Source of the DNA: Microbacteriaceae bacterium VKM Ac-2854
Lineage (GTDB): Bacteria > Actinomycetota > Actinomycetes > Actinomycetales > Microbacteriaceae
Length of the DNA: 64,000 nt
Direction of reading: 5' to 3'
Assembly (NCBI GenBank): GCA_013205085.1
Contig: JABMLH010000003.1
Span: 124,001 to 188,000 of the forward strand
Part shown: positions 1 to 64,000 of the stretch, piece by piece
Numbering within the stretch: position 1 is the first letter of the stretch
Layout: each line of letters begins with the position of its first letter
The notes under the pieces: generated by a model
What the model was told of the DNA's origin: nothing
Databases searched by the model: none
What the model saw: the letters and a program-made list of their open reading frames with translations, nothing else
Program-made: the position numbers and the translations under genes

Positions 1-1728
<1,728 letters not shown>

Positions 1729-1860
1729 GTTCGCCCTCTCCTTCGCTGACACCGCTCTTGCGAGCACGTAATACGTCAATCATGGTTCTCGCGAACCGGC
1801 GACTGCTAGCAAGGCCAGCCTTACACCGGCGCGGAGAAGTATCTCGACGTCGAGATAACT

Positions 1861-2589
1861 CTAGCGTGCCTGCGGCGTCTCGGTGGACGTCGCCTTCGCG
1901 TACAGCGAGCGCACCGTCAGCACGGTCAGCACCAGCAGCGGCGCGTAGAGCGGGATGCCGAGAACGAGCTTGAACGTGCCCAGCAGCGCCACGTCACCCG
2001 CGAGGTACAGCGGGTACTGGATCGCCAACCGCAGGATGAACAGCGCCGCCCAGCACAGGCTGAGCACGGTCAGCACCCGGAACTTGCGCTTGTCGCCGCG
2101 CCACGCCGTGCCCTCGCCCATCAGGAAGCCGACGGCCACTCCGATGAGCGGCCAGCGCACCAGCACGGAGACGAGGAAGGCCGCGCCGTAACCGAGGTTC
2201 AGCCAGAGCCCGAGCAGGAAGTTGTCCTGACCGCGACCCGTCCACAATGAGAGGGCGGCAGAGGCGACGACGCCGATCAGGCCGCCGAGCGCCTGAGTGA
2301 CCGGCGTCTTCGTGAGCAGTCGGATCACCGTGAAGATCACGGCGACGCCGACCGAGATCCCGAGCGCGACGGGCAGTTCCAGGCCGATCGTGAACGCGAT
2401 CACGAACAGCAGACCGGGCAGCACCGCCTCGACGATGCCGCGGACGCCGCCCATGGTCGCCAGAAGCGCCCGCCCGTCGAACGGACGACCGTCCTTGACC
2501 GAGCCGAGGCCGGCCTTCTTGGCCGCCTCCGCGATCGCGTCGCCGAGCGGGCTGCTCGCGTCGGGCTGCTTCTGCCCGGGGTCGCTCAC
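1861..2589 (-). CDS. DUF3159 integral membrane protein
   Basis: 242-residue membrane protein of the actinobacterial DUF3159 family, function unknown. A polar N-terminal stretch (about 1-45) is followed by GVRGIVEAVLPGLLF and around six hydrophobic segments, including PVALGISVGVAVIFTVI, LGGLIGVVASAALSL, LWLNLGYGAAFLVSVLV and LVLGIPLYAPLLVLTVL. It is the last gene of a three-gene unit: the DUF3710 gene ends 4 bp upstream, and dut precedes that. This conserved order next to aconitase is common in Actinobacteria. I see no catalytic motif. Family call is confident; the role is unknown. Confidence 0.88.
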   Translation of the reverse strand: MSDPGQKQPDASSPLGDAIAEAAKKAGLGSVKDGRPFDGRALLATMGGVRGIVEAVLPGLLFVIAFTIGLELPVALGISVGVAVIFTVIRLLTKTPVTQALGGLIGVVASAALSLWTGRGQDNFLLGLWLNLGYGAAFLVSVLVRWPLIGVAVGFLMGEGTAWRGDKRKFRVLTVLSLCWAALFILRLAIQYPLYLAGDVALLGTFKLVLGIPLYAPLLVLTVLTVRSLYAKATSTETPQAR

Positions 2590-2593
2590 GCGG

Positions 2594-3226
2594 TCAGCTC
2601 GCGCTCTGCGCCTGGCCGCCGGCCGGCACCTTGAGCGGGATCAGGTCGCGCGGCGGCATCGGGCCCGTGCCGCGGACGACGACGACGCTGCGGAACAGCT
2701 CCTCCACCTTCTCGGCGGCGGCGGCATCCAAGGCGCCGGCGCCCGCGATCACCCCGCGGAGGAACCAGCGCGGGCCGTCCACTCCGATGAAGCGGGCGAT
2801 GCGCTTGGCGCCGGCCTCGGGTCCGGCGACGGGGAGCTCCGCGACCAACTCGGGGCCGAACACCCCCTCGCGCTCGGCGGTCGTGCCGCCCTGCTTAGCG
2901 ATCTGGTCGGCGATCTGGTCGCGGATCTCGTGCCAGAGCCCCGACGAGCGAGGCGCTGCGAACGGCTGGACCTGCAGGGTCGAACCGGCGTAGTCCAGGC
3001 CCACCGCGATCACCCGTTGCGTGCCCTCCTCCACCTCGAGTCGGAGGTGCAGACCCTCGCGGGGCAGGATCTTGATGCCGCCGAGGTCGATGTAGGGGCG
3101 GACGGGGTTCGCCTCGAGTTCGTCGAGCGGGCCTTCCGTCGCTCGGTCCTCGGGGGCCGACTTCTCGAAGTCGACGGGAAGCGCGGCGGCGTCCTCGACG
3201 CCGCCCACGGGCTGGATGTCGCTCAT
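2594..3226 (-). CDS. DUF3710 domain protein
   Basis: 210-residue soluble protein of the actinobacterial DUF3710 family, function unknown. The acidic N-terminus (about 1-40) is followed by YIDLGGIKILPREGLHLRLEVEEGTQRVIAV and the family signature FAAPRSSGLWHEIRDQI, then RFIGVDGPRWFLRGVIAGAGA near 140-165. No signal peptide or membrane span is visible. Its ATG overlaps the dut stop codon by 4 bp (ATGA), so it is probably translated by coupling to dut. The downstream DUF3159 gene starts 4 bp after its stop. The three products may act together, but that is inferred from gene order only. Confidence 0.87.
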   Translation of the reverse strand: MSDIQPVGGVEDAAALPVDFEKSAPEDRATEGPLDELEANPVRPYIDLGGIKILPREGLHLRLEVEEGTQRVIAVGLDYAGSTLQVQPFAAPRSSGLWHEIRDQIADQIAKQGGTTAEREGVFGPELVAELPVAGPEAGAKRIARFIGVDGPRWFLRGVIAGAGALDAAAAEKVEELFRSVVVVRGTGPMPPRDLIPLKVPAGGQAQSAS

Positions 3227-3711
3227 GCGTTGCCTTTCTGAGAGTTGCCGGGCGTCGCCGATTCGGTGCTGGTCAACGCGGAGGTGCCCGTCGATCCGAA
3301 TCCGCCCTCGCCGCGGACCGAATCCGGCAGCACCTCGACCGGAATGAACCGGGCGCGCGATACGGGCAGCACCACGAGTTGGGCGATGCGGTCACCCGCG
3401 GCGATCGAATACGGCGCCGCCGCGTCGGTGTTCAGCAGCGACACCCGGATCTCACCGCGGTAGCCGGCGTCGACGGTGCCCGGCGCGTTCACGATCGTGA
3501 TGCCGTGCTTGAAGGCGAGTCCGGAGCGCGGCACGACGAAGGCGACGTAGCCGTCCGGAAGCGCGATCGAGACGCCGGTTCCGACACTCGCACGCTCCCC
3601 CGGTGCCAGCACCAGATCCTCCGATGAGCGCAGATCCGATCCGGCGTCACCGGGGTGAGCGTACTCGGGCAGGTAGTCGGCACGGATCGAGACGTCGACG
3701 GATTGGTTCAC
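3223..3711 (-). CDS. dut: Deoxyuridine 5'-triphosphate nucleotidohydrolase
   Basis: Trimeric dUTPase hydrolysing dUTP to dUMP and PPi, which keeps uracil out of DNA and feeds dTMP synthesis. All five family motifs are present: HPGDAGSDL (19-27), PRSGLAFKHGI (61-71), GTVDAGYRGEIRV (78-90, catalytic Asp81), GDRIAQLVV (106-114) and the C-terminal arm RGEGGFGSTG (133-142). The 162-residue length fits the family. A longer reading frame reaches 3783, but I choose GTG at 3709-3711: it fits the family N-terminus and lies 6 nt after TACCCT (3718-3723), a leaderless arrangement. It leads the dut-DUF3710-DUF3159 unit and is divergent from the DUF3093 gene. Confidence 0.96.
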   Translation of the reverse strand: MNQSVDVSIRADYLPEYAHPGDAGSDLRSSEDLVLAPGERASVGTGVSIALPDGYVAFVVPRSGLAFKHGITIVNAPGTVDAGYRGEIRVSLLNTDAAAPYSIAAGDRIAQLVVLPVSRARFIPVEVLPDSVRGEGGFGSTGTSALTSTESATPGNSQKGNA

Positions 3712-3717
3712 GTGACG

Positions 3718-3723
3718 AGGGTA
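3718..3723 (-). promoter_or_regulatory. -10 box for leaderless dut
   Basis: TACCCT on the minus strand, 6 nt before the dut GTG, so the transcript probably begins at or next to the start codon. The opposing -10 candidate for the DUF3093 gene (TGCAAT, 3738-3743) is 20 bp away, so the two polymerases would compete. Confidence 0.5.
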
Positions 3724-3749
3724 GTCCAGTTGTCTGGTGCAATAGAGAC

Positions 3750-4217
3750 ATGCAGCCCTACCGTGAGAAGCTCTGGCCGACACCGTGGGTGTTCGTGGCC
3801 ACGGCCCTCGTCATCCCCGCCAGCATTCTCGTCTTCGCACCGATCAACTTCACCGCCGGCATCTTCGTCGCGGTCGGCCTCTTCGTCGCCTGCGTACTGA
3901 CGCTGATCGGCCTCTCTCCCGTGCTCGAGGTGAAGGACGGCGAGCTGCGCGCCGGCAAGGCCCACATCGATGTCGAGCTGCTGGGCGAGCCGGAAGCCTT
4001 CCGTGGTGAGCACGCGTTCGCCCAACGCGGACCGGTGCTCGATGCGCGCGCGTACCTGGTGCTGCGCGGTTGGGTGAAGGACGTCGTCCGCATCCCGGTC
4101 GAGGACCCGGCCGACCCGACGCCCTACTGGCTGGTGTCCTCCCGACGCCCCAACGACGTCGTCGCCGCGATCCGAGGATCACGGCGACGTATCAGTCATT
4201 CGGTCGGCGACTCCTGA
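3750..4217 (+). CDS. DUF3093 membrane protein
   Basis: 155-residue member of the actinobacterial DUF3093 family, function unknown. Two hydrophobic helices near the N-terminus (PWVFVATALVIPASILVFAPI, then FTAGIFVAVGLFVACVLTLI, about 11-50) are followed by a soluble domain with LEVKDGELRAGKAHI, ARAYLVLRGWVKDVVRIPVEDPADPTPYWLVSSRRP. This layout resembles small PH-like membrane-anchored domains. ATG 3750 is chosen because the family starts MQPYREKLWPT; a longer in-frame upstream extension would overlap dut. TGCAAT ends 6 nt before the ATG, a weak leaderless candidate. Divergent from dut by 38 bp. Confidence 0.85.
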   Translation: MQPYREKLWPTPWVFVATALVIPASILVFAPINFTAGIFVAVGLFVACVLTLIGLSPVLEVKDGELRAGKAHIDVELLGEPEAFRGEHAFAQRGPVLDARAYLVLRGWVKDVVRIPVEDPADPTPYWLVSSRRPNDVVAAIRGSRRRISHSVGDS

Positions 4218-4244
4218 GTCGTCGGTGCCGGGCTGTGCTCTGCT

Positions 4245-4538
4245 CTACGCAGCGCACTCCAGGCAGATCGCACCGAGCTTCTCCTCGTGATCGATCTGCG
4301 AGCGGTGCTTCACGAGGAAGCAGCTCACGCAGGTGAACTCGTCGGCCTGCGGGGGCAGGACGACGACGTCGAGGTCGAGATCGGAGAGGTCTGCGCCGGG
4401 GAGCTCGAAACCACCGGGGTTGTCGGCGTCGTCGACGTCCACGACCCCGGACATCTTGTCGGGGACTCGCTCCTTCAAGGCCTCGATCGAGTCGGAATCG
4501 TCGTCGGTCTTGCGGGGGGCGTCGTAGTCGGTTGCCAT
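4245..4538 (-). CDS. DUF4193 zinc-ribbon protein
   Basis: 97-residue actinobacterial DUF4193 protein with an acidic N-terminal half and a C-terminal ribbon: CVSC (70-73) and CLEC (92-95), a Cys4 arrangement likely to bind zinc. Function is unknown. I choose the second of two nearby ATGs (4536-4538, MATDYDAP) because it matches the family N-terminus and has AGAAG 9 nt upstream; the first ATG (4542-4544) leaves only 3 nt. It is divergent from sepH, a neighbourhood conserved in actinobacteria, which suggests but does not show a link to cell division. Confidence 0.88.
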   Translation of the reverse strand: MATDYDAPRKTDDDSDSIEALKERVPDKMSGVVDVDDADNPGGFELPGADLSDLDLDVVVLPPQADEFTCVSCFLVKHRSQIDHEEKLGAICLECAA

Positions 4539-4740
4539 TCCCATCCACTTCTGTTTTCAGCTGTTCAACAAATCGGCGGGGACAGTGTGCACCAAGAAGT
4601 TTCGAATCGCAAACCAACTCAGAGAGCACCCAGGCACCGTCATTCCGCACCAACTTTCGACCCGCCCGCGGTATTCCCCGGCAAGCGGTCGACCTCGTGC
4701 GATCCTTACCGGGGCAAGGTGCCAGAAGGAGGTCCGCGCG

Positions 4741-5796
4741 ATGAAGGAACTGAAGGTGATCGGCGTCGAGAGCGGGTCGCTCGTGCTCGTCTCCGAGGAG
4801 GGCGAACGCTTCGCGGTCGCCATCGACGACACGTTGCAGACCACGCTGCGGCCTCCCCTGCATCCGGTGCAGAACCGCGAGAAGCGCGTCTCGCCGCGCG
4901 AGATCCAGGCGCAGATCCGCGCCGGCCTCTCGCCGGACGAAGTCGCCGAACTCACCGGCGCACCGCTGGACTACATCGCCCGCTTCGAAGGACCGGTGAC
5001 CGCCGAACGCGAGCACATCGTCGCGTCCGCCCTCGCGGTCCGGGTCTACACCACGACCGACCCGGACCCGCTTGAGGAGGGCACTGCTTTCGGCGACGTC
5101 ATCCGCGAGCGGCTCGCCTCGCTCGGCGCCGATGGTGAGCAGTGGTCGAGCTGGAAGGACGAGGAGCAGGGCTGGATCGTCAAGTTGCTGTTCACCTCGG
5201 ACAACATCGACCACGACGCGCGCTGGAGCTTCGACCCGAAGAAGGCGACGCTCGCCCCGATCACGGCCGAGGCGACGACCCTGTCGCAGGCCGGCGAGAT
5301 CCGCCCGACGCTGATCCCCCGACTGCGTGCCGTGATCCCGGCCGCCGTCGATGAGCGCGCCACCCGGTTCGACACCGATTCCTTCATCGCCGCCGCACCC
5401 GCCGCCGTCGAGGTCGCTGCTACGGACGCCGCCGACACGGAGCCGCAGCCGCAGCTGACCGAACCCGTCCGGCCGCTGTCGACCTTCCAGCGTCCGGCCG
5501 CGCAGCAGAAGCCGGAGGAGCGCGAGCGCGACCTGGCGAACACCTCCGACCTGCTGGATGCACTGCGTCGACGTCGCGGCGAACGCGAACACACTGCCTT
5601 CACTCCGTCGCGCGAAGAACAGCTGACGTTCACCACCGAGGTCACCCTGCCGACACTCGAGCCGGCACCGAGCGCGAAGACCGAGCACCCCTCCGCCGGT
5701 CGCGAACAGCGCAGCACCGGCCCGAACGCGCGCCGCGGTCGCGCCTCCATGCCCAGCTGGGACGAGATCGTGTTCGGCGCCCGCTCGGACGATTGA
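4741..5796 (+). CDS. sepH: Septation protein SepH
   Basis: Actinobacterial cell-division protein known from Streptomyces to bind FtsZ and stimulate filament assembly. 351 residues. The N-terminal DUF3071 domain (MKELKVIGVESGSLVLVSE to about 170) contains a helix-turn-helix-like stretch ISPREIQAQIRAGLSPDEVAELTGAP read here as VSPREIQ and LSPDEVAELTG. A disordered Ala/Pro/Glu-rich linker follows, then the conserved C-terminal motif MPSWDEIVFG (about 338-347). AAGGAGG lies 9 nt before the ATG. The following 204 bp contain several inverted repeats before the convergent phosphodiesterase gene. Confidence 0.93.
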   Translation: MKELKVIGVESGSLVLVSEEGERFAVAIDDTLQTTLRPPLHPVQNREKRVSPREIQAQIRAGLSPDEVAELTGAPLDYIARFEGPVTAEREHIVASALAVRVYTTTDPDPLEEGTAFGDVIRERLASLGADGEQWSSWKDEEQGWIVKLLFTSDNIDHDARWSFDPKKATLAPITAEATTLSQAGEIRPTLIPRLRAVIPAAVDERATRFDTDSFIAAAPAAVEVAATDAADTEPQPQLTEPVRPLSTFQRPAAQQKPEERERDLANTSDLLDALRRRRGEREHTAFTPSREEQLTFTTEVTLPTLEPAPSAKTEHPSAGREQRSTGPNARRGRASMPSWDEIVFGARSDD

Positions 5797-6000
5797 GTTC
5801 GTTCCGCTTTCTTCCTCGCTTCGCTCGTCAGAAAGCGCGCGGTCGGCTTCGCGACGGTGCAGGATTTGGAGAGCGTCGTACGTTCGCGTACGACGAAAAG
5901 CTGGAACGCTTTTCGCCGGTTACGCTCGCGGGAGGCGGTCGCGTCCGCGAGACAGCAGAGGTGCTCACCTCTGCTGGAGCGGTGCTGCCAGCGACAGCCG
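5797..6000. terminator. Hairpin-rich convergent terminator region
   Basis: Intergenic stretch between the convergent sepH and phosphodiesterase genes, packed with inverted repeats: 9-bp arms 5874-5882/5887-5895 around a TTCG tetraloop, AAAAGC/GCTTTT at 5896-5901/5908-5913, and an 11-bp stem 5953-5963/5966-5976. A looser GCTTTCT/AGAAAGC pair lies just after sepH around CTCGCTTCGCTCGTC, a string also found after ppgK. Likely serves as terminator for both genes; no long T tract is present. Confidence 0.55.
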
Positions 6001-7131
6001 CTACGGAGCCGCCGTGCCGAAGCCGATCAGGGGGACCTGCAGTTCCTCGGGGGTCAGCGAGCCGTGCTGGCCGATCATGCCCTGGCCCGACTTCGCCGGG
6101 TCGCGGTCGTCGTAATAGGCGATCGCCTTGCGGGCGGCGACGAAGATGTCGCCCATCCGAGCGGCCGCAGTCTCCGTGACGTCACCGAACCAGCCGCTCG
6201 CGATCATCTCGGCCTTCGACGCGACCCACGCTCGCGCCCCCTCCGCAGCGACCCACGCCGCCAGCAGCCGGTCCCGCGCCTCCGGATGCACGTGCAGCTG
6301 CAGACAGCGGGGCTCGCCCGCCACGAACCGCACGCCGTCCAGCAGCGGCCCGTCCGTCAGCAGCACGTGCTGGTGCGCGGGCACGTCCAACACCCCGTGG
6401 TCGGCCGTGAGCAGCGCGCCCTCCCCCGCGCGCAGACGCGCGGCGAAGGCGGCGACCTCGGCGTCGACGGACTCCAGATGGCTCGTCCACTCCGGCGACT
6501 CCCAGCCCTTGGCGTGAGCGGTCTGATCCAGCTCCGGGATGTAGAGGTAGACGATGCGCTTTCCGCCGCGGTCGAGCTCGGCGCGCGCCGCCGCGAAACG
6601 CTCGGCGATCGTGCGTGCCGGGTGGTACTCGGCACCACGCAGGATCGCCTCGGTCAGCGCCGACCGCGCGTAGCGGTCGGGGCCGATCACGGTCGCGGCG
6701 ACGTCTTCGCCGACGGCGCGCTCGAAGACCGTCGCGGCCGGCTGCCACTCGCGCGGACGCATCCGGTCGTCCCAGCCCGAGAGCTGGTTCACGATGCGAT
6801 CGTTCGCGGGATCGAGAACACGGTAGCCGACGAGGCCGTGCGTCCCGGAGGAGAGCCCGGTCGTCAGCGAGGCCAGCGCCGCGGCCGTTGTGGTGGGGAA
6901 CCCCGCCGCGATGGTCGTGGCCTTCGTCAGTCGCGCGGCGAGGGTGCGGGCGTGGCCCGCGCGGGCGCGCAGCGCGGCGGCGCCGAGACCATCGACCAGA
7001 ACGACGACCATCCGATCGGCGCGGGCGAGACCCAGGGCGTTGGAGCGGCCGGCCACGGCGTCGAGGGAACTCGTCAGCACATCGGCCAGGCTCCGTCGCC
7101 GGGCGGGGGCGGCGGGTACCATATGGGACAT
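6001..7131 (-). CDS. Alkaline phosphatase-fold nucleotide pyrophosphatase/phosphodiesterase
   Basis: 376-residue enzyme of the type I phosphodiesterase / nucleotide pyrophosphatase superfamily. Metal and nucleophile motifs are visible: VVVLVDGLG (Asp near 47), FPTTTAAALASLTTG (Thr nucleophile near 80), YIPELDQTAHAKGW (Asp and His) and LTADHGVLDVPAH (Asp-His). IGQHGSLTPEE near the C-terminus supplies the last His. No signal peptide is seen, so it is probably cytosolic or loosely associated. The substrate cannot be told from sequence; actinobacterial homologues are annotated only as alkaline phosphatase family protein. The first ATG is used; a second Met at residue 4 is possible. Convergent with sepH and divergent from parC. 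Confidence 0.88.
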   Translation of the reverse strand: MSHMVPAAPARRRSLADVLTSSLDAVAGRSNALGLARADRMVVVLVDGLGAAALRARAGHARTLAARLTKATTIAAGFPTTTAAALASLTTGLSSGTHGLVGYRVLDPANDRIVNQLSGWDDRMRPREWQPAATVFERAVGEDVAATVIGPDRYARSALTEAILRGAEYHPARTIAERFAAARAELDRGGKRIVYLYIPELDQTAHAKGWESPEWTSHLESVDAEVAAFAARLRAGEGALLTADHGVLDVPAHQHVLLTDGPLLDGVRFVAGEPRCLQLHVHPEARDRLLAAWVAAEGARAWVASKAEMIASGWFGDVTETAAARMGDIFVAARKAIAYYDDRDPAKSGQGMIGQHGSLTPEELQVPLIGFGTAAP

Positions 7132-7205
7132 TGCGCCCAGTCTGACACAGCGCGCGCTCCCGATCTGCAGACGCCATTCCGGCGTCGCACCCCGAGAAGT
7201 GAGTT

Positions 7206-9683
<2,478 letters not shown>

Positions 9684-9689
9684 CGAACG

Positions 9690-9743
9690 AAGGGGGTTGT
9701 CACTCCGTCCCGCTCGTTGCGGGACGCAGTGACAACCCCCTTT
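9690..9743. terminator. Bidirectional terminator hairpin between parC and the 91-aa gene
   Basis: Fifteen-bp arms 9690-9704 and 9728-9742 (core GGGGGTTGTCACT) enclose a second stem CGTCCCGC/GCGGGACG (9706-9713/9719-9726) with a 5-nt loop. The right arm runs into TTT. It sits between convergent genes and would stop both. It belongs to the GGTTGTC hairpin family seen elsewhere in the window. Confidence 0.8.
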
Positions 9744-9746
9744 CCG

Positions 9747-10022
9747 CTAGGCGACGAGTTCCGTCAGGGTGATCCGCGCCAGCTGCAGGCTCATCGTGGC
9801 GGAGTTCGCGACCTCGAGGTACTGGTCCTCCGTCACACGGAGGATGCGCCCCTTCTTCGACGGCGCGAACGCCGACGGCTCCTGACCCGACACGATCCGG
9901 CCGAGGAGTTCGGTGGCCGCCGCGTGGTCGAGTTCGTCCGACGCCCAGATCCGCGTACCGACGCGGCTGTTGGCGATCTTGCTCTCGACGATGACGACGT
10001 GGCGTCCGGTGGATTCGATCAT
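9747..10022 (-). CDS. Conserved hypothetical protein, 91 aa
   Basis: I do not recognise this family. 91 residues, no cysteine, no signal or membrane segment. It starts MIESTGRHVVIVESKIANSRVGTRIWASDEL, has a helical middle DHAAATELLGRIVSGQEPSAF and ends with a probable beta strand and helix (GRILRVTEDQYLEVANSATMSLQLARITLTEL). AGGGGG precedes the ATG by about 5 nt, so it is probably translated. It lies 108 bp downstream of parE on the same strand and ends at the shared parC hairpin. Position between the two topoisomerase genes suggests co-transcription with parE, nothing more. Confidence 0.65.
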   Translation of the reverse strand: MIESTGRHVVIVESKIANSRVGTRIWASDELDHAAATELLGRIVSGQEPSAFAPSKKGRILRVTEDQYLEVANSATMSLQLARITLTELVA

Positions 10023-10130
10023 GATTCCCCCTCGGGGTGTGCGTTGCGGTGTGCTTCCACGCTACGCAGCCACTCCGGTTCGCGCGTCCGGCGAGCGGCC
10101 GACGCCGCTCGGCGGAGAACGCACGCCGCG

Positions 10131-12212
<2,082 letters not shown>

Positions 12213-12396
12213 GGAGTTCAGCCTACTTTCCGGCACCGACACCGACCGCGCGACGCTCCCCGGAGCCGAGACGGAATCGGATGCCCGACTACGCGCAGGG
12301 CGAAATGCCGCCGAATCGTCTCCGGGACGAAACAAACGCGTGCTTTGATGGGTTACAGATCACAGAACGTGAAGCAATGAGTCAGGAGGCCAAGAC

Positions 12397-12633
12397 ATGT
12401 CGACCATCGCAACCGAGAACGGCGCCGTGGACGAGCTCGCGGGTGCCCACCAGCTCTCCGCCGCCGACCGCTGTGACAGCTGTGGCGCGCAGGCGTACAT
12501 CCGCGTCGTTGTGAACAGCGGAGAACTGCTGTTCTGCTCGCACCACGGCAAGAAGTACCAGGAGAAGCTGTCCAGCATCGCGACGAGCTGGCACGACGAG
12601 TCGGCGCGACTCTTCGAGGAACAGCGCCCCTAA
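12397..12633 (+). CDS. DUF7455 small zinc-binding protein
   Basis: 78-residue actinobacterial protein of the family now called DUF7455, often found beside the principal sigma factor as here. Cysteines and histidines CDSCG (26-30) and CSHHG (47-51) look like a metal site. Function is unknown. AGGAGG lies 8 nt before the ATG. It is convergent with gatD, with only 10 bp between stop codons. Confidence 0.85.
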   Translation: MSTIATENGAVDELAGAHQLSAADRCDSCGAQAYIRVVVNSGELLFCSHHGKKYQEKLSSIATSWHDESARLFEEQRP

Positions 12634-12643
12634 CCTTCGTCCC

Positions 12644-13372
12644 TTACTTCACGAGCCGCTTCGCGATCACATCGCGGGCGGCTCGTGCCGTTTCATCCGC
12701 GGCACGCGCGTCCGGGTTCTCCGCGGAGTAGGCAACACCGATCCGTTCCGCGACACGCCCGAGAATCGCATCCGCGACGAGCGGGTTCTTGGCCAGCAGC
12801 GGACCGTGCACGTGGCTACCGAGCAGCGTGCCGGAGGCGTAGCCCTCCGTGCCGTCGCCGTTGCCGACTCCGTAGCTCACGGTACCGAATGCCGAGCCCG
12901 CAGGGATGCCGACGAATCGGCGCAGATGGTTCTCGAACCCCACCACGGTGCCCAGCGCCGTCTCGGCGATGATGTCGTCCGTGACGCGTTCGGTGCCGAT
13001 CACCGCGTGACCCGGGAAGATGCCGGCCCCTGCGACGAACCCACCCGTGGTCTGCGTGCCCTCGCTCAGCAGCTCCCAGCCACCGCCGAAGGCGACGATC
13101 TCCGCGCCTTCGCCGTGCCAGTCGCTCAGGCGGTCGGCGTTGGCCAGCACGATCTCGCGCGCCGCGGGGAGATCATGAGCGGCACCGGTGCCGACCACAA
13201 CGACCGCCGGCGCCGCCGTCAGCCCGCTCCAGTCCTCGCCGAGCCGAACGACGTCGACCTGGGCGACGCCGGCCCAGCGCGCACGCGCGGCGAGCACACG
13301 CGCGTTCGCCGCATCGCCGTTGCTGTCCAACAGTTCGGGGAGGACGACGGCGATGGTCAGGGCGGTGCTCAC
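12644..13372 (-). CDS. gatD: GatD-like type 1 glutamine amidotransferase lacking the catalytic Cys
   Basis: Resembles GatD, the glutaminase half of the MurT/GatD lipid II isoglutaminyl synthase. 242 residues. Family landmarks are GTVVGFENH (141-149) and GSHVHGPLLAKNP (185-197, with His189 of the catalytic pair). The nucleophile elbow, CGGY in known GatD, reads AFGGGWELL (94-102): the Cys position is Gly96 (codon GGC, 13085-13087). The upstream GGGSD-EQ element is GTGAAHDL (61-68). Glutamine hydrolysis by the usual thiol mechanism is therefore not expected. Its ATG overlaps the murT stop by 4 bp, so the two are translationally coupled. The family is certain; activity is not. Confidence 0.85.
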   Translation of the reverse strand: MSTALTIAVVLPELLDSNGDAANARVLAARARWAGVAQVDVVRLGEDWSGLTAAPAVVVVGTGAAHDLPAAREIVLANADRLSDWHGEGAEIVAFGGGWELLSEGTQTTGGFVAGAGIFPGHAVIGTERVTDDIIAETALGTVVGFENHLRRFVGIPAGSAFGTVSYGVGNGDGTEGYASGTLLGSHVHGPLLAKNPLVADAILGRVAERIGVAYSAENPDARAADETARAARDVIAKRLVK

Positions 13373-14640
13373 AGGGCGCTCTCTTCGCGGTTGGACGTCA
13401 GTTCGAGGTGGGCGCGGGTGCGTCGCATCGAGTCGGCGGAGAAGACGATCGTCTTGCGCCCCGTGGTCGGCGTCGGCAGAGCGAGGAAGTCGTCCAGCGC
13501 TCGGCCGAGGTCCTCCTCGACGGAGTCGATCCGCACGCCGTCGTAGCGCAGCTGCAGCGCGGCCTCGTGCGCCTTCGAACCCGACACGACGCGCACGTGG
13601 CCGAGCACCGAGGTGTCCACCGGCCAGAAGTACGACGGATCGCGCACGTCGGATCCGATCGCGAGCATGATCTGCTCGGTGCCCGGCTCGATCTCGTCGA
13701 TGTTGAGCTGATAGCTGGCCGGGTTCTGTACCAGCACGAACTCGACCTCCTGGCCGCGCACGGTCACGATCTCGCCGCGACCGAAGACCGGCTCGATCGC
13801 CGACAGCGCGGCCGATGTGACGGTCGCGTCGAAGCGGGCGCCGAGGACGGCCCGCGCGGTCGCCACCGCGGCGGCAGCGTCGACGGCGTAGTGCACACCC
13901 TTCGCGGGCAGACGGATGTCGAGCTCGTCCGAATCGCTGCGTATGCGCGCGGCTGTGCCCGAGGTCGATTCGACCACCGTGGACGCGAGCGACGAGCCGG
14001 CCTCGGACGCCGACGCGTAGCCGAGGCCCTGCGCAGCCTGCGCGAGCACCGACTCGGAGACCCCGTACCAGCGCGGCAGCGAGTCGCCCAGCGCGGTCGC
14101 CAGCTCGGCGACGTAGCGGTCGTCCGCGTTCAACACCACGGCGTGCGTCGCGCGGGACGCGATCGTGCCGAGCATCCGCGCGACCATCTGCGGGTCGAAG
14201 AAACGGTCGATCTGATCGACCATCACGTTCGTCAACGCGACCACGCGCGGGCGGATCCGCGGAGCGAGTCGCGCGCCGTGGCCCTCGTCCATCTCCAGGA
14301 CCGCGATGTCGGCGTCGATGCGCCCGGTCACCGAGGCGCGCTCCAGCAGCGCGGAGGTGAGCCCCTGGGCGATGTTCGCGGTCGAGGGGTTCGTGAAGAC
14401 GCGCAGCCCGTGGGCGCGCAGAACGGCGACGAGCATCTTCGTTGTGGTCGACTTACCGGCCGAGCCGGTCACGACGACGAGGCCGTCGCGGAAGCCGTCG
14501 AGCGTCGACGGCAGGAATCCGGGCGCGATCCGGTTCACCACCAGCCCGGGAACGGCAGAACCGCCCCCCGGCTTGCGGATGCGCGCCGCGACCCGGACCA
14601 CCCTCCCGAGGAGGATGGCCGGGCCGTGTCGCAGCGGCAC
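13369..14640 (-). CDS. murT: MurT-like Mur ligase (divergent, no zinc ribbon)
   Basis: Mur-ligase-family protein of the MurT/DUF1727 type, which in S. aureus activates the alpha-carboxyl of D-Glu in lipid II with ATP. 423 residues. The P-loop is TGSAGKSTTT (58-67), against TGTNGKTTT in typical members. IAVLEMDEG, ALTNVMVDQIDRFFD and VVLNADD are conserved. The protein contains no cysteine, so the Cys4 ribbon of known MurT is absent. In the C-terminal domain VLVQNPASYQLN matches the KNPAG-N motif and RDPSYFW matches RD-SW. GTG at 14638-14640 follows the sigA stop by 5 bp; no separate promoter is obvious, so it is probably read from sigA. Confidence 0.87.
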   Translation of the reverse strand: MPLRHGPAILLGRVVRVAARIRKPGGGSAVPGLVVNRIAPGFLPSTLDGFRDGLVVVTGSAGKSTTTKMLVAVLRAHGLRVFTNPSTANIAQGLTSALLERASVTGRIDADIAVLEMDEGHGARLAPRIRPRVVALTNVMVDQIDRFFDPQMVARMLGTIASRATHAVVLNADDRYVAELATALGDSLPRWYGVSESVLAQAAQGLGYASASEAGSSLASTVVESTSGTAARIRSDSDELDIRLPAKGVHYAVDAAAAVATARAVLGARFDATVTSAALSAIEPVFGRGEIVTVRGQEVEFVLVQNPASYQLNIDEIEPGTEQIMLAIGSDVRDPSYFWPVDTSVLGHVRVVSGSKAHEAALQLRYDGVRIDSVEEDLGRALDDFLALPTPTTGRKTIVFSADSMRRTRAHLELTSNREESAL

Positions 14641-14645
14641 TCGGC

Positions 14646-15932
<1,287 letters not shown>

Positions 15933-16137
15933 TTGCCGGGCACCTCTCCATCCGTCGCGTCCCGTCGGCCGACGACCCGGTTCAGGTCTCGCCGATCGGT
16001 GGGCATTACGAGGACCCATGTCAAGTCGAGGGAATTCCGCGACAGACCGAATGTCGTCACTCCTCGACCCGAACGGGTCCTATTGACAATTATTGCACGG
16101 ATGAGTAGAGGCGCCGTTCACACCTCGGGGAGGTGGA

Positions 16138-17466
16138 TCAGGCTCCGTCGCGTCCGCGCCGCAATCGTGCACTCAGGACAACCCACAATGGGGCCACGGT
16201 TATTCCCTCATCCTCGGCCAATCGACGGCGCGTGCGGCGTCGCGCGTGCACGAGCGCGACGACGCCGGCGCCCACAACGAGGTATTGGATGCACCACGCG
16301 ATCCGGAAGTGGTCCCAGGAGTAGAGGGCGGCGGGAGTCGGATTCGAACCGGCCAGAGCGTCCAGGATGGCCCCGATCAGGAACATCATGGTGAAGGTGG
16401 CGAGGAAGCCGCCGATGTTGACGACACCGTTGGCCGCACCGAGACTGCGCGTCGGATTGAAGGTGCGAGCGAAGTCGAAGCCGATCATCGAGCCGGGGCC
16501 ACCGACGCCGACCACGATCAGCAGAGCGACGATGACTCCGAACGGCGGCGTGCCGGGCCACAGCAGCACCACGGTCCAGGCGACCGCCATCGCGGTGACG
16601 ATGCCGAGCACGATATTGCTGCGCCGCATCGGGTGCCGTGCGGTGAGCACACCGATCACCGGGCCGGCGATGACGCCCGCGATCACCAGGATGGTCATCG
16701 TGGGCGCAGCGATCGCGGGTTCGACCCCGATCGCGTAGACGAGGAACGGATACCCCCAGAGCAGCGCGAACACGGTGCCGGAGGACTGTGTGACGAAGTG
16801 CGACCAGAAGCCCAGCTGAGTGCCGGGCCGCTTCAGGCTGGCGCCGAGCTGTTCCAGGATCGCGCGGAACGTCGGCCGCTCGGTGGTGTCGATCGGTGCG
16901 CCCGGCACGCGGTCGAGGATGCCGAGGAAGATCGCGAGGAAGGCGACGGCGCTCAGGCCCGCCGCCGTCACGAACGCGGGCGTCCAGCCGGCTGCGTGCA
17001 GGATCATCGCGAACGGCAGCGCCGACACGATCTGCCCGAGCTGACCGATGTTGCCGATCCACTGCGAGAGCTGTGGGGCGAGCGAGCCCGGGAACCAGGT
17101 CACGGTCAGACGGATCACCGAGGTGAAGATCGCCGCGTCGCCCGCGCCCACCAGGATCCGGCCAGCAATGGCGAGGCCGATGGACGGGGCGAAGGCGAGC
17201 ATGAGCTGGCCGATCACCATCAGCGCCGTGCCGCCGAGCAGCAGCGCCCGCGGGCCGAAGCGGTCGATCATCAACCCGACCGGGATCTGCATCCCCGCAT
17301 AGACGATCAGCTGGACGACCGCCAAAGTCGACAGGATCGCCGCCGACGAGTCGAAGCGTTCGGCCGCGTCGACTCCCGCGACGCCGAGCGTCGAGCGCTG
17401 CAACACGGCCACGAGGTACGCGAATGCCCCGACTCCGAAGATCACCCAGGCTCGACGCGATTGCAC
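16138..17466 (-). CDS. Major facilitator superfamily transporter
   Basis: 442-residue polytopic membrane protein with about twelve hydrophobic helices. The MFS signature between helices 2 and 3 is GLMIDRFGPRALLLGG, and LVGAGDAAIFTSVIRLTVTWFP follows. The cytoplasmic central loop lies near 190-215 (DRVPGAPIDTTERP). The substrate cannot be read from the sequence. The GTG start is 7 nt behind TAATGT (17474-17479), so the mRNA is probably leaderless. A short hairpin CACCTC/GAGGTG (16121-16135) follows the stop. Single-gene unit between sigA and the PAC2 gene. Confidence 0.88.
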   Translation of the reverse strand: MQSRRAWVIFGVGAFAYLVAVLQRSTLGVAGVDAAERFDSSAAILSTLAVVQLIVYAGMQIPVGLMIDRFGPRALLLGGTALMVIGQLMLAFAPSIGLAIAGRILVGAGDAAIFTSVIRLTVTWFPGSLAPQLSQWIGNIGQLGQIVSALPFAMILHAAGWTPAFVTAAGLSAVAFLAIFLGILDRVPGAPIDTTERPTFRAILEQLGASLKRPGTQLGFWSHFVTQSSGTVFALLWGYPFLVYAIGVEPAIAAPTMTILVIAGVIAGPVIGVLTARHPMRRSNIVLGIVTAMAVAWTVVLLWPGTPPFGVIVALLIVVGVGGPGSMIGFDFARTFNPTRSLGAANGVVNIGGFLATFTMMFLIGAILDALAGSNPTPAALYSWDHFRIAWCIQYLVVGAGVVALVHARRRTRRRLAEDEGITVAPLWVVLSARLRRGRDGA

Positions 17467-17473
17467 TCCCCCG

Positions 17474-17479
17474 ACATTA
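17474..17479 (-). promoter_or_regulatory. -10 box for the MFS gene (leaderless)
   Basis: TAATGT on the minus strand followed by 7 nt and the GTG start codon of the transporter gene. Confidence 0.5.
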
Positions 17480-17513
17480 CCAAGCGGCGGTCGGGCGTCG
17501 TCGACGGCGAGCC

Positions 17514-18437
17514 TCAGTTACCGGGCTTCTCGTCCCCCGGCTTGCGGATCGCGAGGAATTTCTCGAGCTCGGCCGCGATCGCGTCGGCGCTGGGCACGAA
17601 GCCGTCCTCATCGGTCAGCGGCGAGCGCAGCGTGGTGCCCTCCATGTAGGTGTCGTGCCGCGACTCCAGCGTGCTGACCAGCTTCTGGAGTTCTTCGTTG
17701 CCCGAAACCTGCTCGTCGACCTTGCCCAGGAACTCGCGACCCTCCTCGCGGAGCCGATCGGTCGGGAAGATCAGCCCGGTCGCGGCCGAGATGCTCTCGA
17801 GCGCGGCCACCGCCGCGTTCGGGTACTCGGTATCGGAGAGGTAGTGCGGGATCAGCAGTGCGAAGCCGACCACGGTCTCGCCGGCGTTGAACAGCCGGTA
17901 CTCCAGCAGATGCAGCACGTTCGACGGCACCTGCGTGTGCGGCCGCCACACCGACATCGACTCGATCAGGTCTTCGCGGTTGCCGCTGACGGTCACTCCC
18001 ACCGGTCGCGTATGCGGCACCGGCATCGGGATGGCGTGCACCCAGGTGGTGCTGCTGACCTCGAAACGGTCGACCAGCTGCACGATCGCGTCGGTGAACC
18101 GCTCCCACTGGAAGTCGGGCTCGTAGCCGGTCAGCAGCAGGAACGGCTGGTGCAGCTCGTCGTACGCGAGGGCGAGCTGGAGCTTCGGCGGGCGGTAGTC
18201 GGCGAGGTGATCCATCTCGAACGAGATGATGGGCCGGCGAGCACGGTAGTCGAGCAGTTCATCGGCGTCGAAACGCGCCACGACCTGGTGTTGCAGGGTG
18301 TCGAGCAGGTACTCGTTCAGCTGCCCGACGGCGGTGCCGGCGTCCGCGAAGCCGGTCAGCCCGGCGACCAGGTGCAGGCCGCGCGGAACGTCCGCGATCT
18401 CTGCGCTCAGTTGGTACAACTCTTCCGGATCCCGCAT
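17514..18437 (-). CDS. PAC2 family protein
   Basis: 307-residue member of the PAC2 (proteasome assembly chaperone 2-like) superfamily common in actinobacteria. The core shows LHLVAGLTGFADAGTAVGQLNEYLLDTL, PKLQLALAYDELHQPFLLLTGYEPDFQWERF and TTWVHAIPMPVPHTRPVGVTVSGNR. The C-terminal region (about 230-300) is predicted helical. Biochemical role in bacteria is unknown. A much longer frame opens upstream; I choose ATG 18435-18437 (MRDPEELYQL), which matches the family start. Divergent from pepA by 146 bp. Confidence 0.84.
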   Translation of the reverse strand: MRDPEELYQLSAEIADVPRGLHLVAGLTGFADAGTAVGQLNEYLLDTLQHQVVARFDADELLDYRARRPIISFEMDHLADYRPPKLQLALAYDELHQPFLLLTGYEPDFQWERFTDAIVQLVDRFEVSSTTWVHAIPMPVPHTRPVGVTVSGNREDLIESMSVWRPHTQVPSNVLHLLEYRLFNAGETVVGFALLIPHYLSDTEYPNAAVAALESISAATGLIFPTDRLREEGREFLGKVDEQVSGNEELQKLVSTLESRHDTYMEGTTLRSPLTDEDGFVPSADAIAAELEKFLAIRKPGDEKPGN

Positions 18438-18571
18438 GGCTTCAACTCTAGGGGGCGCCCTCGGCGCGGAGCCGTGCACCGCATCCGCCCCGCCAAGCCC
18501 TGAGCGAACACGGCCCGCGTCCCGCTCGAGGGCAGCCCGGGTTCCGGTGCGGACGGGCGTCGATGCGGAAT

Positions 18572-18577
18572 TACGAT
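18572..18577 (+). promoter_or_regulatory. -10 box for pepA (leaderless)
   Basis: TACGAT followed by 6 nt (GAGGGC) and the pepA ATG at 18584. This favours the shorter start over an in-frame ATG at 18563 that would lie upstream of the transcript. Confidence 0.5.
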
Positions 18578-18583
18578 GAGGGC

Positions 18584-20068
18584 ATGTCCCTCGCCTCCTT
18601 GAGCTTCTCCGCCGCGCCCGCAACCGAGATCGAGGCCGATGCACTCGTGCTCGGCGTTTCGTCGACCCCGGACGGGCCGCGCCTGCACGCCGGCGACGAG
18701 TTCGCGGGGATCGCGTCGTCGCTCGAGGCGCTCGGCGTCACCGGGGCGCTCGACACGATCACGCGCATCCCGGGCGCGAACGGGTCTGCCGAGTTGATCG
18801 CGGTGGTCGGGCTCGGATCGGGCGAGCCGACGCCCGGAACGCTCCGCGCCGCGGCAGGTCTCGCCGTGCGCACGCTGGCCGGTAAGGACTCCGTCGCCAT
18901 CGCGCTGCCGACCACCTCCGTCGCCGACCTCTCCGCGGTCGCCGAAGGCGCGGCCCTCGGCTCCTATGCGTACTCGGCTTACCGCGCGAACACCGCCGCG
19001 ACGGTGAAGACGCCCGTCTCGACCGTGGTGATCCGCAGCGCGGATCCGGTCGACGCCGCCGTCGCCGAGCGCGCGTTGACCATCGCCGGCGCTGTCGCAA
19101 CGGTGAAGGATCTCGTGAACGCGCCGCCGTCGCACCTCTACCCCGAAACGCTGGCCGCCGCCGTGGTCGCGGGCGCGGCGGGCCTCCCCCTCGACGTGAC
19201 GGTCTGGGACGAGGAGCGCCTCGCAGCCGACGGCTTCGGCGGCATCCTCGGTGTCGGCAGCGGCTCGAGCCGCCCGCCGCGGCTGGTCAAGGTGGCCTAC
19301 TCGCCCGAGGGCGCGACGAAGCACCTCGCCCTCGTCGGCAAGGGCATCACCTTCGACAGCGGCGGACTCTCGCTCAAGCCGCCGACCTCGATGATCGGCA
19401 TGAAGTACGACATGACCGGCGCGGCGACGGTGTTCGCCGTGGTGAAGGCGGCCGCCGAGCTGGCTCTGCCTGTTCGACTCACGGCCTGGCTGTGCATCGC
19501 CGAGAACATGCCCTCCGGCACCGCCCTGCGCCCGAACGACGTCATCACGGTCCGCGGCGGAACCACGGTGGAGGTGCTGAACACGGACGCCGAGGGCCGC
19601 CTGGTGCTCGCCGACGGGCTCGTCGCCGCCAGCGAGGAGCAGCCGGACGGCATCGTCGACGTCGCGACGCTGACCGGCGCAGCGGTCACGGCCCTCGGCA
19701 ACCGGTACACGGGCGTGATGGGCCACGGCGCACTGATCGCAGCGGTGCTCGAGGCGGCGACGGCGACGGACGAGCTGTTCTGGCACATGCCGCTGCCCGC
19801 CGAGCTGCGGCCCCTGCTCAACTCGGACGTCGCGGACATCGCGAACATCAAGCCGGGCAACACCGCGGGCGGCATGCTGATCGCCGCACAGTTCCTGCGC
19901 GACTTCATCGGCTCATCCGACGACGGCGAGCGGATCCCCTGGGTGCACCTCGACATCGCGGGACCGGCCGAGAACAAGAGCGGACCGTACGGGTTCACCG
20001 CGGGCGGGCCGACGGGTGTCTCCGTTCGGGCACTGCTCGCCCTGGCCGAGCAGTTCGCACACGCGTAG
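18584..20068 (+). CDS. pepA: Leucyl aminopeptidase (M17)
   Basis: Cytosolic di-zinc/manganese aminopeptidase of family M17. 494 residues. The N-terminal macro-like domain is Ala-rich; the catalytic domain carries GKGITFDSGGLSLKP (metal-binding Lys and Asp), MTGAATVF and the M17 signature NTDAEGRL (333-340). PGNTAGGMLIAAQFL near the C-terminus is also typical. The start ATG 18584 (MSLASLSF) is chosen over 18563 because of the -10 box immediately upstream. The lpdA gene follows after 91 bp. Confidence 0.94.
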   Translation: MSLASLSFSAAPATEIEADALVLGVSSTPDGPRLHAGDEFAGIASSLEALGVTGALDTITRIPGANGSAELIAVVGLGSGEPTPGTLRAAAGLAVRTLAGKDSVAIALPTTSVADLSAVAEGAALGSYAYSAYRANTAATVKTPVSTVVIRSADPVDAAVAERALTIAGAVATVKDLVNAPPSHLYPETLAAAVVAGAAGLPLDVTVWDEERLAADGFGGILGVGSGSSRPPRLVKVAYSPEGATKHLALVGKGITFDSGGLSLKPPTSMIGMKYDMTGAATVFAVVKAAAELALPVRLTAWLCIAENMPSGTALRPNDVITVRGGTTVEVLNTDAEGRLVLADGLVAASEEQPDGIVDVATLTGAAVTALGNRYTGVMGHGALIAAVLEAATATDELFWHMPLPAELRPLLNSDVADIANIKPGNTAGGMLIAAQFLRDFIGSSDDGERIPWVHLDIAGPAENKSGPYGFTAGGPTGVSVRALLALAEQFAHA

Positions 20069-20159
20069 TAGGGTCTTAGGGGCAGATTCAGTTGCCGTCA
20101 TGTGCGCGCATCCGTGCGCTCGCATGAGTATCGAATCCTGATGCACGAGGAGTTGCTGG

Positions 20160-21533
20160 GTGACGGAGCAGAGCTATGACGTCGTCGTCCTGGGCGGCGG
20201 AAGCGGGGGCTACGCCGCCGCACTCCGGGCCAGCCAGCTCGGACTCAGCGTCGCTCTTGTGGAGAAGGACAAACTCGGCGGCACCTGCCTGCACCGGGGT
20301 TGCATCCCGACGAAGGCGCTGCTGCACTCCGCCGAAGTCGCCGACGTCACGCGTGAATCCGCGAAGTACGGCGTCTCGGCGCGTTTCGAGGGCATCGACA
20401 TGGCCGCGGTCACGAGCTATCGCGAGGGCATCGTCACCAGCAAGTACAAGGGCCTGCAGGGCCTCATCAGCGCCCGCAAGATCACCGTGGTGACCGGCGA
20501 AGGCCGACTCACCTCGCCGCGCACCGTGCAGGTCGGCGACACCGTGCTGACCGGCGGCTCGATCATCCTGGCCACCGGCTCCTACTCGCGCACCCTCCCC
20601 GGCCTGGAGATCGGCGGTCGCGTGATCACCAGCGAGCAGGCCCTCGAACTCGACCACGTGCCGAGCAAGGTCGTGGTCCTGGGCGGCGGCGTGATCGGCG
20701 TCGAGTTCGCCAGCGTCTGGAAGTCCTTCGGCGCCGACGTCACGATCGTCGAGGCGCTGCCGCACTTGGTGCCCAACGAGGACGTCTCGGTCAGCAAGCA
20801 GTTGGAGCGCGCGTTCCGCAAGCGCGGCATCGCCTTCTCGCTCGGCATCCGCTTCGCCGGTGTCGTGCAGACCGACGACGGGGTCACCGTCACCCTGGAG
20901 AACGGCACGAGCTACGACGCGGATCTGCTGCTCGTGGCCGTCGGGCGCGGCCCATCGACCGCCGGACTCGGCTTCGAGGAGGTCGGCGTCACGATCGACC
21001 GCGGATTCGTGCTGACCGACGAGCGCCTGCAGACGAGCGTGCCCGGCGTCTACGCCGTCGGCGACATCGTCCCCGGTCTGCAGCTCGCGCACCGCGGCTT
21101 CCAGCAGGGCATCTTCGTCGCCGAAGAGATCGCCGGCCTCGCGCCGCAGATCGTCGCCGACGTGAACATCCCGAAGGTGACGTACTCCGATCCCGAGGTC
21201 GCCTCGGTGGGACTCACGCAGGCCCGCGCCGAGGAGCAGTACGGCGCCGAGCGGGTCGCGAGCTACGACTACAACCTGGCCGGCAACGGCAAGAGCCACA
21301 TCATCGGCACCTCCGGGTCCGTCAAGGTGGTCAGAGTCGTGGACGGCCCGGTCGTCGGGATCCACATGGTCGGCGCCCGCGTCGGCGAACTGATCGGGGA
21401 AGCCCAGTTGATCGTCAACTGGGAGGCCTACCCCGAAGACGTCGCGGGCCTCGTGCACGCGCATCCCACGCAGAACGAGGCTCTCGGCGAAGCGCACCTC
21501 GCGCTGGCCGGCAAGCCTCTGCACGCACTGTAG
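20160..21533 (+). CDS. lpdA: Dihydrolipoyl dehydrogenase (E3)
   Basis: FAD flavoprotein that reoxidises dihydrolipoamide in 2-oxoacid dehydrogenase complexes, passing electrons to NAD. 457 residues. FAD-binding VVLGGGSGGYAAALRASQLG (8-27), redox disulfide GGTCLHRGCIPTKALLHS, NAD-binding VVVLGGGVIGVEFASVW, second FAD motif VYAVGDIVPGLQLAHRG and the dimer-interface HPTQNEAL with the catalytic His. GTG 20160 follows GAGGAG by about 7 nt. It is 124 bp upstream of the E2 gene, its probable partner. Confidence 0.96.
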   Translation: MTEQSYDVVVLGGGSGGYAAALRASQLGLSVALVEKDKLGGTCLHRGCIPTKALLHSAEVADVTRESAKYGVSARFEGIDMAAVTSYREGIVTSKYKGLQGLISARKITVVTGEGRLTSPRTVQVGDTVLTGGSIILATGSYSRTLPGLEIGGRVITSEQALELDHVPSKVVVLGGGVIGVEFASVWKSFGADVTIVEALPHLVPNEDVSVSKQLERAFRKRGIAFSLGIRFAGVVQTDDGVTVTLENGTSYDADLLLVAVGRGPSTAGLGFEEVGVTIDRGFVLTDERLQTSVPGVYAVGDIVPGLQLAHRGFQQGIFVAEEIAGLAPQIVADVNIPKVTYSDPEVASVGLTQARAEEQYGAERVASYDYNLAGNGKSHIIGTSGSVKVVRVVDGPVVGIHMVGARVGELIGEAQLIVNWEAYPEDVAGLVHAHPTQNEALGEAHLALAGKPLHAL

Positions 21534-21615
21534 TACCACCGCGGCAGGCGGCAACCCCGCGTGCCCGGACCCAGTAATCCTCGGTGCGTACCCCGGCTCC
21601 GCCGGAACCGCGCAC

Positions 21616-21621
21616 TAAGCT
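21616..21621 (+). promoter_or_regulatory. Probable -10 box for sucB
   Basis: TAAGCT about 37 nt before the sucB ATG, leaving a short leader that includes the AAGGAG ribosome site. No clear -35 is visible. Confidence 0.35.
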
Positions 21622-21657
21622 GACAACCGAAATCACGCGTCTTAAGGAGACAGGATC

Positions 21658-23085
21658 ATGAGCGAATCCGTCAGCCTCCCGGCACTCGGAGAGAGTGTCA
21701 CGGAAGGAACGGTCACCCGCTGGCTGAAGAACGTAGGGGACCGCGTCGAGGTGGACGAGCCCCTGCTGGAAGTGTCGACGGACAAGGTCGACACCGAGAT
21801 CCCGTCGCCCGTCGCGGGCGTCATCGAGGAGATCCTCGTTCAGGAGGACGAGACCGTCGAGGTCGGCGCCGAACTCGTGCGCATCGGAGACGGTTCCGCC
21901 GCCGCCGCGCCGGCCGCGGAGCCCGAGCCCGCCGCAGAGCCCGAGCCCGCCGCGGAGCCCGAGGTGCCGTCGACCGAGGCGGAGACCGAGGAGCAGGCTC
22001 CGGCCCCCGCCGAGCCCGAGCCGGCCCCGGCCGCTGCTGCACCGGCTCCGGCCGCTGCACCGGCTCCGGCTGCACCCGCCGCCCCGGCACCGGCCGCGCC
22101 CGCGGCGCCGTCCGCTCCTGTCGCGGCGCCCGCGCCCGAGGCGACCGACTCCGAGAGCAACCCCGGCTACGTCACCCCGCTGGTGCGCAAGCTCGCCGGC
22201 GAGCACGGCGTCGACCTGGCCACCCTCACCGGTTCCGGTGTCGGCGGCCGCATCCGCAAGCAGGACGTCCTCGACGCCGCGGCAGCCGCTGCCGCCGCGC
22301 CGGCCGCCGCCGCTCCGGCAGCTGCAGCGGCCCCGGCCGCATCGAGCTACACCGCGCTGGAGACGTCGCCGCTGCGCGGCACCACTCAGCCGATGTCGCG
22401 CCTGCGCAAGGTTCTCGCGCAGCGCGCCGTGGAGTCGATGGTCTCCACCGCCCAGCTCACCTCGGTCGTCGAGGTCGACGTGACCGCCGTCGCGAAGTTC
22501 CGCGACTCGGTCAAGGCGCAGTTCGCCGAGAAGACGGGGGCCAAGCTCTCCTTCCTGCCGTTCTTCGCTCTCGCCGCCGCCGAGGCGCTGAAGGCCTACC
22601 CGGTGATCAACTCCACGCTGGACGGCGACTCGATCGTCTACCCGGACCACGAGAACATCAGCATCGCTGTCGACACCGAGCGCGGCCTGCTCACCCCCGT
22701 CCTGAAGGACGCGAGCTCGCTGAACCTCGCCCAGATCGCGACGACCATCGCCGACCTGGCCGACCGCACCCGCAACAACAAGCTCAAGCCCGACGAGCTC
22801 GGTGGCGGTACCTTCACGCTGACCAACACCGGTTCGCGCGGCGCGCTGTTCGACACCCCGGTTGTGTTCCTGCCGCAGACGGCGATCCTCGGCACCGGCA
22901 TCGTGACGAAGAAGCCGGCCGTGATCTCGGTCGACGGTCAGGACGCCATCGCCATCCGCTCGACCGTCTACCTCGCGCTCTCCTACGACCACCGCACGGT
23001 CGACGGCGCCGACGCGTCGCGCTTCCTGGTGGCGGTGAAGAACCGCCTCGAGAAGGGCGACTTCTCGAGCGTCCTCGGCATCTAA
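21658..23085 (+). CDS. sucB: 2-oxoglutarate dehydrogenase E2 (dihydrolipoyl acyltransferase)
   Basis: Acyltransferase core of a 2-oxoacid dehydrogenase complex. 475 residues. One lipoyl domain (1-78) with the lipoyl-Lys in STDKVDTEIPSP; an Ala/Pro/Glu linker of about 80 residues; a peripheral subunit-binding domain (YVTPLVRKLAGEHGVDLATLTGSGVGGRIRKQDVL); a second Ala-rich linker; and the catalytic domain ending with LSYDHRTVDGADASRFL (catalytic His and Asp). Family and context fit SucB; some actinobacteria share one E2 between the pyruvate and 2-oxoglutarate complexes, so the substrate is inferred. AAGGAG precedes ATG by about 9 nt. Confidence 0.92.
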   Translation: MSESVSLPALGESVTEGTVTRWLKNVGDRVEVDEPLLEVSTDKVDTEIPSPVAGVIEEILVQEDETVEVGAELVRIGDGSAAAAPAAEPEPAAEPEPAAEPEVPSTEAETEEQAPAPAEPEPAPAAAAPAPAAAPAPAAPAAPAPAAPAAPSAPVAAPAPEATDSESNPGYVTPLVRKLAGEHGVDLATLTGSGVGGRIRKQDVLDAAAAAAAAPAAAAPAAAAAPAASSYTALETSPLRGTTQPMSRLRKVLAQRAVESMVSTAQLTSVVEVDVTAVAKFRDSVKAQFAEKTGAKLSFLPFFALAAAEALKAYPVINSTLDGDSIVYPDHENISIAVDTERGLLTPVLKDASSLNLAQIATTIADLADRTRNNKLKPDELGGGTFTLTNTGSRGALFDTPVVFLPQTAILGTGIVTKKPAVISVDGQDAIAIRSTVYLALSYDHRTVDGADASRFLVAVKNRLEKGDFSSVLGI

Positions 23086-23094
23086 GCACCACGG

Positions 23095-24537
23095 TCACCC
23101 CGCGTCGAACACGTCGCGCAGGAGCCATCCGGCCTCCGTCCTCAGCATGAGGGCGGAGGCCGTCGCCGTCTCCCCCGTCTCGCCGGCCTCGTCGGTGACC
23201 CCGGAGCCATCGGCGGGACTCGGGACGAAGCCGATCACCGCCGCGTCGCCGTTCTCATCGGACACCGTGAGTGCCGCCGGGTCAGCGCTCGCGAGCGCGG
23301 CCCAGGCCTCCGGACCGGCATCCCGCAGCGGCGAGTCCTCGGTGAGGAACGTGGCAGCGCACTCGTCGTCGTCGCACGCTCGAAGGGCGGCCACGAGGGC
23401 TGCGGCGGCGGTCGCCGCGTCGATCGGCGCAGCGGACGGCGACGTCTCGGCGAGTTCCGGCGCGTTCGGCGCGGTCGAAGGGGCCGGCACGGAGGCGATC
23501 GGAGCGGGCACGGATGCGGGCGCGGTCGCGCTCACTGCCGGGCTCGCGGCAGCCGCGGGGCGTGCCGTGGGCGCTGACGGCGCGGCGTCCCCGGCCGAGG
23601 CGTTCGGCAGGGTGGTCAGCGCGATCGCTCCGGCGACGGCCACGCTGAGCCCCACCACGACAGGGCCGCGGCGCCGATCGACGAGCCGGAGCACCCTCTC
23701 GATGCGGCCCGCGTCCGGCTCACCTCGGTGACTCCGGCGCGAGGGAACCGGCGTCGGCGCAGCCCGGCGCGCCGTCGGCGCAGCACGCTCGGTGAGCACG
23801 GCGCGCAGATCGGGCTCGCGCTCGGGCGCGCCGACAGGGTCGTCGGCCCGGATCGGCTCGGGATCCGCCAGCTCGAAGAGCATCCGTTCGATGCCCTGGA
23901 GACCGCCGGCATCCCGCCACGCCGCACCGGAGTCCGTCGGCCAGCACCGCTCGGCCAGCTCGGCGAAGGCATCGACATCCGCGACAATCAGCGCTCGGCG
24001 ATCGCGGCGGCCCTCGATGAGGATCGCCGATTCGAAGCCGCGCAGAAAGGGCAGCCCGGCTTCGGTGAGACCGACCGACATCGCCGCGATGCTGCCGTGC
24101 ACCACACCACGATCGTGGCAGTGCCGCAGCGCCGTGCACAGGGGCGCCAGCAGGGTCACGACCTCGCCCGCGGCGAGTCGGCGGCGGCGAGCGAGCAGCG
24201 CGGCCAGGCTGCGCACCGGCGCCGGCGAGGTCACCAGAACGATGCTGGCGCCCTGGCCGTCGCCCACGTCGACCACCCGCTGCACATGCGGATGCTCCAG
24301 CCGGTCGAGTGCGGCGAGAGCGCGGGCGAGTCGGTTCTGCTCGCCGCCGTCGTCGGCGCCGATCACCTCCACCAGGACGGGCTCGTCGTCGCGTCCACGC
24401 GCGAGGTAGCCGCCGACGTCGTCGGGCAACCGCCGCAGCGGACGATAGCCCGCGTCCATCGCCGGCGTCGCCCATTCGGGCTCGGACGGGGGCGTGGTGA
24501 CGCTCGAGGCGTCGGGTCCTGGTGATCGCATCCTCAT
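23095..24537 (-). CDS. Membrane-anchored protein pseudokinase
   Basis: 480-residue protein with a kinase-like fold that has lost the catalytic residues. The ATP-binding Lys position reads PVLVEVIGA (53-61), the HRD loop reads VVHGSIAAMSVGL (145-157; no catalytic Asp) and the DFG position reads RGFES (166-170). A single membrane span lies near 292-310 (PVVVGLSVAVAGAIALTTL), then an Ala/Pro/Ser-rich extracellular linker and a C-terminal domain of about 100 residues with two Cys (ACDDDECAA). This is the layout of actinobacterial Ser/Thr kinases, but a signalling or scaffold role is more likely. Start ATG 24535-24537; a second ATG is two codons on. Convergent with sucB. Confidence 0.8.
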   Translation of the reverse strand: MRMRSPGPDASSVTTPPSEPEWATPAMDAGYRPLRRLPDDVGGYLARGRDDEPVLVEVIGADDGGEQNRLARALAALDRLEHPHVQRVVDVGDGQGASIVLVTSPAPVRSLAALLARRRRLAAGEVVTLLAPLCTALRHCHDRGVVHGSIAAMSVGLTEAGLPFLRGFESAILIEGRRDRRALIVADVDAFAELAERCWPTDSGAAWRDAGGLQGIERMLFELADPEPIRADDPVGAPEREPDLRAVLTERAAPTARRAAPTPVPSRRSHRGEPDAGRIERVLRLVDRRRGPVVVGLSVAVAGAIALTTLPNASAGDAAPSAPTARPAAAASPAVSATAPASVPAPIASVPAPSTAPNAPELAETSPSAAPIDAATAAAALVAALRACDDDECAATFLTEDSPLRDAGPEAWAALASADPAALTVSDENGDAAVIGFVPSPADGSGVTDEAGETGETATASALMLRTEAGWLLRDVFDAG

Positions 24538-24675
24538 GCAGCCATCGTGCGCATTGGATCGGGTCGGCCGCAGCGCCTGACGCTCGAAAAAGGACAAGTC
24601 CTCGCTTCGGGCACCCTGTGGAGGAACCGACTCGGCGGATGCGCACTGCGGTCCGCTGGAGACGACTGCGGTCGG

Positions 24676-24681
24676 TATCCT
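24676..24681 (+). promoter_or_regulatory. -10 box for the DUF4191 gene (leaderless)
   Basis: TATCCT followed by 7 nt and the ATG at 24689. Confidence 0.5.
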
Positions 24682-24688
24682 TGAACAC

Positions 24689-25399
24689 ATGGCACGCAGC
24701 AAGGATCCGTCGACGAAGGCGGCCAAGGAGCCCGGTCGGCTCAAGCAGATGTGGCAGGTCTTCACAATGACCCGCCGCTACGACTCGAACGCGGTGTGGT
24801 TCATCGCCCTCGCGTTCATCGTCCCCGTCCTTGTCGGGCTCGTGCTCGCCCTGGTGCTCAGCGGCGGAAACGGCTTCGGCATCGCCCTCTGGGTGATCGT
24901 GGGCGTGATGGGCGGCATCGTCGCCGCCCTCGCCGTGCTTTCGCGCCGAGCCGAGCGCGCGGCATACGGACAGATCGAGGGCCAGCCGGGTGCCGTCGGC
25001 GCCGTGCTGCGCAGTGGACTGCGCGGTGCGTGGACCGGTGCCGAGATGCCGGTCGCTGTGAACGGCAAGACGCAGGACGCCGTCTACCGCGCCGTCGGAC
25101 GCGGCGGGGTCGTCCTGCTCGCGGAGGGCCCCGCCAGCCGCACGAAGCGGATGCTGGAGGACGAGCGACGCAAGGTCGTGCGCATCCTGCCCAACGTCCC
25201 GGTCACCTTCGTGAACGTCGGCACCGACGCCGACGCCGTGCCGCTCTACAAGGTCCCTCGCACGCTGACCAAGACCAAGAACGTGCTCACCAAGGCCGAG
25301 GTGGTCGCCGTGCAGAACCGGCTCTCCTCGCTGAACACCTCCCTGCCGATCCCGAAGGGCGTCGACCCGTTCAAGGTCCGCCCTCAGCGCTCGCGCTAG
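24689..25399 (+). CDS. DUF4191 membrane protein
   Basis: 236-residue actinobacterial membrane protein of unknown function. A basic N-terminus (ARSKDPSTKAAKEPGRLKQMWQVFTMTRR) leads into two helices (VWFIALAFIVPVLVGLVLALVL and FGIALWVIVGVMGGIVAALAV, about 37-90), then a soluble domain with AYGQIEGQPGAVGAVLRSGLRGAW and a basic C-terminus. The family usually sits next to lipoate genes and glnA; here glnA is close by, but lipA and lipB are not in the window. Its stop is followed by a strong hairpin shared with the convergent RDD gene. Confidence 0.87.
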   Translation: MARSKDPSTKAAKEPGRLKQMWQVFTMTRRYDSNAVWFIALAFIVPVLVGLVLALVLSGGNGFGIALWVIVGVMGGIVAALAVLSRRAERAAYGQIEGQPGAVGAVLRSGLRGAWTGAEMPVAVNGKTQDAVYRAVGRGGVVLLAEGPASRTKRMLEDERRKVVRILPNVPVTFVNVGTDADAVPLYKVPRTLTKTKNVLTKAEVVAVQNRLSSLNTSLPIPKGVDPFKVRPQRSR

Positions 25400-25410
25400 C
25401 TGACGGACGA

Positions 25411-25451
25411 CGAAAGGCCCGGACCCACGCTGAGGGGGTCCGGGCCTTTCG
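25411..25451. terminator. Bidirectional terminator, DUF4191/RDD
   Basis: Perfect 16-bp arms 25411-25426 and 25436-25451 with a 9-nt loop, CGAAAGGCCCGGACCC on the left, ending in CTTTCG on both strands. It sits between convergent genes. Confidence 0.85.
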
Positions 25452-25463
25452 TGCGAGCGCGGG

Positions 25464-25892
25464 TCAGACCCGGACGAGCACCGTTCCGGCTACCTTGTCG
25501 TGGAAGCCGCGCTGATCCGAGTCCCAGACGAGGGCCGGGATGAGCACCGCGAGCAGTACGGAGCGCACGACGGGCCGCCAGAGTCCGACCCAGCCACCCT
25601 TGATCGCGACGACGCGCATACCGAGCAGCCGGTGACCGATGCTGCCACCGATCGTCGGGATGAACACGATCTGCAGCACCACGAACAGGATCAGACTCGC
25701 CCAACGGTCGTAGTCGAAGAAGATCAGCGCGAGCAGCGCCGGCAGGCTGAGGTCGATCGCCAGCGCGGCGAAGCGACGGCCCACCCTCGCCACCGACATC
25801 GGCCCGGTGTCCGGCAGGCCGAGCCGCTCCCCCGGCCACTGGCTCGGGGCGACGTCGGCGAAGGTCTTGGGCTTGTCATTCGGGGGTTGCAC
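25464..25892 (-). CDS. RDD family membrane protein
   Basis: 142-residue membrane protein of the RDD family; members have been linked to transport but the role here is unknown. It has VGRRFAALAIDLSLPALLALIFF (the R..D signature), a second helix LILFVVLQIVFIPTI and GGSIGHRLLGMRVVAIKGG, then RSVLLAVLIPALVW and GFHDKVAGTVLV. The GTG start lies 6 nt behind TAGAAT (25899-25904). Divergent from glnA with 184 bp between. Confidence 0.85.
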   Translation of the reverse strand: MQPPNDKPKTFADVAPSQWPGERLGLPDTGPMSVARVGRRFAALAIDLSLPALLALIFFDYDRWASLILFVVLQIVFIPTIGGSIGHRLLGMRVVAIKGGWVGLWRPVVRSVLLAVLIPALVWDSDQRGFHDKVAGTVLVRV

Positions 25893-25898
25893 CGCTTG

Positions 25899-25904
25899 AT
25901 TCTA
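25899..25904 (-). promoter_or_regulatory. -10 box for the RDD gene (leaderless)
   Basis: TAGAAT on the minus strand followed by 6 nt and the GTG start codon. Confidence 0.5.
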
Positions 25905-25968
25905 ATTCGTGCACCCGAGACCGCGTTCCGCGCCGCGTCGGTGATCGCGGCCGCGCGGGTCATTGCCC

Positions 25969-25984
25969 GTAACACGCCGGAAAC
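25969..25984 (+). promoter_or_regulatory. Putative GlnR operator upstream of glnA
   Basis: GTAAC, six bases, GAAAC (25969-25973 and 25980-25984). This equals one a-b half of the actinomycete GlnR consensus GTnAC-n6-GAAAC and ends 9 bp before the glnA -35 box. The second a-b half expected for a full site is not clear. It suggests nitrogen-responsive control of glnA. Confidence 0.5.
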
Positions 25985-25993
25985 ATCCACGAC

Positions 25994-26022
25994 TTGGTTC
26001 ATTAACGCCACCTGACTAGCCT
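25994..26022 (+). promoter_or_regulatory. glnA promoter
   Basis: TTGGTT (25994-25999), 17-bp spacer, TAGCCT (26017-26022). Transcription would start near 26029, giving a leader of about 48 nt before the glnA ATG. Confidence 0.5.
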
Positions 26023-26076
26023 GAAGTGCGGCTGCGCTGTGCAGTCGCACGTTTCAGGCCATTTGGAGACCTTTGC

Positions 26077-27501
26077 ATGTTTAAAGATTCTTCCGAGGTG
26101 CTCAAGTTCATCAAGGACACGGACGTCAAGTTCCTCGACATCCGATTCACCGATCTCCCCGGTGTGCAGCAGCACTTCAACATTCCCGCCTCCACCGTTG
26201 ACGAGGAGTTCTTCTCCATCGGCCAGCTGTTCGACGGCTCGTCGATCCGCGGCTTCGCCAACATCCACGAGTCGGACATGCAGCTCATCCCGGATGTGAC
26301 CACTGCGTACGTGGACCCGTTCCGCGTCGAGCGCACGCTCATCCTCGTCTTCGACATCTACAACCCGCGCAACGGCGAGATCTACTCGAAGGACCCGCGC
26401 CAGGTCGCCAAGAAGGCGGAGAAGTACCTCGCCTCGACCGGCATCGCGGACACTGCGTTCTTCGCTCCCGAGGCCGAGTTCTACATCTTCGACGACGTTC
26501 GCTATGAAGTGAACCAGTACTCGAGCTTCTATTCCGTCGATTCCGAAGAAGGCGCCTGGAACACGGGCCGCAAGGAAGAGGGCGGCAACCTCGGCAACAA
26601 GACCCCCTATAAGGGCGGCTACTTCCCGGTCAGCCCCGTCGACAAGCAGGCCGACCTGCGCGACGACATCTCGCTCAAGCTGATCGACGCCGGCCTCATC
26701 CTGGAGCGCGCGCACCACGAGGTGGGCACCGGCGGCCAGGCCGAGATCAACTACCGCTTCGACACCATGGTGCACGCGGCGGACGACATCCTGAAGTTCA
26801 AGTACATCGTGAAGAACACGGCCGAGCAGTGGGGCAAGACCGCCACGTTCATGCCGAAGCCGCTCTTCGGCGACAACGGCTCGGGCATGCACACCCACCA
26901 GTCGCTCTGGAACGACGGCAAGCCGCTGTTCTACGACGAGAACGGCTACGGCGGACTCTCCGACCTGGCCCGCTGGTACATCGGTGGCCTGCTCAAGCAC
27001 GCTCCCTCGGTGCTCGCCTTCACGAACCCGACGGTGAACTCCTACCACCGTCTCGTCCCGGGCTTCGAGGCCCCCGTCAACCTGGTCTACTCGGCCGGTA
27101 ACCGCTCCGCCTCGATCCGCATCCCGATCACGGGCACCAACCCGAAGGCCAAGCGCATCGAGTTCCGCGCGCCCGACGCCTCCGGCAACCCGTACCTCGC
27201 GTTCGCGGCTCAGCTGATGGCCGGCATCGATGGCATCAAGAACCGCATCGAGCCGCACGAGCCGGTCGACAAGGACCTCTACGAGCTCCCGCCCGAGGAG
27301 GCGAAGAACATCCCCCAGGTTCCCGCCGACCTGGGTGCCGCACTCGATGCGCTCGAGGCCGACCACGACTACCTGCTCGCGGGTGGCGTGTTCACGCAGG
27401 AACTCATCGACACGTGGATCGACTACAAGCGCGAGAAGGAGATCAAGCCCCTCGCGCAGCGTCCGCACCCGTTCGAGTTCGAGCTGTACTACGGCGTGTA
27501 A
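26077..27501 (+). CDS. glnA: Glutamine synthetase type I (adenylylatable)
   Basis: Dodecameric GSI-beta enzyme assimilating ammonium: Glu + NH3 + ATP to Gln. 474 residues. Typical segments are [78 protein letters not shown] and NRSASIRIP. The adenylylation site is Tyr402 in [10 protein letters not shown] (codon 27280-27282), the target of the GlnE encoded nearby. ATG 26077 ([11 protein letters not shown]) is chosen over an upstream in-frame ATG at 26026 that lacks family support; GGAGA lies upstream. A strong terminator follows. Confidence 0.97.
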
Positions 27502-27517
27502 CCACTCAGGCGTTCAG

Positions 27518-27553
27518 CACAGGGCCGCTCTCCTCCGGGAGGGCGGCCCTGTG
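27518..27553 (+). terminator. glnA terminator
   Basis: Arms CACAGGGCCGC (27518-27528) and its complement (27543-27553) with an inner TCTCC/GGAG extension, 17 bp after the glnA stop. Confidence 0.8.
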
Positions 27554-27561
27554 TCGTTGCT

Positions 27562-27623
27562 GCGCTGTCGTTTTCGCCGCGAGCTGCAGGCATGCCACCC
27601 GCGCGCGGCGAAAACGACAGCGC
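27562..27623. repeat. Long inverted repeat after glnA
   Basis: Perfect 20-bp arms 27562-27581 and 27604-27623 around a 22-nt loop; the arm contains CTGTCGTTTTCGCC. It lies only 8 bp after the glnA terminator, in a 434-bp gap. Similar in style to the hairpins near 9690 and 50557. Confidence 0.75.
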
Positions 27624-27677
27624 GGGTGATTGGGGCGATTCCGGGACTCCGGATTCCCCGTTACTTTCTTCGTGGGT

Positions 27678-27806
27678 CCGGTAGCCGATGCCCGCGCCCG
27701 AACCGGGACCGCCGTGCAGAGAGAGCGTGGGAGTGCCGTGCGGATGTCCCCATTTCTCCCGATAGATCTCCTGGTCGTCCGTCGTGAGGATTCCCGTCGC
27801 CAGCCT
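27678..27806 (-). pseudogene. Remnant of a proline iminopeptidase (alpha/beta hydrolase)
   Basis: About 42 codons on the minus strand read RRLATGILTTDDQEIYREKW then GHPHGTPTLSLHGGPGSG, closely like the N-terminal segment of proline iminopeptidases (ESGML-V-D-IYWE-CGNP-G-P--LHGGPG). Nothing resembling the rest of the roughly 310-residue enzyme, including the catalytic Ser motif, follows. The piece lies between two long inverted repeats in a gap without other genes. I take it as a decayed gene fragment. Confidence 0.6.
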
Positions 27807-27838
27807 GCGTCGAGCCTCTTCGGGGGCCGCTCCATCGC

Positions 27839-27908
27839 GCACAACCTCGGCTGAGGCGCGCTCTCAGCGCTGATCGCGGCTGACGAGCAGGCTCAGCCGA
27901 GGTTGTGC
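27839..27908. repeat. Inverted repeat downstream of glnE
   Basis: Perfect 17-bp arms 27839-27855 and 27892-27908 (right arm CTCAGCCGAGGTTGTGC) with a 36-nt loop, 28 bp beyond the glnE stop. Possibly a terminator for glnE, transcribed leftward. Confidence 0.65.
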
Positions 27909-27935
27909 TCGCGAACGAGGCGGTCCGCGCTCGTC

Positions 27936-30900
27936 TCACCGGTAGCTGCGCGGGTCCCGATCCGTCGCACCGTAGAAGAGGCGCTCGAACACCGAGCGCG
28001 CGCGCCGGGTGACGCCGAGGTAGTCGTCCTCCAGCCGGTTCGCCGAGCCGGCCGGGTACTCCAGCAGTCGGGCGACGCCCTCCAGCTGCACGCGGTCGGT
28101 GGGCAGCACGTCGAGGGTCTTATTGGTCCACAACGTGATCGCGGAGCGCGCCCGAGAGGCGAAGACCCACGCCGCGCGCAGCTTCTCGGCATCCGTCGTG
28201 TTCACGAGGCCCTCCCGTTCGGCGACCTCCAGCGCGATCAGGGTCGATGTCGTCCGCAGGGCCGGCACGGCGTGAGCGTGCTGCAGCTGCAGCAACTGCA
28301 CGAACCACTCGACGTCACTCAGCGAGCCGCGGCCGAGCTTCAGGTGCCGACTCGGGTCCGCTCCCTGCGGCAGGCGCTCGCTCTCCACGCGCGCCTTGAT
28401 CCGCTTCACCTCGCGCACGTCGCGCTCCGGGATGGCGGCGGGGTAGCGAACGGTGTCGGCGAGCGACTCGAAGTCGTCACGGAGCGTGCGATCGCCGGCG
28501 ACGCCGGTCGCGCGCAGGAGCGCCTGCGCCTCCCAGGTGAGCGACCACCGCGCGTAATACGCGGCGTAGGACTCGAGCGAGCGGACGACCGGCCCGTTCT
28601 TCCCCTCCGGCCGCAGATTGATGTCGAGGTCGATCGGCAGGCGATGATCCTCGGTGAGCCGGTTCAGCTCGGCGACCACGTACTTCGCGTAGGCGGTCTC
28701 CTCTTGCGGATCGCCGCCCGCGGAGCGGTAGACGTGCATCACGTCGGCGTCGGAACCGAAGCCCAGCTCCGCGCCGCCGTAGCGGCCCATGCCGATCACC
28801 GCGAACTCGATGCCCGAACCGGCGCGATCGACCGATGCACGGCGGATCGCGCCCAGCACGCCGTCGATCAGGGCGTCGTTCACCGCGGTGAGGCCGATGG
28901 CCACCTCGTGGATGTCGATCAGGCCGACGATCGAGCCGATCGCCAGACGCAGGATCTCGCGACGGCGCGCTCCGCGCAGTGCCGCGGCGGCGGCATCGGG
29001 ATCGTCGTGGCGTGCCAGCACGGCCGAGGTCTCCTCAGCCATCTGCTCCCGGCTGCGCGGCCGAAGCTCCTCGTCGTTCTCGAGCCAGGCGGCCGCCTCC
29101 GGGCTGCGGTCGAGCAGTTCGCCGACGAAGCGCGAACCCGCCAGCACGGTGGTCAACCGCTTCGCCGCTCCGGAGGAGTCCCGCAGCATCCGCAGGAACC
29201 AGTGCGTGCCGCCGAGCGTGTCGCTGAGGCGCCGGAACGCGAGCAGTCCGTAGTCCGGATCCGCCCCATCGGCGAACCACTGCAGCATCACCGGCAGGAG
29301 GTGGCGCTGGATCGTGGCCCGACGGGACACGCCGGCGGTCATCGCGCCGATGTGGCCGAGAGCGCCGCGCGGATCGGTGAAACCGATCGCCGCGAGCCGC
29401 GCCTCCGCCTGGGCGCTGCTCAACTCGGCACCACCGTCCTGCAAAGCGGCGACGGCAGAGAGGAGGGGGCGGTAGAACAGGCGCTCGTGCAGGCCGCGGA
29501 CGCGGTGTTTGATCCGATTCCAGCGCTCGAGCAGATCCTCGGCACTGGTCGCCAGCCCACTGGCCCGGGCGAGGGTGCGCAGCTCGCGCTCGTCGCGCGG
29601 CATCATGTGGGTGCGCCGGAGTCGGCGCAACTGCAGCCGATGCTCCAGAAGGCGCAGGGATCGGTAGTCCTGCGCGAACTCGGCCGCCTCGATCCGCCCG
29701 ATGTAGCCGCGCTCGGCGAGGGCCCCTAGGGCGAGCAGCGTGCCCGGCATCCGGATCTCGTCGTCCGACTGCCCGTGCACGAGCTGGAGCAACTGCACCG
29801 TGAACTCGATGTCGCGCAGCCCGCCGGGGCCTAGCTTGATCTGGTAGTGCACGTCGTCAGCCGGGATGTTCTCGGTGACGCGCTCGCGCATCTTCTGCAC
29901 CGACTCGACGAAGTTCTCGCGCGACGCACTCGTCCATACCTTCGGCGCGACGGCGGCCACGTAGGCGGCACCGAGCTCGAGGTCTCCGGCGAGCGGGCGC
30001 GCCTTGAGCAGAGCCTGGAACTCCCAACTCTTGGCCCAGCGGTCGTAGTAGGCGATGTGCGAGTCGAGGCTGCGTACGAGCGCGCCCTGTTTGCCTTCGG
30101 GACGGAGGTTCGGGTCGACCTCCCACAGCTCGGGCTCGAGCGCCAGCGCCGAGATGCCGCGCATGGTCAGGATCGCGAGCCGCGTGGCGATGTCGACCGC
30201 GCGCGCGTTGGAGAGGTCCCGCTCCTCGCATCCTTCGGCGACGAAGATCACGTCGACGTCGCTGACGTAGTTCAGCTCCGACGCACCGGCCTTGCCCATC
30301 CCGATGATCGCGAAGCGTGTCGCGGCCACCTCATCGCGCGAGAACCGACCGGGCCCGGATCCGTCGACGAGATCGGTCCGTGCGACGGCCAGCGACGCCT
30401 CGAGCGCGGCTCCGGCGAGATCGGCGAGCGCGCGCGTCACGCGATCGATCGCCGACACCGGATCCGCCTGGGTCAGGTCGTATACCGCGACGCGCGTCAG
30501 GAGGCGGCGGTACCGGACACGCAGGGCGACCCAGCCGCGCTCCTCCCCCAGCGCCGCGAATCCGTCCTCGGCGCCGACCGATTCCAGCAGTGCATTGCGC
30601 ATCTCGGCCCGACCGGGCAGCGTCGCCGTCGACTCGACCAGCAGGTCGAGCTGATCCGGGCGCCGGTGCAGGAACTCGGCCAGGCCGGACGAGCCGCCGG
30701 CTACCAGGAGGAGTCGGCCCAGCGCGGCGTCGTCGCCGAGGATCGGCTCGAGCTGCTGTCGATGCGCGCGCAGCAGATCGATCAGGCAGCCGAGGGCGGC
30801 GTCGGGATCCGCGACGCGCGCGAATACGGGCAGAACGGAGTCGAGGTCCCGGCCCGCCAGCGCCTCCGCCTCGTCCAACCGAACGCCCGTTGCCCCGAGG

Positions 30901-30953
30901 TCGACGAACCCCAGGCGAGCGAACTCGCTGAGGCTGGTCTGATCTCGGGGCAT
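27936..30953 (-). CDS. glnE: Glutamine synthetase adenylyl-transferase/removing enzyme
   Basis: Bifunctional nucleotidyltransferase that adenylylates and deadenylylates GlnA according to nitrogen status. 1005 residues. Two nucleotidyltransferase modules are visible, each with a G-S/D-x-D signature: GMGKAGASELNYVSDVDVIFV (about 217-237) and GMGRYGGAELGFGSDADVMHV (about 720-740). Each is followed by LDLRPEGK-like strings, NLRPEGKQGALVRSLDSHIAYYDRWAKSWEFQALLKAR and NLRPEGKNGPVVRSLESYAAYYARWSLTWEAQALLRA. It lies 22 bp behind glnA2 and is probably co-transcribed with it. Start ATG 30951-30953. Confidence 0.95.
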   Translation of the reverse strand: MPRDQTSLSEFARLGFVDLGATGVRLDEAEALAGRDLDSVLPVFARVADPDAALGCLIDLLRAHRQQLEPILGDDAALGRLLLVAGGSSGLAEFLHRRPDQLDLLVESTATLPGRAEMRNALLESVGAEDGFAALGEERGWVALRVRYRRLLTRVAVYDLTQADPVSAIDRVTRALADLAGAALEASLAVARTDLVDGSGPGRFSRDEVAATRFAIIGMGKAGASELNYVSDVDVIFVAEGCEERDLSNARAVDIATRLAILTMRGISALALEPELWEVDPNLRPEGKQGALVRSLDSHIAYYDRWAKSWEFQALLKARPLAGDLELGAAYVAAVAPKVWTSASRENFVESVQKMRERVTENIPADDVHYQIKLGPGGLRDIEFTVQLLQLVHGQSDDEIRMPGTLLALGALAERGYIGRIEAAEFAQDYRSLRLLEHRLQLRRLRRTHMMPRDERELRTLARASGLATSAEDLLERWNRIKHRVRGLHERLFYRPLLSAVAALQDGGAELSSAQAEARLAAIGFTDPRGALGHIGAMTAGVSRRATIQRHLLPVMLQWFADGADPDYGLLAFRRLSDTLGGTHWFLRMLRDSSGAAKRLTTVLAGSRFVGELLDRSPEAAAWLENDEELRPRSREQMAEETSAVLARHDDPDAAAAALRGARRREILRLAIGSIVGLIDIHEVAIGLTAVNDALIDGVLGAIRRASVDRAGSGIEFAVIGMGRYGGAELGFGSDADVMHVYRSAGGDPQEETAYAKYVVAELNRLTEDHRLPIDLDINLRPEGKNGPVVRSLESYAAYYARWSLTWEAQALLRATGVAGDRTLRDDFESLADTVRYPAAIPERDVREVKRIKARVESERLPQGADPSRHLKLGRGSLSDVEWFVQLLQLQHAHAVPALRTTSTLIALEVAEREGLVNTTDAEKLRAAWVFASRARSAITLWTNKTLDVLPTDRVQLEGVARLLEYPAGSANRLEDDYLGVTRRARSVFERLFYGATDRDPRSYR

Positions 30954-30975
30954 CGGGTGGAGCGGTCGGGTGCTG

Positions 30976-32313
30976 CTAGAGCATCTCCAGGTTGCTGCGC
31001 AGCTCGTACGGCGTGACCTGGGCGCGGTACTCGGCCCAGTCCTTACGCTTGTTCAGCAGTACGTAGTTGAAGACGTGCTCGCCCAGCGTCTCCGCGACCA
31101 GCTCGGACTCCTCCATCAACGAGATGGCACGGTCCAGGCTCGCCGGCAGCGGGCTGTAGCCGAGCGCTCGACGCTCGGCGTCCGAGAGCGACCAGACGTT
31201 GTCCTCCGCTTCGGGAGGGAGCTCGTAGCCCTCTTCGATGCCTTTCAGGCCGGCGGCGAGGATGAGCGAATACGCGAGATACGGGTTCGCCGCGGAGTCG
31301 ATCGCGCGGTACTCGATGCGGGAGGACTGGCCCTTGTTCGGCTTGTAGAGCGGAACGCGCACCAGCGCAGAGCGGTTGTTGTGGCCCCAGCAGACGTAGC
31401 TGGGCGCCTCGTCGCCGCCCCAGAGTCGCTTGTACGAGTTCACGAACTGGTTCGTGACCGCCGTGATCTCGGGGGCGTGCTTGAGCAGGCCCGCGATGAA
31501 CTGGCGGCCGAGCTTGGAGAGCTGGTACTGCGCCCCACCCTCGTAGAACGCGTTCACATCACCTTCGAAGAGCGAGAGGTGCGTGTGCATTCCGGAACCG
31601 GGATGCCCGGACAGCGGCTTGGGCATAAACGTCGCGTAGACGCCCTGCTCGATCGCCACCTCCTTGATCACCGTGCGGAAGGTCATGATGTTGTCGGCCG
31701 TGGTCAGCGCGTCGGCGTAGCGCAGGTCGATCTCGTTCTGGCCGGGGCCCGCCTCGTGGTGGCTGAACTCCACCGAGATGCCGAGGTCCTCCAGCATCCG
31801 CACGGAACGGCGGCGGAAGTCGTGCGCGGTACCACCGGGAACGTTGTCGAAGTAGCCGGCGGAGTCGACCGGCTCAGGGCCTTCGGCGCCGAACGTGGAC
31901 GACTTCAGCAGGTAGAACTCGATCTCGGGATGCGTGTAGAACGTGAAGCCGCGCTCGGCCGCCTTCGCAAGGGTGCGCTTGAGCACGTTGCGGGGATCGG
32001 CGACCGCGGGCTGGCCGTCGGGCGTGGTGATGTCGCAGAACATCCGGGCCGTGGGGTCGATCTCGCCGCGCCACGGCAGGATCTGGAAGGTCGACGGGTC
32101 CGGGTGCGCCAGCACATCCGCCTCGAACGACCGCGTGAGTCCTTCGATCGCCGAACCGTCGAAGCCGAGTCCCTCGGCGAAAGCTCCTTCGACCTCCGCG
32201 GGCGCGATCGCGACCGACTTGAGGGTCCCTACAACGTCCGTGAACCAGAGGCGAACGAATTTGATCCCTCGCTCTTCAATGGTGCGAAGAACGAAGTCCC
32301 GTTGCTTGTCCAT
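30976..32313 (-). CDS. glnA2: Glutamine synthetase type I, GlnA2-like
   Basis: Second class I glutamine synthetase, of the actinobacterial GlnA2 (GSI-alpha-like) branch. 445 residues. Conserved elements include LWFTDVVGTLKSVAI, EGLGFDGSAIEG, FYTHPEIEFYLL, GQNEIDLRYADALTTADN, FMPKPLSGHPGSGMHTHLSLF and NNRSALVRVP. The region equivalent to the adenylylation loop reads EDNVWSLSDAERRALG with no Tyr, so GlnE cannot modify it at that site. ATG 32311-32313 follows GGAAGGG; a TTG one codon earlier is less likely. Head-to-head with nadE, only 36 bp apart. Confidence 0.94.
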   Translation of the reverse strand: MDKQRDFVLRTIEERGIKFVRLWFTDVVGTLKSVAIAPAEVEGAFAEGLGFDGSAIEGLTRSFEADVLAHPDPSTFQILPWRGEIDPTARMFCDITTPDGQPAVADPRNVLKRTLAKAAERGFTFYTHPEIEFYLLKSSTFGAEGPEPVDSAGYFDNVPGGTAHDFRRRSVRMLEDLGISVEFSHHEAGPGQNEIDLRYADALTTADNIMTFRTVIKEVAIEQGVYATFMPKPLSGHPGSGMHTHLSLFEGDVNAFYEGGAQYQLSKLGRQFIAGLLKHAPEITAVTNQFVNSYKRLWGGDEAPSYVCWGHNNRSALVRVPLYKPNKGQSSRIEYRAIDSAANPYLAYSLILAAGLKGIEEGYELPPEAEDNVWSLSDAERRALGYSPLPASLDRAISLMEESELVAETLGEHVFNYVLLNKRKDWAEYRAQVTPYELRSNLEML

Positions 32314-32336
32314 CAAGGCCCTTCCTGCTCGCCTAT

Positions 32337-32343
32337 TAGGCTA
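32337..32343. promoter_or_regulatory. Shared symmetric -10 box for glnA2 (minus) and nadE (plus)
   Basis: TAGGCTA. Read on the plus strand it gives TAGGCT, 7 nt before the nadE ATG; on the minus strand TAGCCT, 24 nt before the glnA2 ATG. Both fit TANNNT, so a single element could serve two divergent promoters. It sits inside a GCCTATTAGGC palindrome (32331-32341). Confidence 0.5.
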
Positions 32344-32349
32344 GTGGCT

Positions 32350-34080
32350 ATGCCGACCCTCCGCGTGGCGCTCGCGCAGACAGACCCTGTCGTCGGAGCG
32401 TTCCAGGCGAACTCGGATGCGATCGTGAGCTACGTGCGGGCGGCGCACGAAGCCGGTGCCGATCTCTGCGCCTTCGGCGAAATGGCCCTCTCGGGATATC
32501 CGATCGAGGACCTCGCCACGCGCCCGGCGTTCCTCGCCGAATCGAGGGCCGCGCTGCACGGATTGGCCCGCCGTCTCGACGAGGAGGGGCTCGGCGAGGT
32601 ACCCGTTGTCCTCGGCTTCCCCGACGGGCCGTTCTCGCCGCAGGTGGCCGGTCGGACGAACGCACCCACCGCGATCGCGCAGAACTGCGCCGGCGTGCTG
32701 TATCGCGGCGAACTCGTCGGCCGGTACGTCAAACACCACCTGCCCAACTACTCCGTGTTCGACGAGTTCCGGGTGTTCATCCCGGGATCGGAACTGCTTC
32801 TGCTGCGGGTCCGTGGCGCGGACGTCGCGATCGTGATCTGCGAAGACCTGTGGCGCGACGGCGGACCGGTAGCCGAGGTCAACGGCACCGGGGCCGGCCT
32901 GCTCCTCGTGATCAACGCCTCGCCGTTCGAGCGGGACAAGGACGAGGTGCGGCTGCCGCTGGTGACTCGCCGTGCCGTCGAGACCGGCGCGACGGTCGCG
33001 TACGTGAACCTCGTCGGCGGACAGGACGACCTCGTCTTCGACGGCGACAGTGTCATCGTCGACGAGCAGGGGCGCATCCTCGCCAGGGCTCCGCAGTTCC
33101 GCGAACACCTGCTCGTCGCCGATCTCGAGATCGCGTCGGCGCTCGACGTGGCTCCGGAAGGCGGGTCGGTCGTGCAGATCCCGACGCCCGCCCCGACCCC
33201 GCGCGGCGTCGTCGAGCCCGACATCGCCGTGCCGCCCTCCGAGTTGGAGCAGCTCTGGAACGCCCTGGTGCTCGGCCTGCGCGGCTACGTCGTGAAGAAC
33301 GGCTTCCCGTCGGTGCTGCTCGGCCTCTCCGGAGGCATCGATTCCGCCGTCTGCGCCGCTCTGTCGGCCGACGCGATCGGAGCCGAGAACGTCTTCGGCG
33401 TCTCGATGCCCAGCCGCTACTCCTCCGATCACTCCCGCTCGGACGCCGAGGATCTCGCGGAACGGATCGGCCTGCGATACCGCACGGAGGCGATCGCGGA
33501 TCTGGTGCTGCCGTTCGAGAAGCAACTCGGGCTGGACGCTCTCGCGGCCGAGAATCTGCAGGCGCGCGTGCGCGGGGTGATCCTGATGGGCCTCTCCAAT
33601 CAGGAGGGGCACCTCGTGCTCACCACCGGCAACAAGAGCGAGCTGGCCGTGGGCTACTCCACGATCTACGGCGATTCCGTCGGCGGATTCGCACCTCTGA
33701 AGGACGTGCCGAAACTGCTGGTCTGGCAGCTGGCACGCTGGCGCAACGCTGCGGCGACCGAACGCGGCGAGGTCGCCCCGATCCCGGAGAACTCGATCAG
33801 TAAACCCCCCTCGGCGGAGCTGCGGCCGGGCCAGGAGGATCAGGACACCCTGCCGGAGTACGACGTGCTCGACGGCATCCTGGCTGCGTACGTGAACCGG
33901 CGGATGGGCCGCGACGAGGTGATCGCGCTCGGCTACGACCCCGAGACGGTGCTGCGGATCACCGGGTTGGTTGATCGAGCGGAGTGGAAGCGCCGACAGA
34001 GCGCGATCGGGCCGAAGATCTCGGAAATGGCCTTCGGTCGGGACCGGCGGCTGCCGATCACGAACCGATCAACGAGCTGA
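32350..34080 (+). CDS. nadE: Glutamine-dependent NAD+ synthetase
   Basis: Last step of NAD synthesis: deamido-NAD + Gln + ATP to NAD. 576 residues. The N-terminal nitrilase-like glutaminase domain has Glu in [11 protein letters not shown], Lys in [16 protein letters not shown] and nucleophile Cys in AIVICEDLW. The C-terminal synthetase has the PP-loop [16 protein letters not shown] and [30 protein letters not shown] longer frame runs back through the antisense of glnA2 but is spurious; ATG 32350 sits 7 nt after TAGGCT and matches the family start [10 protein letters not shown]. panB follows 22 bp later. Confidence 0.96.
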
Positions 34081-34089
34081 GCGGCTCGG

Positions 34090-34095
34090 TAGACT
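34090..34095 (+). promoter_or_regulatory. -10 box for panB (leaderless)
   Basis: TAGACT followed by 7 nt and the panB ATG at 34103, so panB can be transcribed independently of nadE although only 22 bp separate the genes. Confidence 0.5.
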
Positions 34096-34102
34096 CGCCG
34101 CT

Positions 34103-34915
34103 ATGCCAGAGCAGCCGGTGAAACGCGTTCGTACCCGTCACTTCCAGAACGCGAAGGACTCGGGCATCAAGATCACCGGCCTGACCAGCTACGACCAGCT
34201 CACGGCCCAGATCTTCGACGAGGCCGGAATCGACTTCCTGTTGGTCGGCGACTCCGCCGGCAACAACGTCTACGGCTACGACACGACGCTGCCCGTCACG
34301 ACCGACGAGCTCATCCCCCTCGCGCGCGCCGTCGCGGGAGCCGTGAAGCGTGCCTTCGTCGTGGCCGACATGCCGTTCGGCTCCTACGAGTCCGGCGCGG
34401 ACGACGCGCTGCACACCGCCTTCCGTTTTATGAAGGAGACGCACGCTCACGCCGTCAAGCTGGAGGGTGGTGTGCGCTCGGCCGACCAGATCCGCCGCAT
34501 CGTCGACGCCGGCATCCCCGTGATGGCGCACATCGGCTTCACCCCGCAGAGTGAACACGGTCTGGGCGGCCACATCATCCAGGGTCGCGGCGACGGCCTC
34601 GCCCAGCTTCTCGCTGACGCGCACGCCGTCGAGGAGGCCGGCGCGTTCGCCGTCGTCCTAGAGATGGTTCCGGCGGATGCGGCCCGTCAGGTGACCGAGG
34701 CGCTGCGGATCCCGACGATCGGCGTGGGCGCGGGCCCGCACGTGGACGGGCAGCTGCTGGTGTGGACCGACTTCGCCGGATTCTCCACCGGACGCGTGCC
34801 CAAGTTCGTGCGGCAATACGCCGACCTGCGCGGCGAACTCACCCGAGCGGTGACCGAGTACCGAGCCGATGTGGACGCCGGGAACTACCCAGGACCCGAG
34901 CACTCCTACGAGTAG
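34103..34915 (+). CDS. panB: 3-methyl-2-oxobutanoate hydroxymethyltransferase
   Basis: First committed enzyme of pantothenate (coenzyme A) synthesis: ketoisovalerate + methylene-THF to ketopantoate. 270 residues, a TIM barrel. Family motifs are [73 protein letters not shown] and [18 protein letters not shown] (catalytic Glu), then [21 protein letters not shown]. Start ATG 34103 from family alignment and the upstream -10. Its stop codon abuts the stop of the convergent 62-aa gene. Confidence 0.96.
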
Positions 34916-35104
34916 TCAGCGGCTGTCGGCCGCGTCCTCCTCCGCCCACTTGCGGGCGTTCTCGTGCAGCTTGTCCAGGGCGTGCGCCGCCTCCTCGCGG
35001 GTGTCGAACGGGCCGGCTCGATTCGCGGACGGGGACTCGAACCCCTGCTCCACTGCACCGGTCTTGAGGTTGTACCACCACTTGTTCGCGCCGTCGTCGC
35101 TCAT
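34916..35104 (-). CDS. Small SPOR-like protein, 62 aa
   Basis: 62-residue protein of a conserved actinobacterial family annotated as SPOR domain protein or, wrongly, methionine aminopeptidase. It reads WWYNLKTGAVEQGFESPSANRAGPFDTREEAAHALDKLHENARKW; the GPFDTREEA-AL helix is the conserved core. No transmembrane segment. The ATG lies 6 nt behind TAGGAT on the minus strand. Divergent from ppgK by 33 bp. Function unknown. Confidence 0.8.
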   Translation of the reverse strand: MSDDGANKWWYNLKTGAVEQGFESPSANRAGPFDTREEAAHALDKLHENARKWAEEDAADSR

Positions 35105-35110
35105 GCCGCG

Positions 35111-35130
35111 ATCCTACGCCCCGGTAGCAT
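35111..35130. promoter_or_regulatory. Back-to-back leaderless promoters, SPOR-like gene and ppgK
   Basis: Minus strand TAGGAT (35111-35116) is 6 nt from the SPOR-like ATG; plus strand TAGCAT (35125-35130) is 7 nt from the ppgK ATG. Only 8 bp separate the two hexamers, so polymerase cannot occupy both at once. Confidence 0.5.
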
Positions 35131-35137
35131 TGCGAGC

Positions 35138-35902
35138 ATGACTTCGACGACGACAGCCATCGGCATCGACATCGGCGGAACGGGGATCAAGGGCGCGTAC
35201 GTCGACCTCTCCACGGGCACGCTGCTCAGCGATCGGATGAAGGTGCCGACCCCGAAGGGCGGCAAGCCCAAGGACATCGTCGCGGCGGTCACGCAGATCA
35301 TCGGGATGCTCCCTGACGTGGACGCCTCGACCCCCGTCGGCGTCTGCTTCCCCGCCGCGGTGGTGCACGGCCGCACCATGTCGGCCGCGAACGTGTCGGA
35401 CGAATGGATCGGCCTCGAGGCGGAGAAGCTGTTCGAGGAGGCGATCGGTCGCGACATCTTCTTCGTCAACGACGCCGACGCCGCGGGCTACGCCGAGGCG
35501 CGCTTCGGCGCCGCCAAGGACAAGCAGGGCCTGGTGATCATGACGACGCTCGGTACCGGCATCGGCACCGCGCAGATCTACAACGGGGTGCTCATCCCCA
35601 ACGCCGAGCTCGGTCACCTCGAGATCGAGGGCCACGACTGGGAGACGAAGGCCTCCTTCGCCGCGAAGGAGCGCGAGGACCTCGACTGGAAGCACTGGGC
35701 CAAGCGCCTGCAGAAGTACTACTCGCGGATGGAGGCGCTGCTCTGGCCCGACCTCTTCATCGTCGGCGGCGGCATCTCGAAGAGCTACCAGGAGTTCCTG
35801 CCCCTGCTCGACATCCGCACCCCCATCGTCCCGGCGACGCTGCGCAACAACGCGGGCATCCTCGGTGCCGCGGCCCTCGCCGGCGGCGGCGTCCACCGCT
35901 GA
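35138..35902 (+). CDS. ppgK: Polyphosphate glucokinase (ROK family)
   Basis: Phosphorylates glucose with polyphosphate (and usually ATP), typical of actinobacteria. 254 residues. Phosphate-binding GIDIGGTGIKGAYVDLSTG near the N-terminus; TPVGVCFPAAVVHG; catalytic region FFVNDADAAGYAEARFG; LGTGIGTAQIYNGVLIPNAELGHLEIEG; and LFIVGGGISK. The length and the GHLEI-G motif without an ROK zinc-binding Cys cluster fit PpgK rather than repressor-type ROK proteins. Start ATG 35138 from the leaderless -10. The RNase P RNA gene is convergent downstream. Confidence 0.93.
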   Translation: MTSTTTAIGIDIGGTGIKGAYVDLSTGTLLSDRMKVPTPKGGKPKDIVAAVTQIIGMLPDVDASTPVGVCFPAAVVHGRTMSAANVSDEWIGLEAEKLFEEAIGRDIFFVNDADAAGYAEARFGAAKDKQGLVIMTTLGTGIGTAQIYNGVLIPNAELGHLEIEGHDWETKASFAAKEREDLDWKHWAKRLQKYYSRMEALLWPDLFIVGGGISKSYQEFLPLLDIRTPIVPATLRNNAGILGAAALAGGGVHR

Positions 35903-35949
35903 ACCGATCGGGCTCTCTCCTCGCTTCGCTCGTCGATCGCCGGCAGCCG

Positions 35950-35978
35950 CCTTTGCGACGAGGAACGAGGAGCAAAGG
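35950..35978. terminator. Hairpin between ppgK and rnpB
   Basis: CCTTTGC (35950-35956) and GCAAAGG (35972-35978) flank a 15-nt loop, just beyond the 3' end of the RNase P RNA and 47 bp past ppgK. On the minus strand it ends the rnpB transcript. CTCGCTTCGCTCGTC just upstream also occurs after sepH. Confidence 0.5.
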
Positions 35979-35985
35979 GAAGGTG

Positions 35986-36370
35986 GAACGGGCCGGCTGA
36001 TACGCCGGGTTCTGTTCACGTGCGCCTCTCGGCAGCACGCTGGACGGCCATCTCTCTCGGGAGCACGTTGCCGTGATCCTCTAGCGGTCTACCCGAGAAC
36101 ACGACGAGCAGCCGTATCGTCCTCTGTCTGACCTTGCTCCGGGCGAGGTTTACCGAGCCGACCGGATCGCTCCGGCCTCTGGTGGTCTCTTACACCACCG
36201 TTTCACCCTTACCCCGGGCCGAAGCCCGTGGCGGTCTACTTTCTGTGGCACTGTCTCGCGGGTCACCCCGGGTGGGTGTTACCCACCGCCCTGCTCTGCG
36301 GAGCCCGGACGTTCCTCGGCGCCTCGACCCGAGGGCCTCGGCGACGCGACCGTCTTGCCGGCCCATTCGC
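35986..36370 (-). ncRNA. rnpB: RNase P RNA (bacterial class A)
   Basis: Catalytic RNA that matures tRNA 5' ends. On the minus strand, helix P1 pairs GAATGGGCCGGC at the 5' end (near 36368) with GCCGGCCCGTTC at the 3' end (near 35986). Universally conserved strings follow in order: GAGGAACGTCCGGGCTCC, ACAGAAAGTAGACCGCC, GGTAAGGGTGAAACGGTG and, near the 3' end, GAACAGAACCCGGCGTATC. About 385 nt, normal for the class. Ends are estimated from P1. A minus-strand TAGAGT (36378-36383) is a fitting -10. Confidence 0.93.
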
Positions 36371-36377
36371 GGTCTCC

Positions 36378-36383
36378 ACTCTA
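36378..36383 (-). promoter_or_regulatory. Probable rnpB -10 box
   Basis: TAGAGT on the minus strand, about 8-10 nt before the estimated 5' end of RNase P RNA. No convincing -35. Confidence 0.4.
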
Positions 36384-36386
36384 CCT

Positions 36387-36457
36387 GCGAGGGACCCCAC
36401 CAGCGCGCGTCGGACCCGCGGTCCGCGGCGCCCTCGTGCGCTGAGGGGGTCCCTCGC
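36387..36457 (-). terminator. Terminator after the zinc-ribbon-like gene
   Basis: Twelve-bp arms GCGAGGGACCCC (36387-36398) and complement (36446-36457); the 47-nt loop holds a GGACC/GGTCC hairpin. It lies 5 bp beyond the stop of the upstream minus-strand gene and before rnpB. Confidence 0.6.
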
Positions 36458-36461
36458 GGGG

Positions 36462-37199
36462 TCAGAGGAGGGCGGATTCCTCCGTGCGGACGAGGATGCA
36501 GCCGCTGTCGGGGCAGATGATGACGTCTTCGGAGGGGGCGCGGCGGATCCACGAGAGGTCGGATTCGGTCAGGGCGACTCCGCTGCCCTCCGACACCTTG
36601 CCGCGCAGCAGACCGGCGCCGATGCCGTAGCGGGCGCGCTGCTTCTCGTACAGCGCCACCAGTTCCGGGTCGAGGGTCGCGACCAGCGACGCGCGGTCGC
36701 GGGCGAGTCCCTCCTTCTTGCCGGCGAGCACCTCGAGCTCGGCGTCGCGAGCCTCGGCGAGCGCAGCGGCATCGGCCACGATGACGTCGCGGGCGGACTG
36801 CGCGGTCGACACAGTCGCCTCGAAGCCCTCGATGCGCTCCATGATGGTCAGCTCGATGTCTTCGAGGTCGGAGCGTCGCTTACGCAGCGCGGAGATCTCA
36901 CCCTCGAGCGCCGCGATGTCCTTCGTGGAGGAGGACTGCTCGAGCCGGTCCGCGTCGCGCTTCATCCGCTTCTCGACGACCTCGACGTCCGACTCGATGC
37001 GCGTGAGCTCGATCCGAGCGTCCTCGAGAGCACCGATGGACTCGGCGAGCGCGCGACGGCTCTGGTCGTTGGCCGCCTGCAGCGCCTGCAGCTGCGCGAT
37101 CTGCGGCAGCGTCTTGGCCTGACGATCCAGCTGGAGCACGCGGGTGTCGAGCGACTGCAGGGTCAGCAACTCGCGCTGCTGGGCGGGGCTGGCTTTCAC
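36462..37199 (-). CDS. C4-type zinc-ribbon family protein with degenerate ribbon
   Basis: 245-residue coiled-coil protein of the DUF164 / C4 zinc-ribbon family. Residues about 15-170 form a long helical hairpin (LQSLDTRVLQLDRQAKTLPQIAQLQALQ, then heptad-rich). The C-terminal ribbon normally has CGGC and CEECG; here the first pair is replaced by VSEGSGVAL and the second reads CPDSGC (Cys229 and Cys234), so four-Cys zinc binding is lost. ILVRTEESAL is conserved. GTG 37197-37199 follows GAGG. It follows the Nif3 gene by 70 bp; the two are often neighbours in actinobacteria. Confidence 0.86.
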   Translation of the reverse strand: MKASPAQQRELLTLQSLDTRVLQLDRQAKTLPQIAQLQALQAANDQSRRALAESIGALEDARIELTRIESDVEVVEKRMKRDADRLEQSSSTKDIAALEGEISALRKRRSDLEDIELTIMERIEGFEATVSTAQSARDVIVADAAALAEARDAELEVLAGKKEGLARDRASLVATLDPELVALYEKQRARYGIGAGLLRGKVSEGSGVALTESDLSWIRRAPSEDVIICPDSGCILVRTEESALL

Positions 37200-37269
37200 G
37201 GTGGGGTGACCTCACTTCTCGGCGCGCTCGGTCGCGCGCCGCATCCATTCTCCCGTGCCGCGGGTCGGA

Positions 37270-38085
37270 TCAGTGCACGATCGCGAAGTCCCACGGATCC
37301 GTCCGGGTCTCACTGACGTCGATGGTGACCTCCGGGAGCTCTCGACGCAGCGCCGCCGCCCCGACGTCGAGCCACAGCCATTCGCTCGCCCAGTGCGACA
37401 CGTCGATCAGCGCCGGGCCGGCACCGCGGCGGGCTGCCTCGCGCGCCTCCGAGGCCGGATGATGGCGCAGATCCGCCGTGATGTAGACGTCGCTGCCCTG
37501 CACGGCAGCCGAGCGCAGCAACGAATCGCCGGCGCCGCCGCACAGTGAGACACGCTGAACCGCGGCGTCGTACTCCCCCGCGACCCGCACCCCGCCGGCC
37601 GTCGCAGGGAGCACATCCGCGACCGCACGGGCGAGTCTGCCGAGGGTAGTCGGCGCGGCGAGCGTGCCGATCCGACCGAGTCCGATGGTCGCGTCGACCG
37701 TGGGGGTGATCGGTTCAGTATCGCGCAGCCCGAGACGCTGGGCGATCACATCCGACACCCCATCCGCAACGATGTCCGCGTTCGTGTGGGCGGAGGCGAG
37801 TCCGCAGCCTGCGCGGATCAGGCGAGCGAGCAGGCGGCCCTTGTAGGAGTCCTCTGAGATCGACGTCACCCCGCGCAGCAACAGCGGGTGGTGCGCCACG
37901 ATCAGCTGGTAGCCGCCGTCGATCGCCTCGGTGACGGTGTCGTCGACGACGTCGACCACGAAGAGGATGCGCTCGACGGAAGCATCAGGATCACCCGTCA
38001 CCAGACCCGGGGCGTCCCAAGACTCCGCACCCTCCTCGGGCCAGAGTCGATCGATGGCGGCGTGGGCATCACGGAGCGAGGTCAT
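37270..38085 (-). CDS. Nif3-like dinuclear metal-centre protein
   Basis: 271-residue member of the Nif3/DUF34 (YbgI) family, annotated in other bacteria as GTP cyclohydrolase I type 2-like but without agreed function. Metal-binding residues are in LIVAHHPLLLRG (near 62-73) and, near the C-terminus, ITADLRHHPASEA and ALIDVSHWASEWLWLDVG. SAHTNADIVADGVSDVIAQRLGL is also typical. The ATG lies 6 nt after TAGGGT on the minus strand (38092-38097), which overlaps the stop of the upstream ABC-F gene, so it may be transcribed both from its own promoter and from upstream. Confidence 0.9.
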   Translation of the reverse strand: MTSLRDAHAAIDRLWPEEGAESWDAPGLVTGDPDASVERILFVVDVVDDTVTEAIDGGYQLIVAHHPLLLRGVTSISEDSYKGRLLARLIRAGCGLASAHTNADIVADGVSDVIAQRLGLRDTEPITPTVDATIGLGRIGTLAAPTTLGRLARAVADVLPATAGGVRVAGEYDAAVQRVSLCGGAGDSLLRSAAVQGSDVYITADLRHHPASEAREAARRGAGPALIDVSHWASEWLWLDVGAAALRRELPEVTIDVSETRTDPWDFAIVH

Positions 38086-38094
38086 CCGACCACC

Positions 38095-39750
<1,656 letters not shown>

Positions 39751-39787
39751 TACGTCTCCCGATCGGTGCCCCGCGGACGGGAACGAG

Positions 39788-39814
39788 AAAGGCCCCGGAG
39801 CGAACTCCGGGGCC
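39788..39814 (-). terminator. Terminator of the second tRNA-Ala
   Basis: GGCCCCGGAG (39791-39800), CGAA loop, CTCCGGGGCC (39805-39814); on the minus strand it is followed by TTTCTCG. It separates the tRNA transcript from the ABC-F gene. Confidence 0.85.
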
Positions 39815-39820
39815 TCGAGG

Positions 39821-39896
39821 TGGTGGATCCGAGGGGATTCGAACCCCTGACCCCCTGCATGCCATGCAGGTGCGCTACCAGCTGCGCCACGGACCC
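39821..39896 (-). tRNA. alaT: tRNA-Ala (anticodon GGC), copy with encoded CCA
   Basis: Minus strand. Acceptor stem GGGTCCG/CGGATCC with the G3-U70 wobble that identifies tRNA-Ala; D-loop CAGCTGGTAGCGC; anticodon stem CCTGC/GCAGG with loop ATGGCAT (anticodon GGC); T-loop GGTTCGAATCC; discriminator A followed by genomic CCA (39821-39823). Reads GCC and probably GCU codons. The 73-nt body is identical to the copy at 39969. Confidence 0.96.
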
Positions 39897-39934
39897 GTGT
39901 TGAGTTGTCGTCCGCCGGAGCGGACCACACGTGG

Positions 39935-39956
39935 AAAAACCCGCCTCATCGGCGGG
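39935..39956 (-). terminator. Terminator between the two tRNA-Ala genes
   Basis: CCCGCC (39940-39945), 5-nt loop, GGCGGG (39951-39956), then five T on the minus strand (A tract 39935-39939). A classic factor-independent terminator after the first-transcribed copy, so the two tRNAs are separately transcribed. Confidence 0.85.
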
Positions 39957-39968
39957 CCGTTCCAGGGT

Positions 39969-40041
39969 GGATCCGAGGGGATTCGAACCCCTGACCCCCT
40001 GCATGCCATGCAGGTGCGCTACCAGCTGCGCCACGGACCCA
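39969..40041 (-). tRNA. alaU: tRNA-Ala (anticodon GGC), copy without encoded CCA
   Basis: Same 73-nt sequence as the copy at 39824-39896, including G3-U70 and anticodon GGC. The discriminator A is followed by CCC in the genome, so the CCA tail must be added by nucleotidyltransferase. Confidence 0.96.
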
Positions 40042-40134
40042 GATTGTGTTTCGCGCCGCTCCCTCGCGGAAGCAACTCGAACAATCTACAGCACGCCAGG
40101 CCGGAAACGGAAATCGCGGGCCCGGCGCGCAGGT

Positions 40135-40518
40135 TCAGTTCTGGTCGATCGGAACCGGCTGCTCGATCGTGAAGGGAACAACGGGGCAGTCCTTCCAGAG
40201 CCGCTCCAGCGAGTAGTAAAGGCGGTCCTCCTCATGGAAGACGTGCGCGACGAGGTCGCCGAAGTCGAGCAGGATCCAGCGGCCCTCCGCTCGCCCTTCG
40301 CGGCGCAGCGGCTTAGCGCCGGACTCGATGAGCTTGTCCTCGATCTCGTTCGCGATCGCCACGACGTTGCGCTCGGAGCGCCCCGTGACGAGCAGGAAGA
40401 CGTCGACGAGCGGCAACGGCTCGGAGACGTCGAGCGCGACCAGATCCTCGCCACCCTTCGAGTCGGCCGCCGTGGCCGCGATGTCGAGGAGCTGGCGGGC
40501 GTGATCGGTTGCAGTCAT
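40135..40518 (-). CDS. rsfS: Ribosomal silencing factor RsfS
   Basis: Binds L14 on the large subunit and blocks joining of the 30S subunit during starvation. 127 residues. KGGEDLVALDVSEPLPLVDVFLLVTGRSERNVVAIANEIEDKL is the family core, followed by EGRAEGRWILLDFGDLVAHVFHEEDRLYYSLERLWKD. ATG 40516-40518 has GAAGGA at 3 nt spacing and matches the family start. It is last in the run nadD - 365-aa protein - rsfS, 40 bp behind its neighbour, an order common in actinobacteria. Confidence 0.95.
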   Translation of the reverse strand: MTATDHARQLLDIAATAADSKGGEDLVALDVSEPLPLVDVFLLVTGRSERNVVAIANEIEDKLIESGAKPLRREGRAEGRWILLDFGDLVAHVFHEEDRLYYSLERLWKDCPVVPFTIEQPVPIDQN

Positions 40519-40558
40519 GAATCCTTCAGTGTTCGGATGAGTTCCAGTACCCGGAGGC

Positions 40559-41656
40559 CTAGAAGATGTTGAGGACGAAGCCGCCGACGAGCAGCACAAC
40601 GACGCCGACGAGCAGGGCAGCCGCCGTGATAGCCAGAACGACGGGCAGGCTGACGCTCTTCTTCTGCTGCGGTGCGATCACGCCGCGTGTGGAGGTGTGC
40701 GTCGAGATGGCACTGGACGCGCGGACCGGCACGGAATCGGAGGCGGGCTGCTCGCGATCGACCTTGTCGAAGAGTCGGTCGACGTCGGGCGAGTCGTACA
40801 GATTCGGGTGCTGCCCGGTGGAGCCGAGGCTGCGGGGCAGGTCGATCGACCCGGTCACCAGCGCTTCGCCGGCATCCGCGTTCGAGATCGTGGGCAGGAT
40901 GAGCGCGTTGGTCGTGGTGACGGCCGCGGTGGAGGCGACGCCCTGCGCGATCAACTCGTCGAACGAGGCGTCGGCATCCGTGCGAGCTTTGTTGTCGAGT
41001 TCTTCGGTGATGTGCAGGTGCTCGATCGGCACCGTGAAAGAACCGGTGATCTCGGTCGGCTTCTCTTCACCGTCGTCGAAGGATCCGATCGTGGCGAACA
41101 GCGCCGTGTTCAACTTGGGCTCGTCGGCGTCCTCCGCCGCTGCGGCCTCGGGCAGCACGAACGTGCCGCTGCCCGCGGACACCGGCGCCTCGTTCGGCTG
41201 AGCCTCGCTGGAGGCGGTTTCGACGACGGGGGTCTCGCCGGTACGCACAACATCTTCTGCGACGTCGTCGTCGGTGTTCGTGTCGGCCTGGGCCTCGTCC
41301 GGGCTGACGTCGGCGACGTCCGGGACGGCGGCGACCTGCTGCGCCTGCTGCTGCGCCAGAAGGGCGCGCAGTTCTCGGCGCGTCAGCGTGTGCTCCGGAA
41401 CGGTGCCTTCGGCGACCGGCGTCGTGGTCAGCGGCTCGCGCAGCTCGGGGGCTTCGGCGGGAGTCGGCTCGACACTGACGGGCTGCGGGGTGGGCGGCAC
41501 GTTGAGCACGGGCAGATCGCCGGCGAGGGTCACCGACGCGGTCGCCGCGCGGCGGGACGTCGTCGGGGCGACGGCGGTGCTGGGCGCACCCGCTCCCGAA
41601 CGCTCGCGCTCGCGGATCTCGCGCCGCGTCAGCGGCCTTTCATCGTGAACAGTCAT
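40559..41656 (-). CDS. Tail-anchored disordered protein of unknown function
   Basis: I do not recognise the family. 365 residues: a basic N-terminus ([18 protein letters not shown]), a long disordered Pro/Ala/Thr/Glu-rich stretch containing a second [15 protein letters not shown] motif (about 113-127), short conserved-looking segments ([16 protein letters not shown] and [32 protein letters not shown]), and a single C-terminal hydrophobic helix ([26 protein letters not shown]) with no residues beyond it. It should be inserted in the membrane by its tail with the bulk in the cytosol. ATG 41654-41656 overlaps the nadD stop by 4 bp. Confidence 0.75.
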
Positions 41657-42264
41657 GGCGTACTCCGATACAGGTGGTGCTTGGAGATGTACTGGACGAC
41701 ACCGTCGGGAACCAGATACCACACCGGATGACCCCGGTTGACGCGGCTCCGACAGTCGGTCGAGGAAATCGCAAGCGCCGGAACTTCCAACAAGGATACG
41801 TCCTGCTGCGGTAATCCAGAAATGCTCAGGTCATGGCCCGGACGACTCACAGCCACGAAATGCGCGAGATCCCAGAGCTCCTGGTAGTCCTTCCAGCTCA
41901 GGATCTGCGCGACGGCGTCCGCTCCCGTGATGAAGAAGAGCTCGGCGTCGGGTCGAGCCGTGTGCAGATCGCGCAGCGTGTCGATCGTGAACGTGGTGCC
42001 GATCCGGTCGATGTCGACGCGGCTCACCGTGAAGCGCGGATTGGACGCGGTCGCGATCACCGTCATCAGGTACCGGTGCTCCGCCGACGTCACGGTCTTC
42101 TTGTGCCACGGCTGACCGGTCGGCACGAAGACGACCTCGTCCAAGTCGAACGACTGCGCCACCTCGGACGCGGCGACCAGGTGCCCGTGGTGAATGGGAT
42201 CGAACGTGCCGCCCATCACCCCGATACGCGGGCGGCGCGGACCCGCGGAAGTGGCGGACGTCAC
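41653..42264 (-). CDS. nadD: Nicotinate-nucleotide adenylyltransferase
   Basis: Forms deamido-NAD from nicotinate mononucleotide and ATP; NadE encoded at 32350 completes the pathway. 203 residues. [18 protein letters not shown] is the nucleotidyltransferase (T/H)xGH motif; [25 protein letters not shown] and the C-terminal [10 protein letters not shown] are family hallmarks. It overlaps the next gene by 4 bp and follows the 67-aa membrane protein gene by 18 bp. Confidence 0.95.
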
Positions 42265-42282
42265 GGTGAGGGCGTTCCCGCC

Positions 42283-42486
42283 CTAGTGCCCGTGTCCGTG
42301 ACCGGCGTCGTGTCCGGTGCTGCCGGCGGTCTTGTGCGAGTGACGGTTCGCGACGTCGCGGTAGCTGTAGGTCACGAAGCCGAGCGAGATGAAGATTACG
42401 GCGGCGATGATGCCGAAGACGATCGCGGGGAACGGCAGCTCGACGTGGGTCGATGCTTCCGCGAGGACGGTCGTCGCCAGGGACAT
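42283..42486 (-). CDS. Small membrane protein with His-rich tail, 67 aa
   Basis: Not recognised beyond being a small membrane protein. 67 residues: short N-terminal region, one hydrophobic helix (FPAIVFGIIAAVIFISLGFVTYSY, about 18-41), then a polar tail ending in HSHKTAGSTGHDAGHGHGH, which could bind metal. ATG 42484-42486 is chosen because AAGGAG lies 7 nt upstream; an in-frame start at 42525 lacks such a site. It is wedged between proA and nadD on the same strand. Confidence 0.72.
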   Translation of the reverse strand: MSLATTVLAEASTHVELPFPAIVFGIIAAVIFISLGFVTYSYRDVANRHSHKTAGSTGHDAGHGHGH

Positions 42487-42558
42487 TCGGATCTCCTTGT
42501 GTCGTTCGTGGCCCGATCGGGCCACGGGTGAGTCTATCGGACGTGTGCAGGCGCGGAT

Positions 42559-43827
42559 CTACGCGCGGATCTGCCCGGTGCCGCGGACGATCCACTTCGT
42601 GCTGGTCAGTTCGGGCAGCCCCATCGGCCCCCGGGCGTGCAACTTCTGCGTCGAGATACCGACCTCGGCGCCGAAACCGAACTCGCCGCCGTCGGTGAAG
42701 CGGGTCGAGGCGTTCACCATCACGACCGCCGAGTCGACCTCGTTGAGGAAGCGCTCGGCGTTGCCGAGGTCGTTCGTGACGATGGACTCGGTGTGGTGCG
42801 TCGACCAGCGATCGATGTGCGCCATCGCCGCGTCGAGGTCGTCGACCACGGCGACCGCGACGTCGAGCGAGTAGTACTCGGCGCTCCAGTCCTCCTCCGT
42901 CGCAGCGATGCCGTCCGGGAAGACGGCGAGTGTGCGCTCGTCGCCGTGAATGGTGACGCCGGCATCACGAAGCCGACCGAGCACAGGCGGGAGGAGACGT
43001 TCGGCGGCGCCCGCGTGCACGAGCAGCGTCTCGAGGGCGTTGCAGGTACTCGGGCGCTGGGTCTTGGCGTTGTGGACGATGTCCATCGCCCAGTCGACGT
43101 TCGCGGATTCGTCGAGGAACACGTGCACCACACCGGCGCCGGTCTCGATCACGGGAACGGTGGACTCGGTGACGACCGCGTTGATCAGTCCGGCGCTGCC
43201 GCGCGGCACGAGCACGTCGACGTAGCCGCGGGCCTGCATCAGCGCCTTCGCACCGTCGCGACCGTAGTCGTCGACCGTCTGCACGAGCTCGCGTGGCAGC
43301 CCCGTCGAGGCGATCGCCTCCTGCAGCAGCTCGACGAGGACACGGTTCGTGTTCTCAGCCGCGGATCCCCCGCGCAGGACCACCGCATTGCCGCTCTTCA
43401 AGGCGAGGGCGGCGATGTCGATCGTCACGTTCGGACGCGCCTCGTAGATGGCGCCGACGACGCCGAACGGCACGCGGATCTGGCTGAGCTTCACCCCGTT
43501 GGGCAAGTTCGAGCCGCGCACGGTCTGACCGACCGGGTCGACCAGGGCCGCGACGGCGACCACAGCGTCCGCGAGAGCGCCGAGACGCGCCTCATCGAGA
43601 CGCAGCCGGTCCTGCAGACCGACGGTCAGGCCGTTCTCCCGCCCGTTGGCGAGGTCGAGTTCGTTCGCCGGCACGATCCGCTCGACTCCCCCGCGCACCG
43701 CAGCCGCGATCGCGAGGAGCGCGGCGTTCTTGAGGTCGGTCGTCGCCGTCTGCAGCGCCTTGGAGGCGGCACGAGCGGCGACGAAGCGCTCGGTCAAAGA
43801 GGTGCGGTCCAGAACGTCCTGCGGCAT
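42559..43827 (-). CDS. proA: Glutamate-5-semialdehyde dehydrogenase
   Basis: Second step of proline synthesis: NADPH-dependent reduction of gamma-glutamyl phosphate. 422 residues. RVPFGVVGAIYEARPNVTIDIAALALKSGNAVVLRGGSAA, VDVLVPRGSAGLINAV, catalytic Cys in NAKTQRPSTCNALETLLVH and TNDLGNAERFLNEVDSAVVMVNASTRFTDGGEFGFGAEVGISTQKLHARGPMGLPELTSTKW are diagnostic. In many actinobacteria proB precedes proA; here obgE lies directly upstream, and proB is not in the window. Confidence 0.96.
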   Translation of the reverse strand: MPQDVLDRTSLTERFVAARAASKALQTATTDLKNAALLAIAAAVRGGVERIVPANELDLANGRENGLTVGLQDRLRLDEARLGALADAVVAVAALVDPVGQTVRGSNLPNGVKLSQIRVPFGVVGAIYEARPNVTIDIAALALKSGNAVVLRGGSAAENTNRVLVELLQEAIASTGLPRELVQTVDDYGRDGAKALMQARGYVDVLVPRGSAGLINAVVTESTVPVIETGAGVVHVFLDESANVDWAMDIVHNAKTQRPSTCNALETLLVHAGAAERLLPPVLGRLRDAGVTIHGDERTLAVFPDGIAATEEDWSAEYYSLDVAVAVVDDLDAAMAHIDRWSTHHTESIVTNDLGNAERFLNEVDSAVVMVNASTRFTDGGEFGFGAEVGISTQKLHARGPMGLPELTSTKWIVRGTGQIRA

Positions 43828-43891
43828 CCGGCCAGTTTACCCGCGCCGAGAGCAAACCCCCGCGTCGCCCGCGGAGGTGGCGCTGATCGGG

Positions 43892-45800
<1,909 letters not shown>

Positions 45801-45856
45801 TTCAAATCTCCTCGAGACCGGGGGCGCGTACGCCCGAAGTGTTTGTTAGTCAGTGA

Positions 45857-46165
45857 CTACTTGATGCCAGTGACCTTGACGCGGGTGAGCTCCTGACGGT
45901 GGCCCTGACGCTTCTTGTAACCGGTCTTGTTCTTGAACTTCTGGATGATGATCTTCGGACCACGGAGGTCGCCGAGGACCTCGGCGGTGACCGAGACCTT
46001 CTCGAGCGACGCGGCGTCCGAGGTGATCGCGTCACCGTCGACGAGCAGCACGGCAGCCAGCTGCACGTTGCCGTTCTCGTCGGCCTTGACGCGGTCCATC
46101 GTCACGATGGTGCCGACCTCGACCTTCTCCTGCCGACCGCCGGCGCGCACAACTGCGTAAACCAC
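45857..46165 (-). CDS. rplU: 50S ribosomal protein L21
   Basis: 102-residue ribosomal protein binding 23S r[29 protein letters not shown] at the N-terminus and [31 protein letters not shown] at the C-terminus are diagnostic. GTG 46163-46165 is chosen because L21 proteins start at this point; the longer frame to 46291 would lie inside the leader. First gene of the ribosomal operon, with its own promoter and a leader of about 120 nt. Confidence 0.97.
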
Positions 46166-46284
46166 TTCTCGTACCTGTTTCTCGTTTGGACCGACGCGAG
46201 GCGCGGATCCGGGGCTTGTATGGACGGGGCGAGAGCCCCGGGAAAGCTGTGTGGTCTCGGAAACGAACAACCGACGCACACCAA
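46166..46284 (-). promoter_or_regulatory. rplU 5' leader
   Basis: Untranslated leader implied by the promoter below. It contains a GGGGC/GCCCC hairpin around a TCTC loop near 46226-46240. L21 leaders are autoregulated in some bacteria; that this one is, is only a possibility. Confidence 0.35.
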
Positions 46285-46290
46285 CGGTCA

Positions 46291-46319
46291 AGAGTACTTG
46301 AAACGGTGGGCGCGGTCAA
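46291..46319 (-). promoter_or_regulatory. rplU promoter
   Basis: Minus strand TTGACC (46314-46319), 17-bp spacer, TACTCT (46291-46296). One of the best sigma-70-like promoters in the window, with the start point near 46284. Confidence 0.6.
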
Positions 46320-46427
46320 ACCGACGCGACAGCCAGCGTGTCCCGGTTCGAATCGCAATGATCAGTGCCAGGCAACCTGCACGAGGTTACACGTCCGGCC
46401 GAGGATCCGCAGGCGACGCGCCCGACG

Positions 46428-46433
46428 TACCAT
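46428..46433 (+). promoter_or_regulatory. -10 box for the DUF4031 gene (leaderless)
   Basis: TACCAT followed by 7 nt and GTG 46441, which sets the start of the DUF4031 protein. Confidence 0.5.
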
Positions 46434-46440
46434 CGGGAAT

Positions 46441-46725
46441 GTGATCCTGATCGACGTTCCGCGCTGGCCGGCGCACGGCACACTCTGGGCGCACGTCGTC
46501 AGCGACGCATCGCTGGCCGAGCTGCACGCGTTCGCGGCGGCCGCCGAGCTGCCACCGCGCAGCTTCGACCTCGACCACTACGACGTGCCCGCGGAACGCT
46601 ACGACGAATTGGTCGCCGCGGGAGCGCTGCCGGTGGATGCGCGCGAACTCGTGACCCGGCTCCGCGCGAGTGGGCTGCGTGTGCGCGGTAAGGACAGAGA
46701 TGCGGCGCGGGCCCGGCTGCGTTGA
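46441..46725 (+). CDS. DUF4031 protein
   Basis: 94-residue actinobacterial DUF4031 protein of unknown function: ILIDVPRWPAHGTLWAHVVSDASLAELHAFAAAAELPPRSFDLDHYDVPAERYDELVAAGA is the conserved part, with Asp, His and Tyr residues that could bind metal. GTG 46441 is chosen over a frame opening at 46186 because of the upstream TACCAT and family length. Encoded opposite to rplU and convergent with the RNase E gene (39 bp apart). Confidence 0.83.
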   Translation: MILIDVPRWPAHGTLWAHVVSDASLAELHAFAAAAELPPRSFDLDHYDVPAERYDELVAAGALPVDARELVTRLRASGLRVRGKDRDAARARLR

Positions 46726-46764
46726 TCGCATCCCGGCCCGCGCCGCATCCGTGACGCCGTCGCG

Positions 46765-49413
46765 CTACTCGGCCTGGCGCCGCGAGGTGTCCTCCGGCAC
46801 GACCGCCACGCCGGTCAGCGCCGCCGTGGTCACGCGCCGGCTCTTGGCCCGGCCCTGACCGGGCTGGCGCGGGGCGGGCAGGTTGTCCAGCACCGAATCG
46901 AGCAAGTGCTCGGCGACCTCGGCGCGGACGCGGCGCTGAGCCGTGTCGACGACCGGCGCGATCGGTAGATCGAGGATGGGCACCACCGGCGACTCGACGG
47001 CCGGCGCCTCGTTCTGCGGCTCGGGCTGCTGCTGATCGCTCTGCTGCGAGCCGCGCGCCGCGGCGCTCTGACGCGGCTCACGGCCGCGACGGCGACGCTC
47101 CGCACGTTCCGCCCGTGGCGACTCGTTCCGAATCGTCTCGGACGCACGTTCCGCCCGTGGCGACTCGTTCCGAGTCGTCTCAGGCAGCTCGGTCGCCTCC
47201 GGCGCGACCTCGGCGGCCGGGGCCTGCACGGTCGGAGCCTCGACGACCGGCGCTGCCTCCGCAGGGCGTGGAGTCGCCGGATGGATGGTGCTCGCCGCGA
47301 TCTGGGCGAGGGCGCCGCGGGCGCCCTCGGTGATCGCGTGCGTGCTGACCGAACGCGCGCCGCTGGAGGCGCCGCCGTTCTGCGTCGATCCGCCGTTGCC
47401 GTTCTGACCGGCGGGCTTGCCGCCGCGACGACGGTCCTGACCCTGCTGCTGCGGGGCCGGGGCGCGGTGCTTGGTCACCGGGTCGTGGTGCACGATGATG
47501 CCGCGGCCGGCGCAGACCTCGCAGTTCTCGCTGAAGGTCTCCAAGAGACCCAGGCCCAGCTTCTTGCGGGTCATCTGCACGAGACCGAGCGAGGTGACCT
47601 CGGCGACCTGGTGCTTGGTGCGGTCGCGGCTCAGGCACTCCACCAGGCGGCGCAGCACCAGGTCGCGGTTCGACTCCAGAACCATGTCGATGAAGTCGAC
47701 GACGATGATGCCGCCGATGTCGCGCAGCCGCAACTGGCGGACGATCTCCTCCGCCGCCTCCAGGTTGTTCTTGGTAACGGTCTCTTCGAGGTTGCCGCCG
47801 GATCCGACGAACTTGCCGGTGTTCACGTCGACCACGGTCATGGCCTCGGTACGGTCGATCACGAGCGAGCCGCCGCTGGGCAGCCAGACCTTGCGGTCCA
47901 GCGCCTTCTCGATCTGCTCGCTGATGCGGAACTCGTCGAACGCATCACGCTCGCCGGTGTAGCTCTCGACGCGCTCCAAAAGGTCCGGCGCGACCTGGCT
48001 GAGGTAGAGCTCGATGGTCTCCTTGGCGTCGTCGCCGGCGATGACCATCTTCTCGAAATCCTCGTTGAAGACGTCGCGGACGATCTTGATCAGCAGATCG
48101 GGCTCGCTGTGCAGCAGGGCCGGCGCCTGGCCGACGGCCACCTTCTCGCTGATCGACGCCCACTGCTGAGTCAGCCGCTGCACGTCGACCGTGAGCTGCT
48201 CCTCCGTGGCGCCCTCGGCCGCCGTGCGCACGATGACGCCGACGTTCTCGGGGAGCACCTCCTTGAGGATCTTCTTCAGACGCGCGCGCTCGGTGTCCGG
48301 CAGCTTGCGCGAGATGCCGTTCATGGAGCCGTTGGGGACGTAGACGAGGTAGCGGCCCGGCAGCGAGACCTGGCTGGTGAGGCGGGCGCCCTTGTGGCCG
48401 ACCGGATCCTTGGTGACCTGGACCAGCACGCGGTCGCCGGGCTTGAGCGCGAGCTCGATGCGGCGCGGGCCGCCCGGGTTCTCCGCGGCGTCCCAGTCGA
48501 CCTCGCCCGAGTAGAGCACGGCGTTGCGACCGCGACCGATGTCGACGAAGGCCGCCTCCATGCTGGGCAGCACGTTCTGTACGCGGCCGAGGTAGACGTT
48601 GCCGATCAGCGACGCCTCCTGCGAGCGGGCGACGTAGTGCTCGGCGAGCACGCCGTCCTCCAGGACGCCGATCTGGATGCGCTCGTGCTTCGAGCGCACC
48701 ACCATGACGCGGTCCACGGATTCGCGGCGCGCGAGGAACTCGGCCTCGGTGACCACGGCGCGGCGGCGGCCGGCGTCGCGGCCGTCGCGGCGACGCTGCT
48801 TCTTCGCCTCCAGGCGGGTGGAGCCCTTGACGCGCTGCGGCTCGGTGATCAGCTCGGGCTCGCGGGGCTGTCGAACCTTGACCACGGTGTTCTCGGGATC
48901 GTCCGTCCCGCGGCGGTCGTCCTCGCCCGACCGGCGGCGCGCGCGACGGCGCACGGTGCCGGACTCGTCCTGCTGCGGCTGCTGCTGCGGCTCGCGACGC
49001 GGGCCGGTGCTGCGCGGCGGCAGGGGCGGCAACTCGACGTAGTCGGGCAGGTCGGGCGCTTGGAAGATCAGCGAGGTGGTCGGCATCGGCGGGCGCGGCG
49101 CACGCTCCCCCTCGAAGCTCGGCGTCACCGGCAGTGCGTTGAAGAACGGTGCGGATGCGCCGCCGTTCTCGCTCGCGTCCACCGCGTCCGCCGCGGCGAT
49201 CTCCGCCTCGACGAGGTCGTCGACGACGGCCGACCCGAGGTCGACTCCGTCCGTGTTCGATGGCTCGATGATCGGCCCTCCGCTCCCCGATGCGCTCGAC
49301 TCGGTGCGACGCGGTGCGCGCCGTCCCCCGAACAAGCGGCTGATCTTCTTCGCTCCGCTGCGGAGCTCGTCGCGGTCCGGATCCGAACCGCTCGTGCTGT
49401 TCTCTTCCACCAT
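46765..49413 (-). CDS. rne: Ribonuclease E/G family endoribonuclease
   Basis: Endonuclease for mRNA turnover and rRNA/tRNA maturation. 882 residues. A disordered N-terminal extension of about 250 residues (Pro-, Arg- and Glu-rich) precedes the S1 domain (LIGNVYLGRVQNVLPSMEAAFVDIGRGRNAVLY), the RNase H-like and DNase I-like catalytic core (MTVVDVNTGKFVGSGGNLEETV and GGIIVVDFIDM carry the metal-binding Asp residues) and the zinc-link CEVCAGRG near 630. A second disordered Arg/Glu-rich tail holds a 42-bp duplication (47101-47142 and 47143-47184). ATG 49411-49413 follows AGGA closely. Confidence 0.94.
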   Translation of the reverse strand: MVEENSTSGSDPDRDELRSGAKKISRLFGGRRAPRRTESSASGSGGPIIEPSNTDGVDLGSAVVDDLVEAEIAAADAVDASENGGASAPFFNALPVTPSFEGERAPRPPMPTTSLIFQAPDLPDYVELPPLPPRSTGPRREPQQQPQQDESGTVRRRARRRSGEDDRRGTDDPENTVVKVRQPREPELITEPQRVKGSTRLEAKKQRRRDGRDAGRRRAVVTEAEFLARRESVDRVMVVRSKHERIQIGVLEDGVLAEHYVARSQEASLIGNVYLGRVQNVLPSMEAAFVDIGRGRNAVLYSGEVDWDAAENPGGPRRIELALKPGDRVLVQVTKDPVGHKGARLTSQVSLPGRYLVYVPNGSMNGISRKLPDTERARLKKILKEVLPENVGVIVRTAAEGATEEQLTVDVQRLTQQWASISEKVAVGQAPALLHSEPDLLIKIVRDVFNEDFEKMVIAGDDAKETIELYLSQVAPDLLERVESYTGERDAFDEFRISEQIEKALDRKVWLPSGGSLVIDRTEAMTVVDVNTGKFVGSGGNLEETVTKNNLEAAEEIVRQLRLRDIGGIIVVDFIDMVLESNRDLVLRRLVECLSRDRTKHQVAEVTSLGLVQMTRKKLGLGLLETFSENCEVCAGRGIIVHHDPVTKHRAPAPQQQGQDRRRGGKPAGQNGNGGSTQNGGASSGARSVSTHAITEGARGALAQIAASTIHPATPRPAEAAPVVEAPTVQAPAAEVAPEATELPETTRNESPRAERASETIRNESPRAERAERRRRGREPRQSAAARGSQQSDQQQPEPQNEAPAVESPVVPILDLPIAPVVDTAQRRVRAEVAEHLLDSVLDNLPAPRQPGQGRAKSRRVTTAALTGVAVVPEDTSRRQAE

Positions 49414-49693
49414 TCCTGGTGCACTCCTCGACCGGGTGGTCTGCCGCGCCCTACAACCCGGATGCTCTCCTCGTGCGAATCGGCCGCCTGCGGCCGTTCG
49501 CGAATCCTGTGCGCCCTCCGGCAACCTCGCGTTCATCGCGGGGTCGGCCTGGGCGCTTACTCTCGGAACTGACTATCCGACACTCGCGATCCGTTGCATC
49601 CACTCGCGGAATGCAGTCGATCGGCGTGGCCCGGTGCGTGCCCGGTAAACCTTCTTCGGCGTCGCTCGGGCCGTAGCCTGGTCGACTCCACCG
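49414..49693 (-). promoter_or_regulatory. Long 5' leader of rne
   Basis: About 270 nt between the proposed rne start point and ATG. It has a stable hairpin CGGCCGC/GCGGCCG extended by CGAA/TTCG (49476-49500) and no reading frame I would support. RNase E genes of other bacteria are autoregulated through such leaders; here that is inference. Confidence 0.4.
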
Positions 49694-49740
49694 ATTATCG
49701 CACGCATTCCCAGAGGCCCCGTTCGGGGCCGTGCGATAAT
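49694..49740. promoter_or_regulatory. Inverted extended -10 boxes for rne and the VKOR gene
   Basis: ATTATCGCAC (49694-49703) and GTGCGATAAT (49731-49740) are perfect inverted copies. Each carries TGCGATAAT, an extended -10, facing outward: left to rne, right to the VKOR gene whose GTG is 6 nt away. Between them GGCCCC/GGGGCC (49715-49730) can form a hairpin. Confidence 0.55.
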
Positions 49741-49746
49741 CCCCCG

Positions 49747-50349
49747 GTGCCTCTCGATGCGACTCCGAAACGCCCCGTCACGCTCGCCGTTCTGCTGATC
49801 GTCCTGGGCGTGATCGGCTGGTTCGCGGCGTTCACGTTGACGGTGGAGAAGTTCGAGGCGCTGGAGAACCCGGGCGCGGCGCTCGGCTGCGACTTCAGCC
49901 TGCTGGTGCAGTGCAGCGCGAACCTCGACTCGTGGCAGGGCTCGCTGCTGGGATTCCCGAATCCGATCCTCGGACTGGCCGGCTGGATCGCGCCGATCGC
50001 TGTCGGCGTCGCGCTGCTGGCGGGGGCCCGCTTCGATCGCTGGTTCTGGATCACGTTCAACGTCGGCGTCGCGGCGGCGCTGGGCTTCGTGATCTGGCTG
50101 ATCTCGCAGAGCATCTTCGTGCTCGGCACGCTCTGCCCCTGGTGCATGCTGACTTGGTCGGTGACCATCCCACTGTTCTGGCTGGTGACGCTGCGCAACC
50201 TCCGCGAGGGGGTGCTGCCCGCCTCCGAGCGCATCCGCCGCATCGCCGGCGCCGCCTACGGCTGGATCCCCTTCATCACCGTGGTCTGCTACCTCGTGAT
50301 CGCGATCATCGCCCAGGTCCGTCTCGACGTCCTGAGCTACATCCTCTAG
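49747..50349 (+). CDS. Vitamin K epoxide reductase family protein
   Basis: 200-residue membrane protein with about five helices, of the bacterial VKOR family that reoxidises DsbA-like proteins through quinone. The four active-site Cys are present: loop Cys48 and Cys56 (LGCDFSLLVQCSANL) and CPWC (130-133). WQGSLLGFPNPILGLAGW is the family signature. No fused thioredoxin domain. GTG 49747, 6 nt after GATAAT, gives the expected short cytosolic N-terminus. No DsbA partner is in the window. Confidence 0.92.
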   Translation: MPLDATPKRPVTLAVLLIVLGVIGWFAAFTLTVEKFEALENPGAALGCDFSLLVQCSANLDSWQGSLLGFPNPILGLAGWIAPIAVGVALLAGARFDRWFWITFNVGVAAALGFVIWLISQSIFVLGTLCPWCMLTWSVTIPLFWLVTLRNLREGVLPASERIRRIAGAAYGWIPFITVVCYLVIAIIAQVRLDVLSYIL

Positions 50350-50363
50350 TCGCGGCGCGTCAC

Positions 50364-50532
50364 TTGTTGAGCCTGCCGAAACCCAAATCGCTGGGTGAGC
50401 CTGCCGAAACCCACATCGCTGGGTGAGCCTGCCGAAACCCCAATCGCTGGTTGAGCCTGCCGAAACCCTCATCGCTGGTTGAGCTTGCCGAAACCACCGC
50501 CTTCGAGGGGATGATTTCGGCAAGCTCAATCA
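50364..50532. repeat. 28-bp tandem repeats ending in an inverted copy
   Basis: Four units of 28 bp (starting 50364, 50392, 50420, 50448), core TGAGCCTGCCGAAACC followed by a variable spacer ending ATCGC, then a fifth core (50476-50496) and an inverted copy TTTCGGCAAGCTCAA (within 50512-50532). Same element family as at 63271. Lies between the VKOR gene and ndk. Confidence 0.88.
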
Positions 50533-50556
50533 GCGAAAGGGCGCCACTTCGAAGGA

Positions 50557-50611
50557 GGTTGTCGTTTCTTTGACAGCGTCCGCTGATCGCGGTGTCAAAG
50601 AAACGACAACC
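50557..50611. terminator. Hairpin between VKOR gene and ndk
   Basis: Perfect 19-bp arms 50557-50575 and 50593-50611 (GGTTGTCGTTTCTTTGACA) with a 17-nt loop, between convergent genes and 10 bp from the ndk stop. Likely a two-way terminator of the GGTTGTC family. Confidence 0.75.
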
Positions 50612-50620
50612 CGCTGAGGG

Positions 50621-51034
50621 CTAGAACCACAAGCTCAGCTCGCGCTGGGCGGACTCGGGCGAGTCGGAGCCGTGCACGAGGTTCTGCTGGACCTTGAGGC
50701 CCCAGTCGCGGCCGAGGTCGCCTCGGATGGTACCGGGCGCGGCGGTGGTGGGGTCGGTGGTGCCGGCGAGGGCGCGGAAACCCTCGATCACGCGGTCGCC
50801 CGCGATGCGGATCGCGACGACGGGGCCGCTCTCCATGAATTCGACGAGCGGCTCGTAGAACGGCTTGCCGACGTGCTCCTCGTAGTGCTTCGACAGCAGA
50901 TCGCGGTCGGCCTCGACGAGCTTGATGTCGACGAGCGAGTAGCCCTTCGCCTCGATGCGGCGGAGGATCTCCCCGGTGAGGTTACGTGCGACGCCGTCGG
51001 GCTTGACGAGGACGAGTGTCTCCTGGATGGCCAT
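50621..51034 (-). CDS. ndk: Nucleoside diphosphate kinase
   Basis: Transfers the gamma phosphate among nucleoside di- and triphosphates. 137 residues; phospho-acceptor His121 in NLVHGSDSPESAQRELSLWF, with LVLVKPDGVARNLTGEILRRIEAKGY at the N-terminus. Last gene of ileS-folC-DUF4233-ndk, 3 bp behind DUF4233. Confidence 0.97.
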   Translation of the reverse strand: MAIQETLVLVKPDGVARNLTGEILRRIEAKGYSLVDIKLVEADRDLLSKHYEEHVGKPFYEPLVEFMESGPVVAIRIAGDRVIEGFRALAGTTDPTTAAPGTIRGDLGRDWGLKVQQNLVHGSDSPESAQRELSLWF

Positions 51035-51037
51035 GGT

Positions 51038-51466
51038 TCAGTGGTCTCCCTCAGTAGTTGGCTCTTCGGTGGCGGTCGGGCCGCCGGCATCGGGGGTTCT
51101 GCGCGCGGCTTCGGCATCGAGTCTCGCGCCGGTGACCATGCAGTACGTCCACAACGCCACGAACGCGGCACCGATCAGGAACATGATCGGCACCAGAACG
51201 CCCGAGGCAACGATAACGAACTGCAGTACCCAACCGATGACGTAGCCGTAGCGGGTGCGCAACAGGCCGATGGATGCGACGAGCGCGAGGCACAGCGCCG
51301 CCCCGCCGCCGAGGGCGACCCACGGATCCGCCGCCTTCAGGCCGAAGGTCACCAGCGCCGCGAGGAACATCACGATGGACTCGAAGCCGAGCGTGATCGA
51401 TGCGAGGCTCTGTCGCAGGCTGCGCGGGCCGGATCGGCCCACGCTCATCCTCAGGCGCCCTGCCAT
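51038..51466 (-). CDS. DUF4233 membrane protein
   Basis: 142-residue actinobacterial membrane protein of the DUF4233 family, function unknown, typically between folC and ndk as here. RSLRQSLASITLGFESIVMFLAALVTFGL is the family N-terminal motif; four hydrophobic helices follow. ATG 51464-51466 has GGGAG 5 nt upstream and overlaps the folC end by 16 bp; a second ATG at 51446-51448, 2 nt after the folC stop, is possible. Confidence 0.86.
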   Translation of the reverse strand: MAGRLRMSVGRSGPRSLRQSLASITLGFESIVMFLAALVTFGLKAADPWVALGGGAALCLALVASIGLLRTRYGYVIGWVLQFVIVASGVLVPIMFLIGAAFVALWTYCMVTGARLDAEAARRTPDAGGPTATEEPTTEGDH

Positions 51467-52815
51467 CGCTGCTCCCGGGCCACGGTGATGGTGTGGCCGA
51501 CCAGGATGATCGAGCCGGTCACCACGAGTGCGCCCTTCTCGGTCTTGCCCGCCAGCAGTCGACCGGCGGTCAGGGCGCCGTCGGTGTCGGCGGCGACGCG
51601 GACGTTGGCCTCGCCGAAGATCGGGCGGGCCAGCGCGGCGAGATCCTCGGCGGGCATCGTGCGCTCCGACGGAGCCGCGGTGACGATCAGCTCGTCCACC
51701 GCCGGCTGCAGTTCGCGCAGGATCCCCTCGGCGTCCTTGTCCGCGAGGATCGCGACGACGGCGGTGACCCGATCGAAGTCGAAGTAACGACCGAGCGCCT
51801 CGCGCAGCGACGCCGCACCGTGCGGGTTGTGCGCCGCATCGACGAGCGTCCGCGGCGCGACGCCGACCAGCTGCAGCCGGCCGGGCGAAGACGCGGTGGC
51901 GAAGCCCTCGTCGAGCACGTCGCCCGTCAACTCCTGGCTGCCGCCGCCGATGAACGACTCGACCGCGGCGATCGCGACCGCGGCGTTCTCGGCCTGGTGG
52001 TCGCCGAAGAGCGGCAGCACCAGTTCGTCGTAGGCCCGAGCGAGCCCGCGGATGCTGCTCAGCTGACCGCCGACCGCGACGGTCGTCGAGACCACATCGA
52101 AGTCCGCGCCCTCGAACACGATCGACGACTCGGTGACCTCGGCCGCCGCGCGCAGCACGGCCTCCGCCTCGGGGGTCTGCTTGGCCGAGACGACGCTCGC
52201 GAGCGGCTTGATGATGCCCGACTTGGTCCGCGCGATCTCTTCGATCGTCGAGCCGAGCCGCTGGGTGTGGTCCAACGCGATGGGCGTGAAGACGGCGACC
52301 GTCGCATCCGCGACGTTGGTCGAGTCCCACTCGCCGCCCATACCGACCTCGATCACCGCGACATCGACCGGAGCGTCGGCGAAGCTCGCGTAGGCGAGCA
52401 CGGTGATCACCTCGAAGAACGTCAGCGGCGGCTCGCCCTGTTCGGCGAGCTCGGCGTCCGTCATCAGCACGTAGGGGCGGATGTCGGCCCAGTTCGCCAC
52501 GAGCGCCTCGTCCGAGATCGGCTCGCCGTCGATCACGATGCGCTCGTTGAACCGCTCCAGGTGCGGGCTGGTGAACAGGCCGACCCGCAGCCCGTGCGCT
52601 CGCAGCAGGCTCTCGATCATCCGGCTGGTGCTGGTCTTGCCGTTGGTGCCGGCGATCTGGATGATCGGGTAGGCGCGCTGCGGGTCGCCGAGGATCTCGA
52701 CGGCGCGCCGGGTCGGCGCGAGCCGAGGCCGCACGTTCGCCTCACCGAGGCGCTCGAGCAGCTCGGCGTAGACCGCGTCCGCGGCTTCGCGGAAGTCGTC
52801 GGGGATCTCAGGCAT
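51451..52815 (-). CDS. folC: Folylpolyglutamate synthase / dihydrofolate synthase
   Basis: Adds glutamate to dihydropteroate and folates. 454 residues, Mur-ligase fold: P-loop [69 protein letters not shown] and the C-terminal [13 protein letters not shown] 52813-52815 ([11 protein letters not shown]) overlaps the ileS stop by 8 bp, so translation is probably coupled to ileS; the longer frame upstream lies inside ileS. Confidence 0.94.
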
Positions 52816-55800
52816 CGGTCTTCTCCACTCCCACCCAGAAGGTGCCGGTGTTCGCGTAGGTTCCCGCCGCGAACTCGCGGACGAAGGCCGTCTCGGGCAG
52901 CTCGCTGCTGCCCTCGGCGTGCTTGCCCGACCCGCCGACGACCTGAGCCTCGACCGCGAGCGTGTCGCCCGCGATGTCGACGCCAGTGGCGAGTTCGAGC
53001 GCCGCGAGGTCTTCCGGGGCACCGAAGCGCAGCGAGAGCCGGATCCGGTCGCTGACATCGAGCGCGGCCGACTTGCGGGTGTCCTGGATCGCGCGCACGA
53101 TGTCGCGGGCCAGCCCTTCCGCCTCCATCTCGGGAGTGGTCGCCGTGTTCAGCAGCACGAAACCGCCACCCGGAAGTAGCGCGAGAGCGCGCTCGGCGCC
53201 CTCGTCCGCGGGGGCGAGCACCAGCTCGTACTCCCCCGCGACCAGCTCGACGCCACCCGCGGTGACGACGCCGCCGTTCTCGCTCCAGTCACCCGCCTTC
53301 GCCGCCTTGATCACGGTCTGCACGCCCTTGCCCAGGCGCGGACCGGCTGCGCGGGCGTTCACCGTGAGCTTCGACGTGATGCCGTAGTCGGCCGCGCTGT
53401 GCTCGGTCAGTTCGACCAGCGTCACCGCCTTGACGTTCAGCTCGTCGCGCAGGATCGACTCGAAGGGCGCGAGCGCGGCGGCCTCGGCCGACACCACGGT
53501 CAGCTCGGCCAGCGGCAGGCGGACACGAAGGCCGGCCTGCTTGCGCAGGGACAGGGCGGTCGAGGAGATGGTGCGGACCGCATCCATCGCCGTGACCAGC
53601 TCGTGATCGGTCAGGAACTCGGCGGCGTCCGGCCAGTCGGTCAGGTGCACGCTGCGCCCGCCGGTGAGCCCCTGCCAGATGTCCTCCGTGATCAGCGGCA
53701 GCAGCGGGGCGGCGACGCGGCAGAGCGTCTCGAGCACGGTGTACAGCGTGTCGAAGGCCTCCGGACCGGACGCGCTCGCGCCGCCCCAGAACCGATCGCG
53801 CGAACGGCGCACGTACCAGTTCGTCAGCACGTCGGCGAAGTCGCGCAGCTTGAGCGCCGCCATCGTGGAGTCGAGCGCGTCGAAGTCGGCGGTGATCTGC
53901 TCGATCAGGTCGTGGGTCTTGGCCAGCAGGTAGCGGTCGAGCACGTTGGTGGAATCGGTACGACGCGTCGCTTCGTAGGCGTCGGCGTTCGCGTAGGTCG
54001 AGAAGAAGTACCACGTGTTCCACAGCGGCAGCAGCATCTGCCGGACGCCCTCACGGATGCCCTCCTCCGTGACGATCAGGTTTCCGCCCCGCAGCACCGG
54101 GCTCGACATCAGGAACCAGCGCATGGCGTCGGAGCCGTCGCGCTCGAAGACCTCGCTGACGTCGGGGTAGTTGCGCAGCGACTTCGACATCTTCTGACCG
54201 TCGTTGCCGAGCACGATGCCGTGGCTGATCACGTTCTTGTACGCCGGCCGGTCGAACAGTGCGGTCGAGAGAACGTGCATCACGTAGAACCAGCCGCGGG
54301 TCTGCCCGATGTACTCGACGATGAAGTCGGCCGGGTGGTGCGTGGAGAACCAGTCCTGGTTCTCGAACGGATAGTGCACCTGGGCGAACGGCATGGACCC
54401 CGAGTCGAACCAGACGTCGAAGACGTCGGTGATCCGGCGCATGGTCGACTGCCCCGTGGGGTCGTCAGGATTGGGCCGGGTGATCTCGTCGACGAACGGA
54501 CGGTGCAGGTCGACGTTGCCGTCCGTATCGCGTGGCAGCGTGCCGAAGTCGCGCTCGATCTCCTCCAGCGAACCGTAGACGTCGATGCGCGGGTAGTTCG
54601 CGTCATCGCTCTTCCAGACCGGGATGGGCGAGCCGAAGTAGCGGTTGCGGCTGATCGACCAGTCGCGCGCGCCGGCGAGCCACTTGCCGAACTGGCCGTC
54701 CTTGACGTTCTCGGGGACCCAGGTGATCTCCTGGTTCAGCTCCTCCATCCGGTCGCGGAATTCCGTGACGCGGACGAACCAGCTCGAGACGGCCTTGTAG
54801 ATCAGAGGGTTCCGGCAGCGCCAGCAATGCGGGTACGAGTGCTCGTAGCTCGCCTGGCGCAGCAGCCGGTGCTCGGCGCGCAGCATCTGGGTCAGCGGCT
54901 TGTTCGCCTCGAAGACCTGCAGGCCCGCGACCTCGGTGATGTTCGCCAGGAAGCGACCGCCGTCGTCGACCGAGATGATCACCGGGATGCCGTTGGCCTC
55001 GCAGATCTTCTGGTCGTCCTCGCCGTAGGCCGGGGCCTGGTGCACGATGCCGGTGCCGTCCGAGGTGGTGACGTAGTCGGCCAGCACGAAGCGCCAGGCG
55101 TTCTGGGTGCCCCAGGTCTCGGTGTCGGCGTAGTAGTCCCAGAGCCGGTCGTAGCTGACGCCGTCCAGCTCGGCGCCGAGCACCGTGCGGGAAACGGCGG
55201 CCTGCGCGGAGGCGGCATCGTCGTAGCCGAGATCCTTCGCGTAGTTGCCGAGCAGGTCGGCCGCGATCAGGTACTCCGCCGCGAGTTCGAGGTCCTCGGG
55301 CTCGCCGCGACCGTCCGCCGCGCCGTTCGGCCCTGCGGGCACCACGACGTAGGAGATCTCGGGGCCGACCGCGAGCGCGAGGTTGGTGGGCAGCGTCCAG
55401 GGCGTGGTCGTCCAAGCCAGGGCGCGCACGGCGGTGAGGCCGAGCGCCTCCGCCTTCTCGCCCACCAGCGGGAAGGTGACCGTGACCGTCTGGTCCTGGC
55501 GCATCTTGTAGACGTCATCGTCCATCCGCAGCTCGTGGTTGGAGAGTGGGGTCTGGTCGCGCCAGCAGTAGGGCAGCACCCGGAAGCCCTCGTACGCGAG
55601 GCCCTTGTCGTAGAGCTGCTTGAACGCCCAGAGCACCGACTCCATGAAGGTGACGTCGAGGGTCTTGTAGTCGTTCTCGAAATCGACCCAGCGTGCCTGG
55701 CGGGTGACGTACTCCTGCCACTCGCCGGTGTAGCGCAGCACCGACTCCTTCGCCGCGGCGTTGAAGGCGGCGAGGCCCATCTCCTCGATCTGCGCCTTGT

Positions 55801-56149
55801 CGGTGATGCCGAGCTGACGCTCCGCCTCGAGCTCGGCGGGCAGGCCGTGGGTGTCCCAGCCGAAGCGGCGGTGCACCTGGCGTCCGCGCATCGTCTCGTA
55901 GCGCGGGAAGAGGTCCTTCGCGTAGCCCGTCAGCAGGTGGCCGTAGTGCGGCAGCCCGTTCGCGAACGGCGGGCCGTCGTAGAACACCCACTCGGGCGCG
56001 CCCTCGCGCTGGTCGATCGACGCCTGGAAGGTGCCGTCGTTCTTCCAGAACTCGAGGACGCCGTCCTCGATGGCGGGGAAGCGAGGCGATGGGTTGACAC
56101 CGGCGGCGACGCCGAAGGAGGCGCCTCGGCTGTTGAGGGGGTAACTCAC
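52808..56149 (-). CDS. ileS: Isoleucyl-tRNA synthetase
   Basis: Charges tRNA-Ile. 1113 residues, class I synthetase of the longer actinobacterial/eukaryote-like type. HIGH motif is [18 protein letters not shown] appears in [28 protein letters not shown] and WFVRVTEF are family strings; the editing domain lies near 190-400 ([21 protein letters not shown]). GTG 56147-56149 has AGGAG 7 nt upstream. Controlled by a T-box leader. First gene of ileS-folC-DUF4233-ndk. Confidence 0.96.
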
Positions 56150-56361
56150 GTGTGGTCTCCTGGAGATGCTCGGTCTCTACACGAGGACGCATCCCGCCTT
56201 GCGGCGTCGTGCGCGGTACCACCTCGCTTGGAGCTCCCGGAGGAACACCCACTCGTTCCGGCTGTGACGGGCCGCACCCGTCCGGTTCTACTGAGCGACC
56301 GCGTTGCCGAGGGCGCCGTTCTTCCGGAGACTCACCGGTGATAGCCGGGTCGAAGTCGTTC
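56150..56361 (-). promoter_or_regulatory. T-box riboswitch of ileS (translational, class II)
   Basis: RNA leader sensing uncharged tRNA-Ile. The T-box sequence GCGAGGTGGTACCGCG lies at 56212-56227 on the minus strand. The specifier ATC (56340-56342), in GGCTATCACCGG, matches Ile. The ribosome-binding AGGAG lies in TCTCCAGGAGA beside the GTG start and can be sequestered, with no terminator T tract, as in actinobacterial ileS T-boxes that act on translation. The transcript should start near 56361. Confidence 0.88.
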
Positions 56362-56367
56362 AGCCGC

Positions 56368-56374
56368 TATCCTA
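56368..56374. promoter_or_regulatory. Shared symmetric -10 box for ileS T-box (minus) and tetR (plus)
   Basis: TATCCTA: plus strand TATCCT would give a start about 30 nt before the tetR ATG; minus strand TAGGAT gives the T-box 5' end. Both fit TANNNT. Same architecture as at 32337. Confidence 0.5.
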
Positions 56375-56414
56375 ACGCCTCGGGAGCCGTCGGGCTCGGG
56401 ATGGAGCCTCGCCG

Positions 56415-57023
56415 ATGGCGAACAGCAGCAGCCGCGGGCGCCCACGGGCCTCGTCGAAGGCGATGCTGGAAGACGCCGCGTTCGACCTGTTCGTGGAACA
56501 GAGCTACGCGGGCACCACCGTCGAGCAGATCGCGCAACGGGCCGGCGTCTCGCGCAACACCTTCTTCAACTACTTCGACTCGAAGAGCGACGTGTTCTGG
56601 GTGTTCCTCGATGAGCGGCTGGAAGCGCTCGGCCCCGCGCTCGATGCCACGGATCGCTCCACCCCGGTGATGACCGCCCTCTACGACGCGGTGCTCGAGG
56701 TCGGCGCCGGCTTCGGACCAGGTCGGGTGCCGTGGGCGCTGACGCAGACCGAGCTGATCGGCAGCGTGCACGAGCTGCAGGCCTCGGCGCTCGCTCGGCT
56801 GTCGCGTCAGGCCGCGATCGTGACGGACTTCGTGGCCGACCGTGTACCGCATCCGCTGCCCGTGCTGCTCGCCCGCGCGGTTGCTTACTCCGTGATCGGC
56901 GCGGCCGTCGCCGCCGTGCAGTCGTGGGCCTCGGCCGGCACCACCCGTGGCGACCTCGCGCCGTACCTCGCTGAGGCGCTCGCGCCGATCCGCGACGGCT
57001 ACGCGCCGGTACTCGCCGCCTGA
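56415..57023 (+). CDS. TetR/AcrR family transcriptional regulator
   Basis: 202-residue repressor-type regulator. HTH at 12-58: SSKAMLEDAAFDLFVEQSYAGTTVEQIAQRAGVSRNTFFNYFDSKSDVFW. The C-terminal ligand domain is helical and Ala-rich; the ligand is unknown. It sits alone between the ileS T-box and the repeat array, so no target gene is obvious; autoregulation at the shared promoter would also touch ileS. Confidence 0.9.
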   Translation: MANSSSRGRPRASSKAMLEDAAFDLFVEQSYAGTTVEQIAQRAGVSRNTFFNYFDSKSDVFWVFLDERLEALGPALDATDRSTPVMTALYDAVLEVGAGFGPGRVPWALTQTELIGSVHELQASALARLSRQAAIVTDFVADRVPHPLPVLLARAVAYSVIGAAVAAVQSWASAGTTRGDLAPYLAEALAPIRDGYAPVLAA

Positions 57024-57027
57024 AAGC

Positions 57028-57775
57028 CCGGGTTGTCACGTCGCGTCCGTTTCGGCCCCGAAACGGACGGGGAGCGACAACCCGGGCGGCCGCCCCGCGT
57101 CATGTGGAACCCGGGTGATCACGTCGCGTCCCTCACGGGCCGGAAACGGACGCGGAGCGACAACCCGGGCCGCCGCCCCCGCCCGGCCGGAACCCGGGTG
57201 GTCACGTTGCGTCCTCCACCGCCCGGAAACGGACGCGGAGCGACAACCCGGGCCACCGCCCCGCCCGCGCGGGACGCGGGTGGTCAGGTCGCGTCCCTCA
57301 CGGGCCGGAAACGGACGCGGAGCGACAACCCGGGCCACCGCCCCGCCCGGCGGAACCCGGGTGGTCACGTTGCGTCCCCCACCGCCCCGAAACGGACGCG
57401 ACCCGACAACCCGGGCCGCCGCCCCCCGCCCGCCCGAAGCCCGGGTGGTCACGTCGCGTCCCCCACGGCCCCGAAACGGACGCGACCCGACAACCCGGGC
57501 CGCCGCCCCCGCCCGCCCGAAGCCTGGGTGGTCACGTCCCGTCCCCCACGGGCCGAAAACGGACGTGGAGCGACAACCCGGCCCACCGCCCCGCCCGCCC
57601 GGAACCCGGGTGGTCACATCGCGTCCCCCACGGCCCCGAAAACGGACGCGACCCGACGACCCCGGCCGCCGCCCCCGCCCGCCCGAAGCCCGGGTGGTCG
57701 CGTCGCGTCCCCCACGGGCCGAAAACGGACGCGACCCGACAACCCGGGCCGCCGCCCCCGCCGCTCCCGCCCGCC
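57028..57775. repeat. Nine-unit tandem array of ~83-bp near-palindromes
   Basis: Units begin near 57028, 57110, 57193, 57275, 57356, 57440, 57523, 57605 and 57689 (period 81-84). Each has CCCGGGTGGTCACG, then TCGCGTCC, a loop of about 15-20 nt, GGACGCG and GACAACCCGGG, and a C/G-rich spacer of about 28 nt. Unit 1 is the most symmetric (GGGTTGTC/GACAACCC and CGTCCGTTTC/GAAACGGACG). Two right-arm types alternate (GGAGC and ACCC before GACAACCC). The 855-bp tetR-valS gap holds no gene I support; the open frame through it is an effect of high GC. Confidence 0.92.
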
Positions 57776-57798
57776 TGCCCGCCCGCCCGCCTGCCCGG

Positions 57799-57804
57799 TA
57801 GGCT
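57799..57804 (+). promoter_or_regulatory. Probable valS -10 box
   Basis: TAGGCT 74 nt before the valS ATG, directly after the repeat array. No clear -35, since the upstream sequence is the C/G-rich repeat tail. Confidence 0.35.
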
Positions 57805-57878
57805 TGTCCTCGGCCATCGCGCCACCATCCAGGCACTTCACCATCAACACGGTGCCGCCCATACGAACCGGAGTCCCC

Positions 57879-60452
57879 ATGTCGCTCGACCGCGTCCCCG
57901 CCAAGCCCGCCCTCGAGGGGCTCGAAGGCAAGTGGGGGGTCGTCTGGCAGGAGGACGGCACCTACGGGTTCGACCGCACGGACATCTCCCGCGACGACGT
58001 CTACTCGATCGACACCCCGCCGCCCACCGCCTCAGGCTCGCTGCACATCGGTCACGTGTTCTCCTACACGCACACCGACGTGATCGCCCGATTCCAGCGG
58101 ATGCGGGGCAAGCGCGTCTTCTACCCGATGGGCTGGGACGACAACGGCCTACCTACCGAGCGCCGGGTGCAGAACTACTACGGCGTCCGCTGCGACCCGA
58201 CCCTCCCGTACGAGGCCGACTTCACGCCTCCGTTCGAGGGCGGCGACAACAAGAGCACCAAGGCGGCCGATCAGAAGCCGATCTCGCGCCGCAACTTCAT
58301 CGAACTGTGCGAGCGCCTGACCGTCGAGGACGAGAAGCAGTTCGAGGATGTCTGGCGCACCCTCGGCCTCTCGGTCGACTGGAGCCAGAGCTACCGCACC
58401 ATCGGCGACGAGTCGCAGGCCGCCTCGCAGCGCGCCTTCCTGCGCAACCTCGCCCGCGGCGAGGCGTACCAGGCCCAGGCGCCCACCCTCTGGGACATCA
58501 CCTTCCGCACCGCGGTCGCCCAGGCCGAGCTGGAGGACAAGGACCAGCCAGGCGCCTACCACCGCATCGCCTTCCACAAGGCGGACGGCGAGGACGTCTT
58601 CATCGAGACGACCCGCCCCGAGCTGCTGCCCGCCTGCGTGGCCCTGGTCGCGCATCCGGACGACGAGCGCTACCAGCCGCTGTTCGGCACCACCGTGCGC
58701 ACCCCGCTCTTCGACGTCGAGGTGCCGGTGCTCGCGCACCACCTCGCGCAGAAGGACAAGGGATCGGGCATCGCGATGATCTGCACCTTCGGCGACGTCA
58801 CCGATGTGATCTGGTGGCGCGAGCTCGACCTGCCCAACCGCGCGATCATCGGCTTCGACGGCCGGATCATCTCCGAGGCCCCCGCCGTGATCAGTAGCGA
58901 GGCGGGCCGCGAGGCCTACGCCGCCCTGGCCGGCAAGACCGTGTTCTCCGCGAAGCAGGCCGTGGTGGCCCTGCTCGAGGAGTCGGGCGAGATGGTCGGC
59001 GAGCCCAAGTCGATCACGCACCCGGTGAAATTCTTCGAGAAGGGCGACAAGCCGCTCGAGATCGTCTCGACGCGGCAGTGGTACGTCACCAACGGCGCCC
59101 GGGACGAGGCACTCAAGGCCCGCCTGCTCGAGATCGGCCGTGACATCCGCTTCGTGCCCGAGTTCATGCGGGTGCGCTACGAGAACTGGGTCGGCGGGCT
59201 CTCCGGCGACTGGCTGATCTCGCGCCAGCGCTTCTTCGGCGTGCCGATCCCGGTCTGGTACCCGCTCGACGCCGACGGCAACCCGGTCTTCGATCAGCCG
59301 ATCGTGCCGAGTGAAGCACAGCTCCCCGTCGACCCGTCCTCGGATGCGGCGCCCGGCTACGACGAGGCCCAGCGCGGCATCCCCGGCGGCTTCCAGGGCG
59401 AGCTCGACGTGATGGACACCTGGGCCACCTCCTCGCTGACCCCGCAACTCGCGGGCGGCTGGGAGCGCGACCCGGAGCTGTGGAACCTCGTCGCGCCGTA
59501 CGACCTGCGCCCGCAGGGCCAGGACATCATCCGCACCTGGCTGTTCTCGACGGTGCTGCGCTCGCAGCTCGAGGACGGTCGCTCGCCGTGGAAGAACGCG
59601 ACGATCTCCGGCTTCATCGTCGACCCCGACCGCAAGAAGATGTCGAAGTCGAAGGGCAACGTGGTCACCCCGGCCGACATGCTGGTGCAGCACGGCTCCG
59701 ACGCGGTGCGCTACTGGGCGGCCTCCTCGCGCCTGGGCACGGACGCGTCCTTCGACCCGCAGAACCCGACGCAGATCAAGATCGGTCGCCGCCTGGCGAT
59801 CAAGGTCCTCAACGCGGCCAAGTTCATCCACGGCTTCGCGGCGAGCGAGGGCGCCGAGGTCACGCATCCGCTCGACCTCTCGATGATCGCGACGCTGCAC
59901 GGCGTCGTCGCCGACGCGACCAAGGCGCTGGAGAACTACGACCACGCCCGCGCCCTGGAGCTGACCGAGGCGTTCTTCTGGACCTTCTGCGACGACTACC
60001 TGGAGCTGGTGAAGGAGCGCGCCTACGCCGGCGACGGTGCGGAGTCCGACTCGGCCGCGGCCGCGCTGCACCTCGCGCTCGACGTGCTGCTGCGCCTGTT
60101 CGCCCCGTTCATCCCGTTCGCCGCCGAGGAGACGTGGTCGTGGGCGAACGACTCGTCGGTGCACACGCAGCCCTGGCCGGACGCTACGGGCTCGACCCTC
60201 GCGGGCGACCCGGCCGTGCTCGAAGCGACCGGTGCGGTGCTGACGGCGGTGCGCCGTGCGAAGACGGACGCGAAGGCATCGCAGAAGACGCCGGCCGCCT
60301 CTGCGCAGATCACCGCGCCGGCCGAGCAGCTCGCTCTGCTCAAGCTCTCGGCCGGCGACATCGCAGCGGTCGGCAAGATCGCGAGCCTGACCTTCGCCGA
60401 GGGTGACACACTGGCGGTAGCCATCGTTCTCGCGACGGAAGACGATTCATAG
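57879..60452 (+). CDS. valS: Valyl-tRNA synthetase
   Basis: Charges tRNA-Val. 857 residues. HIGH motif GSLHIGHVFSYTHTD, KMSKS motif DRKKMSKSKGNVVTPADML, DDNGLPTERRVQNYYGV and WISRQ-like WLISRQRFFGVPIPVWYP. Editing domain near 190-330. The C-terminal tRNA-binding coiled coil of E. coli ValRS is absent or very short, as in many actinobacterial forms. ATG 57879 with GGAG 5 nt upstream is chosen; the frame is open far upstream through the repeats but that part is not coding. A GNAT gene follows after 10 bp. Confidence 0.95.
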   Translation: MSLDRVPAKPALEGLEGKWGVVWQEDGTYGFDRTDISRDDVYSIDTPPPTASGSLHIGHVFSYTHTDVIARFQRMRGKRVFYPMGWDDNGLPTERRVQNYYGVRCDPTLPYEADFTPPFEGGDNKSTKAADQKPISRRNFIELCERLTVEDEKQFEDVWRTLGLSVDWSQSYRTIGDESQAASQRAFLRNLARGEAYQAQAPTLWDITFRTAVAQAELEDKDQPGAYHRIAFHKADGEDVFIETTRPELLPACVALVAHPDDERYQPLFGTTVRTPLFDVEVPVLAHHLAQKDKGSGIAMICTFGDVTDVIWWRELDLPNRAIIGFDGRIISEAPAVISSEAGREAYAALAGKTVFSAKQAVVALLEESGEMVGEPKSITHPVKFFEKGDKPLEIVSTRQWYVTNGARDEALKARLLEIGRDIRFVPEFMRVRYENWVGGLSGDWLISRQRFFGVPIPVWYPLDADGNPVFDQPIVPSEAQLPVDPSSDAAPGYDEAQRGIPGGFQGELDVMDTWATSSLTPQLAGGWERDPELWNLVAPYDLRPQGQDIIRTWLFSTVLRSQLEDGRSPWKNATISGFIVDPDRKKMSKSKGNVVTPADMLVQHGSDAVRYWAASSRLGTDASFDPQNPTQIKIGRRLAIKVLNAAKFIHGFAASEGAEVTHPLDLSMIATLHGVVADATKALENYDHARALELTEAFFWTFCDDYLELVKERAYAGDGAESDSAAAALHLALDVLLRLFAPFIPFAAEETWSWANDSSVHTQPWPDATGSTLAGDPAVLEATGAVLTAVRRAKTDAKASQKTPAASAQITAPAEQLALLKLSAGDIAAVGKIASLTFAEGDTLAVAIVLATEDDS

Positions 60453-60462
60453 GAGGCAGTTC

Positions 60463-60903
60463 ATGTCGGTTCAGCACAGGAAGCTCGTCAACGGTGACTT
60501 CTTCCCCTGGCTCGGGCTCTACGAACAGTACGGCGAGCACTACGGCACGCCGATCAACGACCAGGTCGCGCTGCGGGTCTGGAGCTGGATCGAGTCGGGC
60601 GAACTCGACGGCCTCATCGCCGTCGACGATGCGGGCTCGCTGGTCGGTTTCGCGCACTACCGTCGCTTCGTGCAGCCGCTGACGGCGCGGCGAGGAGTGT
60701 TCCTGGAGGACCTCTTCGTGGTGCCGTCGGAGCGCTCGCACGGCGTCGCCCGCGCCCTCGTCGATGCGGTCACCGCGGAGGCGAAGGCGGGCGGCGCCTC
60801 GCTGCTGCAGCTGTCGGCGCGGCCTGACGACGAGCTGGCGAACGGCGTCTACGGCGCGATCGCCGAGCGGAGCGCCTGGCACAGCTACGAGACGGCGATC
60901 TGA
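60463..60903 (+). CDS. GNAT family N-acetyltransferase
   Basis: 146-residue acetyltransferase. Acetyl-CoA motif RSHGVARALV (91-100) after the strand VFLEDLFVVPSE; the C-terminal YGAIAERSAWHSYE is a typical GNAT ending. Substrate unknown. ATAGGAGG precedes ATG by about 6 nt. It follows valS by 10 bp and overlaps the next gene by 1 nt, so the three are probably co-transcribed. Confidence 0.9.
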   Translation: MSVQHRKLVNGDFFPWLGLYEQYGEHYGTPINDQVALRVWSWIESGELDGLIAVDDAGSLVGFAHYRRFVQPLTARRGVFLEDLFVVPSERSHGVARALVDAVTAEAKAGGASLLQLSARPDDELANGVYGAIAERSAWHSYETAI

Positions 60904-61172
60904 TGCAGCTCGGAACCCGCTGGAACGTCGGCGGCTCGGCTCCCGCCGGGCTGCCCGAGATCGTGCTCACCGCGATCACCGGTGTAGAGGGCGACCTCGC
61001 CGAGGGCGATGTCGACGCGAGCACCTGGCGCTGGCAGCTGACCTGGCTGGAGGGCGCGCCGGTCGTCGAGCTGGATGACGGCACCGTGATCACCTACAAG
61101 CCGTCCGAAGACGCCGCCTACATCACGCAGCCGCAGGGCCGCGTTGATGACGACGACGACTGGGGCGAGTAG
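60903..61172 (+). CDS. Conserved hypothetical protein, 89 aa
   Basis: Family not recognised. 89 residues, acidic, no membrane segment: LGTRWNVGGSAPAGLPEIVLTAITGVEGDL then STWRWQLTWLEGAPVVELDDGTVITY, a probable small beta fold, and an Asp-rich tail DDDDDWGE. The ATG overlaps the GNAT stop (TGATG), indicating translational coupling. Confidence 0.72.
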   Translation: MQLGTRWNVGGSAPAGLPEIVLTAITGVEGDLAEGDVDASTWRWQLTWLEGAPVVELDDGTVITYKPSEDAAYITQPQGRVDDDDDWGE

Positions 61173-61187
61173 CCGGGGACGCGGCCC

Positions 61188-61193
61188 TAGGCT
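61188..61193 (+). promoter_or_regulatory. -10 box for the M3 peptidase gene
   Basis: TAGGCT followed by 6 nt and GTG 61200. The 6 nt include GGAGG, so a leadered start from upstream is also possible. Confidence 0.4.
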
Positions 61194-61199
61194 CGGAGG

Positions 61200-63257
61200 G
61201 TGACGGAACACGACAACCCCATCCTCCGACCCAGCACCCTCCCCCACGGCCTCCCCGACTACGCGAGGATCCGCCCGGAGCACTATGCCCCGGCTTTCGA
61301 GGCGGCCCTGGCGGAGCACCGCGCAGAGATCGAGGCGATCGCCTCGTCCGCGGACGAGCCCACGTTCGAGAACACCTTGGTCGCGCTCGAGCGCAGCGGA
61401 CGAGCCCTGCGGCGCGCGTCCGCCGTCTTCTTCACCGTCACCTCCGCCGACAGCACGCCGCTGACGGATGCGCTGGAGGCGGAACTCGCGCCGGTGCTCG
61501 CCGCGCATGCCGACGCGACGACGCTGGACCCGCGACTGTTCGCACGCATCCACTCCCTCTACGAGGCCCGCGAGACCCTCGGACTGGACGACGAGTCCGC
61601 CTACCTGCTCGAGCGCTATCACTCCGGTTTTACTCGTTCCGGCGCGCTCCTCGACGACGCCGGCAAGAGCCGACTGCGGGCTCTGAACGAGGAGCTCTCG
61701 ACCCTGACCACCCGGTTCGAGAAGAACCTGCTCGCCGACACGAACGAGCTGGCGGTTCACGTCACCGACCCCGCCGAGCTGGCCGGACTCGATGCCGCCC
61801 AGCTGGCCGCAGCCCGCGGCGCCGCGCAGGCCCGCGGGATCGACGGCTACCTGATCACGCTTCCGCTCTACTCCGGCCACCCGTTGCTGGCGAGCCTGAC
61901 GCGGCGCGCGACCCGCGAGCGCATCATGACCGCGTCGCTCGCTCGCGGCCGTCGTGGCGGCGAGTTCGACAACCGCGAGACCCTGCTCGCTATCGTGCGT
62001 CGGCGCGCCGAACGCGCGGCGCTGCTCGGCTTCCGCTCGCACGCCGACTACGTGATCGCGGACCAGACCGCCGGCGCTCCGGAACGGGCCGCCGAACTGC
62101 TCGACCAGCTCGCGGCGCCGGCCGCCCGCAACCTCCGTGCCGAACTCGAGCGGATGCAGCAGCTCGCCGACCAGGTGCAGGACGCGGCCGGCGAGCCGCG
62201 GTTCACGCTCGAGAGCTGGGACCGCGCGTTCTACTCCGAGGCCGTCCGCTCGAACTCGTTCGCGGTCGACTCGGCCGCGCTACGCCCGTACTTCGAGCTG
62301 GAGCGGGTGCTTCGCGACGGCGTCTTCGCCGCCGCCGGCCGGCTGTACGGGCTCGGCTTCGTCGAACGCGCCGACCTGCCGGGCTACAACCCCGACGTTC
62401 GCGTCTGGGAGGTGCTGGAGGCCGACGGCAGCTCACTCGGGCTCTTCCTCGGCGACTTCTTCACCCGCGACTCCAAGAAGGGCGGCGCGTGGATGAACTC
62501 GCTCGCGTCCCGCACCTCCCTGCTGAACACCTCGGCGGTCGTGATCAACAACCTGAACATCTCACGGCCCGAGGAGGGTGCTCCCGCGCTGCTCAGCATC
62601 GACGAGGTCGAGACGCTCTTCCACGAGTTCGGGCACGCGCTGCACGGCCTCTTCGCCTCGGTGCGCTACCCGCGCTTCGCCGGCACGAGCGTGTTCCGCG
62701 ATTTTGTGGAGTTCCCGAGCCAGGTCAACGAGATGTGGGCGACGTGGCCCGAGATCCTGACGGACTACGCCGTGCACGTCGAGACGGGCGAGCCGTTGGA
62801 CCCCGCCGTGATCGAGCGGATGCGCGCGGCGGCGACCTGGGGTGAGGGCTTCGCGACCAGCGAGTACCTCGCGTCGTCCATCCTCGACCTCGCCTGGCAC
62901 GGGCTCGCCGAGCCGGTGCGTGTGGACGATATCGACGCGTTCGAGGAGTCGGTTCTCGCGGCCGCTGGACTGGACTCGGCGATCGCTCCCCCGCGCTACG
63001 CGAGCAGCTACTTCGCGCACATCTTCTCCGGAGGCTACTCCGCGGGGTACTACTCCTACATCTGGAGCGAGATCCTCGACGCCGACACCGTGGAGTGGTT
63101 CGCCGAGAACGGCGGCCTGCTCCGCGAGAGCGGCGACCGGTTCCGGCGCATCGTGCTCGGCATCGGCGGCTCCGCGAATCCGTTGGACGCCTATCGCGCG
63201 TTCCGCGGACGCGACGCCGAGATCGCGCCGCTACTGCGCCGCCGCGGGCTCGAGTAA
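61200..63257 (+). CDS. dcp: M3 family oligopeptidase (peptidyl-dipeptidase Dcp type)
   Basis: 685-residue zinc metallopeptidase cutting short peptides in the cytosol. Zinc motif HEFGH at 475-479 (LFHEFGHALHGL) with the third ligand Glu in FVEFPSQVNEMWA. SHADYVIADQTAGAP, FFTRDSKKGGAWMNSL and YFAHIFSGGYSAGYYSYIWSEILDADTVEWF are typical of the Dcp branch. GTG 61200 gives the family start. Followed 14 bp on by the dispersed repeat at 63271. Confidence 0.94.
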   Translation: MTEHDNPILRPSTLPHGLPDYARIRPEHYAPAFEAALAEHRAEIEAIASSADEPTFENTLVALERSGRALRRASAVFFTVTSADSTPLTDALEAELAPVLAAHADATTLDPRLFARIHSLYEARETLGLDDESAYLLERYHSGFTRSGALLDDAGKSRLRALNEELSTLTTRFEKNLLADTNELAVHVTDPAELAGLDAAQLAAARGAAQARGIDGYLITLPLYSGHPLLASLTRRATRERIMTASLARGRRGGEFDNRETLLAIVRRRAERAALLGFRSHADYVIADQTAGAPERAAELLDQLAAPAARNLRAELERMQQLADQVQDAAGEPRFTLESWDRAFYSEAVRSNSFAVDSAALRPYFELERVLRDGVFAAAGRLYGLGFVERADLPGYNPDVRVWEVLEADGSSLGLFLGDFFTRDSKKGGAWMNSLASRTSLLNTSAVVINNLNISRPEEGAPALLSIDEVETLFHEFGHALHGLFASVRYPRFAGTSVFRDFVEFPSQVNEMWATWPEILTDYAVHVETGEPLDPAVIERMRAAATWGEGFATSEYLASSILDLAWHGLAEPVRVDDIDAFEESVLAAAGLDSAIAPPRYASSYFAHIFSGGYSAGYYSYIWSEILDADTVEWFAENGGLLRESGDRFRRIVLGIGGSANPLDAYRAFRGRDAEIAPLLRRRGLE

Positions 63258-63270
63258 CGCACGGCGTAGG

Positions 63271-63368
63271 TGGTTTCGGCAGGCTCAACCACCGGGCGGC
63301 AGGCTCAACCACCGGGCGGCAGGCTCAACCAGTCGGGGACGATTCGCTGGTTGAGCTTGCCGAAACCA
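63271..63368. repeat. Dispersed inverted repeat with internal 20-bp tandem copies
   Basis: Left arm GGTTTCGGCAGGCTCAACC (within 63271-63291), two 20-bp tandem copies ending AGGCTCAACC (63291-63310 and 63311-63330), and an inverted right arm GGTTGAGCTTGCCGAAACC (within 63348-63368). Same family as at 50364. It overlaps the 3' end of the benE coding sequence. Confidence 0.88.
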
Positions 63369-64000
63369 CTCCTCGCCTCGGCCGGAACCACGCCGCGAGG
63401 AGCAACCCCACCACGAGACCCCAGAACGCGGAGCCGATGCCGACGACCGAGATGCCGGAGGCCGTGACCAGCAGGGTCGCGGCGGCGGGCATCCGCAGGG
63501 CGACGTTCTCGACCGCCGCGATCACGGCGGCGATGAACGCGCCGAGCAGAGCGAGCCCCGCCACCGCCTCGATCAGCAGCGGACTCGCCGCCGACACCAG
63601 CGCGGTCGCCGCGCCCGACAGCGCACCGAGCACGAGGTAGGTGAACCCGCACGCGACGGAGGCGATCCAGCGCCGATCCTTCTCGCCCGCATCCGGTCCG
63701 GCCGTCAACGCCGCGCTCAACGCGGCGAGGTTGATCGGCGAGCCGCCGAACAGCGCACCGACACCCGAGAGCGCGCCCGAGCCCACGATCGCCGGGCGCG
63801 AGCGCATCTCGTAACCGAAGCTCGCCATCACCGCGATACCCGGGATGTTCTGCCCGGCCATCGTCACCACGTACAGCGGCACGCCGATGCCGAGCATCAC
63901 GCCAGGGTCGAACTCCGGATTCACCCACGTCACCACGGGCAAGAGGTTGGCGCCGGCGAGCGCGGATCCGCTGGTCGCGAGCAGCAGGCCGACCGCGGCG
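63325..64000 (-). CDS. benE: BenE family benzoate/proton symporter-like transporter (5' end outside window)
   Basis: C-terminal 225 residues of a polytopic membrane protein; the start lies beyond 64000. LLATSGSALAGANLLPVVTWVNPEFDPGVMLGIGVPLYVVTMAGQNIPGIAVMASFGY and FGGSPINLAALSAALTAGPDAGEKDRRWIASV are BenE hallmarks; at least five helices are visible. The family exchanges benzoate with protons, but no benzoate catabolic gene is seen here, so the substrate is uncertain. The last residues (VVSASSTSESSPTG) and stop codon are formed by the dispersed repeat at 63271-63368. Confidence 0.9.
   Translation of the reverse strand, partial: AAVGLLLATSGSALAGANLLPVVTWVNPEFDPGVMLGIGVPLYVVTMAGQNIPGIAVMASFGYEMRSRPAIVGSGALSGVGALFGGSPINLAALSAALTAGPDAGEKDRRWIASVACGFTYLVLGALSGAATALVSAASPLLIEAVAGLALLGAFIAAVIAAVENVALRMPAAATLLVTASGISVVGIGSAFWGLVVGLLLAAWFRPRRGVVSASSTSESSPTG

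Follow-up and report, generated by a model that had tools for sequence, protein, structure and literature searches.

What does a MurT/GatD pair do when its GatD has no glutaminase nucleophile? The alpha-carboxyl of D-Glu carries the cross-bridge in group B walls, which have served taxonomy for decades; our search of the open-access literature, with subscription papers outside it, found no paper on the enzyme that starts this bridge. The question is raised by two genes of the window, that is, the whole stretch of 64,000 nucleotides analysed here: gatD (12644..13372, minus strand) and murT (13369..14640, minus strand), which overlap by 4 bp and occupy a slot bounded upstream by sigA (14646..16019, minus strand), whose stop lies 5 bp from the murT start, and downstream by parE (10131..12335, minus strand), which also served as species marker. 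On the ParE tree the window falls in Rathayibacter (Microbacteriaceae), whose wall we take to be of the diaminobutyric acid (DAB) type.

The pair belongs to the MurT/GatD superfamily by its Pfam domains, all above cut-off, namely, GATase_3 in the gatD product (43.6 bits; cut-off 27) and Mur_ligase_M (56 bits; cut-off 24) and MurT_C (27.2 bits; cut-off 25) in the murT product, and by the fold of GatD, whose AlphaFold model (pLDDT 95.9) matches S. aureus GatD (6gs2_A) with a TM of 0.86. The nearest solved structures are the S. aureus and Streptococcus GatD/MurT. The sequence-only reading had described these genes as apparently selected, from their overlap, the short gap to sigA and their intact frames, and this was borne out: no frameshift was found in either gene, and dN/dS against three relatives (0.20-0.37 for gatD and 0.12-0.23 for murT) places both under purifying selection. 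A second pair, which that reading had named beforehand as evidence against its proposal, was not found in the window's own genome, where there is one MurT_C match and one GatD match only. The slot itself holds no racemase, ATP-grasp or aminotransferase gene. Between gatD and parE there is a frame for a small Cys-rich protein (12400..12633, plus strand, start not fixed; DRCDSCGAQAY...LLFC.HH), and short frames like it adjoin parE in several relatives with an empty slot.

Alignment to S. aureus GatD placed Gly96 at the position of the nucleophile, Cys94, and Asn18 at that of the gate residue Tyr17. It also upheld the earlier description of GTGAAHDL in place of the GGG-D-EQ element and of a retained His189 and GFENH motif; Arg129, which corresponds to S. 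aureus Arg128, is retained as well. In the S. aureus enzyme, according to the available text of PMC5871853, Arg128 holds a glutamine, Tyr17 blocks entry, and the R128A, C94A and H189A mutations each abolish glutaminase activity. Among relatives, 60 of the 70 GatDs of a first set have G, A, S, T or N at the nucleophile position, and 73 of the 74 of a second have G, A or N there, the remaining one being unreadable. Arg129 is 90-100% conserved in the Cys-less classes and invariant across 30 aligned Cys-less rows, and the gate Tyr is gone from these classes, changed to Asn, Ser or Thr. Glutaminase activity through another residue was rejected as a general answer, given these substitutions of the nucleophile and because much of class II has K, Q, G or N at the position of His189.

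The MurT subunit has the P-loop TGSAGKST, as first read, and this contains Lys63, one of the invariant columns of the Cys-less alignment together with Asn84, Asn89, Glu116, Asp118, Glu119 and Asp334. The last of these aligns to S. aureus MurT Asp349 and is immediately preceded by a 3-residue deletion; with His189 and Asp334 the window has the counterparts of both triad partners of the S. aureus enzyme, His189 and Asp349. Across the whole clade, the glutaminase nucleophile is lost and the ligase residues are kept. Both proteins also score below the NCBIfam equivalog cut-offs (49.8 of 400 and 72.7 of 450 for GatD; 87.1 of 800 and 82.6 of 800 for MurT). The sequence-only reading had further given weight to the loss of the MurT zinc ribbon. 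The window MurT indeed has no Cys, but this is nothing unusual in the order: the MurT stretch read has 0-3 Cys in most of its canonical Cys-type pairs, and the ribbon is described in the accessible part of PMC6113224 as present in only a subset of MurT proteins. Since most canonical pairs in the order lack the ribbon too, the argument carries no weight, and ribbon loss was rejected as a mark of new function.

The Cys-less clade is present in 77 of 120 sampled Microbacteriaceae genomes; in the named genera that carry it, its genes have a constant position behind sigA. Cys loss in A-type species with amidated D-Glu had also been named as evidence against the proposal; Cys loss was looked for in other families of the order, and all 40 GatDs read there keep the Cys. 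Scanning the genome collection for a MurT motif gave 98 stretches, of which 96 come from records assigned to Microbacteriaceae by NCBI, and within the samples taken the clade is restricted to this family. Canonical and Cys-less pairs occur together in four genomes. A canonical pair only, or neither MurT nor a CofE-like gene (see below), was found in 18 of the 120 genomes, and 2 more are odd; in these 20 genomes with neither kind another enzyme would be needed, if they are group B. Furthermore, because 43 of the 120 lack the Cys-less pair, one universal ligase for all group B walls was rejected for the sampled family, if the whole family is group B. Outside the family, the available text of PMC4062643 reports a group B wall in Erysipelothrix.

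The strongest evidence on the function of the pair comes from what replaces it. Relatives without MurT/GatD carry, between sigA and parE, a gene for a CofE-like ligase, mostly accompanied by an ATP-grasp ligase and often by a racemase. CofE-type enzymes join amino acids to carboxylates. Of the 120 genomes, 16 have the CofE-like gene, and no genome with a Cys-less pair (77) is among them (p=9e-9, kinship ignored); the gene follows sigA in all 12 carriers examined. The 18 family genomes of the order sample, which has four genomes in common with the 120-genome sample, hold 11 pairs and 7 CofE-like genes without overlap. Thus, the two exclude each other and share one locus. Twelve ligase switches were counted on the ParE tree, five of which are well supported sister pairs; all five lie on the Orn/Lys side and in class IIb, and none in class I, the class of the window. 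One genus (code g79) is mixed, with the pair in five genomes and the CofE-like gene in one, and the member read is class I. Racemase-fold genes occur in the slot alongside either ligase. In some relatives the CofE-like and ATP-grasp ligases are both in the slot, so more than one step is served there. The ATP-grasp cassette gene has no match in 75 of the 77 Cys-less genomes. The CofE-like protein itself was assigned by Pfam matches to the CofE family (PF01996), its PDB sequence match being weak (E 0.007); outside Microbacteriaceae, the CofE domain is fused to an AsnB-type amidotransferase.

The MurT tree sorts the named genera by wall diamino acid, in 12 of 12 rows whose label comes from a paper and in 24 of 24 rows (14 genera) with background labels, which make up half of the labels used, Microbacterium being labelled at genus level. 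On the species marker, ParE, a single clade of all Orn/Lys rows is rejected (AU p=0.002). Nevertheless, the MurT classes (I, IIa and IIb) were drawn post hoc, after the data had been seen, and the sorting has no formal significance because a sign test on the species tree finds only one wall contrast on well supported branches. Humibacter, for which both ornithine and DAB have been reported, is placed in the Orn/Lys branch; it was left out of the label count, as were Labedella, Amnibacterium, Microterricola, strain STN6 and Leifsonia sp. Root4 (ambiguous or no label), the last being also too short for the MurT tree. Agromyces is in the MurT tree and outside both the ParE tree and the count, and the MurT and ParE rows of Clavibacter and Curtobacterium flaccumfaciens come from different strains. 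EctB, a DAB-making enzyme, was dropped as a genomic proxy for DAB walls as too sparse: at E 1e-90 it was found in 21 of the 120 genomes, the window genome not among them, and in 9 of 42 class I/IIa genomes read versus 1 of 17 in class IIb (p=0.25).

Since the glutaminase half is dead in most of the group, and the pair is exchanged with an unrelated ligase, it probably attaches a cross-linking amino acid. Judging from the sequences, we consider it likely that the pair is an ATP-dependent ligase for the group B bridge. It would use ATP to activate the D-Glu alpha-carboxyl of the wall precursor and, in place of ammonia, couple an amino acid to it through the amine; this amino acid would become the first, or only, residue of the bridge, in the window genus a diaminobutyric acid. 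The old glutamine pocket, with its Arg kept and its gate Tyr replaced, may now hold the incoming amino acid. We infer all three elements, namely, the carboxyl, the identity of the amine and the occupant of the pocket. The best reading of the Cys-less pair and the CofE-like cassette is, then, that these ligases can replace each other and that both attach the group B bridge amino acid to D-Glu. The bridge role first proposed thus gains from the family restriction, the sorting by diamino acid and the exchange in the slot; its simplest form, one ligase for all, does not hold if every member of the family is group B. More tentatively, with somewhat less than even confidence, the dead MurT/GatD may add a diamino acid directly, and the CofE-like ligase and its ATP-grasp partner may build a two-residue bridge, both of these unrelated and repeatedly exchanged ligases being D-Glu amidases (MurT/GatD and AsnB-CofE, respectively) turned into amino acid ligases by shedding their glutaminase.

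The main rival, which the sequence-only reading had offered as its other option, is an ammonia-dependent D-Glu amidase, in which GatD is a structural partner only and free NH3 is the substrate of MurT, as it is for some synthetases. In S. aureus, MurT alone is inactive and requires GatD, and MurT with GatD C94G, the same substitution as in the window, uses free NH3 at pH 8.5, as the available texts report (PMC3266927; also PMC6085368); an ammonia enzyme can therefore work with a dead GatD. The retention of His189 and Asp334 is in line with this; however, the mutant did not use NH3 at pH 7.5 (PMC3266927). An amidase fed by free NH3 would also have no use for the conserved glutamine-capturing Arg, nor does it account for the changed gate Tyr, for classes that follow the wall diamino acid, or for an exchange partner that is a CofE-like ligase, with racemase and ATP-grasp genes in several genomes. 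Moreover, the carboxyl that it would amidate is the one occupied by the bridge in group B walls. We therefore regard this alternative as unlikely and favour the amino acid ligase, which is not to say that the latter is proven.

Less likely still, the pair could ligate an amino acid or ammonia to another carboxyl of the precursor, such as the one left free on the diamino acid of the bridge, while a different enzyme makes the first bridge bond. The dependence on diamino acid type would also follow from this, and the two ligases in the slot of some relatives would fit; yet the closest characterised homologues act on the D-Glu alpha-carboxyl, the site residues of MurT are kept, and the second ligase of the cassette is the one unmatched in nearly all Cys-less genomes. 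Decay of a pair on its way out, already disfavoured, is very improbable: GatD is strongly variable (most full-length matches within the family are 28-56% identical to the window protein) and very degenerate in small genomes, but the low dN/dS, the intact frames, the fixed place after sigA and the presence in 77 of 120 genomes all speak against it.

When compared with the lipid II isoglutaminyl synthase of S. aureus, S. pneumoniae and M. tuberculosis, the candidate bridge ligase has the same two genes, folds and ligase residues, including the interface Asp of MurT and the glutamine-binding Arg, but it lacks the glutaminase Cys, has its gate Tyr replaced and a 3-residue deletion in the MurT C-terminal domain, and scores far under the NCBIfam cut-offs. 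The CofE-like protein, a relative of the F420-0:gamma-glutamyl ligases, is from a different Pfam family than MurT/GatD and fills the same slot, where we propose for it the same job, a wall role that is likewise conditional. Mur-domain ligases also act in other wall polymers, as in the pseudomurein Mur ligases and archaeal MurT-like proteins; the latter come without GatD, and a Cys-less GatD partner, a feature of the window pair, is not reported in the available portion of PMC11915815. Now that two candidate enzymes and their common locus are named, along with close relatives that carry either of them, the question of how the group B bridge begins becomes directly testable, and the pair suggests a route by which a glutamine amidotransferase may become an amino acid ligase.

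The feature under study lies within the interval between parE (10131-12335, minus strand), which serves here as species marker, and sigA (14646-16019, minus strand), hereafter the slot, where the order is parE, a small Cys-rich gene, gatD (12644-13372, minus strand), murT (13369-14640, minus strand) and sigA. The small gene (12400-12633) encodes a conserved protein, adjoins parE, and is also present in several relatives with an empty slot. Comparison with S. aureus GatD upheld the residues proposed by the sequence-only reading, namely, Gly96 at the position of Cys94, GTGAAHDL as the oxyanion element, and retention of His189 and the GFENH motif; likewise, MurT has no Cys at all and its P-loop is TGSAGKST. 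The genes had also been judged to look selected, and dN/dS values of 0.12-0.37 between the window and three relatives show that the pair is under selection. A second murT/gatD, named in advance as evidence against the proposal, was looked for in the window's own genome and found absent, with one MurT_C match and one GatD match. A ParE tree of 31 taxa groups the window with Rathayibacter (support 100/100; 89% ParE identity to Rathayibacter sp. SD072), and the predicted GatD structure (pLDDT 95.9) has a TM score of 0.86 to S. aureus GatD.

Loss of this Cys is a property of a clade, not of a single mutant. Among 70 GatD frames, all with MurT at the same locus, the nucleophile position holds Cys in nine, another residue in 60 (G in 44, A in 12, S in 2, T or N in the remainder) and an aligned His in one, of the third type described below. 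The 120 genomes of our family sample, tallied from scores and sequences read (unfetched genomes being classed by their score against A1, the Cys-less MurT alignment), comprise 77 with a Cys-less-type MurT (two of which, G038 and G099, rest on fragments), 12 with only a canonical, Cys-bearing pair, 7 with the third type, 2 with odd forms and 22 with no MurT. A canonical pair accompanies the Cys-less one in two of the 77 (G054 and G066) and, outside this sample, in Leifsonia virtsii and Leifsonia sp. 71-9. A Cys-less MurT motif scan of a named genome collection returned 98 stretches, 80 of them with titles, which is a sampling and not a census, since the pattern recovers 18 of the 70 loci L002-L071, no Cys row among them. 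NCBI assigns 96 of these 98 records to Microbacteriaceae. L085 and L102, the remaining ones, are titled 'Planococcus sp. APC 4015' and 'Corynebacterium-like bacterium B27'; both have sigA-murT-gatD in the Microbacteriaceae arrangement, and their titles may be wrong. The 74 GatDs read at these loci have G, A or N in 73 cases, Cys in none, and one is unreadable. In the order sample (248 genomes, 18 from the family, with the best few candidates per genome scored), the Cys-less MurT scored 549-595 bits in 11 genomes of the family; no candidate from outside it scored above 413 bits. All 40 GatDs read from other families retain Cys (19 from loci L211-L229, 11 from L260-L271 and 10 from L283-L292); at L264, the 41st outside locus fetched, no GatD was seen.

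In a MurT tree of 40 rows, the Cys-less clade (support 100/99) consists of class I (Rathayibacter, including the window, Plantibacter, Agromyces, Compostimonas, Glaciihabitans, Microterricola, Amnibacterium), class IIa (Leifsonia, Clavibacter, Subtercola, Herbiconiux), class IIb1 (Mycetocola, Microcella, strain STN6) and class IIb2 (Curtobacterium, Frigoribacterium, Frondihabitans, Labedella, Humibacter, Microbacterium). Residues were counted in 10 canonical rows (including the third-type row L071) and in 36, 38, 10 and 44 rows of classes I, IIa, IIb1 and IIb2, respectively, with seven other rows outside these counts and some genomes entered twice. Position 96 is Cys in 90% of canonical rows, G (85%) or A (14%) in I, A (47%), G (47%) or S (5%) in IIa, and G in IIb1 (80%) and IIb2 (100%). 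Arg129, equivalent to S. aureus Arg128, is present in 90, 100, 97, 90 and 100%, in the same order. The gate residue Tyr17 (Asn18 in the window) is Tyr in 90% of canonical rows, Asn in I (88%), IIa (94%) and IIb1 (100%), and Ser or Thr in 97% of IIb2; Asn148 of GFENH is Asp in all IIb2 rows and Asn in the other classes. According to excerpts of PMC5871853, the S. aureus glutaminase requires each of Arg128, Cys94 and His189, glutamine being held by Arg128, and Tyr17 seems to block the entrance. Cys-less MurT retains the ligase residues (invariant columns of A1), has GSxGK in place of GTNGK and is missing three residues just before the equivalent of S. aureus Asp349. The simplest reading of these sequences would be a working ligase that has lost its ammonia source and retained the Arg that captures an amino acid.

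As for wall chemistry, we take the diamino acid to be DAB in Rathayibacter, Plantibacter and Leifsonia, Orn in Curtobacterium and Lys in Mycetocola and Microcella. Excerpts of published descriptions give DAB for Compostimonas and Glaciihabitans, D-Lys for Frigoribacterium and Orn for Frondihabitans (PMC7033078, Table 3), DAB for Subtercola (PMC5945732), Herbiconiux (PMC10011130) and Clavibacter (PMC5882085), and D-Orn, L-Lys or DAB, by species, for Microbacterium (PMC10757982), which was entered as non-DAB at genus level; Humibacter, reported with both Orn and DAB (PMC6346192), was omitted from the count. With classes defined only after data inspection, the division of I plus IIa from IIb agrees with all 12 paper-labelled rows (8 genera), and with all 24 rows (14 genera) when the labels taken as background are included. 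MurT follows wall type better than the species marker does, since ParE rejects the IIb genera, a group likewise named afterwards, as one clade (AU p=0.0018). Only one wall contrast falls on well supported branches, so that the sorting has no statistical significance. Counting against the proposal, the DAB-making enzyme EctB was found in 9 of 42 class I/IIa genomes read versus 1 of 17 from class IIb (p=0.25); at E 1e-90 the window's own genome gave no EctB match.

The slot itself is where two unrelated enzymes alternate. In ten of the MurT-less stretches first mapped it is occupied by a relative of F420_ligase (PF01996), termed CofE-like (28.9-53.8 bits in the five tested, cut-off 25), and more such slots were mapped later. 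These ten also hold an ATPgrasp_ST protein (8/10), an alanine-racemase-fold protein (5/10) and a diaminobutyrate aminotransferase (2/10; one tested, TIGR02407, 601.8 over 552.2). Racemase-fold genes adjoin murT-gatD in Leifsonia, Labedella, Microbacterium, Humibacter, Microcella and STN6; none lies beside the window's pair. In the family sample, the CofE-like gene (at least 365 bits) occurs in 16 genomes, every one among the 22 without MurT, and in none of the 77 Cys-less genomes (Fisher p=9e-9, ignoring kinship); it directly follows sigA in all 12 inspected. The 18 family genomes of the order sample, which shares four genomes with the family sample, divide into 11 with the Cys-less pair and 7 with the CofE-like gene, with zero overlap. 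An ATP-grasp gene is found in 14 of the 16 CofE-like genomes, 4 of the 7 third-type and 2 of the 77 Cys-less. The last two belong to genus g19, and the MurT of its read member is aberrant. A 61-row ParE tree (a quick tree, with SH-aLRT support only), in which 43 rows bear one of the two states, requires 12 state changes. Five well supported sister pairs differ in state, namely, Microbacterium hydrocarbonoxydans/G258, Humibacter/G057, STN6/G091, Labedella/G001 and Microcella/G074, the MurT side being class IIb in all five. Support for exchange is weaker for class I than for class IIb: it comes from genus g79, represented in class I by its read member G079, where the pair is present in five genomes and the CofE-like gene in one (G299). 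Given this repeated mutual replacement at one locus, the Cys-less pair and the CofE-like ligase most likely share one function. Enzymes of the CofE type attach amino acids, and an ammonia source is evident for neither of the two. In one family genome (G053, locus L377), CofE-like, odd MurT and degenerate GatD genes are adjacent to each other.

Against the proposed role, 20 genomes of the family sample of 120 lack all three of the Cys-less pair, the third-type pair and a strong CofE-like gene: 12 are canonical only, 6 lack both MurT and CofE-like genes, and 2 are odd. Mapping of nine canonical-only genomes and three of the six empty ones showed sigA and parE next to each other, too close to accommodate a pair; transporter genes occupy the slot of G049, and several of these genomes cluster together in the 61-row ParE tree. 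Other forms of the pair were also seen. The third type (L184-L189, L272, L296, L297) has a Cys-rich insert in MurT; in its GatD, FTHNA(L/A)EV(L/F) replaces the Cys motif and position 189 is not His, but the Arg is retained. A further Cys-less kind, with a DQLHRW motif (L279, L282, L032), occurs as an additional copy in Amnibacterium setariae and Glaciihabitans tibetensis; in G018, which also has an ATP-grasp gene, it is the only copy found. In genomes of 1.1-1.7 Mb (L275-L278, L194, L197), GatD is extremely degenerate and class I MurT motifs are well preserved.

Of the 230 genomes in the order sample that are not from the family, 19 encode a CofE-like domain (151-199 bits). Seven were read (L370-L376), and in these it forms the C-terminal part of an 865-950-codon frame, preceded by asparagine-synthetase-type domains (six by Pfam; L373 had no Pfam match), with the amidotransferase N-terminal MCG kept in four (families f18 and f6) and lost in three (f12). 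A strong MurT match is found in none of the 19, versus 81 of 230 overall (hypergeometric 0.0002, ignoring kinship). Judged from these sequences, it would fit that AsnB-CofE is an alternative D-Glu amidase, and that the free-standing CofE-like protein is its ligase minus the glutaminase, in parallel to Cys-less GatD.

By analogy with the MurT family, ATP would phosphorylate the D-Glu alpha-carboxyl on MurT; it is then somewhat probable that the activated D-Glu is attacked by the bridge amino acid through its amine, in place of ammonia. With less confidence, GatD would be required for the site, and its glutamine pocket, now opened, may hold the amino acid by means of Arg129. The main rival explanation is that the Cys-less pair is an ammonia ligase working on free NH3, for which the best evidence, in an excerpt of PMC3266927, is that the S. 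aureus C94G enzyme still uses NH3 at pH 8.5; glutamine-dependent amidation is absent with C94S and C94G, according to excerpts of PMC6113224 and PMC3266927. The open-access matches listed include papers on canonical MurT/GatD and on archaeal MurT. One paper on Streptococcus wall modification (PMC13059722) reportedly mentions a gamma-glutamyl ligase. None of the open-access matches listed, including PMC12632261 and PMC4062643, both in excerpt, deals with the Cys-less pair, with genes for the bridge of group B peptidoglycan (cross-bridge on D-Glu) or with CofE-like proteins in such a role. On amino acid transfer by the pair, our further guess from the wall types is that the Cys-less pair would make one-residue bridges (D-DAB, D-Orn or D-Lys), and the CofE-like ligase together with the ATP-grasp protein two-residue bridges.
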